Assembly (NCBI RefSeq): GCF_003258315.1
Contig: NZ_CP030032.1
Span: 2,060,001 to 2,124,000 of the forward strand
Length of the DNA: 64,000 bases
Direction of reading: 5' to 3'
DNA from: Bradymonas sediminis
GTDB taxonomy: Bacteria; Myxococcota_A; Bradymonadia; Bradymonadales; Bradymonadaceae
Shown: one piece after another, positions 1-64,000 of the stretch
How the letters are laid out: each line of letters begins with the position of its first letter
Position numbering within the stretch: the stretch's first letter is position 1
The notes under the pieces: generated by a model
What the model was told of the DNA's origin: nothing
Databases searched by the model: none
Seen by the model: only the letters and a program-made list of their open reading frames with translations
Made by a program: the position numbers and the translations under genes

Positions 1-724
1 TGATGGCGTAGTCCATCATGAACTCGGTGTATTTCCACTCCGAGTTGGTGATGAGCATCAACTTTTTGCCGGCTTCGCGCTGGTCCATCAGCATCAGCGG
101 GACGTCGGGGTCCAGCTCGACGTAGCGGTCCGGGTCGCTCATGATCTCGGCTTTGAGCACGCCCTCAATATGCGCGGCGTCCAGGGTGTGTTGGATGCGC
201 TGGAAGAGCTCGTGATAGGTGAGCTGCTCGGGCAGTTTTCCGGCGTCGAGCAGATCCACCAATTGGATATACATCGTGGCGGCGGAGATCGAGAACAGCG
301 TGTTCAAAAAGAGCCAGCGCGGCTGCGACAGGTGCACCAGGGTGCGCGTGTAGTTGGCGCGCATCTCGTGGTACTCAATCGCGCGCGTGCCGTGCATGGC
401 GCGCTTGATATAGCCGAAGCGATTGGCCTTGACGACGTTGCCAAGCTCGTGGTCGATGATCAGACCGCGCGTGACCTGGAAGGGCTCGAAGTGCAGGTCC
501 TGCACCGGCCAACCCGCCTGCAACAGCCCCGCCTTAATATGGGCGTAGGCGCGGGCCTCCCATTGATTCACGTTATAGTGAATCAGGGTATAATCCATGT
601 CGTAACCAATCGCCTTGATCGAGCGCAGATTCAGCGATCGATTGCAGTAAATACCGCGTCTGGGGTCGAGGTCGTCATAGGCATTATAAATGGTGTCGAC
701 CGTGTTCGTGATAGCTTTGTTCAT
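1..724 (-). CDS. HAD-IG family 5'-nucleotidase, N-terminal part (cut by window edge)
   Basis: Seen: an open frame starting at ATG 724 and running off the left edge, so only about 241 residues are visible. Residues 42-46 (DMDYT) form HAD motif I, with the nucleophile Asp42 and the acid/base Asp44. LITNS near residue 225 fits HAD motif II. The motif I setting (IGYDMDYTLIHY), followed by a long cap insertion, is typical of the cytosolic purine 5'-nucleotidase-like HAD-IG family (PF05761), which dephosphorylates nucleoside monophosphates. An AAGAAGA stretch just upstream of the ATG is a plausible ribosome binding site. The following gene lies 87 bp upstream on the same strand. The C-terminal motifs III and IV lie outside the window, so activity cannot be judged. 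Confidence 0.85.
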   Translation of the reverse strand, partial: MNKAITNTVDTIYNAYDDLDPRRGIYCNRSLNLRSIKAIGYDMDYTLIHYNVNQWEARAYAHIKAGLLQAGWPVQDLHFEPFQVTRGLIIDHELGNVVKANRFGYIKRAMHGTRAIEYHEMRANYTRTLVHLSQPRWLFLNTLFSISAATMYIQLVDLLDAGKLPEQLTYHELFQRIQHTLDAAHIEGVLKAEIMSDPDRYVELDPDVPLMLMDQREAGKKLMLITNSEWKYTEFMMDYAI

Positions 725-811
725 ATATGTCTTCTTTAAAAGTGTTGAGATTCGACAGTGTCTTCGGGCCTCGCCGCGCCGGCTTCGCCTCAATGATGAT
801 ACGCCCGACGC

Positions 812-3800
812 CTATTTGATCGTCGGCGGGGTGAATGATTCGACATCAAAGAAATCGCATTCCTCCATAAAGAGCGCCTCCATGCAGGGGTCATCCGAGA
901 GCTGGGTGCCGTAATTGGCCATAAACCAGCCGACCTGATTGGTCATGAAAGTTGAGATATCAAACCCTCGGTCGGTCCTCGGAATATTGAATGTGTGCTC
1001 ACCGCGGGTGTCCAAATAGGGCAGGCGTAGCGCGCTGATGCCCTGGTCGGTGTGCACGGTGGCCCGAAGCGGATATGCCGCGTCGGGGTTGGGGTCCATA
1101 TTATCCGGAAGTCGCGGCGTGTAGAAGTGGCCGCCGTCCAGGTCGTCCGGGTCAAAGATGGTCCCGGGGTATTCGGGGAAACGGTTGAGCCAATAGATTC
1201 CTTCCGCCACGAAGTTCTCATTGAGGAACTGGTTCTGCGTACTCCCGTATTCCTCGACCTCATCGGCCGCGTCCAGGATGCCCGCCGAGCGCGCCAAGGA
1301 CAGCGCCGAATTGATGGGCACCGTCTGGTCCCCCAGGGTGCCGACCACCAGCATATTGGCCCAGCCGCTCTGGAATTCCGGGGTCTCATAGGGGTATTTC
1401 AGCGGGTCACGATTATAATGCTTGGCGTAAATCGCCGGGTCGGCGACCTCCAAAAGCATCTGGGAGATTCCCAAAAACTTACGAAAACGCGGGGTCTGGC
1501 GCTTCAAGCCCCAGCCCGTAATCAGCGAGGCGAGCGGGGCGCCTTGCGGATAAAGAATATTCTGAAAGATAAGATTTTCGGGGAAAGTATCAATGCTTTG
1601 TTTCATTTTTCCATCGCTGCCATAAACCTCGATAATGAGCGGGTCGCCCAAGTCGGTCGGCGTCTGGGCGGTGTGGGCGGCGAGCTCGTCGGCCATCTCG
1701 GGGGCGACCGAGGCCGGGTCGAATTGCTCAATGCACTCATGAAGGGGCCGGCATGTGACGTCCGCAGCGCAATACTCCCAGCCCTCGCAGGTGACCGTGT
1801 CACAGCGGGTCCCGCCTTTGCATTGCATCAGGTCGCTTTGAACGTCGACGCTCGCGTCGAAGCCCAGAATCGCCCGGCGCGCCGATGCGCTCTTGGCGTC
1901 CGCGGCGATGCCCACGCGGAACCTGCCGCCGCGCACCAGCACCGCCGCCTGGCGCTCCTCCTCGGGGATAAACCCGCGGGACTCACGCTTGGGGTTGCGA
2001 AGAACGACGCGGTCGCCATTCTCAATGCCCTCCAGCGTGCCAAAGCGTACCGAGACGTCGCGGATGCCGCTGGGAAGTTGCCATTCCAGGGTCATCGGCC
2101 CGGTGATTTCGCCGTCCTCATTGGTCGGGGCGGTCCCGGTTAAGAGGGGGCCAAACATCGACAAAAACACGCCCACCCGCACATTTCGAATGCTGGTGCG
2201 CGCCGCGATATCGCCCAGACCGCCGCCGCCCGCGTTGGTCGCGGCCGCGCGAATGGTCGGCTCAATCCCCGAGATCACGCCGGTTTGAAGCCCGCCCAAA
2301 GAGGTTCCGAACGCAAGATAGGGCTGCTCTCCGCCGAAATCGACCACGCCGTCGCCGTCGAAGTCACCCCGAATCTCGCCCTTGCCATCGCCGGTCTGGT
2401 CCCAGCCCCCGACGATATCGATCTTGTCGGCAATCCAGGGGTCCTCGGTGTCAATATCTGCGCTCCAGCGTGTTTTTCCGTCAAAGCTGCGCAAGATGCG
2501 AATCAGCTGCATCTGGTCGACCGCGGTCTGCCGAATCATGTCGCGGGCGTGCAGAATTTCGGAGGTAAAGAAGTCCTCGCCGGTCTGAACCTCGCCGTTG
2601 TTGACGAGGTCGCGCGCCCGGTCATGGCGCAGCATCGCCCCGAAGCCGGGCAGCCCCAGACGTGAGGAGACGGTCTCCAGAATATCGTTGATATCCGGCG
2701 GGATATTGATCCCGTGCCCGGCCGCGTCGATGGCGCAGGAGGCCAGGCCGAATTTGGCGAATTGCCCGGCGAAGGCGATCATCTCAAGACGCGTCGAGCC
2801 GATCGCGTGGCTATAGAGCACCACGGGATACGGCTGGGTGCGCCCCGGACGACTCGCCGGCACCGCGCAATGAAAGCTCACCTCGCCGGGGCGCACGCGC
2901 GCGCGACCGGTCTCGGTGTCGACATCGAAGACTTCGTCCTCATCCTGCGGGTTCGTGCTCTTAATCGTGGCGTCCGCGCCGGGCTTTGCCAGACCGTCGC
3001 TATCGCCCAAGAAATAAGGCGAAATAAAGCTGCCGGAGACCATATAATCGATCTCGCCGATGGCGTCTTCGAGCAGGGAGAGGTTGCCCCCTGAGCCCAG
3101 CGCCTGGGAGGCGGCCGGGGCGATGAGCGGAATGATATTTTCCAGGCTAAACGTGAGCGGCTCGGCGCGGCCGGGCTCGCCCGGGTTATGCAATAATTTG
3201 AATTCAGCCGGGTACTCTTCGGCCAGCCAGGCGAGGCTCCCGTGGCCGTAAAGACCGGCGCGGATTGTCTCCAGCGTATGAGTCGGCGCGCCCGTGGTGA
3301 AGGTCCATGCAAATCGAACCGAGTCGAGGGATTCGGAGAAACGCTGCGGGAATTTCGCCGGGAGGATCTCTTTTAGCGGGTTCAAATCCTCGGTCTGGCG
3401 CAGGTGGTTGATGGACTTAAACGGGCTCTGCACCGGGGCATCGTCCTCGCCTACCAACGCATCGGTGAGCACCACGGCGTAGGTCGTCTTCTCGTCGAGG
3501 GGCTCGAGGGTGCGCAGCACCAGGGTGTTGGTCTCGCGCTCATAAAAGTCGAGCATTTCGCCAACATCATAGAGGTCACCGCCCACGGTTCGGGTGTTTG
3601 GCCGGTCCCACACGCCGTCGTCGTCGGTGTCCTCAATGGGGTCCAGGACACCATTGCCGTTGAGGTCGACCTCTTCGTAAGTCTCAAAGAGCAGGTTTGT
3701 GCCGAGGCGGCGCGGGTCATTGGCGAAATACCCATCCGGGCGGTCAAGCGTCAGCGGGAAGCTGCCGGCGCCCATATCGATCAGCGCGAACTCGCCAAAA

Positions 3801-4234
3801 TTTGGGCTCTTCGGGTCGACGTTGACAATATAGACCGCGTCGTCGGCCAGGTCCGGCACGCTTCCCTGGTGGCGAGCGATGATATTCTCGATATCCAGCG
3901 GGGCGTCGAAGGCGACGGTGATCGGGGTGAAGACCCCAAACCCACTCATCCGATTGACATAATCGCGCACCTTCGCCTCGGCGTCGCTCGCCCCCTGCAA
4001 CGAGACGTTGATGCGCTTGCCGGTCGGGCTGCTCGGGTCAACGCGCGTGGCGAGGTCGTTCGGGAAGGGGATGTCCGGGAAGGGCCAGGTGTCCAGGTCA
4101 AAGACAACCGTCGGTCCCGCTGATTCCTGCGCTGAGCTCAGGCCTTGGGGCGGGTTATTGTCGTCGAAACACCCCGCGCTCACCAGGGCGAGGCTCAGGG
4201 ACGCGACAAAACTAGCGGTGCAGAGCGGGCGCAT
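812..4234 (-). CDS. Large secreted lipoprotein with alpha/beta-hydrolase (lipase-like) domain
   Basis: A 1140-residue protein if started at ATG 4234. That start gives a signal peptide ending in a lipobox (VSAGC), whereas the longer frame to 4345 would bury it. The N-terminal half resembles the Ig-like N-terminal domain of bacterial extracellular lipases (Pla-1/cef type). The hydrolase core has a nucleophile elbow GTSLGG with Ser645, a likely acid Asp969 (GDQTVP) and a likely base His1036 (DGGHFYTP), so the triad looks intact. Asp-rich loops (DLNGNGVLDPIEDTDDDG and DFDGDGVVD) look like Ca2+-binding loops. A Cys-rich insert of about 30 residues lies between the Ser and the Asp. Inferred role: an outer-membrane or surface esterase/lipase; the substrate is unknown. 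Transcribed leftward, probably from its own promoter. Confidence 0.75.
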   Translation of the reverse strand: MRPLCTASFVASLSLALVSAGCFDDNNPPQGLSSAQESAGPTVVFDLDTWPFPDIPFPNDLATRVDPSSPTGKRINVSLQGASDAEAKVRDYVNRMSGFGVFTPITVAFDAPLDIENIIARHQGSVPDLADDAVYIVNVDPKSPNFGEFALIDMGAGSFPLTLDRPDGYFANDPRRLGTNLLFETYEEVDLNGNGVLDPIEDTDDDGVWDRPNTRTVGGDLYDVGEMLDFYERETNTLVLRTLEPLDEKTTYAVVLTDALVGEDDAPVQSPFKSINHLRQTEDLNPLKEILPAKFPQRFSESLDSVRFAWTFTTGAPTHTLETIRAGLYGHGSLAWLAEEYPAEFKLLHNPGEPGRAEPLTFSLENIIPLIAPAASQALGSGGNLSLLEDAIGEIDYMVSGSFISPYFLGDSDGLAKPGADATIKSTNPQDEDEVFDVDTETGRARVRPGEVSFHCAVPASRPGRTQPYPVVLYSHAIGSTRLEMIAFAGQFAKFGLASCAIDAAGHGINIPPDINDILETVSSRLGLPGFGAMLRHDRARDLVNNGEVQTGEDFFTSEILHARDMIRQTAVDQMQLIRILRSFDGKTRWSADIDTEDPWIADKIDIVGGWDQTGDGKGEIRGDFDGDGVVDFGGEQPYLAFGTSLGGLQTGVISGIEPTIRAAATNAGGGGLGDIAARTSIRNVRVGVFLSMFGPLLTGTAPTNEDGEITGPMTLEWQLPSGIRDVSVRFGTLEGIENGDRVVLRNPKRESRGFIPEEERQAAVLVRGGRFRVGIAADAKSASARRAILGFDASVDVQSDLMQCKGGTRCDTVTCEGWEYCAADVTCRPLHECIEQFDPASVAPEMADELAAHTAQTPTDLGDPLIIEVYGSDGKMKQSIDTFPENLIFQNILYPQGAPLASLITGWGLKRQTPRFRKFLGISQMLLEVADPAIYAKHYNRDPLKYPYETPEFQSGWANMLVVGTLGDQTVPINSALSLARSAGILDAADEVEEYGSTQNQFLNENFVAEGIYWLNRFPEYPGTIFDPDDLDGGHFYTPRLPDNMDPNPDAAYPLRATVHTDQGISALRLPYLDTRGEHTFNIPRTDRGFDISTFMTNQVGWFMANYGTQLSDDPCMEALFMEECDFFDVESFTPPTIK

Positions 4235-4274
4235 AAATTTGGACGGTGTGAGCACAGAAAACTCCGACAAACCT

Positions 4275-4294
4275 GATATGAACAGATATGAATA
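4275..4294 (-). promoter_or_regulatory. Tandem 10-bp repeat upstream of the hydrolase lipoprotein gene
   Basis: GATATGAACA and GATATGAATA sit back to back 41-60 bp upstream of the start at 4234. Two near-identical 10-mers repeat with one helical turn, in an AT-rich patch. This could be an operator or part of the promoter. No regulator can be named. Confidence 0.3.
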
Positions 4295-4411
4295 TATTGG
4301 AATATCAGCAAAGCACGCGGATATAGACCTGAGTGTACGTCGCATTGGCGCAAGAGGTAAAGAGTCGAGAATTTGCCGCCGGAGTGGGCAAACTCAATCT
4401 GAGCGGCAATC

Positions 4412-4458
4412 AAAAAACCGGCCCCGAGCCCCTCAAAAGAAGAGGGGCTCGGGGCCGG
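4412..4458 (-). terminator. Rho-independent terminator of the ppa transcript
   Basis: A perfect 17-bp GC-rich stem (4418-4434 with 4442-4458) and a 7-nt loop. On the minus strand it is followed by six U residues (4417-4412). It lies 38 bp past the ppa stop codon. Confidence 0.9.
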
Positions 4459-4495
4459 CTTAGGATGCTGCGACAACACTCAATTCAGGGACCGC

Positions 4496-5116
4496 TTAGT
4501 TCCCGAATTGCTCGTCATAGTCGGCCATCGAGGCGTTGATAACCTCGAAGGCGCGCTCGCGACCGTAGATATTGTCGATGATACAGTTGGTGGTCTCCGT
4601 ATCGGTCGGCGAGGTCTTATAGGTGGTGAAATAGTGGCGAAGACGCTCGACGATGACGGTCGGCAGGTCGTCGATATCCTGGACATGCTCGTAGAACGAG
4701 TCGTTGTCGAGCACGCCGATGATTTTGTCGTCGGCTTCGCCGTCGTCGATCATGCGGAAGCCGCCGACCACGCGCGCGTTGAGCAGGACCTCGGCGCGAC
4801 TGATCGGGCGCTCGCTGAGCACGCAGATGTCGAGCGGGTCACGGTCTGCTTCGTCGGCGACGTCGGCCGACAATTCCAGCACGCGCGGTCCACAATAGGT
4901 GCGCGGGATGAAGCCGTAGAGCGCCGGGGGCTGCGAGGAATAGCGCTGCGGGCGGTCGACGCGCAGGTAGCCGGTTTCCTTGTCGATTTCGTATTTTACG
5001 GAATCAAAGGGGGTCAATTCGATATAGGCGTGGACGACGCTCGGCATGTCGGGACCCGCCGAGAGGCCGTGCCAGGGGTGGGGACGCCAGCGATAGAAAG
5101 GGCTTGGAAAAGGCAT
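4496..5116 (-). CDS. ppa: Inorganic pyrophosphatase (family I)
   Basis: A 206-residue soluble enzyme that hydrolyses pyrophosphate to two phosphates and so drives biosynthetic reactions in the cytoplasm. The family I signature DRDPLD is at residues 91-96, with the metal-binding aspartates. YGFIPRTYC and [15 protein letters not shown] match the conserved core. An N-terminal extension of about 25 residues (PWHGLSAG) is longer than in E. coli Ppa and resembles the longer form found in several other phyla. The start at 5116 is preceded by a weak site. It lies 154 bp downstream of galE and ends in a strong terminator. Confidence 0.93.
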
Positions 5117-5270
5117 GTTTTACTTCTTCGGTGTTGGGGTTGAATTCTTAGCTAGTCGCTTCTTTGCTACCTGAATCTATCAATTATGTACGGTCGGACG
5201 CCGCGCTTAGGCGACGGCGATCCTAGTGCGGCGCCAAATTAGTTTAACTTGCGCTAAAATAATAGTCCTT

Positions 5271-6254
5271 TTAGCGCATCATGCGGCGTTCCCATTTGAG
5301 CGCGGTCTCCACGATATGATCGAGGTCGTCGTGCTCGGGCTGCCAATTAAACTGAGCGCGCAGCTCGCCGGCGTTCGCGATCAGCTCCGGCGGGTCGCCC
5401 GCGCGGCGCTCAAGGTCGTGGGTGACAAAATCAACGCTGCTGACCCGGCGCACCGAATCGATCACTTCGCGCACGGTAAACCCGCGCCCGTATCCGCAAT
5501 TGAGCACGCGACTTGGCGAGCCGGCTTGCAGGGCGTCAAGGGCCAGGAGGTGCACTTTGGCGAGGTCGGTGACGTGAATATAATCGCGCACGCAGGTGCC
5601 ATCGCGCGTTTCGTAGTCCGTGCCGAAGACGCCGAGCTGCTCGCGTACCCCGAGGGCGGCCTGACACGCAACCTTAATAAGATGCGTGGCGGCCGGGGTC
5701 GACTGCCCGGTGCGCCCGCTCGGGTCGGCCCCGGCGACGTTGAAGTAGCGCAGCGCGACATAGCGAAAATCATGGGCGTGCGAAATATCCTGGAGCATCC
5801 ACTCGGTCATCAGCTTGGAGCGGCCGTAGGGATTGATCGGCACGGTCGGCGTCTTCTCGGTGACCGGAAGTTCGTCGGCGTGCGGCATGCCGTAGACGGC
5901 CGCGGTGCTTGAGAAGACAAATTTATCGATACTCTCGGCCACGCAGGCCTCGAGCAACGTGCGCGTAACCGCTGTATTATTGTCGTAATATTTCAGCGGA
6001 TTCTCGACCGATTCCGGCACGACGATGCTGCCGGCAAAGTGCATCACCGCGTCGATTTGGTGGGCCTTAAACAGGGCCGAAAGGGTGTCCCGGTCGCCGA
6101 CATTGCCCTGGACGAACTCGGCTTTGGCGGGGACGTTCTCACGCACGCCGGTGCTCAGATTATCGAGGATGACGACGTCGTCGCCGCGGTCGACGAGTTC
6201 GTGGGCGATATGGCTGCCGATATATCCGGCGCCGCCGGTGATGAGAATGCTCAT
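5271..6254 (-). CDS. galE: UDP-glucose 4-epimerase
   Basis: A 327-residue extended short-chain dehydrogenase that interconverts UDP-glucose and UDP-galactose using bound NAD+. The N-terminal TGGAGYIGSH (residues 6-15) is the dinucleotide-binding loop. Ser116 and the Tyr143-x-x-x-Lys147 pair (YGRSK) are the catalytic residues. PYGRSK and the RYFNVAGADPSG segment are diagnostic for GalE rather than other NAD-dependent sugar epimerases. It starts 36 bp downstream of the ParA-like/HTH gene on the same strand and is probably co-transcribed with it. Likely supplies UDP-galactose for cell-surface polysaccharides. The length is normal and no residue is missing. Confidence 0.93.
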   Translation of the reverse strand: MSILITGGAGYIGSHIAHELVDRGDDVVILDNLSTGVRENVPAKAEFVQGNVGDRDTLSALFKAHQIDAVMHFAGSIVVPESVENPLKYYDNNTAVTRTLLEACVAESIDKFVFSSTAAVYGMPHADELPVTEKTPTVPINPYGRSKLMTEWMLQDISHAHDFRYVALRYFNVAGADPSGRTGQSTPAATHLIKVACQAALGVREQLGVFGTDYETRDGTCVRDYIHVTDLAKVHLLALDALQAGSPSRVLNCGYGRGFTVREVIDSVRRVSSVDFVTHDLERRAGDPPELIANAGELRAQFNWQPEHDDLDHIVETALKWERRMMR

Positions 6255-6290
6255 GATAATTGGCTCTTAATTCGAGAGTGAAGCGATGGA

Positions 6291-7952
6291 TTATTGATTA
6301 TCGAGATAGCGGAAATAGGTGTCGATCAGCGGCTGGGCGTCGACCTCCAAGATCCGCGCGATTTCGCGCAGATAGCCGCGCAAATAGACCGGTCGAGGCA
6401 GCACTTCAAGGTCGACGTCTTCGATGGCGGTCAGGAATTTAATGCCGATATGGCTGCGCAAGCTGAGGTCCTGCAGGCTGAGGTTGGCCTCGCGGCGCAT
6501 CGCGGCGACGAACTCTCCCGGGGACTGCTTATTCGCCCCCAGCGGGGCCAGGGAACCCATGCGCTCAGTGGGTTCGCCGACCTCGTCGATTTGGGAGGCG
6601 TCCTGCTTCGCATCAGGTGTGGGCGGCGGGGTGCTCCCGGCAGCAGGCGCGCGCCGCTTGGGCGGGGCGGGCTTTGAAGAGGTCGCAAGGCGCGGCGGCG
6701 AGAACGCGCCACTCGCGCTCGGCTGGGTTCGCGGCTGCGGGGCGTTCGCCGGGCTCCGCCCGCTGGAGTCATTGCCAAAGACTTCGTTTGGCATGGTTAA
6801 AACTTCGCGATATTTGCGCTCCAGGTCGTCGGCGATGCGCACCCGGTCTTCGGGGTTTCCAAAGACCAGTGCCAGGGTTTCTTCGCGCCGGTAGCTCTCC
6901 CAGAGGCGACGATAATATTGGCGAAGGTCGTTCTTCGGCGTCTCGCGACTGATCCCCAGCTGAAGTGCGGGATGAGCGTTCTCCCCACGCGGGGCAGGGC
7001 GCGGAAACCGCGCGTCGAGCAACGAGATATCGAAGAGGTTTTTGACCAGCGCCTCGGTATCGCGCGACAGCGATTCGTCGCCGCGCCCCGGCCCAAGCCC
7101 GCTGGTGCGCCGATTATAGAACCAGCGGCGGTCCTCGTACTCGACCGAGGCGATCACGCGCGGGAAGATATTCAATTCCCGATGCCACGCGTGGCAGAGG
7201 ACATGGCTGAGGTCGCGCTCCGAGCCTTCTCGCACCAGATTGATGAGCAAATAGGGCTCAAAACGCTGGCCGCTCTCCAGCACGATTTGCTCGGCCATCT
7301 GGGCGCCACGCGCGCTGGCGAGCAGGCTGTCCAGGTTCATATTGAGCGGCTGCTCGTAGAGCATTTCGAGCAATTGTTCCCGAATCGCGGGCGCCTGCGG
7401 GTGGTAGCCGAGCGCCTGATAAAACGCCGAGCGAAGATATTGAGTGATGGTGCGCACCGCCGCGGGCTCCGGGGTGCCGACCAAAATCGGAATATCACTG
7501 AGGGTGAACAGCCCGACGTCGAGCGGGTCGAGGCCGGCGGCCAGGTCGAGCAAGATCCAATCGAAGTCGAGCTCGTGCAATTGCGCGATCAAAATATCGG
7601 CGCCCAGCCGCGGGCGCACGAACGGGAAATGGCGGGCCGCGCCAATATTGGCCAGCCAGATATTCTTCCCGCCCGTGGGGATAATAAAATCGGCGATATG
7701 CGCGCCTTCGGCCCCAATCGGCAGCAATCGGGCGCCGTGGAAGTCAAAGCGCGGCTCCTCGGCGTGCAATAAGACGTTGAGGGTCGGGCAGGCCCAGGAG
7801 GCGTCGAGGCAGAGGACGCGCTGGTTTTTGCGGGCGAGCGAGCGCGCGACTTCGGCGCATAAGGTGCTGCGTCCCGCGCCGCCTTTGCCCCCGCCAAAGG
7901 CGACAACTTTGGGGCGCTCGGCATGAAGTTCTGGGCCAATTCGATTCAACAC
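6291..7952 (-). CDS. ParA/MinD-like ATPase-fold protein fused to a C-terminal RodZ-type HTH domain
   Basis: 553 residues. The N-terminal domain (about 1-280) is a SIMIBI-class ParA/MinD fold with a deviant Walker A, GGGKGGAGRST (20-30). The signature Lys23 is present but the P-loop lysine is replaced by Arg28, so nucleotide hydrolysis is doubtful. WILLDLAAG is the Walker B/switch-II region. A middle segment (about 330-390) is charged and helical. A Pro/Ala-rich linker follows, then an HTH_25-type domain as in RodZ (residues about 478-553: EFVAAMRREANLSLQDLS, then RGYLREIARIL). Inferred role: a cytoplasmic spatial or regulatory factor, possibly DNA-binding. It is the first gene of a likely operon with galE. 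The exact function is unknown. Confidence 0.7.
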   Translation of the reverse strand: MLNRIGPELHAERPKVVAFGGGKGGAGRSTLCAEVARSLARKNQRVLCLDASWACPTLNVLLHAEEPRFDFHGARLLPIGAEGAHIADFIIPTGGKNIWLANIGAARHFPFVRPRLGADILIAQLHELDFDWILLDLAAGLDPLDVGLFTLSDIPILVGTPEPAAVRTITQYLRSAFYQALGYHPQAPAIREQLLEMLYEQPLNMNLDSLLASARGAQMAEQIVLESGQRFEPYLLINLVREGSERDLSHVLCHAWHRELNIFPRVIASVEYEDRRWFYNRRTSGLGPGRGDESLSRDTEALVKNLFDISLLDARFPRPAPRGENAHPALQLGISRETPKNDLRQYYRRLWESYRREETLALVFGNPEDRVRIADDLERKYREVLTMPNEVFGNDSSGRSPANAPQPRTQPSASGAFSPPRLATSSKPAPPKRRAPAAGSTPPPTPDAKQDASQIDEVGEPTERMGSLAPLGANKQSPGEFVAAMRREANLSLQDLSLRSHIGIKFLTAIEDVDLEVLPRPVYLRGYLREIARILEVDAQPLIDTYFRYLDNQ

Positions 7953-8294
7953 GTCCTCTTATTTTCTGGAATACTTATTGGCGTCACAAATAATCATCGG
8001 CCGAATGCGGCTAAAGCACTTGGCAACGGTGACGCTGCACGATAGGTTAGGCGGCAGATATTGTTAGTTCGCGCGACAAGCGCTTCGCGCAAATATAGTA
8101 GGAAACCGAAGATATGGGAACCGGTCGCGCTTGGGTCAACGCCCGCGCGCCGAAACTTCCCGAATTTTCAGATTAACACATTATCAGCAACATCCGCGCT
8201 CAGTAATTTAGGCACCCGCCGCCGCACCTGCGGGCGTCCTATCGAAATTATCGAGCGTCGTAAAACTTCTCCTCCACCTTAGGAAGGTGTATCT
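7953..8294. other. Divergent intergenic region between the ParA-like/HTH and FHA genes
   Basis: 342 bp with no convincing gene. It must hold the promoters of both divergent genes, but I could not place a clear -35/-10 pair. An AGGAAGG ribosome binding site at 8281-8287 sets the GTG start at 8295. Confidence 0.6.
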
Positions 8295-10883
8295 GTGGCG
8301 AAATTGATTTATCAGGATCCCGACTCTGGTCAAGAAGTCTCGGTCGACATCGGCCCGAACGCTCCGGAGGTCACGATTGGTCGAAACCCGGGCAATACCA
8401 TTCGGGTTAATAACCCATCGATTTCACGCAAACACGCCAAAATAGTCTTCGACGGCGGGCAGGTCACGCTCTACGACCTCAATAGCTCCAACGGCAGCTA
8501 TGTGAATGGCAACCGTGTCCAGAACCAGGCGCTCGAAGACGGCGACCGCATCCGCACCGGCGAGTTTCCGCTGGACTTCGTGGAAACCGCGCAGGTCGAC
8601 TTCGGCATGCCCAGCCCGCCGGCTGCGCACGAGCCAGCCTTTGGCGCGGGTGCCTTCGGCCAGCAGGCCTATAATAATGACCTCGCCGATCTGGGACCCA
8701 CCGGCGGCGGGGACGACTTTTATAGCGACGCGGTCGGCCATGACGGCGGCCAGGCCTTTGGGGAGTCGTTTGGCGAGAGCTACGACGAACCCTTAATGCT
8801 CGAAGACTCAGATTTCGAGGAAGTCCTGACCGAGGCTTCCGACGCGCATGAGCCCGCGGGCACCGCCCAGGGGATCTATCCCTACCAAGAGGACGAAGAC
8901 GACGAGGATATCCACTATTTTGCCGATGACGGGGACTTCTACGAAGAAGAAGTCCCGGTCGACTCGCTCAATATCGAGCCTGTTGACGACTCCCTGGACA
9001 ACGACGACACGCTCAACGCAGCCCGCGGCGATATGCTCAGCGGGATGGCGGCTCCGCGAGAGCCGCAGCCCGTGGCCCAAGCCCCGGTCGCAGAGCTCCC
9101 CGCCGCGCAGGCTCCGCTGGCCGACGCCGCCCAGCTGAGCCGCGTCGCGCAGATGGAATTGGAGGAGTTGCGCGGCCAGGTCGAGCGCCTTGAATCCGAG
9201 CGGGTCAAATTGCTCGAAGAGATCGACGCCAACGCCCAGAATCCGCAGGGCGGGGCGCAGCGCCAACTCGATCGGCTTCGCAGCGAGCGAAACCGTCTCT
9301 CCGAGGAGCGACGCACCCTTATTGGCCAGCTCAAGGAAGCGCGCGCCGAGCTCGATGAGCGCCCGGAGATTGAGGAGATCGAAGAGGCGAAGGCGACCAT
9401 CAACGCGTCGCGCCAGGAGATTTCCGAGCTTGAGCAAGCCCTGGCCAGCGCGCGCCAGGACATCGGCGAGCGCGACGCGTCGGTCGAGGCGCTCCAGGCC
9501 CAGATCGACCAATTGCAGGGCGAACTCGACGAGGTACAGCAAGATTATAACGCCATCGCCGAAGAGAAGTCGGCCGTCGCCAGCCAGAGCTCGCAGCTCG
9601 GCGGTGAGTTGGAGCAGACGCAGGCGAAGCTCAGCGATTTGCAAAGCCGCTACGAATTGTCCGAGGCGACCATCGAGTCGCTTGAGACCGATCTGGCCGA
9701 GCTCAATAACCAACGCGATGCCCTTCGCCAGGATGTCGAGGCGCGCGACAAGACGGTCGAAGATCAGGACGCTCAGATCGCCGACTTGAAAGAGCACGCC
9801 AAATCTCAGCATGATGAGATTGAAAGCCTCAGCGCGCGTGAAGAGTCCCTGAAGGCGACCATTTCGCAGCTCGAGGCCGAGGTCGAGGAGCTTGAGGCGA
9901 CGCTGGAAGCCCGCCCGACCGAAGCCAATGTGAACGCGCTGCGCGAAGAGCTCGCCAGCACGCTTGAGCAGCTGACCACCACGACGACGGAGCGCGACGC
10001 GTTGCTCGAAGAGCGCGCGCTGCTGCAGCAGGACTTGGCCGAGACCCGCGAGTTGCTCTCGGATATCCAGGAGCGCATCGATATCGTCAGCGCCGAGCGC
10101 GACGAGGCTCGCCGCGAGCGCGACGCCCATAAACTCGAGAAGCAGGCGTTCGCCCGTGAGACCGATTATCTGCAGACCAATCGGCGCAAATGGGTCGAGC
10201 AAATCGAGGAACTCGAGGCGAAAGTCGCCGGCTTTGAAGCCGATAATAAGAAGAAGAAAAAGATCTTCGCCGAGCTCTCCGGAGATTTGCGCGCCCTGGT
10301 CCAGTCCAACGAGCTGCTTAAGTCAGAGCTGGGTGAGGCCAAGCAAATGCTTGAGTCCGGCCCGTCGGCCGACGACCTCCAGGCGCGCGATGAGCGCATC
10401 AGCCAGCTCGAAGAGCAGCTCGAATCGACCCGCAATGAGATGGCCGATTTGAACGCGGATTCAAGCGAGCTAACCCGTCAATTGGGCGAGATTGCCCAGC
10501 AGCGCGACGAAATCGCCGAGGAGCTTGAGCAGGCCAAGCTCGCCCACGAGGAGAAGTTGGCCGAGATGGCCGAAATGGCCGAGCAAATTGCGCAGGCAGG
10601 CGACGAGAACGCGGTCGACCTCGAGGCGATTCAGGCAGAGCATCAGAGTGAATTGGAGGCCGCGCAGGCTGAGCGAGACGAGCTGCGCGAGCAGGTCGAA
10701 ACCCTCGAAGAACTGCTGAGCGCAGCCTCCGAGGCCGCGGCTGGCGACGGTGACGCCGACGAGCAGCTCCAGGCGCGCATCGCCGAGCTCGAGGGCGAAC
10801 TCGCCGACCGCGAGGCGACCCTGGCCGAGCTAATTCTGGCCCGCGATGAGCTCGAAGATAAGCTCAAGAGTCAGGCCAGCTAA
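8295..10883 (+). CDS. FHA-domain protein with very long coiled coil
   Basis: 862 residues starting at GTG 8295, seven bases after a strong AGGAAGG site. Residues about 25-95 form a forkhead-associated domain with the key phosphothreonine-binding residues: Gly29-Arg30, Ser44...His47, and Asn66-Gly67. Residues 100-280 are acidic and probably disordered. From about 285 to the end is an almost unbroken Glu/Gln/Leu/Ala/Arg-rich heptad coiled coil without membrane segments. By analogy with other FHA/coiled-coil proteins it may be a scaffold or filament recruited to a Thr-phosphorylated partner; this is inference. No Ser/Thr kinase gene is in the window. A bidirectional terminator follows directly. 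Confidence 0.8.
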   Translation: MAKLIYQDPDSGQEVSVDIGPNAPEVTIGRNPGNTIRVNNPSISRKHAKIVFDGGQVTLYDLNSSNGSYVNGNRVQNQALEDGDRIRTGEFPLDFVETAQVDFGMPSPPAAHEPAFGAGAFGQQAYNNDLADLGPTGGGDDFYSDAVGHDGGQAFGESFGESYDEPLMLEDSDFEEVLTEASDAHEPAGTAQGIYPYQEDEDDEDIHYFADDGDFYEEEVPVDSLNIEPVDDSLDNDDTLNAARGDMLSGMAAPREPQPVAQAPVAELPAAQAPLADAAQLSRVAQMELEELRGQVERLESERVKLLEEIDANAQNPQGGAQRQLDRLRSERNRLSEERRTLIGQLKEARAELDERPEIEEIEEAKATINASRQEISELEQALASARQDIGERDASVEALQAQIDQLQGELDEVQQDYNAIAEEKSAVASQSSQLGGELEQTQAKLSDLQSRYELSEATIESLETDLAELNNQRDALRQDVEARDKTVEDQDAQIADLKEHAKSQHDEIESLSAREESLKATISQLEAEVEELEATLEARPTEANVNALREELASTLEQLTTTTTERDALLEERALLQQDLAETRELLSDIQERIDIVSAERDEARRERDAHKLEKQAFARETDYLQTNRRKWVEQIEELEAKVAGFEADNKKKKKIFAELSGDLRALVQSNELLKSELGEAKQMLESGPSADDLQARDERISQLEEQLESTRNEMADLNADSSELTRQLGEIAQQRDEIAEELEQAKLAHEEKLAEMAEMAEQIAQAGDENAVDLEAIQAEHQSELEAAQAERDELREQVETLEELLSAASEAAAGDGDADEQLQARIAELEGELADREATLAELILARDELEDKLKSQAS

Positions 10884-10894
10884 GCACCCGAAAA

Positions 10895-10930
10895 AAATAG
10901 GCGAGCCGAGGTGACTCGGCTCGCCTATTT
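10895..10930. terminator. Bidirectional terminator between the FHA gene and the EEP hydrolase gene
   Basis: A 16-bp inverted repeat (10895-10910 with 10915-10930) with a GTGA loop, flanked by A and T runs. It can stop both converging transcripts. Confidence 0.9.
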
Positions 10931-10948
10931 TAATGACGCCGCTGCTGA

Positions 10949-11644
10949 TTATTGTTCCGTTGCTCCGAGGTTAAACTCGGCGACCAGCGGGCGATGGTCG
11001 GAGGCGGCGTCTTCGCTTATGACCGCCGCGCGGGTAAGCGTCGCGTCGCTCATCATAATATGGTCGATGCGGATGGTCGGCGTGGGGTTAGGGAAGGTCG
11101 GCGCCGAGGTCAGGCGCATGGCGCTCGCCATGCCATCGGCCAGCGCCTGCATCCAGGCGACCTCCGGGGTTTCGTTGAGGTCGCCCAGCAGCAACACCGG
11201 CTCTCCGCTGGTGCGCACGGTGTCACGCAGACGAATCAACTCCGGCGCCTGCAAGGCGCGCTCCTCGGGCTTATGCGACAGGTGCGTCGCGATGACCTGA
11301 ATCGGCCCATCGGGGCTCAGAATCCGCGCGACTATCGCCGCGCGCGGCTCATCGATGCTCTGGCTAAAGTCGACGACCTCGTGGGAGTCCAGCGGCCAGC
11401 GCGACAAAATCGCGTGCCCGTAGCGGAAGTCAGGCTCCTCGAAGATGGTCGCGACATAATAGTAATATTCGTAGCCGGCCAGCCGCGCGATTTCGGCGGT
11501 GGTGTCGCCATTGGGGCCCATGCGCCAGCCGTTTCCGACTTCCTGCAGGGCGACGATATCGGGAGCTTCGGCTGCGATGACCTCGGCGATCGCCTCGATG
11601 CCTTCTTGGATACCCAGGCGGATATTATAGCTCATGATCTTCAT
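10949..11644 (-). CDS. Endonuclease/exonuclease/phosphatase (EEP) family hydrolase
   Basis: 231 residues, the usual length for a single EEP domain. The conserved motifs are present in order: MSYNIR near the N-terminus, LQEV (metal-binding Glu), THLSHKPEERALQ, GDLNETPE (Asp/Asn of the active site), RIDHIM and SDHRPLVAEF (catalytic Asp-His pair). Known members cleave phosphodiester bonds in nucleic acids, phospholipids (sphingomyelinases) or inositol phosphates. The sequence alone does not settle the substrate. There is no signal peptide, so it is probably cytoplasmic. It lies 112 bp downstream of the histidine kinase gene on the same strand. Confidence 0.85.
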   Translation of the reverse strand: MKIMSYNIRLGIQEGIEAIAEVIAAEAPDIVALQEVGNGWRMGPNGDTTAEIARLAGYEYYYYVATIFEEPDFRYGHAILSRWPLDSHEVVDFSQSIDEPRAAIVARILSPDGPIQVIATHLSHKPEERALQAPELIRLRDTVRTSGEPVLLLGDLNETPEVAWMQALADGMASAMRLTSAPTFPNPTPTIRIDHIMMSDATLTRAAVISEDAASDHRPLVAEFNLGATEQ

Positions 11645-11756
11645 AGAGACTCCTTGCGCGTTGAGGTCGACCCGGGGGACCGGGTCGTTTCGGCAGAACC
11701 AGCGCCATCCTCGGGGCGAAATTTAAACACCATTCAATGCTCGAAAATGCTGGAGG

Positions 11757-13373
11757 TTATGGCGAATAGGATTTCGGGGACGCTCGCCTGGCGCTGTCGA
11801 GGGGAAACCGGATGGTGAATATGCTGCCGCGACCCACCTCGCTTTGAAGCGCGATGCTGCCGCGATGCTCCTCGATAATCTGCTGGGTCATCGCCAGGCC
11901 CAGGCCGGTGCCCTGAATCTTGGTGGTGAAAAACGGCTCGAAGATATGCGCTCTATCTTCGTCTGAGATGCCTGCGCCGTGGTCGCGAATCTCGATCATT
12001 GCGTGGGCGTCGGTGCTCGACAAGCGCATCTCTACCGTTGAATCGGGCTCGCTGGCCTCGACCGCGTTGCGCAATAGATTGAGCAGCGCCTGGCGCAATT
12101 GGTTGGCGTCCAGGCGCACCTCAATGGTGTCTTCGGCATGCTCCAGCACGACCTGGACGCCCGATTGGCCCCACTCGAATTGGTGAAAGTCGACCAGGCT
12201 CTCGGCGATGTCGACCAGGTCGTTGGGCTCGAGATTTGGGGACGGCAGGCGGGCGTAGACCAGGTATTCTTCGGTGATCTCGCGCAGGCGGTCGACCTCG
12301 GCGACGATGGTCTCTAGAAGCGGCATCACCTCGGCGTCGTCGGCCGGGATGCCGCGCTCATAGAGGGACTCCTGGAGCATCTCGGAGTTTAGGTTGATGC
12401 TCGATAAGGGGTTGCGAAGCTCGTGGGTAATCAGGCTCGTCATGCGCCCGACGGTGGCCATGCGCTCGGACTTAAGCAGGCGCTCGTGCTGCTCGCGCAG
12501 GCGGGCGTCGCGCTCAGCCAGACTCTCGGCCATCGCGTTGAACTCGCGGGTGAGCAGGGTGATCTCATCGCTGCCGCGCCGCTTCTCTAAAATCCCCTCA
12601 ATCGGGCGATAGTCGCCCTCACCGATACGCCGCGCGGCCGCCGTGAGCGTGCTCAGCGGGCGTACCGTCAGCAGCACCGCGACCAGCAGGGCGACCGCGA
12701 CCAGCAACGCCACCAGGCTCAGCGCGCCCAGGGCGTAGAGGCTTGAGCGCTGCCGGTCGTTGGCGCGCGCCAGCGCCTGGTCGGTGCGAGTGCGAAGCTC
12801 CCCGCGAAGCGCCGTAATCTCACGGTCGAGCTCGCGGGCTTGCTCGCCGAGGTCCGCCTGTATCTCGCGAATATTCTGAGCGTAGGCGTCGGGGTCGGGG
12901 CGCGGCTTATCGTCGAGCACCAGTCGGGTGAATCGAGAGGATTGCTGGGCGAAGTCGAGCGCGCGCCCGTGGAGGTCGGCAAGGCGCGTCTCAAGGGTCG
13001 ACGGGTCGGGCGCGCCGTCGGCCGGGGCCTGGTCATCGGCGATCATCTCCTCGAGGTTTGCCTGCCCGGCGAGTTCGCGCGCGCGCTCCAAGGTCTGGGT
13101 GAATCGGTCCGGCAGGAAGTAGACGAGCTGGGTCATCTGCAGGGTACGTCGCAACACCAGGGGGTCGCGCTCATTGAGCACGACGTTGAAGCTTTTGAGG
13201 TCGGTTTGGACGTCGCTCAGGAGCAGTGAGACGGGAACGGCGGTCTCATTGAGGCGTTGGATGCGCGCGTAGAGGGTCTGCGTGCGGTAGGTGCTAAACA
13301 TCAAAACGCTCGTGAATAAAACAACGAGCGCGGTGAAGACGAGGAAGATTTTGGTGGCGATGCTCAGCCGCAT
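11757..13373 (-). CDS. Membrane sensor histidine kinase with HAMP domain
   Basis: 538 residues. The first transmembrane helix is at about 7-27. A periplasmic alpha-helical sensor region (about 30-208) follows, then a second helix (about 211-237), HAMP (about 238-290), and the dimerization/phosphoacceptor domain with His317 in LITHELRNPLS. The ATP-binding domain has an N-box (QALLNLLRNAVEA), a G1 box (DHGAGISDE), an F-box (FEPFFTTK) and a G2 box (GTGLGLA). All catalytic features are intact, and the H-box and HATPase resemble NtrB/ZraS-like kinases. No response regulator is adjacent, so the partner is unknown. It lies 70 bp downstream of the penicillin-binding protein gene; co-transcription would hint at envelope sensing. 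Confidence 0.9.
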   Translation of the reverse strand: MRLSIATKIFLVFTALVVLFTSVLMFSTYRTQTLYARIQRLNETAVPVSLLLSDVQTDLKSFNVVLNERDPLVLRRTLQMTQLVYFLPDRFTQTLERARELAGQANLEEMIADDQAPADGAPDPSTLETRLADLHGRALDFAQQSSRFTRLVLDDKPRPDPDAYAQNIREIQADLGEQARELDREITALRGELRTRTDQALARANDRQRSSLYALGALSLVALLVAVALLVAVLLTVRPLSTLTAAARRIGEGDYRPIEGILEKRRGSDEITLLTREFNAMAESLAERDARLREQHERLLKSERMATVGRMTSLITHELRNPLSSINLNSEMLQESLYERGIPADDAEVMPLLETIVAEVDRLREITEEYLVYARLPSPNLEPNDLVDIAESLVDFHQFEWGQSGVQVVLEHAEDTIEVRLDANQLRQALLNLLRNAVEASEPDSTVEMRLSSTDAHAMIEIRDHGAGISDEDRAHIFEPFFTTKIQGTGLGLAMTQQIIEEHRGSIALQSEVGRGSIFTIRFPLDSARRASPKSYSP

Positions 13374-13386
13374 AGTCAGTCTCGCG

Positions 13387-13415
13387 CGGAGCGCCGCCGA
13401 AGGGGCGGCGCTCCG
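13387..13415 (-). other. Stable hairpin between the PBP and histidine kinase genes
   Basis: A perfect 12-bp stem (13387-13398 with 13404-13415) with a 5-nt loop and no U run after it. It may reduce read-through or stabilise the upstream mRNA, rather than being a full terminator. Confidence 0.45.
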
Positions 13416-13443
13416 AGTGGGGCGAAGTCAGTGCGCGGCGGAG

Positions 13444-14880
13444 TTAGCGAAGCGCGACCTCATCTTTGGCCTGAGCCTCGCGTTTATCGAGCACATTATA
13501 ATAGCTTCGAAGGGTTTCGCTGGCGACCCACGGGCCCTTGATGCGCCAGATCGGGGTGTTGCAGGTCAGCCCGCCAACGGCGGCCTTTTTGCCACTCGCG
13601 CTGCGCGCAAACCCGACGAACCAGGTGTAGCCAAGATAGGGGTCTTTGTCCGAGAGCGTACCGGTTTTTCCCGACACCTGAATGCTATTGGGGAAGTCGC
13701 GCCGGTTCTGGAAATATTTGCGCGCGGTGCCGTGGTCGGCGGTGCCTTCCATCATTCTACCCAGGACGGTCGCGGTCTTCTTGGACATCACGCGGCGCAA
13801 GGTGCGCGGCTTGAATTCGTAAAGGGTGCGACCCGAGGGGCCGACATATTTGTCGACGATGGTCGGCTGCATCATGACGCCGTCGTTTGCGACCGCGGCG
13901 CCGATCAACGCGCCGTGCAGCGGGCTCAAATAGGTATGCCAAAAACCGGCCGCGGCGCGGGCGCGCTCATAGGGATCATCGCCGAACTCCGCCTTGCTGA
14001 TCTCGACGGGAAGCTCGAAGGGAATCTCGCTATTATAGCCGAAGCGCTGCGCCCAGACCTGAAGATCATTGCGGCTCAACTTCTGGTAGGCCAGGCGCGC
14101 GATCATCGAGTTGATGGACCAGGCCAGGGCGTCGCCCAGGTCGCCGCAGCGCTGGCCGCTGCTCAGGTCGCCCTTGATATTGGACTCGCTGAGGTGGCGA
14201 ATGCCGCCGGAATAGCAAAAGCTCGCGGTCGGGTCGACGCCCGCGCTCTCAATCAACGCGGCGGCGGTGACGACCTTAAAGACCGACGCCGAGGGCGCGA
14301 TGGGGCGGCGCGCGAGCTTCTCTTTGGTCGGCTGAGCCTGCGAGTGGCTGACCAGGGCCAGGACGCGACCGGTTTCGGGCTCGACCAGGGCGCTGCCGCC
14401 GTGGGGGACATTATATTCGTCAAAGACCCGGGTCATGCGATTTTGCACGTCGGGCTCAAGCGTCAGATAGACCTTACCGCCGTTGGGGAGGTGTTGGACG
14501 AGCTTATCGCCTTCGCGCACGGCCTTGCTGATGTCGAGGCCGGCCTCAACCCAGTCACGGGGGACGACTTCGACGTCAACCGGCGCGAAATTATACGCCG
14601 CGCGAGCGATCGCGCGTGCGTTCTGCTTGGCGGCGACATTCGCCTCAGCCGCGCCGTCGGGGTCGAGGTTGCGCAGCACATTTTCGGTGGCCGCGGCGCG
14701 CTCGGCGATCCGTTTTGCCTCATCCACCTGCACCTGTTCGATGACCTGCTCGTCGACGACCGGCGGTTCATCGGCGCCGGCGTTAAATGACGTAAACGCC
14801 ACCGCCAGGCACGAGAGGCCGGCCGCGCAGACAGCGAAGCGGAAGAAATCAGGTTTGGGCTCTTCTTGCGGGAAGTTCAT
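13444..14880 (-). CDS. Penicillin-binding protein, transpeptidase domain
   Basis: 478 residues with one N-terminal membrane anchor (about 14-32) and a periplasmic transpeptidase domain (PF00905). All three penicilloyl-serine transferase motifs are present: Ser199-V-F-Lys202, Ser255-I-Asn257 and Lys405-Thr-Gly (GKTGTLS). The region between anchor and catalytic domain is short, and there is no glycosyltransferase domain, so this is neither a class A PBP nor a full-length FtsI or PBP2. It probably cross-links peptidoglycan or acts as a related D,D-transpeptidase. It is divergent from the RND efflux operon across a 277-bp region that carries a candidate promoter and tandem operator. Confidence 0.85.
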   Translation of the reverse strand: MNFPQEEPKPDFFRFAVCAAGLSCLAVAFTSFNAGADEPPVVDEQVIEQVQVDEAKRIAERAAATENVLRNLDPDGAAEANVAAKQNARAIARAAYNFAPVDVEVVPRDWVEAGLDISKAVREGDKLVQHLPNGGKVYLTLEPDVQNRMTRVFDEYNVPHGGSALVEPETGRVLALVSHSQAQPTKEKLARRPIAPSASVFKVVTAAALIESAGVDPTASFCYSGGIRHLSESNIKGDLSSGQRCGDLGDALAWSINSMIARLAYQKLSRNDLQVWAQRFGYNSEIPFELPVEISKAEFGDDPYERARAAAGFWHTYLSPLHGALIGAAVANDGVMMQPTIVDKYVGPSGRTLYEFKPRTLRRVMSKKTATVLGRMMEGTADHGTARKYFQNRRDFPNSIQVSGKTGTLSDKDPYLGYTWFVGFARSASGKKAAVGGLTCNTPIWRIKGPWVASETLRSYYNVLDKREAQAKDEVALR

Positions 14881-15005
14881 GAGTTATATTTGGGGGCTAA
14901 GCAGAAATAAGCGGTATTTATAATGCGAACCTGCGATTTGGGCGCTGCCAAAGGTAAAAAACCTAATCAGCATGCCGAAACAACAAGCGCAACGTTCTAA
15001 AGTTA

Positions 15006-15060
15006 CACCGTGATGCACCGTGTTGCACGTCCTTTGTACGATATCTGCGTAGGGTGTCAA
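15006..15060 (-). promoter_or_regulatory. Candidate promoter plus tandem 10-bp operator upstream of the PBP gene
   Basis: On the minus strand, TTGACA (15060-15055) is followed after 16 bp by TACAAA (15038-15033), a passable sigma70-type -35/-10 pair. Just downstream of the -10 lie two tandem 10-mers, CACCGTGATG and CACCGTGTTG (plus-strand 15006-15025), then a third CAC. This placement would suit a repressor covering the transcription start. The 5' leader would be about 140 nt. Confidence 0.4.
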
Positions 15061-15157
15061 CTTTATTAAGGGCGGGCCAAGCCCGGCCGGAGTGACGCGC
15101 AATCGGCGCGCGGCATACAGCGCCAGAATCGAGCAGCCGACAAAGGACGCGGTGATT

Positions 15158-16372
15158 ATGAAATGGCCAGATTTAGGGGGAAGAGCGCGTCTTGAGGCCA
15201 TCATTTTGACAGCGCTTTGGCTTTGCCTGGCCGGGTGCGCGCGCGAGGGGCCCGATGCTTCGCAGCAAGATGTGGCCGACGCGCCGCTTTTGCTCGCGGC
15301 GGCCGACGTCACGCAGGTGCGCCGCGGGCGGGTCGCGGCGGGGCCGCGCATCTCGGGGAGCACTCGCCTTGAGCAGACGTCGAGCGTGCGCGCTGAGTTG
15401 GGCGGCGAGGTCACGGAAGTCGACGTGGAGCGCGGCGAGCCGGTCACAGCCGGGCAGGTCCTCGCGCGCATTAAAAAGGACGCGGTCGGCGCGAATGTCG
15501 AATCCGCCCGGGTCGCGCTGCGCTCGAGCAAACAGCAACTCAACGTGGCGCGCGCCGAACTCAAGCGCACCCAACATCTTATCGACCAGGGCGCCTTCGC
15601 GCCCAACCGCATCGACATCCCCAAAAACCAGGTCTCGGCGGCGCGAGCTCAGGTCGGGCAAGCCGAGGCGGCGCTGGTCGCGGCCGAGCAGTCGCTCGGC
15701 GACGCGACCGTTCGCGCGCCCATGAACGGCGTGGTCAGCGAGCGAGCGGTCGACGCGGGAGATGTGGTCAGCATCGGCAATTTACTATTCACTGTCGTTG
15801 ACCCGAGCAGCGTTCAATTCGAGGCGACCGCGCCGGCCGAATCTGCCGAGACGCTCAAGGTCGGCACACCCGTTGAGTTTCGTGTGCGCGGCTATCGTGA
15901 GCGTGAGTTTCGCGGGGTGATCGCGCGGGTCGACCCGGTCGCCCAAGCTCAGACGCGCCAGATTCCCATCATCGTCGACATCTCAGAAGACGATAAGAAT
16001 CAGCAACTTGTGGCCGGCCTCTTCGCCGAAGGCCGCGTCATCGCCGAGGCGCGCCGCGGGCTTTTCGTATCCCTGGATGCGGTCGACCGAAGCGAGAAAA
16101 ACCCCACGGCGCTGGTGCTTCGCGACGGTCAGACCCAGCGGGTTTATCTCGAACCCGGCCTCGTCGACCAGGTGAATAACACCATCGAAATACTCGCCGG
16201 CGTCGAGGAGGGTGAATATATCCTGGTCGGCTCGGCCGCCCGCGATCTGAAGCCCGGGACGCCCGTGGAACTTAAGATCGACGCCGCCGGTGCCTCGACA
16301 CCCTCGAGCGACGCGCCGAGCGAGAAGTTGAGTCCAAATATTGGGGGAGGACCGGCGGATGACGGTCCATAA
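15158..16372 (+). CDS. RND efflux periplasmic adaptor (membrane fusion) lipoprotein
   Basis: 404 residues from ATG 15158. This start is chosen because AAAGGAC lies upstream and because it places a signal peptide ending in the lipobox LAGC (Cys27). The family layout is visible: a lipoyl half (VRAELGGEVTEVDVERGEPV), a helical hairpin with coiled coil (about 110-180), the second lipoyl half (TVRAPMNGVVSERAVDAGD), then beta-barrel and membrane-proximal domains. It bridges the inner-membrane pump to an outer-membrane channel. The RND pump gene follows after 66 bp, so the two form an operon. No TolC-type gene is nearby. The substrate cannot be told. Confidence 0.92.
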   Translation: MKWPDLGGRARLEAIILTALWLCLAGCAREGPDASQQDVADAPLLLAAADVTQVRRGRVAAGPRISGSTRLEQTSSVRAELGGEVTEVDVERGEPVTAGQVLARIKKDAVGANVESARVALRSSKQQLNVARAELKRTQHLIDQGAFAPNRIDIPKNQVSAARAQVGQAEAALVAAEQSLGDATVRAPMNGVVSERAVDAGDVVSIGNLLFTVVDPSSVQFEATAPAESAETLKVGTPVEFRVRGYREREFRGVIARVDPVAQAQTRQIPIIVDISEDDKNQQLVAGLFAEGRVIAEARRGLFVSLDAVDRSEKNPTALVLRDGQTQRVYLEPGLVDQVNNTIEILAGVEEGEYILVGSAARDLKPGTPVELKIDAAGASTPSSDAPSEKLSPNIGGGPADDGP

Positions 16373-16438
16373 GGGGCCGCGCAGGCATTGCGAAATTCAT
16401 ACGAATCAAGCGGTATGATTGCACGCGAGAGATGCTAA

Positions 16439-19400
16439 ATGTGGATTTCAGACAAGGCCATCGAGCGGCCCATCACGACCATCGCGGCGATGCTCACCCT
16501 GGTCATCTTCGGGGTGGTCGCGCTCCTGGTGCTCGAGGTGAATGAGTTCCCCGAGGTCGAACCGCCGGTGGTCAGCGTGTCGATTCCCTACCCGGGCGCG
16601 TCGCCCCAGAGCGTGGAGCGCGACCTGGTCGACCCGGTCGAAGACGCCATCGCGGCGATCGAGGGCGTCGCGAAGCTGCGCTCCACGTCGCTTGACGGCT
16701 TCGCCTTGCTCATCGTCGAATTCGAGTTCGGCACCGACCTGGACCGCTCCACCCAAAATATCCGCGACGCCATCTCGCAGCAACGCCGCGACCTTCCGCT
16801 CGAGATGGAAGAGCCGATCATCACCCAATTCGACCTCGATATGCTCCCCATCGTCTCGCTGACGCTGTCCTCAGAGAAGCATACGGTCGAGGAATTGAGC
16901 GCGATGGCGGACCCCAAGATTACCGGCGATTTGCAGGGAATCACCGGCGTCGCCGAGGTTCAATTGCGCGGCGATGTCGAGCCCGCGATGAAGGTCGACC
17001 TCGACCCACACGCCATGGAGTCGGTGGGCGCGACCGCCGCCCAGGTCATCGGCGCGCTTCGCTCGGCCAACCTCGCCGCGCCGGTCGGCCGGGTTAATAG
17101 TGAATTTGAAGAGCGCACGATTCGGCTGCAGGCCAGGCTCGAGGCGGCGAGGAACTTCTCGGAGGTTGTGGTCGCGCGCGAGGGCACAAGCGTGCACCGA
17201 CTCGGCGCGCTGGCGACGGTGCACGCGGGCCACGAGGAGGCCCGCTCGCTGGCCTATTATAACGATGAGAAGGCCGTCGGCATCGACATCATCAAGACCA
17301 CCGGGGCGAGCACGACCACGGTGAGCGACGCGGTGCTCGCCCGGGTGGAGCGACTTCGGCCGACGCTCCCCAGCGGCGTGGAGTTGCAGGTGGTGCGCAA
17401 CTCCGGCACCGACGTCCAGGACTCGGTGCGCTCGGTGCAGATGACCCTGCTGGAAGGGGCGATTCTGACGATCATCGTCGTCTTCCTCTTTTTAAACTCC
17501 TGGCGAAGCACCGCCATCACCGCGCTGGCGCTGCCGGTGAGCGTCCTGGCGAGCTTTATCGCGGTGTGGGCGTTCGGGTTTTCGCTCAATACGATGAGCT
17601 TGTTGGGGCTCTCGCTCGCCATCGGTCTGCTCATCGACGACGCCATCGTGGTGCGCGAGAATATCGTGCGCCATATGGAGATGGGCAAAGATGAATATAT
17701 CGCGGCGCGCGACGGCACCGCCGAGATCGGGCCTGCGGTCGCGGCCATCACCATGGCGATTATCGTGGTCTTTGTGCCGATCGCCTTTATGGGCGGGCTG
17801 TCGGCGCAGTGGCTCGGCCCGATGGCGCTGACCATCGCCGCGGCCGTATTCGTGTCGCTCTTCGTGTCGTTTTCGCTCGACCCGATGCTGTCTGCGTATT
17901 GGAAGGACCCCGAGATTCGCCAGGGAAAACGCAAATGGCTGGGCCATAAAATCGAGCGCTTCAACGCCTGGCTCGACGGGCAAACAAAGGGATATCAGCG
18001 CCTGGTGGGATGGGCGCTTGGGCACCGATTGATCATTGTCATTATCACCGCGGTCTCCTTTGGCGCCGCGCTCGCTTTGCCAGCGACGGGGATGGTGGGG
18101 GTGAGCTTTTTCCCGACGCTGAACACCTCAAATTTCACCATCTCAATCCTCACACCGGCGGGCTCGTCGCTCGAATATACCCGCCTCAAAGTCCTCGAGG
18201 CGGCCAAGATTGCGCGCCATCAGGAGTCGGTTGAATATACCTACACGACGATCGGCGGGGAGGGCGATACGGTCGATGAGGCGACTATTTTTGTGAAGTT
18301 GGCCCCGAAGTCCGAGCGCAGTATTACCCAATCGGAGGTCGCCAAGCGCACCCGTGACGCCATCGATCATCTGGTCGGCGTGGACGCGTCGATCAGCAGC
18401 GGCGGGCCCGGCGGCCCGGGAAAGGAGCTCCAAATTCAGCTTATTGGCCCCGATATCGAGGAGCTAAACCGCATCGCAGAGCAGGCAAAAGAGCGGGTGA
18501 GCACCGTCGCCGGGGCGGTCGACGTGTCGCTGTCGACCCGCGGGCGGCGCCCCGAATACCAGGTCGATATTGACCGCGACCTCGCCGCGACCCTGGGGCT
18601 AAGCGTGGGGCAGGTCGCCGAGGCGCTGCGCCCGGCATTCGCGGGCGTGGACGCCGGGGATTGGGTCGACGCCGGCGGACAGACCCGCAACGTCCGGGTG
18701 CGCTACGCCCCGCAATTTCGCGCCAACGAGGGCGACCTCAGCGCGATGCCACTGCTGGTCGCGGGCGCGCCCGGCGAGGCTGCGCGCATCATCAGCCTCG
18801 GCGAGGTTGCGCGCACCCGCCAATTCGACGGGCCGGGGCGCATCGAGCACCTGGACCGCGACCGCATCGTCACCGTCGAGGCCAACACCCAGGACCGCCC
18901 GATGAGCGCGGTCGTTCAGGATATCGAGGCCAAGATGGCCGAGATCGATTTCCCCGAGGGCTATTCCTATCAGCAGGGCGGCAACGTCGAGGACCAACGC
19001 GACGTCTTTCGGCGCATGCTCATCGCCCTCGCCGTGGGGGTGCTGATGATGTACCTGCTGCTCGTGGTCCAATTCTCAAGCTTCGTCGAACCGCTGCCCA
19101 TCCTCATCTCATTGCCGCTGTCGCTCATCGGCGTAATGGTCGCGCTGGTGCTCACCGGCACCACGCTCAACCTGATGAGCATGATCGGCGTGGTCCTATT
19201 GATGGGCATCGTGGCCAAGAACGCCATCCTTTTAGTCGACTTCGCCAAATGGTCGCAAAAGGAGGGCATGGACATTGAGGAGTCGATCATCGAGGCCGGC
19301 GGCGTGCGCCTTCGCCCCATCCTCATGACCAGCGTGGCCATCATCGCGGGCATGTTGCCGGTGGCCATCGGCGGAGGCGAGGGCGGGGAGTTCCGCGCGC

Positions 19401-19576
19401 CGCTGGGCATCGCGGTCATCGGCGGCGTCATCACCTCGACGATTCTGACCCTGCTGGTCATCCCAACTTTTTATGACATCGTGGTGCGCACGCGGATGTG
19501 GCTGGCGAGTCGGCTGGGCAAGGGCGAAGACGATATTGAGGCGCCGGGTGATATCGCCGATGAGGGGTCGCATTAG
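16439..19576 (+). CDS. RND-family efflux transporter, inner-membrane pump
   Basis: 1045 residues, standard for AcrB/MdtB-type HAE1 pumps. It has twelve transmembrane helices split by two large periplasmic loops. The start MWISDKAIERPI matches the family N-terminus. The proton-relay pair Asp400-Asp401 (LIDDAIVV) lies in TM4 and Lys927 (GIVAKNAILLVDFA) in TM10, so it should be an active proton/drug antiporter. The sequence is closer to the wider HAE1 group than to AcrB itself. It is the second gene of an operon with the lipoprotein adaptor and ends at a bidirectional terminator. Confidence 0.95.
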   Translation: MWISDKAIERPITTIAAMLTLVIFGVVALLVLEVNEFPEVEPPVVSVSIPYPGASPQSVERDLVDPVEDAIAAIEGVAKLRSTSLDGFALLIVEFEFGTDLDRSTQNIRDAISQQRRDLPLEMEEPIITQFDLDMLPIVSLTLSSEKHTVEELSAMADPKITGDLQGITGVAEVQLRGDVEPAMKVDLDPHAMESVGATAAQVIGALRSANLAAPVGRVNSEFEERTIRLQARLEAARNFSEVVVAREGTSVHRLGALATVHAGHEEARSLAYYNDEKAVGIDIIKTTGASTTTVSDAVLARVERLRPTLPSGVELQVVRNSGTDVQDSVRSVQMTLLEGAILTIIVVFLFLNSWRSTAITALALPVSVLASFIAVWAFGFSLNTMSLLGLSLAIGLLIDDAIVVRENIVRHMEMGKDEYIAARDGTAEIGPAVAAITMAIIVVFVPIAFMGGLSAQWLGPMALTIAAAVFVSLFVSFSLDPMLSAYWKDPEIRQGKRKWLGHKIERFNAWLDGQTKGYQRLVGWALGHRLIIVIITAVSFGAALALPATGMVGVSFFPTLNTSNFTISILTPAGSSLEYTRLKVLEAAKIARHQESVEYTYTTIGGEGDTVDEATIFVKLAPKSERSITQSEVAKRTRDAIDHLVGVDASISSGGPGGPGKELQIQLIGPDIEELNRIAEQAKERVSTVAGAVDVSLSTRGRRPEYQVDIDRDLAATLGLSVGQVAEALRPAFAGVDAGDWVDAGGQTRNVRVRYAPQFRANEGDLSAMPLLVAGAPGEAARIISLGEVARTRQFDGPGRIEHLDRDRIVTVEANTQDRPMSAVVQDIEAKMAEIDFPEGYSYQQGGNVEDQRDVFRRMLIALAVGVLMMYLLLVVQFSSFVEPLPILISLPLSLIGVMVALVLTGTTLNLMSMIGVVLLMGIVAKNAILLVDFAKWSQKEGMDIEESIIEAGGVRLRPILMTSVAIIAGMLPVAIGGGEGGEFRAPLGIAVIGGVITSTILTLLVIPTFYDIVVRTRMWLASRLGKGEDDIEAPGDIADEGSH

Positions 19577-19593
19577 GTTGCACTCCATATAAA

Positions 19594-19630
19594 AAGGCGC
19601 GGCGCCTCCACTCGGGAAACGCCGCGCCTT
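19594..19630. terminator. Bidirectional terminator between the RND pump and EGF/RCC1 genes
   Basis: An 11-bp inverted repeat (AAGGCGCGGCG at 19594-19604 with its complement at 19620-19630) in a convergent gap, with A and T/C-rich flanks. Confidence 0.75.
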
Positions 19631-19658
19631 CTTCTAGCTCAACCCGAAAGCCCTGGGC

Positions 19659-22022
19659 TCAGGGCAAGGGGTCGTAGCCGAGGACCTCCGTGGGCGTTTG
19701 ACGCTGCGAAGTGTGACCCACGCCAAGTTGGCTGACGTTATTATAACCCCAGCAATAAAAGGAGTTGGTGTCGGTTGCGATGCCGCAGGTGTGCTGATTG
19801 GCGGCGGTGGCCATGTGCCAATCATCGAGGGATGCGCCGACGCGCGTCGGGTTCAGGACCATGGAAGGGTTGCAGGTCGCGTTGCCGATCTGGCATTGGT
19901 GATTAACGCCCCAGCAATACAATTGCCCCTGGGCAATGGCGCAGCTGTGGCCCTCGCCGACGCCGAGAGCCTCCCACCCCGAAATTGAGCTGCCGATCCG
20001 TTTAGGCGTGGGGCTATCGGTATGGGATCCATCGCCAATTTGTCCGATCGAGTTGTCTCCCCAACAATAGAGATGGCCCATACCGATCCCACCGCTGAAC
20101 GGAACTGGGCCGCCCGCTCGGACATCGCCGATGGCACAGCTATGATCGAGGCCGGCGTCGATTTTTCTCCATCGACGTGTCGTTGTTAGCTGCGTGGGTT
20201 CGTAGCGATCGACCGTCGTGCCGTCGCCAAGTCCGTAAAATTGGTTGTAGCCCCAGCAAAAGGCATATCCGTCACCGGCGATGCCGCAGGTATGGTAACT
20301 TCCCGCGCTGATCTCCTTCCAGTCGGTGCGACCGCCGACCTGGGTTGGGGTTAACCGGGTCTCTCCATTATTGCCTACGCCAAGCCCCAGTTGACCAGTT
20401 GCGTCCTCTCCCCAGCAAAAGAGCTCACCGCCGGCGACGCCACAGGTGTGCAGCCTGCCAGCGCTCACGCGCGTCCAATCGGCGCGCGCACCGATCTTTT
20501 TGGGCGTCGCGCTCGGGTCGCTCCCACCATCGCCGAGTCTGCCTTGACCAAATCCCCAGCAGAAGAGTTCACCGCCGGCGATGCCGCAGGTATGTACTTC
20601 TCCGGCGCTGATCCACTCCCAATCGCTGCGGGTTCCGACCCGGCGCGCGCGGTTGGTCGGCACCGAGACATTCTCGCCGAGGCCCAGTCGGGCCGTTCTG
20701 TGGAGATTGTCGCCCCAGCAAAATAACTGGCCCTGGGCGATGCCACAGACGTGCTCCTCACCGGCGTCGATCATAAAGACCACCGACTCGCACACACCGC
20801 TGGCGTTGAGCGCGTAGCCCGGCTCACACGCGCAGGTGTGGCCGCCCGGGGTGTTGGTGCAAATGCCGCCGGTGCCGCAAAGCACCGGGTTGTCGGCGCA
20901 CTCATCGACATCTTCGCAGACGCCGTTGGCGTTGAGCTGGTAGCCGGGCGCGCACGCGCAGGTGTGGCTGCCCGGGGTGTTGGTGCAGGTCCCGCCGGGG
21001 CCGCAGATGCTCGGGTTGTCGATGCACTCATTGATATCTTCGCACGCGCCGTCGGAGTTTAGCTCATAGCCGGGCGCACAGGTGCAGGAGTAGCCCTCGA
21101 CCTCGGGCACGCAGGTGCCGCCCGCGCCGCAGATATTCGGGTCCTCGGCGCAGGGGCCGATGGATTGGCACATGCCGTCGGCGTTGAGTTCGTAGCCCTG
21201 GGCGCAGGTGCAGGAATAGCCGTCTTCTTCGGGCACACAGGTGCCGCCGGGGCCACAGATCGCCGGGCCATTGGCGCACACGCCCACGCCTTCGCACACG
21301 CCGTCGCTATTAAGCTCATAGCCGTCGGCGCAGGTGCAGGAATAAGAGTCCGCCTGGGGTACACAGGTGCCGCCCGCGCCGCAGATATTCGGGTCCTCGG
21401 CGCAGGGGTCGAGGGCCTCACACACGCCATCGGCGTTTAGCTCATAGCCGGCGTCGCAGGTGCAGGAAGAGCCACCTGCTTCGTTGGCGCAGGTGCCGCC
21501 CGCGCCACAGATCGTCGGGTTTGCCACGCACTCGTCGATATCCTGGCAGTCCGTCCCTTCCGGGTTCAGCTCGTAGCCCTCGTCGCACGCGCAGGTATGC
21601 CCGTCGGAGGTATTTACGCAGTCGCCGTTGGAGCAGAGGCCGGCTTCGGCCTCACACGCACCCTCGGTAGGCGCGCAGACCGAGACGCCGTTGACCTCGG
21701 CGACCTCGAAGCCCTCATCACACTCGCAGGTGAACCCCTCGTCGGCCTCCAGGCAGGTTCCGTTCTCGCAGGAGTCCGCCTGGCAAGCGGGCGTATCGGG
21801 CGCGACACACTTTCCGTCGACCTCCTCGAAGCCCGCTTTGCACGGGCCGCATTCGGGCTGGTCGAGGTCCTCGCACACGCGATTCTGACTCGCGCAAGCC
21901 TGCACGGGGCATTGATAGGCGCTGCGCGATGCCACGTCGTCGGCGCAAGCGCTCAGCCACATACATTGCAATATCAAAATTGAACTGAGTAAAAACCATC
22001 TGTTTTTCAAGGGAGTCTCCAT
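19659..22022 (-). CDS. Secreted lipoprotein with EGF-like repeats and an RCC1-type beta-propeller
   Basis: 787 residues from ATG 22022, which gives a signal peptide and lipobox (LSAC); the longer frame to 22121 has none. After the lipid anchor come about nine Cys-rich EGF-like repeats (to about residue 370), several of the calcium-binding type (DINECIDNPSICGPGGTC...). The C-terminal half has about seven RCC1/BLIP-like blades with the recurring pattern HTCGIA-x-GELFCWG. Inferred role: a surface-exposed protein for binding or adhesion. RCC1 here says nothing about Ran or GTPase function. Repeats within the EGF part are highly similar at DNA level, so copy number may vary by recombination. An RCC1 remnant of the same kind lies at 34.1-34.6 kb. 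Confidence 0.85.
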   Translation of the reverse strand: METPLKNRWFLLSSILILQCMWLSACADDVASRSAYQCPVQACASQNRVCEDLDQPECGPCKAGFEEVDGKCVAPDTPACQADSCENGTCLEADEGFTCECDEGFEVAEVNGVSVCAPTEGACEAEAGLCSNGDCVNTSDGHTCACDEGYELNPEGTDCQDIDECVANPTICGAGGTCANEAGGSSCTCDAGYELNADGVCEALDPCAEDPNICGAGGTCVPQADSYSCTCADGYELNSDGVCEGVGVCANGPAICGPGGTCVPEEDGYSCTCAQGYELNADGMCQSIGPCAEDPNICGAGGTCVPEVEGYSCTCAPGYELNSDGACEDINECIDNPSICGPGGTCTNTPGSHTCACAPGYQLNANGVCEDVDECADNPVLCGTGGICTNTPGGHTCACEPGYALNASGVCESVVFMIDAGEEHVCGIAQGQLFCWGDNLHRTARLGLGENVSVPTNRARRVGTRSDWEWISAGEVHTCGIAGGELFCWGFGQGRLGDGGSDPSATPKKIGARADWTRVSAGRLHTCGVAGGELFCWGEDATGQLGLGVGNNGETRLTPTQVGGRTDWKEISAGSYHTCGIAGDGYAFCWGYNQFYGLGDGTTVDRYEPTQLTTTRRWRKIDAGLDHSCAIGDVRAGGPVPFSGGIGMGHLYCWGDNSIGQIGDGSHTDSPTPKRIGSSISGWEALGVGEGHSCAIAQGQLYCWGVNHQCQIGNATCNPSMVLNPTRVGASLDDWHMATAANQHTCGIATDTNSFYCWGYNNVSQLGVGHTSQRQTPTEVLGYDPLP

Positions 22023-22331
22023 GACAATAAAATGGGAGAATTGCGCAAAAATTGGTGCAAAAACCGACGCGCGGGGTGGGGGTTGAAGCAAACGTGTCGC
22101 CGGCGAGCGAATACGCCCCAATGCCCGTGTATACGGGCAGCGGACAAAACCCTGTCGCCATTATTTTATCATTAAGGGCCTGATAATCCCCGTCAAGCGA
22201 GATAAACTTCACTTATACGCAAAAGTCAGACGCCTGCGCGAATTCATCCGAAATGCCACCAAATTTGCGCCGAATTTGCGCCAATCTCGCGAGCTGGTCT
22301 TTCGGCGACGAGACGTCGCTCGCTCGACAAC

Positions 22332-22582
22332 TCACCCGATATGCACCACCACGCGCCGCCGGTGCGGGCGCGTGCGGTGCTCCCACACATAGACGCCTTG
22401 CCAGGTGCCCAGCGCCGCGCGCCCGTCGACCACCGGGATCGACAAGCTCGTGGCGGTCAGCGCCGCCTTGATATGAGGCGGCATATCGTCCGGGCCCTCG
22501 TGGGTGTGGGTGTAGAGCGGGTCATTCTCGGGAACGTGGCGGGGGCCATCCAGGCCTCGAGGTCGCGCCGGGCGCTGGGGTC
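22332..22582 (-). pseudogene. Truncated, frameshifted partial copy of yjbQ
   Basis: This 251-bp stretch matches the last 249 bp of the intact yjbQ gene (23554-23802) in the same orientation with few mismatches. Homology begins exactly at the stop codon (TGA here, TAG in the intact copy) and breaks off after GGGGTC. About the first 53 codons are missing. A 2-bp insertion (GCGGGGGCC instead of GCGGGCC, near 22540) shifts the frame. No start codon or ribosome binding site is available. It cannot make a working protein. It marks a partial duplication or an integration or recombination scar. Confidence 0.88.
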
Positions 22583-22601
22583 CAATTCCGCCGGGATGCT
22601 C

Positions 22602-22613
22602 GGGGGGGGGGGG
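22602..22613. repeat. Homopolymer of 12 G
   Basis: An uninterrupted run of twelve G just beyond the break in the yjbQ fragment. Such tracts slip easily during replication and sequencing. It is not inside an intact gene here. Confidence 0.9.
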
Positions 22614-22651
22614 TTCGAGCAGTGAAGTTAGGCCACAAAATCACATTTTAA

Positions 22652-22990
22652 TTATACTAAATCTATTGGGAAAAGATCGTCTAACGAGACCCCGTCCGCC
22701 TGCTGTTCAGCGTCCTCGCGACTGTAGTGAAACGAGGGGCAGCTGTTCCGGAACATATGCTTAAGTCGTAACTTCAGCATGGAAATGCCCATCATATGCG
22801 CCTGCCATTTGTCGGCTCCGAAAGCGTATACTTCTGCTCCTCCCCCCTCATCCATACGAATACATAAAGCGACCCGCGCCTCCGCCTCCCTCACAAGTTC
22901 GGGATAGCCCAAAAGAAGGGTTAATTTTGTCACATTGTCGGACGTTGGCTCGCACGCGTAGAGCGTCTGTTTTACAAGACAGTTATCCAT
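22652..22990 (-). CDS. Small unknown protein, paralog of its upstream neighbour
   Basis: 112 residues with an AAGGAG site eight bases before the ATG at 22990. It aligns end to end with the product of 23022-23375, sharing LYACEP/LYAYDL, LLLGYPELVR/ISLGFPEKVR, GADKWQA/GIDAWQA, SMLKL/SLLKL, SFHYSR/SFHFSR with AEQQ, and DDLFP/DEIFP. No signal peptide or membrane segment. The G-x-D-x-WQA pattern recalls small DUF6968-like or immunity-like proteins, but I cannot confirm the family. Local base composition is poorer in GC than the neighbours, consistent with acquired DNA. No toxin gene is adjacent. Confidence 0.7.
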   Translation of the reverse strand: MDNCLVKQTLYACEPTSDNVTKLTLLLGYPELVREAEARVALCIRMDEGGGAEVYAFGADKWQAHMMGISMLKLRLKHMFRNSCPSFHYSREDAEQQADGVSLDDLFPIDLV

Positions 22991-23021
22991 TTAAGACTCC
23001 TTTTCATAAAAAAAACGCGAC

Positions 23022-23375
23022 TTAAGGGCCTTTTTTGAAACGATCTTTCGGAAAAATTTCATCGAAGACTACCTCTTCAGTTTGCTGCTCTGCGCCGCTG
23101 CGCGAGAAGTGAAATGAAACGACTCTTTTCTGAAACAATAATTCCACTTCGAGCTTAAGCAGGGAAATGGCGGTCATAAGGGCTTGCCAGGCATCGATAC
23201 CCACACCGTGCCGGCCCTCACAACTCACTCCATCGGTAAGGACAATCCGATACGACGCGCGCCAAAGCGCGTCGCGCACTTTCTCTGGAAACCCAAGAGA
23301 TATCGTAATTTCAGTGATTTCTTCGGTGGCCAGATCATATGCGTATAGCGTTCGGTATGCCAATGATTCCATCAT
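23022..23375 (-). CDS. Small unknown protein, tandem paralog
   Basis: 117 residues. A GAGGTG site precedes two consecutive ATG codons at 23375. It is related along its full length to the next gene (22652-22990), 31 bp downstream, so the two arose by tandem duplication and are probably co-transcribed. The core pattern is an N-terminal beta-rich part, GVGIDAWQALMTAISLLKL (helical), then SFHFSRSGAEQQ and an acidic tail ending DEIFP. Probably cytoplasmic. Function unknown; an immunity-like or DUF6968-like family is one guess. The pair sits between the yjbQ fragment and the intact yjbQ. Confidence 0.7.
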   Translation of the reverse strand: MMESLAYRTLYAYDLATEEITEITISLGFPEKVRDALWRASYRIVLTDGVSCEGRHGVGIDAWQALMTAISLLKLEVELLFQKRVVSFHFSRSGAEQQTEEVVFDEIFPKDRFKKGP

Positions 23376-23553
23376 ATTTCACCTCGCCTGCTTAGGCTAT
23401 TCAAACAAAAGCTAATCACCGTCGACGCTCACTTCGAATGCTGCCCCAGTGTTCAATATCGTTATTGAACCGAATTAAACCGCTACTGGGCGATATTTTA
23501 AGGTCTTATAACTTCTCAGAAACGCTTCATCAAAGCCGCGCGGCAACCATCAC

Positions 23554-23964
23554 CTACCCAATATGCACCACAACGCGCCGCCGGTGTGCGCGCGTGCGGT
23601 GCTCCCACACATACACGCCTTGCCAGGTACCGAGCGCCGCGCGCCCGTCGACCACCGGGATCGACAAGCTCGTGGCGGTCAGCGCCGCCTTGATATGAGA
23701 CGGCATATCGTCCGGGCCCTCGTGGGTGTGGGTATAGAGTGGGTCGTTTTCGGGCACGTGGCGGGCCATCCAGGCCTCGAGGTCGCGCCGAGCGCTGGGG
23801 TCGGCGTTCTCCTGAATCGTGAGGCTTGCAGACGTGTGCTGGATAAAGACCGTGCACAGCCCGGTGTGGGCGCCGCTGTCGGCGACCAGCGCCTGGATGC
23901 GCTCGGTGATTTCGTGCAACCCCTGACGGGGCGTGTCGATGGTGATTGTTTTGGTATAGCTCAT
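23554..23964 (-). CDS. yjbQ: YjbQ/UPF0047 family protein
   Basis: 136 residues from ATG 23964; the longer frame to 24102 adds a non-conserved N-terminus and lacks support. The UPF0047 core is complete: VFIQHTSASLTIQENADP, THEGPDDMPSHIKAAL, and SIPVVDGRAALGTWQGVY followed by WEHR. Members form trimers with a His-rich putative active site. E. coli YjbQ can supply thiamine-phosphate synthase activity, but the physiological role is unsettled. It is divergent from the AbgT-type transporter gene. A broken copy of its 3' two-thirds lies 1.2 kb downstream (22332-22582). Confidence 0.92.
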   Translation of the reverse strand: MSYTKTITIDTPRQGLHEITERIQALVADSGAHTGLCTVFIQHTSASLTIQENADPSARRDLEAWMARHVPENDPLYTHTHEGPDDMPSHIKAALTATSLSIPVVDGRAALGTWQGVYVWEHRTRAHRRRVVVHIG

Positions 23965-24131
23965 CGTTTCTCCATTTTTGCCGGCGTAATTTACCGAAAA
24001 TAAAAGCCTGTTTACCTGAGACGCCTTGACGTCCCCATCGCGGATAAGGATTCTGGCGCGGTCCCGAGCTTTGCTATCGTGCGCCCCTAAAAGCAAGCGC
24101 ATTCGATTACTTATACCCAGCGAGTACCCCC

Positions 24132-25715
24132 ATGGCCGCCGACGCGCCGAACACCCCCGAATCTACGCCATCTAAAGATAATTTCGTGGTGCGCCAGCTG
24201 CACCGCATGGCCGAGATGGGCAACCGCCTGCCGGACCCGCTCACGCTCTTTGCCCTGATGGCGCTGGCGGTGGTCTTGGCGTCGGCCGCGCTGTCGGGCA
24301 CCAGCGTGACGGTGCTCGAGGGCACCCCGCAGGCGCAATCCCACGAGGTCCTAAGCCTGCTGAGCTGGGAGGGCATCCGCTGGATGTTCCTCAACGCCAT
24401 CGACAACTTCATGGGCTTTGCGCCGCTGGGCCCGGTGCTCACGGTGATGCTCGGCATCGGCATCGCCGAGCGCACCGGTTTTGTGACGATGGGCTTGCGG
24501 GTGCTGGTCGAGTCGGTGCCCAAAAGCCTGATCACCGCGACGCTTATCTTCGCGTGTGTCATGAGCTCGATGGTCGCCGACGCCGGTTATATCGTGCTCA
24601 CGCCCCTGGGCGCGCTGATCTTCGCCGGCCTGGGGCGCCACCCCATCGCCGGGCTCGCCGCGGCCTACGCGGGCGTCTCCGGCGGGTTTAGCGCCAACCT
24701 TTTGATCACCGGCTTGGACCCGATGCTCGCGCGCCTGACCGGCCAGGCCGCCCAGATCATCGACCCGAGCTATGCCGTCAACGCCACCTCAAATTATTAT
24801 TTCATGGTCGCCTCGACCGTCTTCGTGACCGCGGTGGGCACCTGGGTCACCACGAAATTTGTCGAGCCGATGCTCGGCGAGTGGGACCCGGCGCAGGCCT
24901 CGGAGCCGCTGGAGAGCGTGGAGGTGGTCGACGGCGACGAGCGCCGAAACTTCCTGATCTCGATGGGCGTCGCGGCCCTGGTCGCCGCCGGCATCGCCTT
25001 TCTGGGCGCCTGGAGCGGCTCGCCGCTGCGCGACCCCATCGCCGAGGGCGACCCGGCCATCAACACGCTCAACTCCTACTTCCAATCGGTCGAGGTCCTG
25101 ATCGCGCTGCTCTTTATGATCCCCGGCATCGTCTATGGCGTGCTCAATAAGAGCATCAAGAACGACAAAGACGTCGCCAAGATGGCCTCCGAGACCATGG
25201 GCACCATGGGCTCCTATATCGTGCTCGCCTTCGTCGCCGGGCAATTCATCGCGTATTTCTCCTGGTCGAAGATCGGCGTGGTCACGGCGGTCAAGGGCGC
25301 CATCCTGCTCGAGAGCCTCAACCTCAGCGGCATCGTGCTGCTGCTCGCCTTTATGGCCGTCAGCGCCGTGCTGAACCTCTTCGTGGGCAGCGCCAGCGCC
25401 AAATGGGCCTTTATGGCGCCCATTTTTGTGCCGATGCTGATGATGATGGACCTGAGCCCCGAGGCCGTCCAAGCCGCCTACCGTGTGGGCGACTCGGTCA
25501 CCAATATCATCACACCGCTGATGCCGTATTTGCCCATCATCATCGTCTTCGCCCAGCGCTACGTGAAGGATATCAAGATCGGCACCGTCCTCACCGTCAT
25601 GCTGCCGTACTCGGTGGCGTTTGCCATCGGCTGGTCGATTCTGTTCATCGTGTGGGTATTTTTGGGCATCCCGCTGGGGCCGGGCGTTGGGGTGAGCTAC
25701 GCGCCGATGCCGTGA
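24132..25715 (+). CDS. AbgT-family transporter
   Basis: 527 residues with about eleven hydrophobic helices and two re-entrant-like segments, matching the AbgT family (PF03806) in length and in conserved blocks such as ADAGYIVLTPLGALIFAGLG, AGVSGGFSANLLITGLDP and GSASAKWAFMAPIFVPMLMM. E. coli AbgT imports p-aminobenzoyl-glutamate. Neisseria and Alcanivorax homologs (MtrF, YdaH) export p-aminobenzoate or sulfonamides, so direction and substrate here are uncertain. It stands alone, divergent from yjbQ and convergent with the next unknown gene. The start at 24132 is supported by homology rather than a clear ribosome binding site. Confidence 0.88.
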   Translation: MAADAPNTPESTPSKDNFVVRQLHRMAEMGNRLPDPLTLFALMALAVVLASAALSGTSVTVLEGTPQAQSHEVLSLLSWEGIRWMFLNAIDNFMGFAPLGPVLTVMLGIGIAERTGFVTMGLRVLVESVPKSLITATLIFACVMSSMVADAGYIVLTPLGALIFAGLGRHPIAGLAAAYAGVSGGFSANLLITGLDPMLARLTGQAAQIIDPSYAVNATSNYYFMVASTVFVTAVGTWVTTKFVEPMLGEWDPAQASEPLESVEVVDGDERRNFLISMGVAALVAAGIAFLGAWSGSPLRDPIAEGDPAINTLNSYFQSVEVLIALLFMIPGIVYGVLNKSIKNDKDVAKMASETMGTMGSYIVLAFVAGQFIAYFSWSKIGVVTAVKGAILLESLNLSGIVLLLAFMAVSAVLNLFVGSASAKWAFMAPIFVPMLMMMDLSPEAVQAAYRVGDSVTNIITPLMPYLPIIIVFAQRYVKDIKIGTVLTVMLPYSVAFAIGWSILFIVWVFLGIPLGPGVGVSYAPMP

Positions 25716-25776
25716 CTCGAATCGGGACGTCCCGCTCGCGCGTCGCCGGTCGACGGCTCGGTGGGTATTGGGCTCC

Positions 25777-26145
25777 TTAAACTCGGCCGACGGTCACCTC
25801 AAACGCGTTTCGCTCCGGCTTGCTGACCTGTAGATTGCCGACGGTCCGCGCGTCACCGGCGTGGCGGGTCCGATAGCGGTCCACCAAGATATCGATCATC
25901 TCGAGCGTCTCCGGGTCGGCGCGATTAGCGCCCAGTTGTTCGCGCAGCTCCGCCAGCACGCCGCCTTCGGGGCTCTCGGCGTCGATGGCCAGGACATTCC
26001 AGATCGTGAGCGCAAAGGACAGGGCGTTTTCAAACTCGTCGGCCGAGGTCTCCGAGTGGGCGCGCTTGGTGATCGGCTGGGCGAAGTCCAGAAAGGTCAG
26101 CGTCAACTCAGGGTCGTGTATTTTCAGGTCTTTTGAGGGGCTCAT
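25777..26145 (-). CDS. Hypothetical small protein
   Basis: 122 residues, acidic and helical, without signal peptide, membrane segment or recognisable catalytic motif. Notable pieces are LTFLDFAQPITKRAHS, ENALSFALTIWNVLAID and EMIDILVDRYRTRHAG. Codon use fits the neighbours. A GGAATTGG stretch just upstream of the ATG may be the ribosome binding site. It converges with the AbgT-type gene (61 bp between stops). I do not recognise the family; the gene is probably real. Confidence 0.6.
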   Translation of the reverse strand: MSPSKDLKIHDPELTLTFLDFAQPITKRAHSETSADEFENALSFALTIWNVLAIDAESPEGGVLAELREQLGANRADPETLEMIDILVDRYRTRHAGDARTVGNLQVSKPERNAFEVTVGRV

Positions 26146-26544
26146 TCCAATTCCGATAGATTCGTGGTGAAGGGGATAGGCCGGCGGTCAAGCCGGTCGC
26201 CAGGATGGTAATACCGAGCCCCCTGGAGAGCAAGATCTCGCCGCGCACCTGCGACGCGCCACAAAAACCCACCCACCGCAAACCCACCACGCCGCGCACC
26301 CGCGACGCCCGGCAAGAACCCAACAAATGCGCAACAACACCCAACAACCTCGCACCGCATCGCCGCCCCGACGCCCCCCTTCTGTCGCTACGCGACATCT
26401 TCCCCAGAGGGGAAGATCTACGGTTACTTCGCTGTTTCTCCTCTGGTTTATGAGGGCGCTAAATCGCCTTAAATATTGGAATGAAACACTCTGGGTCGAT
26501 GTTCTTCGGTTCGAGTGTGAGCACCCTAATTATGGAGTAAAACG
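26146..26544. other. Intergenic region with a degenerate repeat and a short hairpin
   Basis: 399 bp without a convincing gene. A related 16-mer occurs twice, about 60 bp apart (CGCGCACCTGCGACGC and CGCGCACCCGCGACGC). A 9-bp stem, ATCTTCCCC/GGGGAAGAT (26397-26417) with a 3-nt loop, has the look of a dispersed intergenic repeat. GGAG at 26534-26537 is the ribosome binding site of the next gene. Confidence 0.5.
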
Positions 26545-27237
26545 ATGTTCCTAGACCCTATCTATTTGCTCATCATGGGCGTTGGTTTCGTGCTGAGCCT
26601 GGGCGCCCAATTCTGGGTAAAAAACCGCGTCAACAAATGGCTCAAGGTCCCGACCAGCCGCGGGATGACCGGGCGCGATGTCGCCCAGGAGATCCTGCGC
26701 GTCAAAGGCATCACGGACGTGACCGTGGAGCAGACCCCGGGTTTTCTGTCCGACCACTACGACCCGAGCTCGCGCACGCTGCGGCTTAGCCCCGACATCT
26801 ATAACGGACGCTCGGTGACCGCCGCCGGCATCGCCGCCCACGAGGTCGGCCACGCCATCCAGCACAAGGAAGGCTATTGGCCGATGACCATCCGCCAGAA
26901 GATGGTGCCGGTGGCCAATATCGGCACGAACCTGGGCGTCTGGATCATGATCGCCGGGCTCTTTATCGGCATCACCGGCCTGGCCAAAGTCGGCGTGTTG
27001 CTCTTCGCGGGCTTTGTCGGCTTCACCGTGGTGACACTCCCGGTTGAGTTCGACGCCTCGGCGCGCGCCAAACGCGCGGTGGCCGACTATAATATCGTCG
27101 GGCCGCGCGAATTGGGCGGGGTCAGCCAGGTGCTGACCGCGGCGGCCGCGACCTATGTGGCCGCCGCGGTGTCGGCGATTCTGCAGCTTTTGTATTGGTT
27201 GTACCGGCTGGGGCTGCTGGGTGGGCGGCGTGATTAG
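26545..27237 (+). CDS. YugP-like membrane zinc metallopeptidase
   Basis: 230 residues. It has an N-terminal membrane helix (about 5-25), a soluble segment with the zinc-binding HExxH motif at 99-103 (HEVGH), two or three further hydrophobic helices (about 125-170) and a C-terminal one (205-225). Layout and motif match the Zn_peptidase_2/YugP family (PF04298); blocks TPGFLSDHYDPSSRTLRLSP and PVEFDASARAK are typical. It is an integral membrane protease of unknown substrate. It converges with the N-ATPase operon (46 bp between the stops), with no strong terminator visible between them. Confidence 0.88.
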   Translation: MFLDPIYLLIMGVGFVLSLGAQFWVKNRVNKWLKVPTSRGMTGRDVAQEILRVKGITDVTVEQTPGFLSDHYDPSSRTLRLSPDIYNGRSVTAAGIAAHEVGHAIQHKEGYWPMTIRQKMVPVANIGTNLGVWIMIAGLFIGITGLAKVGVLLFAGFVGFTVVTLPVEFDASARAKRAVADYNIVGPRELGGVSQVLTAAAATYVAAAVSAILQLLYWLYRLGLLGGRRD

Positions 27238-27282
27238 CGCACCACTCTAGCTAGAAATTTGGCCCCAAAAAGCCCGCGTAGC

Positions 27283-28167
27283 TTAGCCATCCTTAAGCGA
27301 CTCAAAGCCTGCGATCAGGTCAAAAAGCTCGGCGTCGATATTGTCTTTGCGCAGGCGGTGATAGGAGCGGGTCATCTCTTCGAGCAGGCCGTCAATATTC
27401 TTCTCGGCGCGTTGCATGGCGGCCAGGCGGCTGGCGTTTTCGCTGGCAAGGGACTCCGCGCAGGCGCGAAAGAGCGAGACGAATAGGTATTCGCGCACCA
27501 GGGCGGGGAGGGTGTTTTGGGCGCCATTGAGCACCTGCGCCGGCAGGTTGGTCGGCCAGGCGATGGCGCTAAGTTCGCGGCTCCACGCGGCGTCGAGCGG
27601 CAATAGGCGCTGGCTCACCGGAGTGTAAGTGGCCGGGCCGGTGGGCTGGTTATGAAAGAGGTAGATCTCCTTGAGTTCGCCGGCTGCGCGGCGCTCCTCG
27701 AGCTCCGAGAGCACCGTCGCGATGAGCGGCGAGATGGCCTGAATCGAGCCTGGCAGCCGGAAATGTGCCGTGGACTCAAGCGCCGAGTCCTGCAGCCGAT
27801 GCCCCACGCGCTCGCCGACCACCCACACAGACCTTTTGTCCGCAATCTCGCTCATTTCCTCTAGGACGTATTCGGCCATCACCTCGTTGAATTGGCCGAC
27901 CAATCCCTGGTCGGAGCCGAACACGATGGCGACCACGTTTCCGCCGTCGGACAGGCTCAGGCTCGTCTGAATGTCGCGCATCGCCGGGTCGCGAAAACAG
28001 GCCGAGAGACCGAGTTGGACGGTATGATAATAGTCGTCTAGCGAACGCACGGCGTTCTCGTATTGGGTCACACTTGAGGCCGCGACGGCCTTCATGGTGC
28101 GCACCACGCCGTGCAAATCCGTGGCGCTGCCGATCTTTTGGAGCAGGCTTCCGGTGGTCTCACTCAT
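27283..28167 (-). CDS. atpG: N-type F-ATPase gamma subunit
   Basis: 294 residues; the central rotor stalk coupling ring rotation to catalysis. Long N- and C-terminal helices frame a Rossmann-like middle ([19 protein letters not shown], matching the conserved GSDxGLxGxxN block). The C-terminal helix has the family pattern [19 protein letters not shown] then [10 protein letters not shown], where F-type gamma usually has M-x-A-A-T-x-N-A. It is the last gene of the nine-gene operon and overlaps atpA by 4 bp. This final position of gamma is characteristic of N-ATPase operons rather than the standard atpHAGDC order. Confidence 0.93.
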
Positions 28168-29729
28168 GACTTCTGCCGCGTCTGCGCCAGGGCAACCTCC
28201 TCGGCCACAAGGAAGGGCTTGAGGGCTTTTTTGGCCAGCCCAATCAAAATGTCGCGGTCCTCGGGGCCCAACTTTTGACTCCCCCCAAAGAGCCTGCTCA
28301 GGCTCTCCGGGATATCTTTTGTCGCCTTTTTGAGCGCCGCTTGCGCCTCGACCATCTCGGTCAGGGGGACGCCGTCAAAGAGCCCCTCACTGAGGGCGAG
28401 CAACACGAGGATCTGGCCGGGGACCGAGACCGGGGCGAGCTCGGGTTGCTTAAGGCAGGCGCGAATGCGCCGACCGTGGTCGATGGTCTGTTGGGTGCTC
28501 TCGTCGAGTCGCGCGCCGAAGCGCGCGAAAGTCTCGAGCTCTTCGAATTGCGCGTAGGCGAGCTTAAGGTTGCCGGTGACCGCGCGATACGCGGCGCGCT
28601 GCGCCTTGCCGCCGACGCGCGAGACGGACTTGCCCACGTCGACCGCGGGCAGCACGCCCAGCTCAAAGAGCGTCGGGGACAGATAGATCTGGCCGTCGGT
28701 AATGGAGATCAAATTCGTCGGGATATAATCCGAGATATTCTGGGCCTCGGTCTCAATCACGGGCAACGCGGTGAGTGAGCCGCCGCCGCGCTCATCGTTG
28801 AGGCGGGTGGAGCGCTCCAGCAGGCGGGAGTGAATATAGAAAATATCGCCAGGGAACGCCTCGCGCCCGGGCGGGCGGCGCAATAAGAGCGACAGCTCGC
28901 GGTAGCTTCGCGCGTGCTGGGTGAGGTCGTCATAGACGATCAGGACATCCCGGCCCGCCTCCATAAAGTGCTCGGCGATGCTGGTCGCGGCGTAGGGGGC
29001 GATATAGGCGAGCCCGGGCGGATCGTTACCCTCGGTGACGACCACCACGCTGTAGGACAGCGCGTCGTGCTCCCGCAAGGTGGCCACGACCCGCGCGACC
29101 GCCGCCGCGCGCTGGCCGATCGCGCAGTATACGCAGACCACATCCTGGCCGCGCTGGTTAATAATCGTGTCGAGCGCGATGGCCGTCTTGCCGGTCTGGC
29201 GGTCGCCGAGGATCAGCTCGCGCTGGCCTCGCCCGATGGGCACCAGGGCGTCGACGACTTTAACGCCGGTCTGCAGCGGCACGGTGACCGGCGACCGGTC
29301 CATAATCGCCGGGGCGGGGCGCTCGATGGGGAGGCGCCCGGAGGTGGGCACCGGGCCCAGCTCGTCGAGGGGGCGCCCGAGGGGGTCGATGACGCGCCCG
29401 AGCACGCCGGCCCCGACCGGAACATCCATGACCCGCCCGGTGCGCTCGACCTCGTCGCCGGCGTGCAGATGCGAGTATTGCCCGAGCAGCACGCAGCCAA
29501 CTTCGTCCTCATCGACGTTAAAGGTGATGCCCTGAACGCCGCCGGGGAATTGCACGAGCTCCTCGACGCCGACGCCGGGCAGCCCGGTGATATGCGCGAT
29601 GCCGGTCGAAACGCTCACGATGCGCCCGACCTCGCGCGGCTTGAGGTCCGGTGCGCTCTGCTCGCGCGCCGTGTCGGCCGCCGAGAACATCCGGTCGAAG
29701 GCCCCCTTGAGTGTCTCAGACGAGTTCAT
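28164..29729 (-). CDS. atpA: N-type F-ATPase alpha subunit
   Basis: 521 residues from ATG 29729. The longer frame to 29837 lies inside atpF and adds no conserved sequence. The Walker A loop GDRQTGKT is at 175-182. [34 protein letters not shown] and [17 protein letters not shown] are classic alpha-subunit blocks. Alpha is the non-catalytic nucleotide-binding subunit of F1. It overlaps atpF by 14 bp and atpG by 4 bp, so translation is coupled. The C-terminal region is typical in length. Confidence 0.95.
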
Positions 29730-30513
29730 AATTCTTCCCAGCGTGGAGCCTGGGCTTGTGCTCACCCAGAATCTCGGAAATATTCTTCTCCATCTCGACG
29801 AGATATTCGGAGATGCTCCAGGCGACCTTAAAGCCATCCAGCATCAACTCGATCCCGGCGATCAGGCCGTCAACGGTTTTAAATTCCACAGCGGCCGGCG
29901 CGCCGAAGACCTGGCTGAGGGTTGCGCGAAGGGCGTCTTTTTGCGCGTCCCCGAGCTCAAAGGCGCTCTGGATAAGCATCGGCTGCGCGTCGTCTCCCGC
30001 CGTCGCCCGAAGGTTGTCGACGCTGGCCGGGTCCAGCCCGCGCAGGCGCTCGCCGAACAGCTCCACGATGCGCGCCTCAAGGCTGACCCCGGCCAGCTCT
30101 TTGAGGACCTTGCGCGTGGTCGCGAAGACGGCGTCGCGGCTCTGGCCGGTGATGATATTTTGCAGGGACTGGAACTCGCTGCGCAGCGCCTCCTCGCGCT
30201 CGGCGCGAATTCGCTCGGCGGCCCGGCGACCCTGGTCGACCAGGCGCTGGCGCTCTTCGGCGGCCTCGACGTGCGCCTGGCGCAAGAGCGCGTCGCGCTC
30301 GGCGTCCAATTGCGCGCTCTTTTGCTGAAATTTCTCATGCTGCGCGTCGGCCAGCGACTGTTTGGCCGCCGCGTCGGCGAGCTCGGTCGCGATCTTGTGC
30401 TCACGTGCGTCGATGGCGTTCAAGATCGGCAGATAGAGGAAGCGCTTGAGCAACCACACCAACACCAGGAAATTGAGCATCTGCGCAACGACTGTAAACC
30501 AATCGACAACCAT
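29716..30513 (-). CDS. atpF: N-type F-ATPase b subunit with delta-like C-terminal extension
   Basis: 265 residues, much longer than a normal b subunit (about 156). Residues 1-30 form the membrane anchor. Residues about 35-145 are a charged coiled-coil stator stalk. The last ~100 residues ([14 protein letters not shown] ... [19 protein letters not shown]) resemble the C-terminal half of the delta/OSCP subunit. This b-delta fusion is known in N-ATPases and explains why no atpH gene is present. It lies three bases downstream of atpE and overlaps atpA by 14 bp. The delta relationship is inferred from pattern, not from an alignment score. Confidence 0.9.
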
Positions 30514-30516
30514 AGA

Positions 30517-30798
30517 TTATTGCCCCGCGACTTGAGCAAGCGCAGTGTTCCAGAACGGATTGGCGAAGATCAGAATCATCGACACGACGAAGCAGTAGAT
30601 CGCCGTGGATTCAACCATCGCCAGGCCGACGAATAGCGTTCGGGTAATAGTCGGCGCCGCGTCGGGCTGCTGGGCCAGCGAGGTCAGCGCCGCGACCACG
30701 GCTTTTCCCTCAGCGTACGCCGGCACCATCGTGCCGATCGCGGTCGCCAACGCGCTCATGATGATTGATGCCACAGCGATTGTTGTCATTGCTTCCAT
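30517..30798 (-). CDS. atpE: N-type F-ATPase c subunit (Na+-binding rotor ring)
   Basis: 93 residues, a two-helix hairpin. Helix 2 reads AMVESTAIYCF: Glu63, Ser64 and Tyr68 line up with Na+ ligands Glu65, Ser66 and Tyr70 of the Ilyobacter tartaricus c ring. Aligned back from the loop (QQPD, Pro45), Glu30 of helix 1 falls on the Gln32 position, giving the two-carboxylate site reported for N-ATPases. A GGGGA ribosome binding site precedes ATG 30798. The ion specificity is therefore predicted to be Na+, by inference. High hydrophobicity and length are normal. Confidence 0.93.
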   Translation of the reverse strand: MEAMTTIAVASIIMSALATAIGTMVPAYAEGKAVVAALTSLAQQPDAAPTITRTLFVGLAMVESTAIYCFVVSMILIFANPFWNTALAQVAGQ

Positions 30799-30807
30799 GG
30801 TTTTCCC

Positions 30808-31506
30808 CTATGTGTTCTCAAGCGTTTTAGTGGGCTCGGTTTTAGTGCTGCGAATCGCGGCGGCGATATAGACCGCCGCCAAAATAAAGAAAATATACGC
30901 CTGAACCATGCCGGTGAGCAGGCCCAGCGCGGTCATAATGATCGGAAAGAAGAAGGGCGTAATAGCCAATAGGATCGCCAAGATCAGCCCGCCGCTCATC
31001 ATATTCCCGAACAGGCGAACCGCCAGCGCGAGGGTGCGCGAGATCTCCCCGATCAGGTTGAAGGGCAACATGATAAAGGTCGGCTGCGTATAGGTTTTTA
31101 GGTACCCCAGCAAGCCGCGGTCCAGGACGCCGAAAAGCGGAATCGCGATAAATACGCACACGGCCAGGGCGGTCGTGGTGGACAGCGACCCGGTGGGCGG
31201 CTCGAAGCCGGGCACGATGGTCAGCAGGCTCGAGGTCGCGATGAAGAGAAATAGGGTGCCCAAAAAGCCTAGATATTTCCGGCCGTTATCGATGCCCACC
31301 TCTTCGATCTGGTCGACGATCGTGGTGACCACAATTTCGAGCGCGTTTTGCCAGCGCGAGCGCTGCAAGCCCGTCGATAGCCGGCGGGTGATGAGCTTCG
31401 AGCCGACCACCAGGAGCAACATCAACGCCCAGGTGAAGACGATGGTCGCGTTGAGGCGCACGTCGCCGTATTCCAAAAAGATGATTTCATCGGGACTAAG
31501 GCGCAT
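30808..31506 (-). CDS. atpB: N-type F-ATPase a subunit (ion channel)
   Basis: 232 residues with five to six membrane helices. The essential stator arginine is Arg164 in LALAVRLFGNMMSGG, which faces the c-ring glutamate. FLFIATSSLLTIVPGFEPPTG is the conserved earlier block. It carries ions to and from the rotor ring through half-channels. The start overlaps the end of atpR by 11 bp and atpE follows after 9 bp. The N-terminus is shorter than in E. coli a subunit, as usual in this subfamily. Confidence 0.93.
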   Translation of the reverse strand: MRLSPDEIIFLEYGDVRLNATIVFTWALMLLLVVGSKLITRRLSTGLQRSRWQNALEIVVTTIVDQIEEVGIDNGRKYLGFLGTLFLFIATSSLLTIVPGFEPPTGSLSTTTALAVCVFIAIPLFGVLDRGLLGYLKTYTQPTFIMLPFNLIGEISRTLALAVRLFGNMMSGGLILAILLAITPFFFPIIMTALGLLTGMVQAYIFFILAAVYIAAAIRSTKTEPTKTLENT

Positions 31507-31798
31507 GCGTGGGCTCCGGGGTCAATGGCGCGTGTAGTTCCGTCACCCGCGTTATCACAGCGCGCGCCAAAAGGAACCCGGCCAGGCAGGCGACGATGCG
31601 CTGCCATTGGCCGCCGCCGACCAGGTAAAAACCACCGACCGTGACCACCATGCGCAGCACGAAGCTACCCACAGCCCACAGGGCGGGGCGCGCGGAGGTC
31701 GTCACCTTTTGGACCGTCCACCAGAGACTGCCAAAAAAGAGCCCCCCCAGCGCGACGCCGCCCAGGCCGGCCAAGAACCAAATAAATGCGTCATTCAT
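31496..31798 (-). CDS. atpR: N-ATPase-specific small membrane protein AtpR
   Basis: 100 residues with three hydrophobic helices (about 4-24, 40-60 and 65-85) and polar or charged residues inside them (FVLRMVVTVGG, ACLAGFLLARAVITRV). Position between atpQ and atpB and size match AtpR, found only in N-ATPase operons. It is suggested to assist ion delivery or c-ring assembly, with Mg2+ or Na+ roles debated. It overlaps atpQ by 8 bp and atpB by 11 bp. Named mainly from operon position and topology. Confidence 0.8.
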   Translation of the reverse strand: MNDAFIWFLAGLGGVALGGLFFGSLWWTVQKVTTSARPALWAVGSFVLRMVVTVGGFYLVGGGQWQRIVACLAGFLLARAVITRVTELHAPLTPEPTHAP

Positions 31799-32129
31799 CG
31801 CTATCCTCGCTATCCTCGTTGATCTCGTTGCTCTCGCGATTGAGCCAATGCCAGGCGTTCAGACACCCGATCACAAGCCCCGTGGTGAGCAGCGCAAGCG
31901 TCCATGAGCGCCCGCTGGGGTCGCGCTCGTCGAGCCAGATACCCAGCGCCGCCCCCAGCAGCGTCGGCACCGTGACTGACCACCCGATCAGCCCCATCAT
32001 CCCGAGGCCAAACCACACGCTCGTTTTTCCCTTGCGCCGGGCGTCGAGCTTTCTTTTGGCCTTGCGATCGATGCGATTGGCCAGGGCCGGCCGGCCGGGG
32101 TCGGGCTGTTTTTGCGGCGTATCACTCAT
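31791..32129 (-). CDS. atpQ: N-ATPase-associated AtpQ (AtpI/AtpZ-like) membrane protein
   Basis: 112 residues. It has a basic N-terminus (DPGRPALANRIDRKAKRKLDARR) and two hydrophobic helices (about 41-62 and 72-92). GMMGLIGWSVTVPTLLGAALGIWLDE resembles the AtpZ/AtpI signature, in which a Gly-rich first helix ends in W-L-D. The tail is acidic. Known relatives are small accessory factors for assembly of the c ring or for Mg2+/Ca2+ handling. It overlaps atpC by 8 bp and atpR by 8 bp. The position is the one expected for atpQ. Confidence 0.82.
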   Translation of the reverse strand: MSDTPQKQPDPGRPALANRIDRKAKRKLDARRKGKTSVWFGLGMMGLIGWSVTVPTLLGAALGIWLDERDPSGRSWTLALLTTGLVIGCLNAWHWLNRESNEINEDSEDSDE

Positions 32130-32520
32130 TATGAAAGCTCACCAGTCTGCGCATAAAGCCGACCTCTAACCGGGCCATGGCCGAGCGCAAGACTTGCTCA
32201 TGCTCGGTCAGGGTCAGAAATTCTTCTTCGACCGCGTTTCGCAGTTTTTCCAGGTCGACGCCGCCGATGGCGCGGCGCGCCGACACGGTGACCACCGAGC
32301 CCGCTTTGACCAAAACACCTTCGTCGATGGCCACAAAGACCTCCTGGGCGTCGTCGGTCTCATAGGTAAAGATCCCCGGCTCCAGCGCCGCCACACAGTC
32401 CAACCGGCGCGGCAGGATCCCGAAGGAGCCGCCGGGGGTCTCGGCCACGATGCGCACGACATTTTGCTCAAGGGCGAAGACCTTGGCAGGCAACAGGATT
32501 TTGAGCGTCATGGAGCTCAT
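32122..32520 (-). CDS. atpC: N-type F-ATPase epsilon subunit
   Basis: 132 residues from ATG 32520, just inside the atpD stop. A TTG at 32526 or ATG at 32511 are alternatives, as no strong site is visible. The N-terminal beta-sandwich is recognisable: MTLKILLPAKVF, GSFGILPRRLDCVAAL and VFVAIDEGVLVKAG. The C-terminal helices are short. Epsilon joins the rotor stalk and regulates ATP hydrolysis. It sits directly after atpD, as in all ATPases of this type, and overlaps atpQ by 8 bp. Confidence 0.92.
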   Translation of the reverse strand: MSSMTLKILLPAKVFALEQNVVRIVAETPGGSFGILPRRLDCVAALEPGIFTYETDDAQEVFVAIDEGVLVKAGSVVTVSARRAIGGVDLEKLRNAVEEEFLTLTEHEQVLRSAMARLEVGFMRRLVSFHNE

Positions 32521-32522
32521 GC

Positions 32523-34001
<1,479 letters not shown>

Positions 34002-34075
34002 CTAGCACGAGCGCCCGCGGCGCGACGGCGTACTGAAGGAACGCCAGGGGCGGGCGATCTGGTCAGTGGTTGCGC

Positions 34076-34576
34076 TCAGAGTTCCAGCAGACCATCCGGA
34101 ATCCTGAGTTGATTCTTATCATTCTTGCCTCGGCACAGCACTTTTATCTCAGGGGTCAACGCGCAACTATGGTCGCGGCCCGCCGCGACCGCGCTAAACT
34201 CACCGGCGTGCGTGATGAGACGGGGAGGGGTACCATTTTGCCCCCAACAGGTCACCGTATCCTTCGCATGTTGGCGCCGAATCGCGCAGGTATGCACGTA
34301 TCCGGCCGCGACTGATAGAAACTCGGGGTTTTGCTGCGATTCCGCCCCATAATTCGAGGGGTCTCCCCAACAAGCCACCGAATTGGCGATATGCGGGTCC
34401 GTATCGTCGAGAATACCGCAGGCAAAGGTAGCGCCGGCCGAGATCGATTTAAATTTGCGCTTGAGATCCGACGCGTTGTCGGGCGAGGCAACCCCCGTCC
34501 CCCAACAACTGACCGTCGAATCCTCGACCGCAATTCCGCAGGTATAGCCATCTCCGGCCGAGATGGTTCGACGAGC
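34076..34576 (-). pseudogene. 5'-truncated remnant of an RCC1-repeat lipoprotein gene
   Basis: The frame is open for 166 codons, from just after an in-frame TAA (34579-34577) to the stop at 34076. It encodes at least three RCC1-like blades from its first codons (TISAGDGYTCGIA, SISAGATFACGI, VAAGYVHTCAI, VAAGRDHSCALT). It has no start codon at its beginning, no ribosome binding site and no signal peptide. The only internal ATG (34378) falls in the middle of a blade. It resembles the RCC1 half of the 19.7-22.0 kb lipoprotein. It is best read as a decayed fragment, although an unusual start or a sequencing error upstream cannot be excluded. Confidence 0.7.
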
Positions 34577-34707
34577 TTAGCGCGGTGTCCCAAATCGCAA
34601 ATATTGCGCCAAAAGCATCGCTTAGCAGGCCTTGGGGCACAACGCCCCTGGGAGGGCGTGACCTGGCGGGGCGAAAGATCGGGACAGGTTAGAAAAAATC
34701 GACCTGC

Positions 34708-35787
34708 TCAACGACAGCGTCGGTCTGTCTCCTGGCAGGCAAACCGCACATGAAAATGCTTGTGGTGGCCGCGCGCATGGCGCACGATCGCGTCGCCGCC
34801 GCTATAAGCGGGGTATTGAAAGACGCGGTCCACCCACTCCTCGGTGGCGCCCTGGGCCAGGGCTTCGGCGCGCAGGGTGCGCTGATGCCAGCGGTCGATG
34901 AAGATATACTCGACGTGGCCGCCGTCGAGCAGGTCCTTGAGGATGACCAGCAGCTTCTTGGCGTCCAGCTCGTTTCGGCGCACATGGCCAAAGCGGCGCA
35001 GGGTCTTTGCGGCGTTCTTGCGCGGGTAGCTGATGTCGATGTCGCGCCCGGTGCGATGCGAGGCGTGAGGGTGAATCTTTCGGCCGACGCGGAAGCTGAT
35101 ATCCCCGACCATCAGCGGTTCGCTGTCGGGGTAGGCTTTGCCGTAATTATTGAGCACACGGCTGACTTCGCTGACCGTATAATAGGTGCCGAAGGCTCGG
35201 TGCGGGTAGAGGATGCGATAATAGGGGCTGTCGGGGAGCGGCTCGCCGTTGAAGAGGCGGCCGCGATTGGCCGCGCCGTAGCTCTTCGAGAAGGTATCGG
35301 GGTCGCGCTCCCAGACGCGGATGCGCTGGCCTGGGCTCAAGTCATTGAGGTTGACCCCGGGGTTCAGCCGCTGCAGCGACGCGTTGTTGAGCCGGTACAT
35401 TTGGCGCAGGCGCTTGAGCGTCTCGCCGGGCAGGATGGTGTGCCATAATTCGTTGAGTTGCTGGGTCTGAACGACCGGCTTTCCGTCTTCGATGGGCCAG
35501 GCGGCGGGGTCATCGGGCAACTTCCAGCGCTCGTCGCGAATGCGCCGGGCGATGCGCTCCAGGGTCCCGGGCTCCATGATCGCGTTGAGGGCGACCGGCC
35601 CCAGGCCGGCGGAGGCCAGCGAGAGGCTGCTGGCGACCGAGGGCGGCGGCGCCTGGGCCTCGGCGGGGGCAAGGTTTGCGTTTGGCGTCAAGACCGCCAC
35701 CGCGACCACCACCAGACTCAGGCTTAGACTACGCAGCCCGACGCCGACATTCCATCGGCGCTGAGGGGGTGTCACGTGTTTTTGCAT
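34708..35787 (-). CDS. LysM domain plus MepA-like (M74) murein endopeptidase
   Basis: 359 residues from ATG 35787 (ATG 35811 and GTG 35859 are alternatives; none has a clear ribosome binding site). A signal peptide ends near EAQA. A LysM peptidoglycan-binding domain (about 95-140: WHTILPGETLKRLRQMYRLN...LSPGQRIRVW) precedes a catalytic domain like penicillin-insensitive murein endopeptidase (PF03411). The zinc ligand pattern is complete: His244 and Asp251 in SHRTGRDID, and His344-Phe-His346. In E. coli, MepA cuts D-Ala-mDAP cross-links. A periplasmic or secreted LysM version could serve wall remodelling or attack on other cells; this is inference. Monocistronic. Confidence 0.87.
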   Translation of the reverse strand: MQKHVTPPQRRWNVGVGLRSLSLSLVVVAVAVLTPNANLAPAEAQAPPPSVASSLSLASAGLGPVALNAIMEPGTLERIARRIRDERWKLPDDPAAWPIEDGKPVVQTQQLNELWHTILPGETLKRLRQMYRLNNASLQRLNPGVNLNDLSPGQRIRVWERDPDTFSKSYGAANRGRLFNGEPLPDSPYYRILYPHRAFGTYYTVSEVSRVLNNYGKAYPDSEPLMVGDISFRVGRKIHPHASHRTGRDIDISYPRKNAAKTLRRFGHVRRNELDAKKLLVILKDLLDGGHVEYIFIDRWHQRTLRAEALAQGATEEWVDRVFQYPAYSGGDAIVRHARGHHKHFHVRFACQETDRRCR

Positions 35788-36234
35788 GCTATTATTTGAT
35801 TCGAATCGCATAGAAATTATCGAGCGAAAGGAAGCGAGTAATAATCGCCAGGGGCACACACGACATCGGTGGCGCGCTCGCAGAGGAGACCGGTGAAATA
35901 TGTCGTTCTCAGTCGTACGCTATGGTCCTAAAAGTGCTCACGTGCTTGATTCCGGCAACGCCACGAATCACGCAGGCGTTTTCTACATAGCGGGAGTTTT
36001 GGCGCCCGACAAGGAGACTGCCAGGGAATTTATTCCATCACTCAAACGATTGGCGTATATAACTCGCCGATGCGAGTCGCATTTTGTGGGCATATTATGC
36101 TATGCGCGTGTCGGAACAAAAGCCAAACCTTTTTCGCAGCGCGACTCGATTGGTTTGATGCGCACTTGCCGCACGGTGGCGTCTTCCTTATGTTGTCGGC
36201 GTCAGGCGTCATTTTCTGAACTATCGGAGTAATT
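35788..36234. other. Divergent intergenic region, no clear gene
   Basis: 447 bp between the endopeptidase gene and the HEAT-repeat operon. The open frame at 35900-36232 has a composition and Cys/Arg content unlike the neighbours and no family resemblance, so I leave it out. GGAG near 36224 is the ribosome binding site of the HEAT gene. Confidence 0.55.
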
Positions 36235-36990
36235 ATGGGACTTCTCGACTTTCTATTTGACAAAGAACAAGCGCAAGTGCGTCGGATTCAAAAACTCAAG
36301 AAAACGCTCACCAACATGTATGTGCAGCCGCCGGAGCGTAAATACGCGATCCAGACGCTGCGCGACGAGGGCACGCCCGACGCGGTGCGCGCGCTCCTGG
36401 CGCGTTTTGAGGATAACGCCCCCAACACCACGGTCGACGGCGACGAGAAGACCTACGTCTATGAGTCTCTGGTGAGCATGTCCGCCGACCCGGATCTCGA
36501 CGTGCGCGGGATCATCACCAATTACCTGCGCGGGCGCGAAGAGAAGATCAACTGGCCGATGAAGGTCCTCACCGACCTGCTCGACTACCAGGAGATGATC
36601 AGCCTGGTGTGCGAGCTGCTGGAATCCTGCGGCGCCGACTACCAGCGAAACCCCGAGAAAAAGCAAGAGCTGGTGCTTCGCAGCGCGGACCTGCGCAGCG
36701 AAGAGCTCAGCGAGCAATTGCTGCGCTTCCTCGACGACCTCAACGAGACGATCCGTTTCCTGGCGGTCGAGGCGCTGCTCAAGCATGACTTCAAAGATCT
36801 CATCGAAGCGCCGCTGCGCGAGCGTCTGCGCGAAGAGGAGTCGCTTCGCATCGTCCAGAAAATCGCCGATGCCTTCGCCGCCAACCCCGAGTGGAAGATT
36901 CCGGAGGAGGAGCGCGAAGACGTCGAGGCCGTATTGCCCAACGAGTTCGCGCTGCACACCGAAGGCTATATCTATCAGCGACACGCCTAA
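36235..36990 (+). CDS. HEAT-repeat protein
   Basis: 251 residues, all helical and rich in Glu, Leu and Arg. It opens with MGLLDFLFDKEQAQVRRIQ, then helix pairs of HEAT type: RKYAIQTLRDEGTPDAVRAL (about 37-56), and DLNETIRFLAVEALLKHDF (about 175-195), the latter a clear HEAT signature. No signal peptide. Such proteins usually act as adaptors binding other proteins. GGAG precedes the ATG by about seven bases. It is the first gene of a three-gene operon with a degenerate nucleotidyltransferase and a J-like protein, 42 bp upstream of the former. The partner is unknown. Confidence 0.8.
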   Translation: MGLLDFLFDKEQAQVRRIQKLKKTLTNMYVQPPERKYAIQTLRDEGTPDAVRALLARFEDNAPNTTVDGDEKTYVYESLVSMSADPDLDVRGIITNYLRGREEKINWPMKVLTDLLDYQEMISLVCELLESCGADYQRNPEKKQELVLRSADLRSEELSEQLLRFLDDLNETIRFLAVEALLKHDFKDLIEAPLRERLREEESLRIVQKIADAFAANPEWKIPEEEREDVEAVLPNEFALHTEGYIYQRHA

Positions 36991-37032
36991 TTCTCCGGGG
37001 CCCCAGCGGCCCAAGATGCTGCGAGACGCGCG

Positions 37033-37827
37033 ATGCCTTTGAGCTTTGCAACCCGGCCCGGTGAGCTAAACGCCCCGGATGATATCGACCTACCCGCCCA
37101 GGTCCGCTCGGCGCAGTTTCTAAGCGCCTGGTCGGGCTCTGCGCTCTACGGCCACCAGCGCCCGCTTCGGCTTGGCGGGGTCTTCGTTGAGTCGGCCGGT
37201 GTCGTCCTGGGGCTTCGCAGTTGGAATGACGCCCGTGAGGGCGTCATCGACACGGTGCCCTACGCGATTTTCGAAGTCGAAAAGATCGTGCGCATGATGC
37301 TGCACCAGAGCGGGCTGGCCTTCGAGATTCTGGCCAGCCCGGTTCTATTTGAGACGAACTCTTCGGGCGCGGATGGCACCGGGTTTCCGGCCCGGCGCGT
37401 GGTGAACGCGGCGGTTACTCAGGGGTTATTGCATCATTATCGCGACGTCGCTCGCGGGATGCTCGACCGGCTACTCGCCGCAAAGGGGAGAGGGGCGAGC
37501 CTTGAGGATATCTTCGGGCTTGTGCGAACCGCGCTGACCGGCCGGGCGCTGATGCAGGCCGAGGTCGACTTTAACCTGGCGACCCTGCTGGTCAATCACG
37601 CATCCCCTAAGGTCGCGGGATATATCAGGAATACCGTCCCCGAAGACCTTGTAAATAAGGCCTGGTTGAATGGGTTCGCGCGCACGCTGGAGCCGCTGAT
37701 CGCATCGCTCGCGCCCGAAGATTCCGCGCTGCCGACAAACCCGACCGATTATGAGTGGCTCCACGAATTCGTGATTTCATCGCGGCTTGAGCAATACGAA
37801 AACAAGAGATCCGGGAGCCAATCGTGA
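37033..37827 (+). CDS. RlaP/YcgL-like nucleotidyltransferase-fold protein, active site apparently lost
   Basis: 264 residues. The arrangement GSALYG (45-50), then RLGGVFVES, then IDTVPYAIFEVEKIVRMMLHQSGLAFEILASPVLFE follows the RlaP/YcgL predicted nucleotidyltransferase family (PF10127), which normally reads GSxxYG...SDxDxRGVF. Here the segment between YG and GGVF is about four residues shorter and the metal-binding Asp pair is gone (HQRPLRL). The later helices (NAAVTQGLLHHYRDVARGML ... GRALMQAEVDFNLATL) also fit. A pseudo-enzyme binding nucleotide or RNA is one reading; the family call itself needs checking. The stop overlaps the next start (ATGA). Confidence 0.6.
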   Translation: MPLSFATRPGELNAPDDIDLPAQVRSAQFLSAWSGSALYGHQRPLRLGGVFVESAGVVLGLRSWNDAREGVIDTVPYAIFEVEKIVRMMLHQSGLAFEILASPVLFETNSSGADGTGFPARRVVNAAVTQGLLHHYRDVARGMLDRLLAAKGRGASLEDIFGLVRTALTGRALMQAEVDFNLATLLVNHASPKVAGYIRNTVPEDLVNKAWLNGFARTLEPLIASLAPEDSALPTNPTDYEWLHEFVISSRLEQYENKRSGSQS

Positions 37828-38780
37828 TTCAGGTGCTTCTTATCGGCCGCGACGCGGCCGCGTGGGGCGGGGCGCTTGGGGCGCGCGGGGGAGCTGGTTT
37901 TGAGTTCAACTCCGTCGCGCTGCCGGCCGCCGGCCTTCGCCAGATCGAGGCGTCTCCGCCCGACGCGCTCATTATCGTCGAGTCTGGCTCGGCCAGGCGC
38001 GCCGCCACGTTGGTTCGCGCGATTCGCGAGCGCCCGCTAGGGCAATTGATCCCGATCTTGGTGGTCGGCCCCTCGCCCGACGAAGAGGCGCGCCGCGAGG
38101 TCGACGCATGGGTCGGCCACGAGCAAGGCGATGCGCCGCTTTGGGGCGCGCTCCAGCAGAGTTTGGGCCTTGATATGGGGCCAGCCCCCCACGGGTTTGC
38201 CGACCAGCGAACGCCCATCACCCCGATCGTGCCGCAGCGCCAACCGCGCTACCCGTCGCCACCGCAACCTCCGCCTAATTATGGCGCGTCGAATGCGCCG
38301 CCTGCGTATTATATCGAGCCGATTGATGTGGCGCCGCGAGCGTTAGCGCCGCCCCCTGAGCGCGAACAGGCCCCCTGGGACCGCACACCGGCGAATGAAC
38401 CGCCCCCCCAGGCACCGTGGAATCAGCCGCAGACCGTCGACCATGGGTCGATTTTCCCGTCCTCGCCCTCGCGCATTCACGACCTTGGCGGGATGCAATC
38501 GGGGGTCGATGGGCGCGCGATTCAACAAAAACTGCAGGCCGTTCGACACAAGGATTATTATGCCATCCTCGAGATTCGCCAGGGCAGCGAGACCGAGGTG
38601 GTACGCGAAGCCTACCAGCGCCTCTACCAACAATACGACCCCGATGAGGTCGAGTTCCGCGTCGCCCACCGCTTCGAGGCCGAGCTCGCCGAGATTCGCG
38701 ATGCCCTCGAAGACGCCTGGGCCGTCCTCGGCGACCCGGGGCTGCGCGAAGCCTACCTAAGCCAGGCGCTGCGCGGCTAA
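37824..38780 (+). CDS. Receiver-like domain plus degenerate J-domain protein
   Basis: 318 residues. Residues 1-100 alternate beta and alpha like a response-regulator receiver (VLLIGRD, PDALIIVESGS, LIPILVVG), but where the phosphorylated Asp would sit there is Val-Glu. A long Pro-rich linker (about 125-225) follows. The C-terminal ~75 residues match a J-domain (KDYYAILEIRQGSETEVVREAYQRLYQQYDPDE). However, the HPD tripeptide needed to stimulate Hsp70 is DPD. Both domains thus look like non-catalytic binding modules. It overlaps the pseudo-nucleotidyltransferase by 4 bp. Function unknown. Confidence 0.7.
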   Translation: MIQVLLIGRDAAAWGGALGARGGAGFEFNSVALPAAGLRQIEASPPDALIIVESGSARRAATLVRAIRERPLGQLIPILVVGPSPDEEARREVDAWVGHEQGDAPLWGALQQSLGLDMGPAPHGFADQRTPITPIVPQRQPRYPSPPQPPPNYGASNAPPAYYIEPIDVAPRALAPPPEREQAPWDRTPANEPPPQAPWNQPQTVDHGSIFPSSPSRIHDLGGMQSGVDGRAIQQKLQAVRHKDYYAILEIRQGSETEVVREAYQRLYQQYDPDEVEFRVAHRFEAELAEIRDALEDAWAVLGDPGLREAYLSQALRG

Positions 38781-38843
38781 AGTCGATCATTATTCCAAGA
38801 GGAGCGCGCGCCGGCGGAAGTTTGGCCGCGGCTGTGCTGTTGC

Positions 38844-38870
38844 CCCTGAGAGTTGACCCTGAGAGGTCAA
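38844..38870. promoter_or_regulatory. Direct and inverted repeat upstream of def
   Basis: CCCTGAGAG occurs twice 13 bp apart (38844-38852 and 38857-38865). TTGACC/GGTCAA form a 6-bp inverted repeat (38853-38870). TTGACC could also be a -35 box, but no good -10 follows. Possible operator; about 150 bp before def. Confidence 0.3.
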
Positions 38871-39021
38871 ACCGTTACACCGTGCGCGCATTATGCGCCG
38901 GTATTTCGGGCAGGGACTCGCGGTTGCGATGCTCTCGAGATGAGACCAAGAAGTGGGCCATAAAACGCGATGCTGTCGCGCGCTATCCCTATACTGAAAG
39001 CTAGAGAAGACGAGGTTAACC

Positions 39022-39648
39022 ATGGCAATTCTAGATATTGTCCTATTTCCGGAAGAACGCGAAGTGCTCACCACGATGTGTGAGCCAGTCGAAGAGGTCA
39101 CCGATGAGATTCGCACGCTCGTCGACGACATGATCGAGACGATGTACCACGCCAATGGCGTCGGGCTGGCGGCGCCGCAGATCGGCGTGACCAAGCGCGT
39201 GACGGTCATCGACATTCGCCGCCGCCCCAGCGACGAGAAGCCGCCCGAGGGCGAGGTTGAGGAGACCAAGGCGCCCCAGGAGATCTCGGAAGCCGAAGAC
39301 AAGGTCTTCGTGCTGATCAACCCGGAGATTCTCGAGCGCGAAGGTAAGCTAAAATGGGAAGAGGGTTGCTTGAGCTTCCCCTCGCTCTACGGCGAAGTCG
39401 TGCGCGCAAATAAGGTCAAAGTCCGCGCGCTCGACCGCGACGGCGAACCCTACGAATTTGAGGCCGAAGGCCTGCTCGCGGTCGCGCTGCAGCACGAAAT
39501 CGACCACCTCGATGGCGTGCTCTTCCTGGACCGCATGAGCCGGCTGAAGCGCCGCATGGCTCAAAAAGAATATAAGAAAATCCGCGCGCGTATGTTGGAA
39601 GAAGCGCTCGAAAAAGAAGAGGAAGAGAGTGGTTCAGACATCTCCTGA
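39022..39648 (+). CDS. def: Peptide deformylase
   Basis: 208 residues. It removes the formyl group from the N-terminal methionine of nascent proteins. The three motifs are intact: GVGLAAPQIG (46-55), EEGCLSFP with metal ligand Cys116, and QHEIDHLDG with ligands His158 and His162 and catalytic Glu159. Between motifs 1 and 2 there is an extra acidic stretch of about 22 residues (about 69-92) compared with E. coli Def. It is the first gene of def-fmt-rsmB-rpe, a widespread arrangement. The fmt start lies inside its last codons. Confidence 0.95.
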   Translation: MAILDIVLFPEEREVLTTMCEPVEEVTDEIRTLVDDMIETMYHANGVGLAAPQIGVTKRVTVIDIRRRPSDEKPPEGEVEETKAPQEISEAEDKVFVLINPEILEREGKLKWEEGCLSFPSLYGEVVRANKVKVRALDRDGEPYEFEAEGLLAVALQHEIDHLDGVLFLDRMSRLKRRMAQKEYKKIRARMLEEALEKEEEESGSDIS

Positions 39649-40657
39649 GAACGAAAATAATACCGAGAAGACCGCGCTGCGCGTGGTCTATATGGGCACC
39701 CCCGACTTCGCGGTCCCCGCGCTAAAGGCGCTGATCGCCAGCCACCACGAGGTGGTCGGCGTGTTCACGCAGCCGGACCGAAAGGGCGGGCGCGGCAAGA
39801 AATTGCTCTGCCCGCCGGTTAAGGTCGAGGCGGTTGAGGCCGAGATTCCGGTGTATCAGCCCGAGCGCGTGCGCAAGAACGCCGACGTGCTGCAGACGCT
39901 CAAAGACCTGCGCCCCGACGTGGTCGTGGTCGCGGCTTATGGGCAGATCTTGCCGCAATCGGTGCTCGACGTGCCGCGCCTTGGCTGCATCAATATCCAC
40001 GCGTCGATTCTTCCGAAATACCGCGGCGCGGCCCCCATTAACTGGGCCATCGTCCACGGCGAGAAAGAAAGCGGCGTGACGCTGATGCAGATGGAAGCCG
40101 GCCTGGACACCGGGCCCATCCTGGAGATTCATCGCGTGGCGATTACCCCCGCGATGAACGCCCAGGAGTTGCACGACGCGCTCTCCGACCTGGGCGGCGA
40201 AGTGCTGGTCGACGCGCTCGACAAGCTCGAAGCGGGCAACCTGCCGGCGACCATCCAGGACGACGACGCCTCCAGCTACGCGCCGATGCTCACGCGTGAA
40301 AGCGGCCGCATTGACTGGGAGAAGTCGGCCCAGCAATTGGTCGATCATATCCGCGGCTTCTATCCGTGGCCGGGCTCCTACGCGCTGCGCGAGATCCCTT
40401 GCGCCGAGGCCGGCGCCCAGGACGACCTCGAGTGCAGCACGCTCAAGGTCCACGCCGCGCGCGTGGCCGTCGGCGCGGGCTCGGACGCCTTGCCGGGCAC
40501 GATTATCCAGGCCGACTGCTCCTCGGGAACGCTTCAAATCGCCACCGGCGAGGGCGTCATCGAATTGCTCAAGGTCCAGGCTCCGGGAAAGCGCGCGATG
40601 AAGGCGCGTGACTTCCTCAACGGCTGTGATTTTTCGGTCGGCGAGCGACTTCTTTGA
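39629..40657 (+). CDS. fmt: Methionyl-tRNA formyltransferase
   Basis: 342 residues starting with GTG 39629, which has GGAAGA just upstream within def (20-bp overlap). Fmt formylates initiator Met-tRNA, the step reversed on proteins by Def. RVVYMGTPDFAVPAL is the N-terminal signature. INIHASILPKYRGAAP holds the catalytic Asn/His of the formyl-transferase site. The C-terminal OB-like domain begins near residue 225. An ATG at the family-typical MGTPDF position would remove the first beta strand, so the GTG start is preferred. Translationally coupled to def. Confidence 0.93.
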   Translation: MVQTSPENENNTEKTALRVVYMGTPDFAVPALKALIASHHEVVGVFTQPDRKGGRGKKLLCPPVKVEAVEAEIPVYQPERVRKNADVLQTLKDLRPDVVVVAAYGQILPQSVLDVPRLGCINIHASILPKYRGAAPINWAIVHGEKESGVTLMQMEAGLDTGPILEIHRVAITPAMNAQELHDALSDLGGEVLVDALDKLEAGNLPATIQDDDASSYAPMLTRESGRIDWEKSAQQLVDHIRGFYPWPGSYALREIPCAEAGAQDDLECSTLKVHAARVAVGAGSDALPGTIIQADCSSGTLQIATGEGVIELLKVQAPGKRAMKARDFLNGCDFSVGERLL

Positions 40658-40718
40658 ACATTTTTATTAACGCATTTTCTTTTTATCGACGAAGAGTGAT
40701 TCTTCGAGGACGTACCTG

Positions 40719-42089
40719 ATGCCCCGCCAACTCGCACAAGAAGTATTGGAGGGCATCGAAGAAGAAGATGCCTATAGTCATATCTCGCTGGACGCCGCGC
40801 TGCGCCGAAGCAACCTGGACGCGCGCGACCGCGGCCTGGCGACCGAGCTGGTCTACGGCACGCTGACCTGGCAGCGCTCGCTCGACACAATCCTGGGGCA
40901 ATTTCTCGCCAGCGGGGTCGCCTCCCTCGATTTGTCGGTGCGCGTCGCGCTGCGCCTGGCGGTCTACCAGATCGTATTTTTGGACCGCATCCCGCCGCAC
41001 GCGGCGGTCAATCAGGCCGTCGAGATCGTCAAAGCCGGCCCGCATCGGCGCGCCAGTGGCCTGGTCAACGGGGTGTTGCGCAACCTTTTGCGCCAGGAGG
41101 AACCGATTCAATGGTGGCGCGACGAGGACCGCAAGAAGAAGCCATCCCGCTATATCGGGCAGCGCTATTCCATCCCCAATTGGCTGGGCCATCGGATGTT
41201 GCAGACCTGGGGGCTGCGCCACGCCGAGGCGATGGCCGCATCCTTCGCGGAGCGACCGCCGCTGTATCTGCGAAAGATCGAAGCCATCGACTCCGCCGAC
41301 GAATCAAAGCTCCCCGAAGGCGTGTCGCCAGCTCAATTTGGCGATCACCCGGCGATTCCTGGCGCGTATCTGGCCGAGTCGATTGACGACACGGTGCGCA
41401 AGGGCCTGGAGCAGGGCGAGTGGGTCGTGCAAGACCTGGGAAGCCAGCTTATCGGGTATTATACGGGCGCAAACGAGGGCATGAGCGTGCTCGACGCCTG
41501 CGCCGGCCTCGGCGGCAAAACCCTGCATCTGGCCGATCTGGTTGGCCAAACCGGTACGGTCAACGCGGTCGACCCGGTGCAATCGAAGCTGCAGATGCTC
41601 CGGGAATCCGCCGAGCAAACCGGACTCCTGCCGCGCATCGCCACGCATAAACAGGAGCTCCAGGGCTATATTGACGCCGACGCCACGCGCGATGCGCCCA
41701 AGGAATTCGACCTGGTCCTGCTCGACGCGCCTTGCAGCGGGCTCGGCGTGATTCGCCGCCACCCAGAAACCCGTTGGCGTCGCGAGAAGTCCGACATTAT
41801 CGAGCTCGCCGAGATCCAAAAGAAGCTGCTCGAAGTCGCCGCCGGCCTGACCAAAAGCGGCGGCATCCTCGCCTATAGCGTGTGCACCTTTACGCGCGAA
41901 GAGGGAGCGGGGCAGGTCGCAAGCTTTTTAGAAGAACACCCCGAGTTCGAGCTTATCGGGCCGCCCACTGAGGGCCCGGGCGCGCAGATTGATTGGGCGC
42001 CTTATCTCAATGACGACGGGCAACTTTTTCTGAATCCCCTGGAGCACGGCACCGACGGCTTCTTCGCCGCGCGCCTTCGCCGTCGCTGA
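40719..42089 (+). CDS. rsmB: 16S rRNA m5C967 methyltransferase
   Basis: 456 residues. An N-terminal NusB-like RNA-binding domain (about 1-140: LATELVYGTLTWQRSLD, RVALRLAVYQIVFLDRIP) precedes a Rossmann methyltransferase. DACAGLGGKTLHLADL is the S-adenosylmethionine-binding motif. DAPCSGLG carries Cys339 (release) and YSVCTF the catalytic Cys389. All RsmB/Sun features are present. It methylates C967 of 16S rRNA during ribosome assembly. It starts 61 bp after fmt and 23 bp before rpe. Confidence 0.93.
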   Translation: MPRQLAQEVLEGIEEEDAYSHISLDAALRRSNLDARDRGLATELVYGTLTWQRSLDTILGQFLASGVASLDLSVRVALRLAVYQIVFLDRIPPHAAVNQAVEIVKAGPHRRASGLVNGVLRNLLRQEEPIQWWRDEDRKKKPSRYIGQRYSIPNWLGHRMLQTWGLRHAEAMAASFAERPPLYLRKIEAIDSADESKLPEGVSPAQFGDHPAIPGAYLAESIDDTVRKGLEQGEWVVQDLGSQLIGYYTGANEGMSVLDACAGLGGKTLHLADLVGQTGTVNAVDPVQSKLQMLRESAEQTGLLPRIATHKQELQGYIDADATRDAPKEFDLVLLDAPCSGLGVIRRHPETRWRREKSDIIELAEIQKKLLEVAAGLTKSGGILAYSVCTFTREEGAGQVASFLEEHPEFELIGPPTEGPGAQIDWAPYLNDDGQLFLNPLEHGTDGFFAARLRRR

Positions 42090-42112
42090 ACGATTCTTTC
42101 GGAGATATTCTC

Positions 42113-42823
42113 ATGACGCATCGCCACAAAAGACGCCCCAACGCGCTCCCCGCCCACCAGCCGCTGCTCGCCCCGTCGATCTTATCGGCGAACTTCACCC
42201 GCCTGGCCGAGGAGTGCCAGGCCGTAATCGATGGCGGCGCGGACCTGCTGCATATCGACGTGATGGACGGGCATTTCGTCGAGAATATCACCATCGGCTT
42301 GCCGGTGGTCGAGGCGCTTCGCGCGGAGTTTCCGGACACCTTCCTGGACGTCCATATTATGATCTCGAACCCCGACCTCTACGCGGCGAAATTCGTCGAG
42401 GCGGGCGCGGACTCGGTCTCATTTCACCCCGAGGCGACGGTTCACTCACACGGCGTTATTCAGGAAATCCACGCCGCCGGCGGCCTCGCCTCGCTGGCCA
42501 TCAACCCGTCGACCTCCCTCGATGTGCTCGACTATATTATCGAGGACCTCGACATGATCCTCATCATGGGCGTGAACCCCGGTTTTGGGGGGCAATCCTT
42601 CATTCCGCAAACCATGCGCAAGCTCAAAGACGTGAAGGAGCGGCTCGCCCGCCACGGCATCGATGATATGCCGATTCAGGTCGATGGTGGCGTAAAGCTC
42701 AACAATATCGCCGAGATCTATCAGGCCGGCGCCAATGTCCTCGTCTCCGGAAGCGGGGTCTTTAATAATAAGCCGTATAAAGATACGATATCCGCAATGA
42801 AGGCCGAACTACAGCCTCTTTAG
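42113..42823 (+). CDS. rpe: Ribulose-phosphate 3-epimerase
   Basis: 236 residues forming a TIM barrel. Converts ribulose 5-phosphate and xylulose 5-phosphate in the pentose phosphate pathway. Signatures: LAPSILSANFTRLAEE, HIDVMDGHFVENITIG (metal His and catalytic Asp), ISNPD, MGVNPGFGGQSF and QVDGGVKLNNI (second catalytic Asp). Preceded by a GGAG site nine bases upstream. It has a short basic N-terminal extension of about 17 residues before the usual start. Last gene of the def cluster; the following lipoprotein gene starts 27 bp later but belongs to a different functional class. Confidence 0.95.
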   Translation: MTHRHKRRPNALPAHQPLLAPSILSANFTRLAEECQAVIDGGADLLHIDVMDGHFVENITIGLPVVEALRAEFPDTFLDVHIMISNPDLYAAKFVEAGADSVSFHPEATVHSHGVIQEIHAAGGLASLAINPSTSLDVLDYIIEDLDMILIMGVNPGFGGQSFIPQTMRKLKDVKERLARHGIDDMPIQVDGGVKLNNIAEIYQAGANVLVSGSGVFNNKPYKDTISAMKAELQPL

Positions 42824-42850
42824 AACTTTTTCCCCTCGGACATCGAAGCC

Positions 42851-45118
42851 ATGAGATTACGTTATTTGGGTGTATTTTTGGCCGCTTGTTTGCTCTGGCC
42901 AGCAGGTTGCAGTTTCGATGGTACCGCGAGCGGGACGATCAGCCCCAACCCTTCGCAAGACGTTCGCCAGGCCGATAGCGGCGGGCTTTCGGACATCATT
43001 GAAGATGGCGCCGGCGGCGAAGATACGCGGGACGAAGACGGCGGCGGTGAAGACGACGCGGGCTCGGGTGAGGACGCCTCGGATGGCGGCGACGCGTCCG
43101 ACGCGGTCGACGCCGGAGATGTCTGCGGCGATGGCGTGGTCTCGGGGAACGAAGCCTGCGATGACGGGAATACCGACTCGGGCGACGGCTGCGACTCAAG
43201 CTGCCAGATCGAAACCGGCTGGGCGTGTCCAGACGCGGGCGAGGCCTGCGAAGCGGCGTCCTGCGGCGACGCGATCATCGCCGGCGATGAGCAATGCGAC
43301 GACGGAAATCGACGAAACGGCGACGGCTGCGACTTCGCTTGCCAGGTCGAGACCGGCTACCAATGCCTGGTCCCCGGTGAGCCCTGCGTGCCCGCCGGCT
43401 GCGGCGACGGCATTCAGGTGCGCGGCGAGGAATGCGACGACGGGAATAATATTTCGGGCGATGGCTGCAGCGCGACGTGTCGCGCGGAGACCGGGTTCGA
43501 ATGCCCCTTTGGCGGCGGCGCCTGCACCTCGAATGTGGTGTGCGGCGACGGCCAAATCGGCGGCGCCGAATTATGTGACGACGGCAACCTGATCGCCGGC
43601 GATGGCTGTGACTCCAACTGCCAGCCAGAGCCGGGATGGCGCTGCCAGATTCCCGGCCAGCCGTGCGAGGCGGCGCGCTGCGGCGACGGCGTAGTCGCCG
43701 GCAATGAAGAGTGCGACGACGGAAATAACACAGCCGGGGACGGCTGCGATGCGCTCTGCAAAATCGAGCCGGGGTTCACCTGCAGCGCCGGCGGCGCGAG
43801 CTGCGTCGCCACGGTCTGCGGCGACGGCATCCGCCAGGGCAGTGAGGCCTGCGACGACGGAAATAACGACCTCGGCGACGGCTGTACGCCGTTCTGCACC
43901 CTCGAGCCCACCTGCCCGGACGGCGGCGGCGCGTGCAGCTCATCCTGCGGCGACGGCATCCGCCTGGCCGGCTCCTCAAAAGAGTGCGAGGACGGAAATA
44001 CCACGCCCGGTGACGGCTGCAGCCCGACCTGCACCGTCGAGCCCGGTTTTGTGTGCAACGACGTCACTCAGGAGGTCGATGAGTTGACGCTCCCGCTGGT
44101 CTTAAGAGACTTCTCCATCGACCATCCGGACTTCGAGCATTTCAGCGGCAGCGGCGCGACCACCGGGATGGTCAAAGACCTGCTGGACGCCGACGGTAAG
44201 CCCGAATTCCTCGCGCCTCGCGGGATGCTCACCAGCGCCGCGACCTTCTACCAATGGTATCGCGACGTCCCCGGGGTCAATCAGACCTTCGTGCAGTCGA
44301 TGACCCTGAGCGAAATCTCACCCGGAACTTTCCAATATAGCAATACCGAGTTCTTCCCGCTGGACGGGCTGGGCTACGGTTTTGAGCCGGGCTTTGGCGC
44401 CAATCATAACTACGCGTTCACCAGTGAGGTGCGCTATTGGTTCGTCTACCGTCCCGGCCAGGTGCTGACGTTCAGCGGCGACGATGACCTCTGGGTCTTC
44501 ATCAACAAGCAGCTCGCCCTTGACCTGGGCGGGCTGCACGCGCGCGTCGATGGAACGGTGGATTTGGACGCGCAAAAGGCCGCGCTTGGGCTGCAAGATG
44601 ACGCGCTCTACGAGGTCGCGGTCTTCCAGGCCGAGCGCCACTCCACCGGCTCAAATTACACGCTCACGCTGGGCAATTTCGTCAACGTCACCACCGAATG
44701 CGAGAGCATCTGCGGCGACGGCATCCAGACGCGCGACGAGGCCTGCGACGACGGCGTCAACGACGGCTCCTATGGCGGATGCAACGCGGATTGCTCGCGC
44801 GGGCCGTATTGCGGCGACGGCGACCTCGACCCCGAGATGGAGCAATGTGACAACGGCGTGAACCAGGACCTCTACGGCGAGAACGGCTGCGCGCCGGATT
44901 GCCGCCGACCCGCTTATTGCGGCGACGGCGCGGTCGACAGCCTCTTCGGCGAAGAGTGCGACGACGGCACCAATGACGGCAGCTACGGCACCTGCACGCC
45001 GGACTGCAAGCTCGCCGCACGCTGCGGGGACGGCATCGTCCAGGACAACGAAGCCTGTGACGACGGCAACGCCATCAGCGGCGACGGCTGCTCGAGCACC
45101 TGTCAGGTAGAGGGCTAA
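42851..45118 (+). CDS. Lipoprotein with DUF4215-type Cys-rich repeats and a fibro-slime domain
   Basis: 755 residues. A signal peptide and lipobox-like WPAGC (Cys20) are followed by an Asp/Gly-rich spacer. About eight DUF4215 repeats come next (pattern CGDG...G-EECDDGN...GDGCD..C..E.G..C, about 90-405). A fibro-slime/PA14-like domain follows (about 408-617: LVLRDFSIDHPDFEHFSG ... FSGDDDLWVFINKQLALDLGG), then three or four more Cys-rich repeats. These combinations are typical of myxobacterial surface proteins; the fibro-slime name comes from Dictyostelium matrix proteins. Inferred role: cell-surface carbohydrate or matrix binding. The repeat DNA is self-similar, so repeat number may vary. Confidence 0.88.
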   Translation: MRLRYLGVFLAACLLWPAGCSFDGTASGTISPNPSQDVRQADSGGLSDIIEDGAGGEDTRDEDGGGEDDAGSGEDASDGGDASDAVDAGDVCGDGVVSGNEACDDGNTDSGDGCDSSCQIETGWACPDAGEACEAASCGDAIIAGDEQCDDGNRRNGDGCDFACQVETGYQCLVPGEPCVPAGCGDGIQVRGEECDDGNNISGDGCSATCRAETGFECPFGGGACTSNVVCGDGQIGGAELCDDGNLIAGDGCDSNCQPEPGWRCQIPGQPCEAARCGDGVVAGNEECDDGNNTAGDGCDALCKIEPGFTCSAGGASCVATVCGDGIRQGSEACDDGNNDLGDGCTPFCTLEPTCPDGGGACSSSCGDGIRLAGSSKECEDGNTTPGDGCSPTCTVEPGFVCNDVTQEVDELTLPLVLRDFSIDHPDFEHFSGSGATTGMVKDLLDADGKPEFLAPRGMLTSAATFYQWYRDVPGVNQTFVQSMTLSEISPGTFQYSNTEFFPLDGLGYGFEPGFGANHNYAFTSEVRYWFVYRPGQVLTFSGDDDLWVFINKQLALDLGGLHARVDGTVDLDAQKAALGLQDDALYEVAVFQAERHSTGSNYTLTLGNFVNVTTECESICGDGIQTRDEACDDGVNDGSYGGCNADCSRGPYCGDGDLDPEMEQCDNGVNQDLYGENGCAPDCRRPAYCGDGAVDSLFGEECDDGTNDGSYGTCTPDCKLAARCGDGIVQDNEACDDGNAISGDGCSSTCQVEG

Positions 45119-45148
45119 GCCCAGCGATTAAACTCGCGTTGATAAAAC

Positions 45149-45199
45149 AAAAAAGGCGCCGAAGGCCGGGATACTCCCGGGACCTTCGGCGCCTTTTTT
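45149..45199. terminator. Bidirectional terminator
   Basis: A 17-bp complementary outer stem (45149-45165 with 45183-45199) with A and T runs at the ends, between converging genes; an inner CCGGG/CCCGG extends it. Confidence 0.9.
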
Positions 45200-45224
45200 G
45201 GTGCTGATATGCTGCGTCTACTGC

Positions 45225-45857
45225 TTACTCAGCCGGCGCAGCTTCTGCAGGTTCGGCGGCCGGCTTGCTCGCCGCGCCTGCTTTGGCGCTGATGAGCGGG
45301 GCCTTGAGCGAGTCGGCGTCGGGATAGCTCGTCGGCGTCATCAGCTCGTCGCTCTTAATCCAGGCCTGCATCGCCGGCAGCATCACTTCCTGCCAGGCGG
45401 TGGAGAGGCGGATCTCGAGGAACTCGCGGTACAGCGCGTCGAGGATCTCTTCGAGCTCGTCGAGCAGGTACATGCGCTCGTAGAATTGCTCGTTCTCTTC
45501 TTTGCTCAGCAGCGACGGGATCTTCACGCCGCTTAAGCCCAGGGTCTCGGCCTTGACGCGGAAGGCCCACTCACGACCTTCTTTGATGACGCATAATTTG
45601 GCCGACTGCACGCGTTTGCCCTCGCGCAAGGCTGTCTTGGCCTCCGGCGAGAAGGCCGGAGCGCCGCCGCGAAACGAGTTGCGCTCGGTCTCGGCCATAT
45701 ACGCTTCGAGCGTCAGCTGGTCGTCGAAAGACAGCTCGACGCGGTCGCCGCTCTGCATGTCGAAGACCCCGTCAAAGCACTCCGCCTTGAACCAGAGCCA
45801 CATCAGAAGCTCGCTGCCCAGAAAGGAGCGACTATTAATAAGATCGATTAAATCCAT
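45225..45857 (-). CDS. RdgC-associated conserved hypothetical protein
   Basis: 210 residues, cytoplasmic, with an Ala/Pro/Glu-rich tail. The start FLGSELLMWLWFKAECFDG and the block AKTALREGKRVQSAKLCVI look like a conserved family often found beside short RdgC-like genes in delta-type proteobacteria; this is from memory and not verified. DELEEILDALYREFLEIRLSTAWQ is a helical C-terminal block. It lies 82 bp downstream of the RdgC-like gene and converges with the fibro-slime gene across a terminator. The start at 45857 has only a weak GGA site. Function unknown; possibly acts with RdgC in DNA metabolism. Confidence 0.7.
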   Translation of the reverse strand: MDLIDLINSRSFLGSELLMWLWFKAECFDGVFDMQSGDRVELSFDDQLTLEAYMAETERNSFRGGAPAFSPEAKTALREGKRVQSAKLCVIKEGREWAFRVKAETLGLSGVKIPSLLSKEENEQFYERMYLLDELEEILDALYREFLEIRLSTAWQEVMLPAMQAWIKSDELMTPTSYPDADSLKAPLISAKAGAASKPAAEPAEAAPAE

Positions 45858-45939
45858 GAGATATATCCGTAAAGGTGCGAGAAAATTTTGGGTGCAAAAG
45901 ACGCATTATTTCGGCAAAGGGCAAAGCCCCGCGCGCCCC

Positions 45940-46566
45940 TTATGAAAGCTCCACGCCGACGAAGTTGCTCGGCTCGACCATCTTAAGCGCTTCGATATCT
46001 TCCTCGGCCAGCCCCGCCTCGACCGCGTTGATATACGGATTCGCCGGCAGGATTTGCAGGCCGAAGGTGTCTTCAAAGAATCCCTGGAAGAGCTCACAGG
46101 TCTTATTGGAGTGACTCCAAAAACGCACCCGACCGCTGCGCATATCCCAACTCATATCGGTGATGCGCATGCGCGGATATTGCTTCTCTTTGAGCCGACG
46201 CTTCACCATCTCTTTGATGTCGTCTTTCTCAAATTTCGACAGCTTGCGCTTCTTATTCTCGAGCATATATTCGCGCACAGCTTCCTCAAAATGCGCGTTG
46301 AGCAAGCCGGAGGGCACCGCGTAGCGGTCCTGGCGCAGGCTCAGGTTGATGAAGTGGTCAAAGAGCATCGCGTGCAGGTCAATCTGGCTCTGCAGCGGGC
46401 GGTCGACCACGACCCAACCGATCGACTCGTCCTCATCGTCGTCGGGCTCAAGCGGGCCAAAGGCGTGCTGCTCAACCGCGTGAACAAAACGCTCTTGCCA
46501 GTCCTCGGGAATCTCACCTTGAACATAAAAAACTTTATAAGAAAGGGTTCCTGAAATCGCGCCCAT
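45940..46566 (-). CDS. Short RdgC-like recombination-associated protein
   Basis: 208 residues from ATG 46566, chosen because GGAG lies seven bases upstream; the longer frame to 46599 lacks a site. GAISGTLSYKVFYVQGE, GWVVVDRPLQSQIDLHAMLFDHF, LENKKRKLSKFEKDDIKEMVKRRL and RMRITDMSWDMRSGRVRFWS follow the RdgC layout (PF04381). However, the protein is about 100 residues shorter than E. coli RdgC (303), which forms a DNA-encircling dimer that limits RecA. Whether the short form closes a ring is unknown. Probably co-transcribed with the following gene. Confidence 0.72.
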   Translation of the reverse strand: MGAISGTLSYKVFYVQGEIPEDWQERFVHAVEQHAFGPLEPDDDEDESIGWVVVDRPLQSQIDLHAMLFDHFINLSLRQDRYAVPSGLLNAHFEEAVREYMLENKKRKLSKFEKDDIKEMVKRRLKEKQYPRMRITDMSWDMRSGRVRFWSHSNKTCELFQGFFEDTFGLQILPANPYINAVEAGLAEEDIEALKMVEPSNFVGVELS

Positions 46567-46940
46567 GGGGTCTCCTTTTGTCGGTATATAAAAGGCCAAA
46601 ATCGCCTAGTCGTCTAACACGGCATGGTTAGCATCTTTGATCGTGCTTGTCAGGTTTTTAGTGCAATGGTGCCCACAAGGCATATATTTCGAAAATATTT
46701 TCAGGCGACGATCACCGCGCATTTTCCAACGCGATCTGGGCATTCAGGCCCCCAAAGGCCCGAAATTTATAGCCGCGCAGCCCCAATACACTTGTGGGTG
46801 CAGAGGCCAGTTGATACTTTGTGAACAGATAGAACAGATGTTGAATGCCGGGCGATAAGTCTTGACCTGAATCAAAATGACCTGCGTTCCCGTGTCACGG
46901 GCAGCGCGAAAGCATTGACCATTAAATGATCGGAGCGAAT
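46567..46940. other. Divergent intergenic region
   Basis: 374 bp with no convincing gene, between the leftward RdgC-like operon and the rightward TSP3 gene. Promoters of both are expected. GGAG at 46931-46934 is the ribosome binding site of the TSP3 gene. Confidence 0.5.
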
Positions 46941-48290
<1,350 letters not shown>

Positions 48291-48345
48291 GCTCGAGGTC
48301 ACTCTCTTGTGGGTGTAATGATCGGTATCAAATGCGCTGATAGCT

Positions 48346-48395
48346 AAAAAAGGGTGGTCGATCCGGGGTCCTTCCCGGCTCGGCCACCCTTTTTC
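48346..48395 (+). terminator. Rho-independent terminator of the TSP3 gene
   Basis: Outer stem AAAAAAGGGTGG with CCACCCTTTTT and an inner CCGGG/CCCGG stem, ending in a T run. Confidence 0.88.
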
Positions 48396-48497
48396 TTAGG
48401 AACGCCCCAACTTCCCCTTACCCTCGCCATTTATCAATGTCATACTGCAAGACATATCAGCTCGATGAAAACATCACGACGCCGGGAGTAGTAGAGG

Positions 48498-50702
48498 ATG
48501 AATAAGGCGGATTATATGACGCCGTGGACACGCTTGGCAGTCCTGGCTGCCGTCGGCTGCATCACTGCGCTCGCCGGGTGCACCGAGGCCCGACTGCAGA
48601 AGCAGGCGCCTCAGGTGCTCGCCTCCCTCGATGATAACCTGCGCGTCAAAGGGCGCTTCTGCACCGAGCGAAGCGGCGAGGTGACCTTTCCAGTTAAGGT
48701 GCTCTACCTCATCGACCAGTCGGCCTCCCTGCAGTGCACCGACAGCGGGCAGAACCGCTTCGCTGCCCTGCGGAAATCGGTCAACACGCTGCGGGCAAAC
48801 CCAAATACCGAATTCGCCTTTATCGGGTTCTCCTCCTGGTCACGCCAGGTTGAGTTCACCCGCAATCGCGACGACGTCGCCGAATTCCTCGACCCCAACC
48901 AGGGCCTGGGACCTGCCACCGATTACCAGGGCGCGCTGGCCACGGCGATTCGCGTGCTCGAGAGCGATATGCTCGACGTCGGCCCGGCCGAGCGCGCGCG
49001 CACTCGCTACCAGGTCGTCTTTGTCAGCGACGGCGTCCCCGAGCCGCGCTGCAACGCCGGCTGCGAAGATGACCGCACGACCTGCAGTGACGGCATCGAC
49101 AACGACGGCGACGGCCTCATCGACTCCCAAGACCCAGACTGCGCAAATATCGAGGATAACTCCCTGCATCCCGACAATCTCTACGGTGTGTGCAACACCA
49201 CCGAAGAGGTCCCCGACGACGTCTACGTCGATATGACCGGGCGCTGCCCCGCGTATAATCAACCGGGGCAAATCCGCCGGCGCATCGAGGAGTTGCTTAG
49301 CCTCAAGGAGACCTATTCGGTCGGTGGGCTCGTGATGAACACCGTCCTGCTTTTTTCGCCCCAGGAAGTCGTCAACCAGGTCTGCCCGGACGCGTCTGCT
49401 TCCTTCGGCTACGAGAAGACCCAGGCCGAGTCCCTGCTGCGCGAGATGGCCATGCAAGGGGAGGGGACCTTTCGCGACGTAAACCTGAATCGGGAGAACG
49501 ACGACTTTTTGCAATTCGACATCACCTCGCTTAAGGCCGAGCAGACGCTCACCTCAATGATGGCCACCAATACCAACGCGCGCCGCGACGCCGCCGCGCT
49601 CGAGGTCGACACCGACGGCGACGGGCTCTCCGACCGCCTGGAGCGCGAGCTCAACTCCGACCCGCACAAATGGGACACCGACGGCGATGGCTACGGCGAT
49701 CTCTTCGAGTATATCCACCGCGCCGAGGGCTTTTCGCTCACCGACGCCAACCGCCCGGCCATCGCCTGCGATGATGACGAAGACCGCGACGGCGACGGGC
49801 TCAACGGCTGCGAAGAAGCGTTCTTGGGCACCAGCACATTGCTGCCCGATACCGACGGCGATGGCATCTGGGATTGGTATGAGATGCTCAACGGCACCGA
49901 CCCGCTGATCGCCGACGCCCACGGCGACCTCGACTTCGACGGCGTCACCAACGCCGACGAAATCTACGGCGGCACGTCACCCAACTTCGCCGACCCGGAA
50001 GTCTACCGCGACCAGCATATCATCTACGGCCTCGAAGACCGCGGCCTGATGCAGGTCGACCGCGCCGACTCCACCCCCGAAGACCCGCGCTCCGACGAGC
50101 GCCATTGCTATGATTACGATATCCGCCGCATCCCGCTGGTCGTCACGCCGGTGCCGCGCCAACGCGGGCGAAACCGGGTGCTGATCTACACCGACGAGCG
50201 CCCGGCGCGCGTCGGCGGGGCCACCGGCGAGACCCGGGTGGCGTGCTTCGAGGCATTTTACGATGGCGCGAATCTCAAAAGTCCGCAATCCGGCGTCATC
50301 GACACCTCCGTCGAAGCCCTCGAGGGCGTGCGCGAGCGACTCGCTACAGCCTTTGAGGGGCTCGAGTCCTGCGCCTATTTCGACCCCGAGGCGCCGCTGA
50401 CCCGCGACGCCATCACCGAGGTGGTCGAGACCTGCATGCCGCCGAAGATCGCGCTTCAAACACGGCTCTACCCGCAGGAAGAGCTCATCACGCTGATTGA
50501 GTCGACGGTGCAGGGCGACCTGACCCCGAAGATCCCGCATCACCCGCACGCGCTATTCGTGCCGATTCAGAATTTCAGACCCGACCGCGATTGCCATCGC
50601 CCCTGGGAATTTGACCTGCTCGAGGACTTTATCGACAAGATTGAGAGCGCCTGCCAGACCTGCCCGGGTATCGACGCCGCCGCATCGGAGGAGTCCCAAT
50701 GA
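48498..50702 (+). CDS. vWA-domain lipoprotein with TSP3-type Ca2+ loops (copy 1)
   Basis: 734 residues; lipobox LAGC (Cys28). ATG 48516 is an alternative start with AAGG upstream. The vWA domain (about 70-320) carries a MIDAS start Asp-Gln-Ser-Ala-Ser (YLIDQSASLQC) and VVFVSDGVPEPRC. It is interrupted by a Cys-containing Asp-rich insert (CSDGIDNDGDGLIDSQDPDC). TSP3-like loops (DTDGDGLSDRLERELNSDPHKWDTDGDG...) fill about 370-500. The C-terminal domain ends the protein. It is paralogous to the next gene in every segment. The stop overlaps the next start, so it heads a five-lipoprotein operon. Inferred role: surface adhesin or envelope assembly. Confidence 0.87.
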   Translation: MNKADYMTPWTRLAVLAAVGCITALAGCTEARLQKQAPQVLASLDDNLRVKGRFCTERSGEVTFPVKVLYLIDQSASLQCTDSGQNRFAALRKSVNTLRANPNTEFAFIGFSSWSRQVEFTRNRDDVAEFLDPNQGLGPATDYQGALATAIRVLESDMLDVGPAERARTRYQVVFVSDGVPEPRCNAGCEDDRTTCSDGIDNDGDGLIDSQDPDCANIEDNSLHPDNLYGVCNTTEEVPDDVYVDMTGRCPAYNQPGQIRRRIEELLSLKETYSVGGLVMNTVLLFSPQEVVNQVCPDASASFGYEKTQAESLLREMAMQGEGTFRDVNLNRENDDFLQFDITSLKAEQTLTSMMATNTNARRDAAALEVDTDGDGLSDRLERELNSDPHKWDTDGDGYGDLFEYIHRAEGFSLTDANRPAIACDDDEDRDGDGLNGCEEAFLGTSTLLPDTDGDGIWDWYEMLNGTDPLIADAHGDLDFDGVTNADEIYGGTSPNFADPEVYRDQHIIYGLEDRGLMQVDRADSTPEDPRSDERHCYDYDIRRIPLVVTPVPRQRGRNRVLIYTDERPARVGGATGETRVACFEAFYDGANLKSPQSGVIDTSVEALEGVRERLATAFEGLESCAYFDPEAPLTRDAITEVVETCMPPKIALQTRLYPQEELITLIESTVQGDLTPKIPHHPHALFVPIQNFRPDRDCHRPWEFDLLEDFIDKIESACQTCPGIDAAASEESQ

Positions 50703-52765
50703 TGCGCGGAATCGCCCCAATTTATCTTCTCTTTATCGGCCTATTTCTCGTCACCGGCTGCACCAACGCGAAGCTGGAGAAGTTGCCCGCCAAGGCGGCG
50801 CTGCAACGCGACGATAAGTTGGCCATCTCCGGCGAAATCTGCACGCTGGACCCGGAGACGCTGACCTTTCCGCTGCGCGTAATTTTCGTGGTCGACAGCT
50901 CGGTCTCCATGGAGATCACCGACCCGCCGGACCCTATCACCGGCGAAACCGGCCGCGAGCGCGCGGTGCGCGAGACCTGGACCCGCTTGCTCGACCAGGG
51001 CGCGGCCGGCGCGCGCTTTAGCGTGATCCGATTCTCCTCGCAGGCCCAGCCCCTCACCGGCACTGACCTCAACGGCGACGGGGCGGTCGACACCTATTTT
51101 AGCGCCGACCGCGCGCGCCTAAGCCAGGCCACCCAGGCCCTCGGCGTCACCGACCGAACCACCAACTATATCAACGCCTTAGGCGAGGCCTATTACGAGA
51201 TCCGCACCGAGCTGGTCCAGGCAGAGCAGGAGAGCCTGCCGCTGAGCAATTACCAGGTGATCTTCTTGTCCGACGGCCTGCCGGACGTCGACTCCACCGA
51301 GGACCGCGGCAACTCCAACGAGAATATCCTGGAGGCGGTCGAGGCGCTTCGCGAGTTGACCGAGACCTTTAAGGTCGGAAAATTCGGCTTTCACACCGCC
51401 TACCTCGCCTCACAAAACGCGACCTTTAATGAGCAAGCCACCTCGCTTTTGCAGGGCATGGCCGACGTCGGCGGCGGGAATTTCCGCAGCTTCCCCAACG
51501 GCGAGCAGCTCAACTTTCTCTTCGTCGACTTTACGGTGTTGAAGCGCATCTTCACGCTGCGCGCGCTCATCGGCACCAACCAGAACGCGGTGCTCAGCGT
51601 CGCTCAGATCCCTGAGTGGGCCAAGAAACCGGAGCCTGTCGAAGAAGAGCCGACGCCAGACGCAGGCGACGGCGATATCACCGAGGATGACGCAGGCGCG
51701 GACGTCTCTGAAGAATCGGACGCCGATGGTGACGCCGGCGCAGACAGCGATGTCGAAGAAGTCGTCGTGCCGACCCTTCATCCCTACAGCTTTAGCGACA
51801 TCAACGGCGACGGCTATCCGGGGTGCGGCGAGCCGCTGTCGGACACCGACGGCGACGGCCTCTCCGATATGGCAGAACTCGCCCTGGGCAGCGACCCACT
51901 GGTGCCCGACACCGATGACGACGGCCTGAGTGACTTTTTGGAGTGGAGCTACCGCGAGTCGGGCTTCGACCTGCTCGACCCGTCAGACGCGCGCTGCTAC
52001 GTGCCCGAAGTCTGCGAAAACCCCGACGAAAACGGCGTCTGTGAATGCCTCTTTGATGCCAATAGTGATGGCATTTGCGATTGCGTGGACGACCCGAACC
52101 TGACCTGTGTCGATGACATCGGAAGCGACTGCGTTGATCTTGACGCCGACGGCTTTTGCGATTGTCCCGACCTCAATAATGACGGGCGCTGCGACTATGA
52201 AGACAGCGACAACGACGGGCTCAACGACTGCGAAGAGGTCTTTTACGGCAGCGCGCAAAACGGCGTGGACTCCGACGCCGACGGCTTGCCCGACCGCATC
52301 GAGGTTCGCTTCGGCACCAGCCCGGTCGAGAACGACCTCAACGGCGACCTCGACGCCGACAGCACGTCCAATGGCATCGAGGTCCTGAGCAATACCGACC
52401 CGCTCTGCGACGACTCCGAGACCCGCTCACGCGGCGCCTACCAATACGAGCTTAACAAGACCGGCATCGACGCCGGGCGCACCTGCTATACGTTTAAAGT
52501 CGAGAATATCACGCTCTTACCGACGCTCGAGAACCCCGCGGCGACCTATCCCGGAAACGGCTGGAATCGCATCCTGGTCTATGCCGGCGGCGTCGCGTTT
52601 GACTCGCCAAACTCTTTTGCCCGCTACCGGGTGGCGTGTGTGATGGCGAATTATTATCCCGATGGAAATTATCGAAATCCGCCCAGCGGACGCGTTCAAT
52701 TAGATGAGTCGGATTTTGTGGAGGTCGCAGATTTTAACGCTGACGAAGATTGTAAATGGCCCTGA
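50699..52765 (+). CDS. vWA-domain lipoprotein with TSP3-type Ca2+ loops (copy 2)
   Basis: 688 residues; lipobox VTGC (Cys21). N-terminal TNAKLEKLPAKAALQRDDKLAISG parallels copy 1. The vWA MIDAS is VVDSSVSME (Asp-Ser-Ser-Val-Ser), with FLSDGLPDVDS later. An acidic spacer rich in Asp/Glu/Ala (about 310-360) precedes TSP3 loops (SDTDGDGLSDMAELALGSDPL...) and a Cys-containing Asp-rich segment (CECLFDANSDGICDCVDDPN). The C-terminal domain (GWNRILVYAGG...RYRVACVMANYY) matches that of copy 1 (GRNRVLIYTDE...ETRVACFEAFY). Coupled to copy 1 by a 4-bp overlap; its last 62 bp overlap the next reading frame. Confidence 0.87.
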   Translation: MMRGIAPIYLLFIGLFLVTGCTNAKLEKLPAKAALQRDDKLAISGEICTLDPETLTFPLRVIFVVDSSVSMEITDPPDPITGETGRERAVRETWTRLLDQGAAGARFSVIRFSSQAQPLTGTDLNGDGAVDTYFSADRARLSQATQALGVTDRTTNYINALGEAYYEIRTELVQAEQESLPLSNYQVIFLSDGLPDVDSTEDRGNSNENILEAVEALRELTETFKVGKFGFHTAYLASQNATFNEQATSLLQGMADVGGGNFRSFPNGEQLNFLFVDFTVLKRIFTLRALIGTNQNAVLSVAQIPEWAKKPEPVEEEPTPDAGDGDITEDDAGADVSEESDADGDAGADSDVEEVVVPTLHPYSFSDINGDGYPGCGEPLSDTDGDGLSDMAELALGSDPLVPDTDDDGLSDFLEWSYRESGFDLLDPSDARCYVPEVCENPDENGVCECLFDANSDGICDCVDDPNLTCVDDIGSDCVDLDADGFCDCPDLNNDGRCDYEDSDNDGLNDCEEVFYGSAQNGVDSDADGLPDRIEVRFGTSPVENDLNGDLDADSTSNGIEVLSNTDPLCDDSETRSRGAYQYELNKTGIDAGRTCYTFKVENITLLPTLENPAATYPGNGWNRILVYAGGVAFDSPNSFARYRVACVMANYYPDGNYRNPPSGRVQLDESDFVEVADFNADEDCKWP

Positions 52766-54860
52766 GCTTCGGTCGCTTTTAGCCGGACTCTTAGTGGCAT
52801 CGATGGCGAGCGTGGGGTGCAGCGGAGACGAAGGCGAGGGCGATCTTGTCATCGACGCCGGGATTCTGAGTTGCCAACGCGACGAGCATTCCAAGCCCGA
52901 GGCAGCGGTGCCCCTGGGCGTTGGCACGCCCGAGAGCGGCTATATCTGCCCGGAAGGCGATCGCGATTGGTATACGCTCGAGATCCCCGCCGATAAGACC
53001 GTCCTCGAGGTCTCCCTGGCGATGGATATCCCGCTGAGCCCGGTCGAGATCAACTATACGGTGTGGACTATAAACGAGGCTGGCAAGCCCGGCTCGGTGG
53101 CGGCCGCGCCGCCCTTTACCAGCGTCGGCTCCGAGCTTCAGAATATCCACTGCCTCGACCCGGGCAGCTATCTGCTCCAGATCAACGACGCCGCCGACGA
53201 CTCCTCGGACCTTCGAAACCCCTACGCGGTCACGGTCAATACCCGCGCCGACCAGGACCAAAACGAGCCGAATAACGCCGAGGAATCCGCCACCGCGCTC
53301 AGCTCAGGGCAAACCGTCACGGGCTATATCACCTGTCCGGGCGACCACGACCAATTCAAATTGGAGGTCCCCGCCGGCAACCTGCTCAAGATTCATTTTG
53401 AGACCGAGATCAGCGACTACGAGCCGATGGTCACGCTTCGCGACAGCGAAGGGCGCGTCCTCGCCATTGAGTTGAACCGCTCCGGGCGCGTGCAGGCCAC
53501 GACCTTTGACCGCTATATCACCTTGCCCGACGGTGGCACCTATTATGTGAGCGTGTCGGACGATGATGACTATGACGCCGACCCGGACACGCCCTATGCG
53601 TTGACGGTCGACTTCGTCACCGACACCGATCCCAACGAGCCGAATAACACCCCCGACACCGCTACCGAGCTCAGCAGCACCGCGTTGTCCTGCGCAAACG
53701 CCTGGTCCAGTTGGACCGAGATGACCGGCACCATCGGCGCCCCCGGGGATAACGATTGGTTCCGCGTTCCGCTGCAAAATTGCACTGGCGGCATCCTTGA
53801 GGCGCACGTCGAATTCGACACCTCCGGCATGTCCAACGCCGAAAAATGGGCGTTCAATTCGCAGGTGCAAGCGGCGGTCACGATGGTCTTCCCGGAGCCC
53901 AACTCGGCTTGCAACCAGGACTCCGATTGCGGCGCCTTGCAGCTTAGCTGCCAGGACTCGCTGGACTGCGCCGGCGTCTTCGAGCAATGCCTGCCGGAGG
54001 GGTTGTGCGCGGGCGCGTCGGTGTGTTTGCCCAGCGGATTCTGCGGGGCGAACCGCGCCCAGCGCCGCTACGAGTGCAACCCGCGCTTCCCGGAGTGCCG
54101 CGCCGCCACCCAGCCGCTCCCGCCGGCGAACCTGGCGAGCTTCGCGGCGCCGCTGCCGGCCGTGTCAGAGGTCTTCTTGCGCGTCAGTGATTATCAATCC
54201 GACGGCGCAGCCCCGGACACCACATACCGACTGCGCGTGCGCACCCGCCAGGACCCGGACCCCCACGAGCCGTCAAACCTCTTCACCAATCAGCTCAACC
54301 TGAACACCGCGACCGGGCGAAACCGGGAGCTCGCGGCCTCAGTGCCCGTCTACGACTGCACCGGCGCCAACCCGTCCTGCTGCAGCAACCAACCCTGGAC
54401 CACCGGCATGATCGCCTACGAGAACGACCTGGACTGGTACGGCTACGAGCACCCATGCCCGGGCGAGGATTGTCTGCTGAAATTCCATTACCGCGTCGAC
54501 GCCGGCCCGGTCGACACCGTCATGAATGTGTACACCGGCTCCAACCCTTGGATCACGGTGCTCCCAAACGAGCAATCGGTCACGCATCCAGCCATCAGCG
54601 GCTCAATCGGCGGCACCGCCACCAGCGACCGCTGCCTCTATTCCTTCCAGGGCCACGACGGGCCAGACGCCCAAACGCCCTATCAATACGGCGTGCTGGT
54701 GCGCGATCTGCGCGAGCTGTACTCCGACGAGCTCACGCCAACCCCGGAGTCGCGCGATTGGGCGCCCGAACAAAGTTATTCATTCTGCATCGAGAAGGTT
54801 TTTAATGGCTGTCAGGCGCCCTGCGCGGTGGCCTCCAATGGCGAATGCACAACTCCCTAA
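52704..54860 (+). CDS. Lipoprotein with PPC-type (pre-peptidase C-terminal) beta-sandwich repeats
   Basis: 718 residues counted from ATG 52704. The true start may be later: GGAGG at 52720-52724 lies inside this frame, but no good start codon follows it at the right distance. The signal sequence ends with lipobox-like SVGC. Four or so PPC-like sandwiches recur, with the motif D-x-NEPNN-x-x-x-x-A-T-x-L and PGDxDxF/WFxxEVP (e.g. DPNEPNNTPDTATELSS). A Cys-rich insert (about 395-470) interrupts the third. PPC domains are normally secreted binding modules. No protease motif is present. Strong overlap with the preceding gene implies co-translation. Confidence 0.85.
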   Translation: MSRILWRSQILTLTKIVNGPELRSLLAGLLVASMASVGCSGDEGEGDLVIDAGILSCQRDEHSKPEAAVPLGVGTPESGYICPEGDRDWYTLEIPADKTVLEVSLAMDIPLSPVEINYTVWTINEAGKPGSVAAAPPFTSVGSELQNIHCLDPGSYLLQINDAADDSSDLRNPYAVTVNTRADQDQNEPNNAEESATALSSGQTVTGYITCPGDHDQFKLEVPAGNLLKIHFETEISDYEPMVTLRDSEGRVLAIELNRSGRVQATTFDRYITLPDGGTYYVSVSDDDDYDADPDTPYALTVDFVTDTDPNEPNNTPDTATELSSTALSCANAWSSWTEMTGTIGAPGDNDWFRVPLQNCTGGILEAHVEFDTSGMSNAEKWAFNSQVQAAVTMVFPEPNSACNQDSDCGALQLSCQDSLDCAGVFEQCLPEGLCAGASVCLPSGFCGANRAQRRYECNPRFPECRAATQPLPPANLASFAAPLPAVSEVFLRVSDYQSDGAAPDTTYRLRVRTRQDPDPHEPSNLFTNQLNLNTATGRNRELAASVPVYDCTGANPSCCSNQPWTTGMIAYENDLDWYGYEHPCPGEDCLLKFHYRVDAGPVDTVMNVYTGSNPWITVLPNEQSVTHPAISGSIGGTATSDRCLYSFQGHDGPDAQTPYQYGVLVRDLRELYSDELTPTPESRDWAPEQSYSFCIEKVFNGCQAPCAVASNGECTTP

Positions 54861-54870
54861 GGTTCTTTTT

Positions 54871-56286
54871 ATGCGACGTTTCTCCCTGGCACTCGCCCTC
54901 TGCGGCGGACTTTGTCTGAGCGGCTGCTCCGATGACCCCAACGCCACCCCGACCCCCGACGCCGGGGTGGACGCCGGCGACAAACCCGACACGTCCACAC
55001 CCACGCCGACCTGGGTCGACTATGCCATCGGCTCCGGCGAGGTTGGCATCACGCCGCGCCTGGCCGTCTCGCCGAGCGGCGAGGTGGGCGTCGCATATTA
55101 TGCCAGCAACCCCTTTGAGGGCGAGCTCTGCGAGACAGTGGGCTCGGGCGATCCGCCGGTCGAGCTCTTCTGGACGCTCTATTATAGCCACGCCGGGCTG
55201 AGCGCCGCCGACGCATCCGACTGGCAGCGCGAGGAAGTCGCCGACATTTTGAGCATCGCCGAGCCCAACGGCCTGGCCTTCGCGTTTAGCCCAGACTCCA
55301 CCGCCCATATCAGCTCCATCTCGGGCGAAGCCCTGGAAATGCCGTCTTATTGCGGCGCCAATGATGTGGGCCTTTTTCGCCGAAACGCCGCCCAGGATTG
55401 GGCGCTCGAGACCGCGGTGGCCACCAGCGGCGAGGCTGCCACCGGTGAGCCCGCCAGTGATTATGGCGAAGTCGTCGGCTATTGGCCGGCGCTGGCCTTC
55501 GACTCAAATGGCGCCCCGTTTATCGCGTACAAAGATGTCCACGCCGGCGGGCTGCAGGGCGACGACCGAAAGCGCGCCGACCTTGAGTTGGCGCATCGAA
55601 ACGGCGCATGGAGCGCGCGCGCGGTCGATATAGGGCAGGGCGCTGGCGACTATAATTCCATCGCCGTCGACGCCCAGGACCGCCCGATCATCGCCTATTA
55701 TAACCCGGTGGAGTCCGCCGACTCGGGCGAGTCGAAGCTTGGTATCTGGGTCACGCGCCCCGACGCCAACGATGAATTCGAAAAGGTGCGCCTCTTCAAC
55801 CAGGCGACATCCCGCGGGCTCAGCCTGCGGATTCACCCCGACGACGACCTCGCCCGGGTGATCTTTTATAATTCCCGCGAGGGCTACCCCCAACTCTTCA
55901 CCCAGGTCAGCGAGACCGAATTCGGCTCGCTTAGCAACGGCTGGGAGAAGCGCGACATCGGCGACGCGCGCTTCGACGAGGGCTACGACCTCAGCCTGGC
56001 CATTAACCCGCGCGGCAACCTCGCCGCGGCCTATTATCGCTGCGCCAAAGTCGTCGCCGGATTGGGCAATTGCGCCTCGGCCGACGACGCGCTCATCTTC
56101 GCCTACGAGGACGCCGGCGAGTGGACCCAGGAGATCGTCGATGAGGGCGCCGAGGGCTTGTGCGGGCGAAACCCGAGCCTTGCCTTTGACGCCGACGGTC
56201 AGGCGCATATCGCCTACGAATGCGAAGAGCTCGTCGACGGCAAGCTCCAAACCCAGCTCAAATACGCCAGGCGAAAAGCGCTATGA
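54871..56286 (+). CDS. Lipoprotein with beta-propeller-like repeats
   Basis: 471 residues from ATG 54871, which yields a signal peptide with lipobox LSGC. AAGG overlapping the previous stop serves as ribosome binding site. The longer frame from 54526 lies in the previous gene. At least five repeats of the form (S/A)xAVDxxxxPxIAYY are visible (RLAVSPSGEVGVAYY, AFDSNGAPFIAYKD, IAVDAQDRPIIAYYN, AINPRGNLAAAYYR, AFDADGQAHIAYE), suggesting a propeller fold. No catalytic residues are recognised. Ten bases separate it from the preceding gene, and its stop overlaps the next start. Confidence 0.83.
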   Translation: MRRFSLALALCGGLCLSGCSDDPNATPTPDAGVDAGDKPDTSTPTPTWVDYAIGSGEVGITPRLAVSPSGEVGVAYYASNPFEGELCETVGSGDPPVELFWTLYYSHAGLSAADASDWQREEVADILSIAEPNGLAFAFSPDSTAHISSISGEALEMPSYCGANDVGLFRRNAAQDWALETAVATSGEAATGEPASDYGEVVGYWPALAFDSNGAPFIAYKDVHAGGLQGDDRKRADLELAHRNGAWSARAVDIGQGAGDYNSIAVDAQDRPIIAYYNPVESADSGESKLGIWVTRPDANDEFEKVRLFNQATSRGLSLRIHPDDDLARVIFYNSREGYPQLFTQVSETEFGSLSNGWEKRDIGDARFDEGYDLSLAINPRGNLAAAYYRCAKVVAGLGNCASADDALIFAYEDAGEWTQEIVDEGAEGLCGRNPSLAFDADGQAHIAYECEELVDGKLQTQLKYARRKAL

Positions 56287-56843
56287 ATTTCAGATCTTTA
56301 TTTGCATTTCTGAGCATCTGCCTCTGCGCCCTCGCGCTTAGCGCGTGCAGCGACGCGGGTGGCAGCCTGACGGGGAGCCTCGGCAATTATTATCGCCTGG
56401 ACTTCGACCAGGCGCGCGCGCGCCTCTATAGCTCGGAATTGGCGCTGGAATATGTCGCAGAAGACGCCCAGGTGCCGGTGCGCATCTCGCTCAATCTTCC
56501 CGAAGGGGCCATCAAGACCGGCACCTATGACCTCGCCGAACAGGGCGATATCACCGGGCAGCGCGGCGACTCACGCATTCCGCGCTTTATCTCGGGCACC
56601 CTCGATATTCAAAAATTCAGCGCCAAAGAGGGCGCCGATATCGAAGCCACGTTCGAGGCGACCTTCCAAACCGGGCGCGATAAATCGACGCTCAGCGGCG
56701 ATATCTCGACGCAGCTCGAAGTCATCGAGCAGGAGCGTGGCTACGCGTATGACGCGGGGGAAGAGGATGCCGGCGACGCCTCCGGCGACGCCGCATCCGA
56801 CGACGCAGGGGAGGGCGCGGACGCGTTGGAGGATGCAAACTAA
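56283..56843 (+). CDS. Small lipoprotein, last gene of the five-gene operon
   Basis: 186 residues from ATG 56283, with ATGA overlap with the preceding stop; lipobox LSAC. The mature part looks like one beta-sandwich (YYRLDFDQARARLYSSELAL, VPVRISLNLPEG, ISGTLDIQKFSAKEG, ADIEATFEATF). It ends with an Asp/Glu/Ala-rich tail (EEDAGDASGDAASDDAGEG) that resembles the spacers in its neighbours. No family recognised. The overlap indicates a fixed ratio with the other lipoproteins. Confidence 0.8.
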   Translation: MNFRSLFAFLSICLCALALSACSDAGGSLTGSLGNYYRLDFDQARARLYSSELALEYVAEDAQVPVRISLNLPEGAIKTGTYDLAEQGDITGQRGDSRIPRFISGTLDIQKFSAKEGADIEATFEATFQTGRDKSTLSGDISTQLEVIEQERGYAYDAGEEDAGDASGDAASDDAGEGADALEDAN

Positions 56844-56868
56844 CGTCAGCGTACCGGCGCGGGGCCGA

Positions 56869-57360
56869 CTATTCCTCGACGGTCAGCGTCAATAAATACG
56901 ACGCGCTCATATCGGAGAAGACCTCGACCAGGTGATCGCCGCGCCCCTTAAGCTCGAGTTCGTATTCCAGGATGCGGTCGTCTCCGGCCAACTTAAAGAG
57001 GTCCATATCTTTTTTATGAACCTCGTCGAAGTCATTGCACCCCGTAGAATAGGCGCTGATCTGCAACTCGCTGCCCGAAAAGAGCATATCGGTGAGCAAG
57101 AATCGAACGACCACCTTGGCGTCTTCGGTCTCGCTGCGCACCAGCGTTTTGAGTCCGCCGGGAAATTGGCCGGCGTAGTACATATCGTTTTGCATCACGC
57201 AGGCAGCGCGCGTGTCGCAGGCCGGAATCGCCGAGTTGCAGCGCTGCTCAAGCCGCTGGCCGACGAAGACACTCTGGTCATCACCACAGCCGCTGAGCCC
57301 CAGCGCCAGGGCAACGAGGACGCCGGCAATGGCATATTTTTTCGACGGTCGAAATCTCAC
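56869..57360 (-). CDS. Small lipoprotein, convergent to the operon
   Basis: 163 residues. Basic N-terminus, hydrophobic helix and lipobox LSGC (Cys25). The mature part has four cysteines near its N-terminus (CNSAIPACDTRAACV) and another later (STGC), probably disulfide bonded, and a beta-rich body (VVRFLLTDMLFSGSELQISAY ... DHLVEVFSDMSASYLLTLTVEE) resembling a PPC-like sandwich. Unknown function. It converges with the lipoprotein operon (25 bp between stops). Nothing terminator-like is obvious between them. Confidence 0.75.
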   Translation of the reverse strand: MRFRPSKKYAIAGVLVALALGLSGCGDDQSVFVGQRLEQRCNSAIPACDTRAACVMQNDMYYAGQFPGGLKTLVRSETEDAKVVVRFLLTDMLFSGSELQISAYSTGCNDFDEVHKKDMDLFKLAGDDRILEYELELKGRGDHLVEVFSDMSASYLLTLTVEE

Positions 57361-57634
57361 GGAATTAGCACCTAATTTAAGTGGCCGAAACGCAACTGCA
57401 ATCTCAGCAATTCAGGATGGGATAGGGAGCACCTAAAAACGATAGCATAGCTTTTTGTAAAGAAGAAAGATCCAATAAAATTAATGGCTTGGCCCTCAAT
57501 AGATCCGCTGGTCAACCGAAGAAAGCTGCGATACACTTATGTCAGACTTAGTGAATTTTATTGATACGATACATCGTAAAAAGAAGTGTCGAAGCGCCTC
57601 TTTTTTAACGGGACCCCGGAGTCTTAGTTTGGTC

Positions 57635-58297
57635 GTGCGAAAGCAGTTATTGATGAGCCTAATCGTCACCCTATGTGCGGGCGCAGCGCTAATTATTGCG
57701 GCGCCATCCCAGGCACAGGCGGCGGATTCGACATCTTTTGAGCAAGGGGGGCAATCCTACTCCTCCCTGGTCGTTCAGGAGCGAATCTTTAACCCCGACC
57801 ACGAATTTACCCTCTTCGCAGGGTTATTGCCGTTGGATGCGTTCACCAAGGGGATGACGCTGGGGGGCGCGTACACGCTGCATTTTAATGAGTTGAGCGC
57901 CTGGGAGGTGGTGAACGCGAGTTACTCGTTTCACTACGACACCAGCCTAAAGGCCGATCTCGAAGCCTTCGATGTCGGGCCAACGCCCTTTGAAGTGCTC
58001 AACTATTATGTCAGCAGCAACTTCGTCTTCAAGCCGGTGTATTGGAAGGGGTCTTTGCTGAACTCCGGGCTCATTCGCGGCGAGCTCTATCTGGTGCTCG
58101 GGGGCGCTTTCGGCGCGTATACCCGCAGCAATCGCGGCGGCGTCGACGCCGGCGGTGGCGTGCGTCTTTTCAGCAGCGAGCTGGTCTCGTTTCGTTTCGA
58201 CATGCGCTATTTCATGTTCTTTAATGACACGATACTCGACGATTTTTCGTTCAAAGACGAACTCGCCATAAATCTTGGAGCATCGCTTGCGTTTTAA
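57635..58297 (+). CDS. Outer-membrane beta-barrel protein (myxobacterial-type)
   Basis: 220 residues if begun at GTG 57635 (VRKQLLMSLIVTLCAGAALIIA), which gives a basic n-region and a signal peptide cut near AQAADS; ATG 57653 or ATG 57539 are alternatives. The mature part alternates hydrophobic and polar residues as in membrane beta strands, starts with a conserved-looking QEQ-like block (SLVVQERIFNPDHEFTLFAG) and ends in Phe (LGASLAF), as outer-membrane proteins do. It resembles the outer-membrane beta-barrel domain family seen in Myxococcus, which includes GltA/GltB. Overlaps the next gene by 11 bp. Confidence 0.78.
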   Translation: MRKQLLMSLIVTLCAGAALIIAAPSQAQAADSTSFEQGGQSYSSLVVQERIFNPDHEFTLFAGLLPLDAFTKGMTLGGAYTLHFNELSAWEVVNASYSFHYDTSLKADLEAFDVGPTPFEVLNYYVSSNFVFKPVYWKGSLLNSGLIRGELYLVLGGAFGAYTRSNRGGVDAGGGVRLFSSELVSFRFDMRYFMFFNDTILDDFSFKDELAINLGASLAF

Positions 58298-59729
58298 CAC
58301 ACGTATTATCGCGGGGTGTTTGCTGATCGCGTGTGCCGGCTGGCCCTTGTCGGGCTGCGGGCTGAGCACGCTGAGCGACGACCCTGACACGCTCTACGCC
58401 TCGGCGCTGCGCGCCTCGATCAACGAGGAGCATACCGAGTCGGCCCGGGCCGCTTTTCATTATATGAAGAGCACCAACCCGGATAACCTTCGCTATGACC
58501 GCGCCGAGAAGCTCTTGGCGCAAAATGTCGAGGCGCTCGGCCTGCATTATGCGGCCTCGCTCTTCTACCTGGACATCGCCGAGAGCCGGCGAGATATCCG
58601 GCTGGTGGGCGACGCGGTCGGCGCGCTGGAGCGCATCTTAAGCCGCGACGGCTACGACCAGGTCACGCTGCGCGACGGTTTTTTGGCCCGCGCCGAGATC
58701 ACCGGGCTTCCCCCCAACGAGCGCGCCTTCATCGCCTATCACCAGGGGCTCGACAGCCTGCGCAATAACCTGATGACCTGGGCCGAGCAGCGCTTCGCCG
58801 AGATCCCCGAGACTAGCCCGTACCGCCACCGCGCCGAGTACGCGCTCATCATCAAATCGCTGGCGTCCTACGAACTCACCGAGGTCAGCGAGCGCCTCGG
58901 CGCGCTCGCGGAAGCCAAGGATCTCCCCGAGGATCTTCGCACCGAGATTCATCGCACCCTCGGGCGCATCGCCTTTGAGCAGAAGCGCTACGAAGAGGCG
59001 CTTGAGGCCTACGAGCTCATCCGCCACACCGCCACCGACGACCCGAGCCTGCTGCTTGAGATGGCCTGGTCGAATTATTACCGCGGCAATTATCAGCGCG
59101 CCCTCGGCCTGCTGGTCGCCCTGGACGCGCCGGCCTACAGCGGCCTCATCGCCCCTGAGCGCTATCTTCTGGAGGCGCTCTCGCTTGAGCAACTCTGCCA
59201 ATTTGAGCCCGCCCGTATCGCCGCGACCCGCCTTCGTGCCCGCCACGGCGAGGCCATCGACGACCTGCACGCTGGCACACCGCTGCGCCAATCCACCCCG
59301 ATTCGCCTGGCCGCGCGCCACCGCGAAGCGGGCCGCGCGCCGGCCGAGTTTCGTCGGCATATGCGCCACGAGGCCGCAAAATTCGCCCAGATGCGCGACC
59401 AATTCGGCCCCCAACTCGCGCGCCATCTCGACCAAATTTACGCCCACGGCCTCAAAGAGGCCGAGCGTCGCGAAGATGAGCAGCTCTTCGGCCAGATGCG
59501 CGAGGTCTCCGAGGAATTGCTCACCGCCGAGGAGGGCGTGCGGCTGGTGCTCCACGAGTTGGCGGTGTCGGTCTTGCGCGGGCGCGAGCGAAACCAGGCG
59601 GACCCGCTTTACCGCAATATCGAGGTCCCCGTGGGTGGAGACACCGTATTTTATAAATTCGACGGCGAATTCTGGACCGACGAAATCGATAACTTAGTCG
59701 TGCCGCTGGAGGACCGATGCGTAGAATAG
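58287..59729 (+). CDS. TPR-type lipoprotein
   Basis: 480 residues from TTG 58287, with GGAG six bases upstream (TTG 58275 is the alternative); lipobox LSGC. The mature protein is entirely helical with repeats of TPR/Sel1-like spacing: TARAAFHYMKSTNPDN-like, EIHRTLGRIAFEQKRYEEAL and LLEMAWSNYYRGNYQRAL, the latter two clear TPR motifs. Pro-Gly and Glu-Arg rich. Comparable to TPR lipoproteins of the myxobacterial gliding/envelope machinery. Overlaps the barrel gene by 11 bp and the next TPR gene by 13 bp, so the cluster is translationally coupled. Confidence 0.82.
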   Translation: MRFNTRIIAGCLLIACAGWPLSGCGLSTLSDDPDTLYASALRASINEEHTESARAAFHYMKSTNPDNLRYDRAEKLLAQNVEALGLHYAASLFYLDIAESRRDIRLVGDAVGALERILSRDGYDQVTLRDGFLARAEITGLPPNERAFIAYHQGLDSLRNNLMTWAEQRFAEIPETSPYRHRAEYALIIKSLASYELTEVSERLGALAEAKDLPEDLRTEIHRTLGRIAFEQKRYEEALEAYELIRHTATDDPSLLLEMAWSNYYRGNYQRALGLLVALDAPAYSGLIAPERYLLEALSLEQLCQFEPARIAATRLRARHGEAIDDLHAGTPLRQSTPIRLAARHREAGRAPAEFRRHMRHEAAKFAQMRDQFGPQLARHLDQIYAHGLKEAERREDEQLFGQMREVSEELLTAEEGVRLVLHELAVSVLRGRERNQADPLYRNIEVPVGGDTVFYKFDGEFWTDEIDNLVVPLEDRCVE

Positions 59730-62700
59730 GGCACGGTATATGGAAGCTGCGCGCGCAGGCTGCGCGCGCCACGTTGATCTTCTCTTTGCTCGTCACCGGC
59801 GTCGCCTGCGCGACCACCGGCGAGCTCGATGAGCCGCGCGATCCGCCGCGCATCGAAAAGTTACGCCTGCAGATTACGAAGGTGCGAAACGCGGTCGACA
59901 CGACGCGCCACGCCGTGGCGCGGGCGCGCGGCGCGGATTATTCGCCCGAGCTCTATGTGCGCCTGGCGGAGCTCTTAAGCGAAGAAGCCCGCTACCACTA
60001 CCAGCTCGCCTACGAACGCGAGCAGGGCGCCAGCCGCTCGATGACCGTCCCGCAGGTGCGCCTGCTCAAAGAAGACGCCATCGAGATCTACGAGCGCGTG
60101 CTGCGCGACTTCCCCGAGAGCCCGCTCGCCCCGCGGGTCCTCTTCAATATCGGCCAGGAGCAGCGCGAACTCGGTAACTTCGACGAGATGCAGTCGGCGA
60201 TGCGCCGACTCGTCGAGAAATACCCCAAAAGCCCGCTTCGCTTCGACGCGCTCCTGGTCCTCGGCGACTATCATTTCGACAAGCAAAACTTCACCGAGGC
60301 CGAGAAATTTTACGCCCAGATCGTCGACGCGGAGTTGAACCGCCACGACGGCATCGCGCACTACAAACGCGCCTGGATTCGCATGAACCGGGGCGACTGC
60401 AAGTCCGCGCTCGTCGAGTTCGAGGGCGCCCTCGAGAACGCGAAGGCCTGGGACGAATTGGTCGCCAAGCGCGCCGCCGCCCAGCAAACCGCCCAGGGCA
60501 TCAGCGAGCAGGTCGGCACCCAACAAGATATCGACGTGCGCCGCGAGTCACTGGTCGATATGGCCTATTGTTATAGCCGCGAGAAGCCGTTCAAGGGCGC
60601 CCTGGCGTACTTCCAGGACCACGCCTATAACCGCGCCACTTACCTGGCCGCGGTCAGCCGCCTCGCCGCGCGCTACCGCATGATGGGCAAATACGGCGAG
60701 GCCGCCGACACCTCGCGCGAGTTGCTCGCCCTGGGCGCGGCCAACGACCTGCACCTCGACGACGCACGCTCTTTTTATAGCGCGCTCAAACAGCAAAAAT
60801 CCTACGACAATATCGGCCAGGACACGCGCCTCATCGCCAATATGGTCTTCGGCTATTATTCGCGCCCGACCATCGCCGCCGAAGAACGCGAGCGCCTGGT
60901 GGCCGAGTTCGAGACCTACACGCGCGACCTTTTAACCAGCGCCCAAGAGGTCCTGGGCAAAAACCCCGATCATAAGACGCGCTCCAAAAAAAAGATCGCC
61001 CAGGCCCAGAGCATCGCCGCCGGGTACGACGTCTATCTGGATGCATTCCCGGCGTCCGAGCACCGCGCCGAGATGCTGCTGAATATGGCGGAGGTGTTGA
61101 GCGACGCCCAACAACCCTTCGAGGCAGGGCGCCGCGCCAACGAGGCGGCCGCCTTGCTCGAAGACGCGACCACCAAGCAAAACGCGCTCTATGACGCGGT
61201 GGTCTACCTGCAGGAATCCCTGCGCACGACCCGCGACCCGAGCAAATATCGCCGAGTCACGGCGCGCGCCACGCTTCGCAACGTCGGCAGCCAATTGCTC
61301 GGCTTCGACATTGAGCCCGACAAGGCGCGGCGCGTGAAATTCGCCATCGCCCAGACATTTTACGACGAAGGGCAATATAACCAGGCCATCGACCGGCTCA
61401 CCGCCGTGGCCTACGAATTCCCGCAGACCGAAGAGGCCGACGCCGCGGTTCACCTCACCCTCGACAGCTATAATACGCTCAACGATTTCGACGGGCTGAT
61501 GTACGCGAGCCGGCGTTTCTTGGCGGAGGGAAGCCCCATCAGCGCCGGCGTAAAGGGCGAGGTTCAGGGCATCCTGGCGGCCGCCGAGCAGCGCAAGCTT
61601 GACGAACTCTCGCTTGAGGCCGCCGGCGAAGACGGTGGTGGGTTGGATCAGTTGATTCACTTCGCCGAGCAGAACCCGAGCACCGAAGTTGGTGAGCGCG
61701 CGTTGATCAACGCGTTTGTGGCCGCCCGCGCGGTGGGTGACACCGCGAAGGTCTACGAGATGGCGAATCAAATCGCCGAAAAATACCCGCAGAGCGAGCA
61801 GCTCCCGGGCATCTATAGTAGCCTCGCGCAGACCGCCAATACCCGCTTCGAGTTCAACCAGGCCATCGATTATCTCAAGCGCGCCGCGCAGGTGAACGAA
61901 GATCAGCGCACGCTGATTCTGACGGCCGCCGCCGAGTTAGAGGCCGAGCTTGGCAGGACCGCCAGCGCGCAGGGCACCTACGAGACCGCGGTGCGAAAAT
62001 CCAAGGAAGAGGCGCGAGACATCGCGCTCTCCGGGCTCGCGATCTTGCTTGAGCGCAACAAATCAGCCTCCGAAATGGTGGCCGCGCTTCAGCCTTATAA
62101 ATCTTCCTCGGAGCCCGAGTACCAGGCCCGCCTTGGCCTGGCCTACCTGGCCAGCGGCGACGCCGAGTCCGCCGAAACCGCGTTCAGCGAGGTGCTCGTC
62201 AACGAGGCGTCTGCCTCGCCCGGAGCGCTGGGGCGCGCCCACTATGGCATGGCTGAGTTGATGCGTCTGACCGTGGAGTCCTACCCCGCGCCGAGCGACC
62301 TCGACATGCTCCAGGAGTTGATCGCGCTTATCGACCTGACCCAGCAAAGTTATCTGCAGGCCGCCCGCCAGGGCAGCCCGACGATGACCGCTGTGTCGCT
62401 GAGCCGACTGGCGGTCGCCTCGGAGATGGCCGCCAAGAAGTTCCTCAACATCCGCCTGCCCGATAGCATCTCGGTGTCGGATAAAAAGGATATTCTCGAC
62501 GCCATGAAGGCCCGCTCCGAAGCCCTGAATGACGCCGCTCAACAGGCCCTCGAGGCCTGCGGCGAGCAGGCTTATAGCTCCTATAATTTCTCGCGAGTCG
62601 TGCGACAATGCCTGCAAAACCAGAAATTGACGACCATCATGATCCCGATGGACCCGATCAAAGAAGATCGCAGCAACCCGGACGGCGGTTTTGAACAATT

Positions 62701-63037
62701 GCGCGGGGAGTTGGCCAAAAACCCCGAGGATCTCGAGCGCCTGGCGACCCTGGGTAAGCATTTCTTCGAGAAGCAAAACTATCACGCGGCGCGGCTGGTC
62801 TATAAGAAGGCCGTCGACGCAGGTGGCGGTTCGGCAGTCCTCAATGAGTTGGGGCGCGCCAACGAGGCCGTGGGCGATCTGGGAGGCGCGCTTAACGCCT
62901 ACGCGCTCGCCGCAGAAGCCGGCTTCGAGCCGGCCCGCAAGAACCTGAAGAAGGTTCTAAACACCTATAGCCTCGGCAAGGTGGCGGATAAATTTGAAGC
63001 GCGTCTGGACGGCTCAACCGAATCGGAGGACCCATGA
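59717..63037 (+). CDS. Large TPR protein, probably exported
   Basis: 1106 residues. A GGAGG site lies four bases before the ATG. The hydrophobic N-terminus ends in VTGVAC, close to but not a textbook lipobox. The body contains a long array of TPR-like units, for example PRVLFNIGQEQRELGNFDEM, FDALLVLGDYHFDKQNFTEAE, FAIAQTFYDEGQYNQAIDRL and LATLGKHFFEKQNYHAARLV. Such arrays serve as scaffolds in the envelope. It resembles, in length and setting, the large TPR proteins of gliding-type clusters (GltC/GltD-like), but motility cannot be concluded. Coupled to its neighbours by 13-bp and 4-bp overlaps. Confidence 0.82.
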   Translation: MRRIGHGIWKLRAQAARATLIFSLLVTGVACATTGELDEPRDPPRIEKLRLQITKVRNAVDTTRHAVARARGADYSPELYVRLAELLSEEARYHYQLAYEREQGASRSMTVPQVRLLKEDAIEIYERVLRDFPESPLAPRVLFNIGQEQRELGNFDEMQSAMRRLVEKYPKSPLRFDALLVLGDYHFDKQNFTEAEKFYAQIVDAELNRHDGIAHYKRAWIRMNRGDCKSALVEFEGALENAKAWDELVAKRAAAQQTAQGISEQVGTQQDIDVRRESLVDMAYCYSREKPFKGALAYFQDHAYNRATYLAAVSRLAARYRMMGKYGEAADTSRELLALGAANDLHLDDARSFYSALKQQKSYDNIGQDTRLIANMVFGYYSRPTIAAEERERLVAEFETYTRDLLTSAQEVLGKNPDHKTRSKKKIAQAQSIAAGYDVYLDAFPASEHRAEMLLNMAEVLSDAQQPFEAGRRANEAAALLEDATTKQNALYDAVVYLQESLRTTRDPSKYRRVTARATLRNVGSQLLGFDIEPDKARRVKFAIAQTFYDEGQYNQAIDRLTAVAYEFPQTEEADAAVHLTLDSYNTLNDFDGLMYASRRFLAEGSPISAGVKGEVQGILAAAEQRKLDELSLEAAGEDGGGLDQLIHFAEQNPSTEVGERALINAFVAARAVGDTAKVYEMANQIAEKYPQSEQLPGIYSSLAQTANTRFEFNQAIDYLKRAAQVNEDQRTLILTAAAELEAELGRTASAQGTYETAVRKSKEEARDIALSGLAILLERNKSASEMVAALQPYKSSSEPEYQARLGLAYLASGDAESAETAFSEVLVNEASASPGALGRAHYGMAELMRLTVESYPAPSDLDMLQELIALIDLTQQSYLQAARQGSPTMTAVSLSRLAVASEMAAKKFLNIRLPDSISVSDKKDILDAMKARSEALNDAAQQALEACGEQAYSSYNFSRVVRQCLQNQKLTTIMIPMDPIKEDRSNPDGGFEQLRGELAKNPEDLERLATLGKHFFEKQNYHAARLVYKKAVDAGGGSAVLNELGRANEAVGDLGGALNAYALAAEAGFEPARKNLKKVLNTYSLGKVADKFEARLDGSTESEDP

Positions 63038-63651
63038 TGAAACGGATTTTGATGTTACAAAATGCGCCGATAAGGCGCATCCTTCTGGGCTGTCTGGCGG
63101 TCGGCGTCTTGGGGACGAGCGCCTGCGCCGGGCAGTCGGTCACGCCCATCGATATCCACGACCCGGTCATCTCGGTGGAGTCACGCCGCTTTGTGGCCGA
63201 CGCCCAGGACGCGGTGTCGATCGCGCGAAGCGGCTATGACTACGCCGACCAGGAGTTACGCGCGGCCCGCCAGCAGCGCGCGCGCCTGATGGCCGGAGAT
63301 GCCTGGGACGCCGTCTCCGCCGAGGTCACCGACAGCTTCGATACGCTGCTCAAGGCGCGAATTCGGCTCGCCGAATTGCGCCGCGACGCCGCCGAGGCAC
63401 GCGTCGATTTGGCCCAGGAGAAGTTGCGCGAAGTCTACGCCGAGACCGCGCTTCGCCACGATATCGAGGCCTATGAGATGGCCCCAATCCGCAAGACCGT
63501 CGACGCCGCCCTTGAGGACCTGAGCGAGGCCAACGCACGGGTCGCCGAGCAGCTCTTGGTGGTCGACCGCTCTTCTCGCGCCTGGTGGAAGAGCTACCGG
63601 GGACTGCTCAGCCAGAACAAACACCCGAATATGTTCTTCACGAATTTCTAA
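63034..63651 (+). CDS. Coiled-coil lipoprotein
   Basis: 205 residues. Signal peptide with a lipobox-like TSAC. The mature part is one long amphipathic helix (ARSGYDYADQELRAARQQ ... AEARVDLAQEKLREVYAET), rich in Ala/Arg/Glu, ending in WWKSYRGLLSQ and a short tail. The pattern resembles periplasmic coiled-coil lipoproteins such as the DUF4398 type. The start overlaps the preceding stop (ATGATGA). Last gene of the beta-barrel/TPR cluster; a bidirectional terminator follows. Function unknown, perhaps a spacer between outer membrane and peptidoglycan. Confidence 0.78.
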   Translation: MMKRILMLQNAPIRRILLGCLAVGVLGTSACAGQSVTPIDIHDPVISVESRRFVADAQDAVSIARSGYDYADQELRAARQQRARLMAGDAWDAVSAEVTDSFDTLLKARIRLAELRRDAAEARVDLAQEKLREVYAETALRHDIEAYEMAPIRKTVDAALEDLSEANARVAEQLLVVDRSSRAWWKSYRGLLSQNKHPNMFFTNF

Positions 63652-63670
63652 GAACGCCTCACCGCCCAAT

Positions 63671-63714
63671 AAAAAAGAGTGCGCTCGGAATCTCTCCCGA
63701 GCGCACTCTTTTTT
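63671..63714. terminator. Bidirectional terminator
   Basis: A perfect 18-bp inverted repeat (63671-63688 with 63697-63714), including an A run on one side and a T run on the other, between converging genes. Confidence 0.92.
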
Positions 63715-63741
63715 ATGCCCAATGATACGGCTTAGGGCCGA

Positions 63742-64000
63742 TCAGAAGTCGAAGCCCAGGCCCACCGAAGCGCCGTCGGCGTGCGGCGCGAAATTAAAGC
63801 GAACCTCGGTGTCATCGTCGGAGGAACCAACATCCGGACGCGCGTCGCTCTCAGCGCCGGCGTAGCCGTTGTAGAGGAAATACCCCCCCACAGCGAGCCC
63901 GACCGCGGCGACCGAATAGCCGACGATGCTCATGGTATAAGCCGTGTCCATATTGGTCTGCAGGCGGTTGGCCTGCGAGGCCGAGCTCTGCGGACACAGA
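63742..64000 (-). CDS. C-terminal part of an exported/membrane protein (cut by window edge)
   Basis: The frame is open from the right edge to the stop at 63742, 85 codons; the ATG at 63951 is internal. Visible are CPQSSASQANRLQTNMDTAYT, a hydrophobic helix (about 60-76 residues from the end: IVGYSVAAVGLAVGGYFLY) and a tail of beta type (VRFNFAPHADGASVGLGFDF). This arrangement, a Cys-containing stretch, one helix and an aromatic last strand, is common at the end of TPR or PEGA-domain surface proteins of Myxococcota. The function cannot be told from this part. Confidence 0.7.
   Translation of the reverse strand, partial: LCPQSSASQANRLQTNMDTAYTMSIVGYSVAAVGLAVGGYFLYNGYAGAESDARPDVGSSDDDTEVRFNFAPHADGASVGLGFDF

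Follow-up and report, generated by a model that had tools for sequence, protein, structure and literature searches.

A Bradymonas sediminis locus of HEAT, nucleotidyltransferase-fold and receiver/J-like proteins that may act by binding rather than catalysis

What do protein folds known from signalling and catalysis do when the residues of their chemistry have gone, and the folds are kept? The question is raised by three adjacent genes of Bradymonas sediminis, which lie in the stretch of 64,000 nucleotides analysed here (NZ_CP030032.1, positions 2,060,001 to 2,124,000 of the forward strand; hereafter the window) in a genome consisting of a single contig of 5.05 Mb. They encode, in order, a HEAT-repeat protein (HEAT), a nucleotidyltransferase-fold protein (NT) and a receiver/J-like protein (RJ). 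A preliminary description had read them as linked genes for a HEAT adaptor, an RlaP-like fold without its Asp pair, and a receiver-like domain without phospho-Asp joined to a J-domain with DPD for HPD, and had proposed a regulatory or scaffolding complex of pseudo-enzymes. Our preferred reading, to which we give a probability of about one half, is that HEAT-NT-RJ is a docking (scaffold or adaptor) module acting by binding, not by catalysis. In what follows, f1 is the family of the window organism and f2 to f7 are the other families of its class.

All three open reading frames were confirmed on the same strand, as first described (Table 1). The stop of NT and the start of RJ share 4 bp (GTGA), and HEAT ends only 42 bp upstream of NT, so co-transcription of the three genes is likely, judged from this spacing. 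RJ is separated from def by 241 bases, in which a promoter/terminator scan gave no site. An open frame of 110 codons preceding HEAT (35900-36232) had no family match above cut-off, and we did not treat it as a gene.

Table 1. Features of the HEAT-NT-RJ locus and its downstream neighbours (window coordinates).
Feature	Position	Strand	Description
HEAT	36235..36990	+	251 aa; predicted HEAT-repeat adaptor
HEAT conserved N-terminus, MGLLDFLFDKEQ	36235-36270	+	
NT	37033..37827	+	264 aa; pseudo-nucleotidyltransferase of predicted RlaP/HalB fold
NT remnant of the G-S...D-x-D loop, SGSALYGHQRPLRLGGVFV	37132..37188	+	Gly retained, both Asp lost
NT best-conserved stretch	37270..37341	+	E83, R87, L90, Q92, S93 and A96 invariant (n=12 homologs)
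RJ	37824..38780	+	318 aa; predicted pseudo-receiver, linker and J-like domain; GTG start
RJ receiver-fold domain	37824..38177	+	without phospho-Asp, acidic pair and Lys
RJ linker	38178..38510	+	low model confidence, presumably disordered
RJ linker motif 1, YYIEPIDV	38307..38330	+	Glu165 invariant in 18/18
RJ linker motif 2, VDHGSIF	38436..38456	+	resembles R-V-D-R-S-S-I-F in most orthologs; two lack it
RJ J-like domain	38511..38774	+	DPD (38637-38645, residues 272-274) replaces HPD
def	39022-39648	+	named by reading the protein; conserved downstream neighbour of RJ
fmt	39629-40657	+	confirmed by family model; conserved downstream neighbour of RJ
rsmB	40719-42089	+	named by reading the protein; conserved downstream neighbour of RJ
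rpe	42113-42823	+	named by reading the protein; conserved downstream neighbour of RJ

NT matched RlaP (PF10127) with 34.3 bits against a cut-off of 23, and 7/12 NT homologs gave a PF10127 match at E≤0.01. Foldseek analysis of the AlphaFold model (mean pLDDT 86) returned Hailong HalB as the best match (12/12 matches at E≤0.001), and VIA also placed HalB first (Z 10.3, rmsd 4.0, 177 residues), with AadA as the next entry outside Hailong (7.9) and HEPN/MNT entries further down (Z about 4). Searches against solved structures gave no match with the single NT sequence and one chance-like match (E 0.75) with an NT profile. Judged by its model, NT is of the RlaP / pol-beta nucleotidyltransferase type. 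A residue alignment of the 12 NT homologs with 23 RlaP domains from the same class showed the first, second and third catalytic Asp in 1/12, 0/12 and 0/12 of the homologs, against 23/23, 23/23 and 22/23 of the RlaP paralogs; the metal-binding carboxylates were all gone in 11/12 homologs. A branch with SH-aLRT 94 set the NT homologs apart. NT thus shares its fold and C-terminal helices with RlaP and HalB but lacks the Asp pair and the third Asp, and has a conserved residue set of its own. The catalytic pair of HalB (D21/D23 in PDB titles) is absent from NT, and no HalB-type partner was seen beside it; a literature search on HalB found no paper.

The leading position of HalB, with HEPN/MNT entries lower in the same ranking, could be taken to mean that NT is a nucleotide sensor, or the relic of a HEPN-MNT toxin-antitoxin or Hailong-like defence pair. 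This is very unlikely, since NT keeps a steady place in a housekeeping locus, with housekeeping genes and no HEPN or effector seen among its neighbours, has a mostly vertical history (one change over 18 rows of the HEAT tree) and has lost the metal-binding carboxylates in nearly all homologs.

Many class genomes carried intact RlaP-type genes or domains in tandem pairs, spaced by no more than about 1 kb (G034:C414, G008:C120, G011:C234, G029:C14, G032:C101, G038:C91, G051:C31, G053:C776, G055:C96 and G010:C1:2264422-2266102), both members lying inside one open frame in G008 and G011. These pairs suggest a paired RlaP system.

The receiver part of RJ had no Pfam match at E≤1, DnaJ being the sole RJ match at that level, and was absent from the 55 PF00072 hits of its own genome. 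In the RJ model the N-terminal 118 residues formed a receiver fold (Foldseek 3nhm, E 7.7e-6), with some 110 residues of low confidence between it and the J-like domain, so that for the RJ receiver, as for NT, the model agreed with the fold first proposed. VIA gave FrzS as the best match of the receiver (Z 15.2, rmsd 2.4 over 114 residues), the entries near FrzS being tied at Z 14.2-15.2. The phospho-Asp column was without Asp in 18/18 f1 RJ rows and in 10/10 older relatives from six other families (0/28 rows), counts for which a one-column alignment shift matters, as many f1 rows carry Asp or Glu one position past this column; we score the phospho-Asp as lost, since nearly all f1 rows, the window protein included, also lack the acidic pair and the Lys. 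Three f3 rows kept the acidic pair and the Lys, with Ser at the phospho-Asp position, and a separate f3 search also aligned a Ser to the Asp of MtrA; as f3 rows still have the acidic pair and the Lys, they show that the receiver decayed stepwise. Among the other receivers of the same genome (the first 30 of the 55 PF00072 hits, inspected by eye), the phospho-Asp was present in 30/30.

The match to FrzS would also fit a FrzS- or PATAN-like regulator of polarity or of type IV pili, as would DUF4388, which we take to be the PATAN domain, in older relatives of RJ. In Synechocystis, regulators with PATAN domains are reported to have PilB as a binding partner (PMC10519157). We consider a regulator of this kind quite unlikely here, since the VIA rows near FrzS are tied and DUF4388 has been lost from RJ itself. 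FrzS is also a precedent for the docking module that we prefer: the FrzS-type pseudo-receivers of M. xanthus have, as RJ does, a receiver fold without phosphorylation chemistry, and the FrzS domain, without the phosphorylation residues, binds SgmX (PMC11580455). FrzS carries a long coiled coil; RJ has a linker and a J-like domain instead.

The C-terminal part of RJ is a J domain by its DnaJ match (PF00226, 32.5 bits against a cut-off of 27.8), and PF00226 was found at E≤0.01 in 17/18 RJ members. HPD was present in 0/29 aligned rows; it was kept in 7/10 J domains of the same genome examined as a control. The losses in NT and RJ were shared by all orthologs examined. Orthologs with intact active sites were sought and none was found, the intact copies being paralogs elsewhere in genomes of the class. 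HPD absence alone is no proof of inactivity, because a designed J-domain analog works without HPD, according to one review. Type IV JDPs such as Pam16 have a recognisable J domain with HPD replaced, as in RJ, and PMC13254874 states that such HPD-less J proteins bind a functional J-protein, and raises what HPD-less J domains do as an open question. In RJ, by contrast with the Pam16 type, the J-like domain is fused to a receiver, and no Pam18-like partner was identified.

Two further proteins of the B. sediminis genome have related domains. L228 (C1, about 3492893-3495079) is a receiver-J-TPR protein with an intact HPD and appears to be the active-motif counterpart of the RJ architecture. A 794-aa protein at L188:2386-4770 matches PilZ weakly, reads FDPA for HPD in a J-like domain and ends in a TPR-like stretch; other f1 genomes encode similar proteins.

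Comparison with the other families indicated where RJ comes from. The f3 proteins preceding def-fmt measured 578-618 aa, and the one scanned (L192) contained a receiver, DUF4388 and a J-like domain. DUF4388 was detected in 4/8 scanned proteins (L192, L208, L215 and L223; not in L188, L194, L202 or L212), and RJ showed none at E≤1. These REC-DUF4388-J-like proteins of Myxococcota have, like RJ, a degenerate N-terminal receiver and an HPD-less C-terminal J-like domain and stand before (def)-fmt, whereas RJ is without DUF4388 and has also lost the receiver acidic pair and Lys. Because the relatives already have both domains degenerate, RJ is, on these comparisons, a shortened member of an older REC-DUF4388-J-like family, and the receiver and J losses predate the HEAT-NT-RJ operon. 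The receiver and J losses therefore did not arise separately in this operon but sit together in one older family. Among the papers searched, none joined DUF4388 with DnaJ, or DUF4388 with Myxococc. The comparisons point to an undescribed family of REC-DUF4388 proteins with HPD-less J domains beside def-fmt in several Myxococcota families.

The linkage to def-fmt could point to a different function for RJ, namely that it works with def-fmt-rsmB as an HPD-less J-like factor for initiation or N-terminal processing, keeping DnaK or another chaperone close to nascent chains, with HEAT and NT as later additions. RJ lay directly before def in 15/16 f1 genomes in which the stretch was visible (in the exception, G009, fmt lay about 6 kb downstream of RJ), and relatives immediately preceded def or fmt in one f2 genome, in f3 (G026, G029, G032, G038, G051 and G056) and in f4 (G033). 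Outside the class, RJ-like proteins directly preceded fmt in at least 5/90 sampled genomes (G094, G118, G125, G132 and G136) and def in G065. After control, the evolutionary rate of RJ covaried with those of fmt and rsmB (partial 0.47 and 0.52), which is compatible with a tie to def-fmt. However, only 4/17 fmt regions read outside the class had an RJ relative (13/17 lacked one), and the relative was unlinked or absent at fmt in G025, G027, G028, G030 and G035, being unlinked in all of these except G028. The partial correlations, moreover, are few and of both signs, and those of RJ are no stronger than between plain housekeeping genes, while gene neighbourhood by itself does not give function. 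A role of RJ in initiation or N-terminal processing is accordingly a minor possibility.

HEAT alone fell short of the Pfam cut-off for HEAT_2 (E 2.5e-4, 21.7 bits against 27.7), but 18/20 members of its family matched HEAT_2 at E≤0.01 (best 1.4e-10), which bears out the proposed HEAT repeats; the whole protein, searched against solved structures, gave nothing better than E 0.45. The gene was present in 21/21 f1 genomes, 52/57 genomes of the class and 207/282 sampled genomes of the phylum (class included). Outside f1, none of 40 loci examined had RJ, NT or def beside HEAT. In 13 of these 40 loci a dCache-type membrane protein was encoded within 400 bp upstream of HEAT, and in 5/40 a dCache histidine kinase, the two kinds being named from 2 and 1 scanned members, respectively. 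As far as its repeats and distribution tell, HEAT is an ordinary Myxococcota-wide HEAT adaptor and not a pseudo-enzyme. In many Myxococcota the gene for the dCache-type membrane protein immediately precedes HEAT (e.g. L112:6933-8438 and L108:7570-9021); the protein has a conserved C-terminal tail and is a candidate HEAT partner. A literature search for HEAT repeats and polarity in Myxococcus returned PomY-related papers, PomY being a larger protein than HEAT.

Across four genome pairs, dN/dS was 0.05-0.24 for HEAT, 0.18-0.40 for NT and 0.18-0.33 for RJ, compared with 0.03-0.09 for def and fmt (three pairs). All three genes are kept under purifying selection, NT and RJ being less constrained than the housekeeping genes. 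That the genes are merely decaying and functionless might be suspected from the weakness of several domain signatures, but this is scarcely credible given the purifying selection, the intact reading frames and the presence of HEAT in every f1 genome, and decay without function was rejected on dN/dS.

The HEAT-RJ interval was visible in 19/21 f1 genomes, of which 11 had NT between the two genes and 8 did not. The single change required on the HEAT tree was counted over 18 of these genomes; G015 was omitted because a contig break divides its HEAT gene, and including it would add a second NT loss. NT presence is the likely ancestral state in f1, as read from the tree. No NT was seen upstream of RJ in f2, and one orphan NT homolog was found at a contig end in G021. 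The expected co-occurrence of the three genes thus held for HEAT and RJ within f1 but not for NT, missing in 8/19, nor for HEAT outside f1, where it stands without RJ in the 40 loci examined; a fixed three-gene unit was ruled out on these two grounds. Rate covariation gave partial r values of -0.04 for HEAT-RJ (13 taxa), -0.22 for NT-RJ and 0.19 for HEAT-NT (9 taxa each), so that no pair lent support to a complex, and the missing HEAT-RJ signal makes a tight HEAT+RJ complex less favoured.

Because the losses are real, occur in every ortholog examined and are under purifying selection, non-catalytic roles are the natural reading. Docking is the simplest mechanism, because the three domains other than HEAT keep their folds although the residues needed for chemistry are gone, and the linker retains two motifs. 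We infer that NT and RJ are non-catalytic, and in the same way their binding roles, their partners and any tie to def-fmt. The proposed complex of pseudo-enzymes is accordingly supported as regards the conserved loss of active residues, but HEAT is no pseudo-enzyme, NT is often missing and HEAT-RJ covariation gave no signal.

In the docking module as we envisage it, RJ would be the platform, derived from the older REC-DUF4388-J-like regulator family upstream of def-fmt. Its receiver fold without phospho-Asp could, like that of FrzS, provide a constitutive surface for docking, and the disordered linker with its two conserved short motifs could serve as a peptide ligand. The J-like domain would bind a partner (another J-protein, DnaK or a client) and, without HPD, would not fire the DnaK ATPase, as in Pam16. 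NT may be a retired RlaP-type nucleotidyltransferase retained for its surface, and HEAT a general Myxococcota adaptor, elsewhere often adjoining membrane Cache-sensor genes, that was brought beside RJ in f1. A more specific version, which sees in the def-fmt-linked REC-(DUF4388)-J-like proteins of Myxococcota the bacterial equivalent of Pam16, and in HEAT and a retired nucleotidyltransferase the binding subunits that Bradymonadales added, is a long shot. If true, HPD-less J domains would hold or restrain DnaK/DnaJ at a particular location, either nascent chains or a site on the membrane, and an unphosphorylatable receiver would steer Pam16-like J proteins. The docking module would itself mean that three classic signalling or catalytic folds were turned, in one operon, into retained non-catalytic parts; intact paralogs in related genomes provide controls, and the f3 intermediates show the order of receiver decay. 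With the def-fmt-linked family, the question of HPD-less J domains becomes testable in bacteria.

Further from the locus, a short open frame on the reverse strand (34076-34378), near an ATP-synthase beta-like gene at 32523-33968, resembles an RCC1-repeat fragment. Downstream, the window encodes a secreted-looking Cys-rich repeat protein (42851-45118) and a second secreted-looking protein (46926-48290), whose tail is MYXO-CTERM-like.
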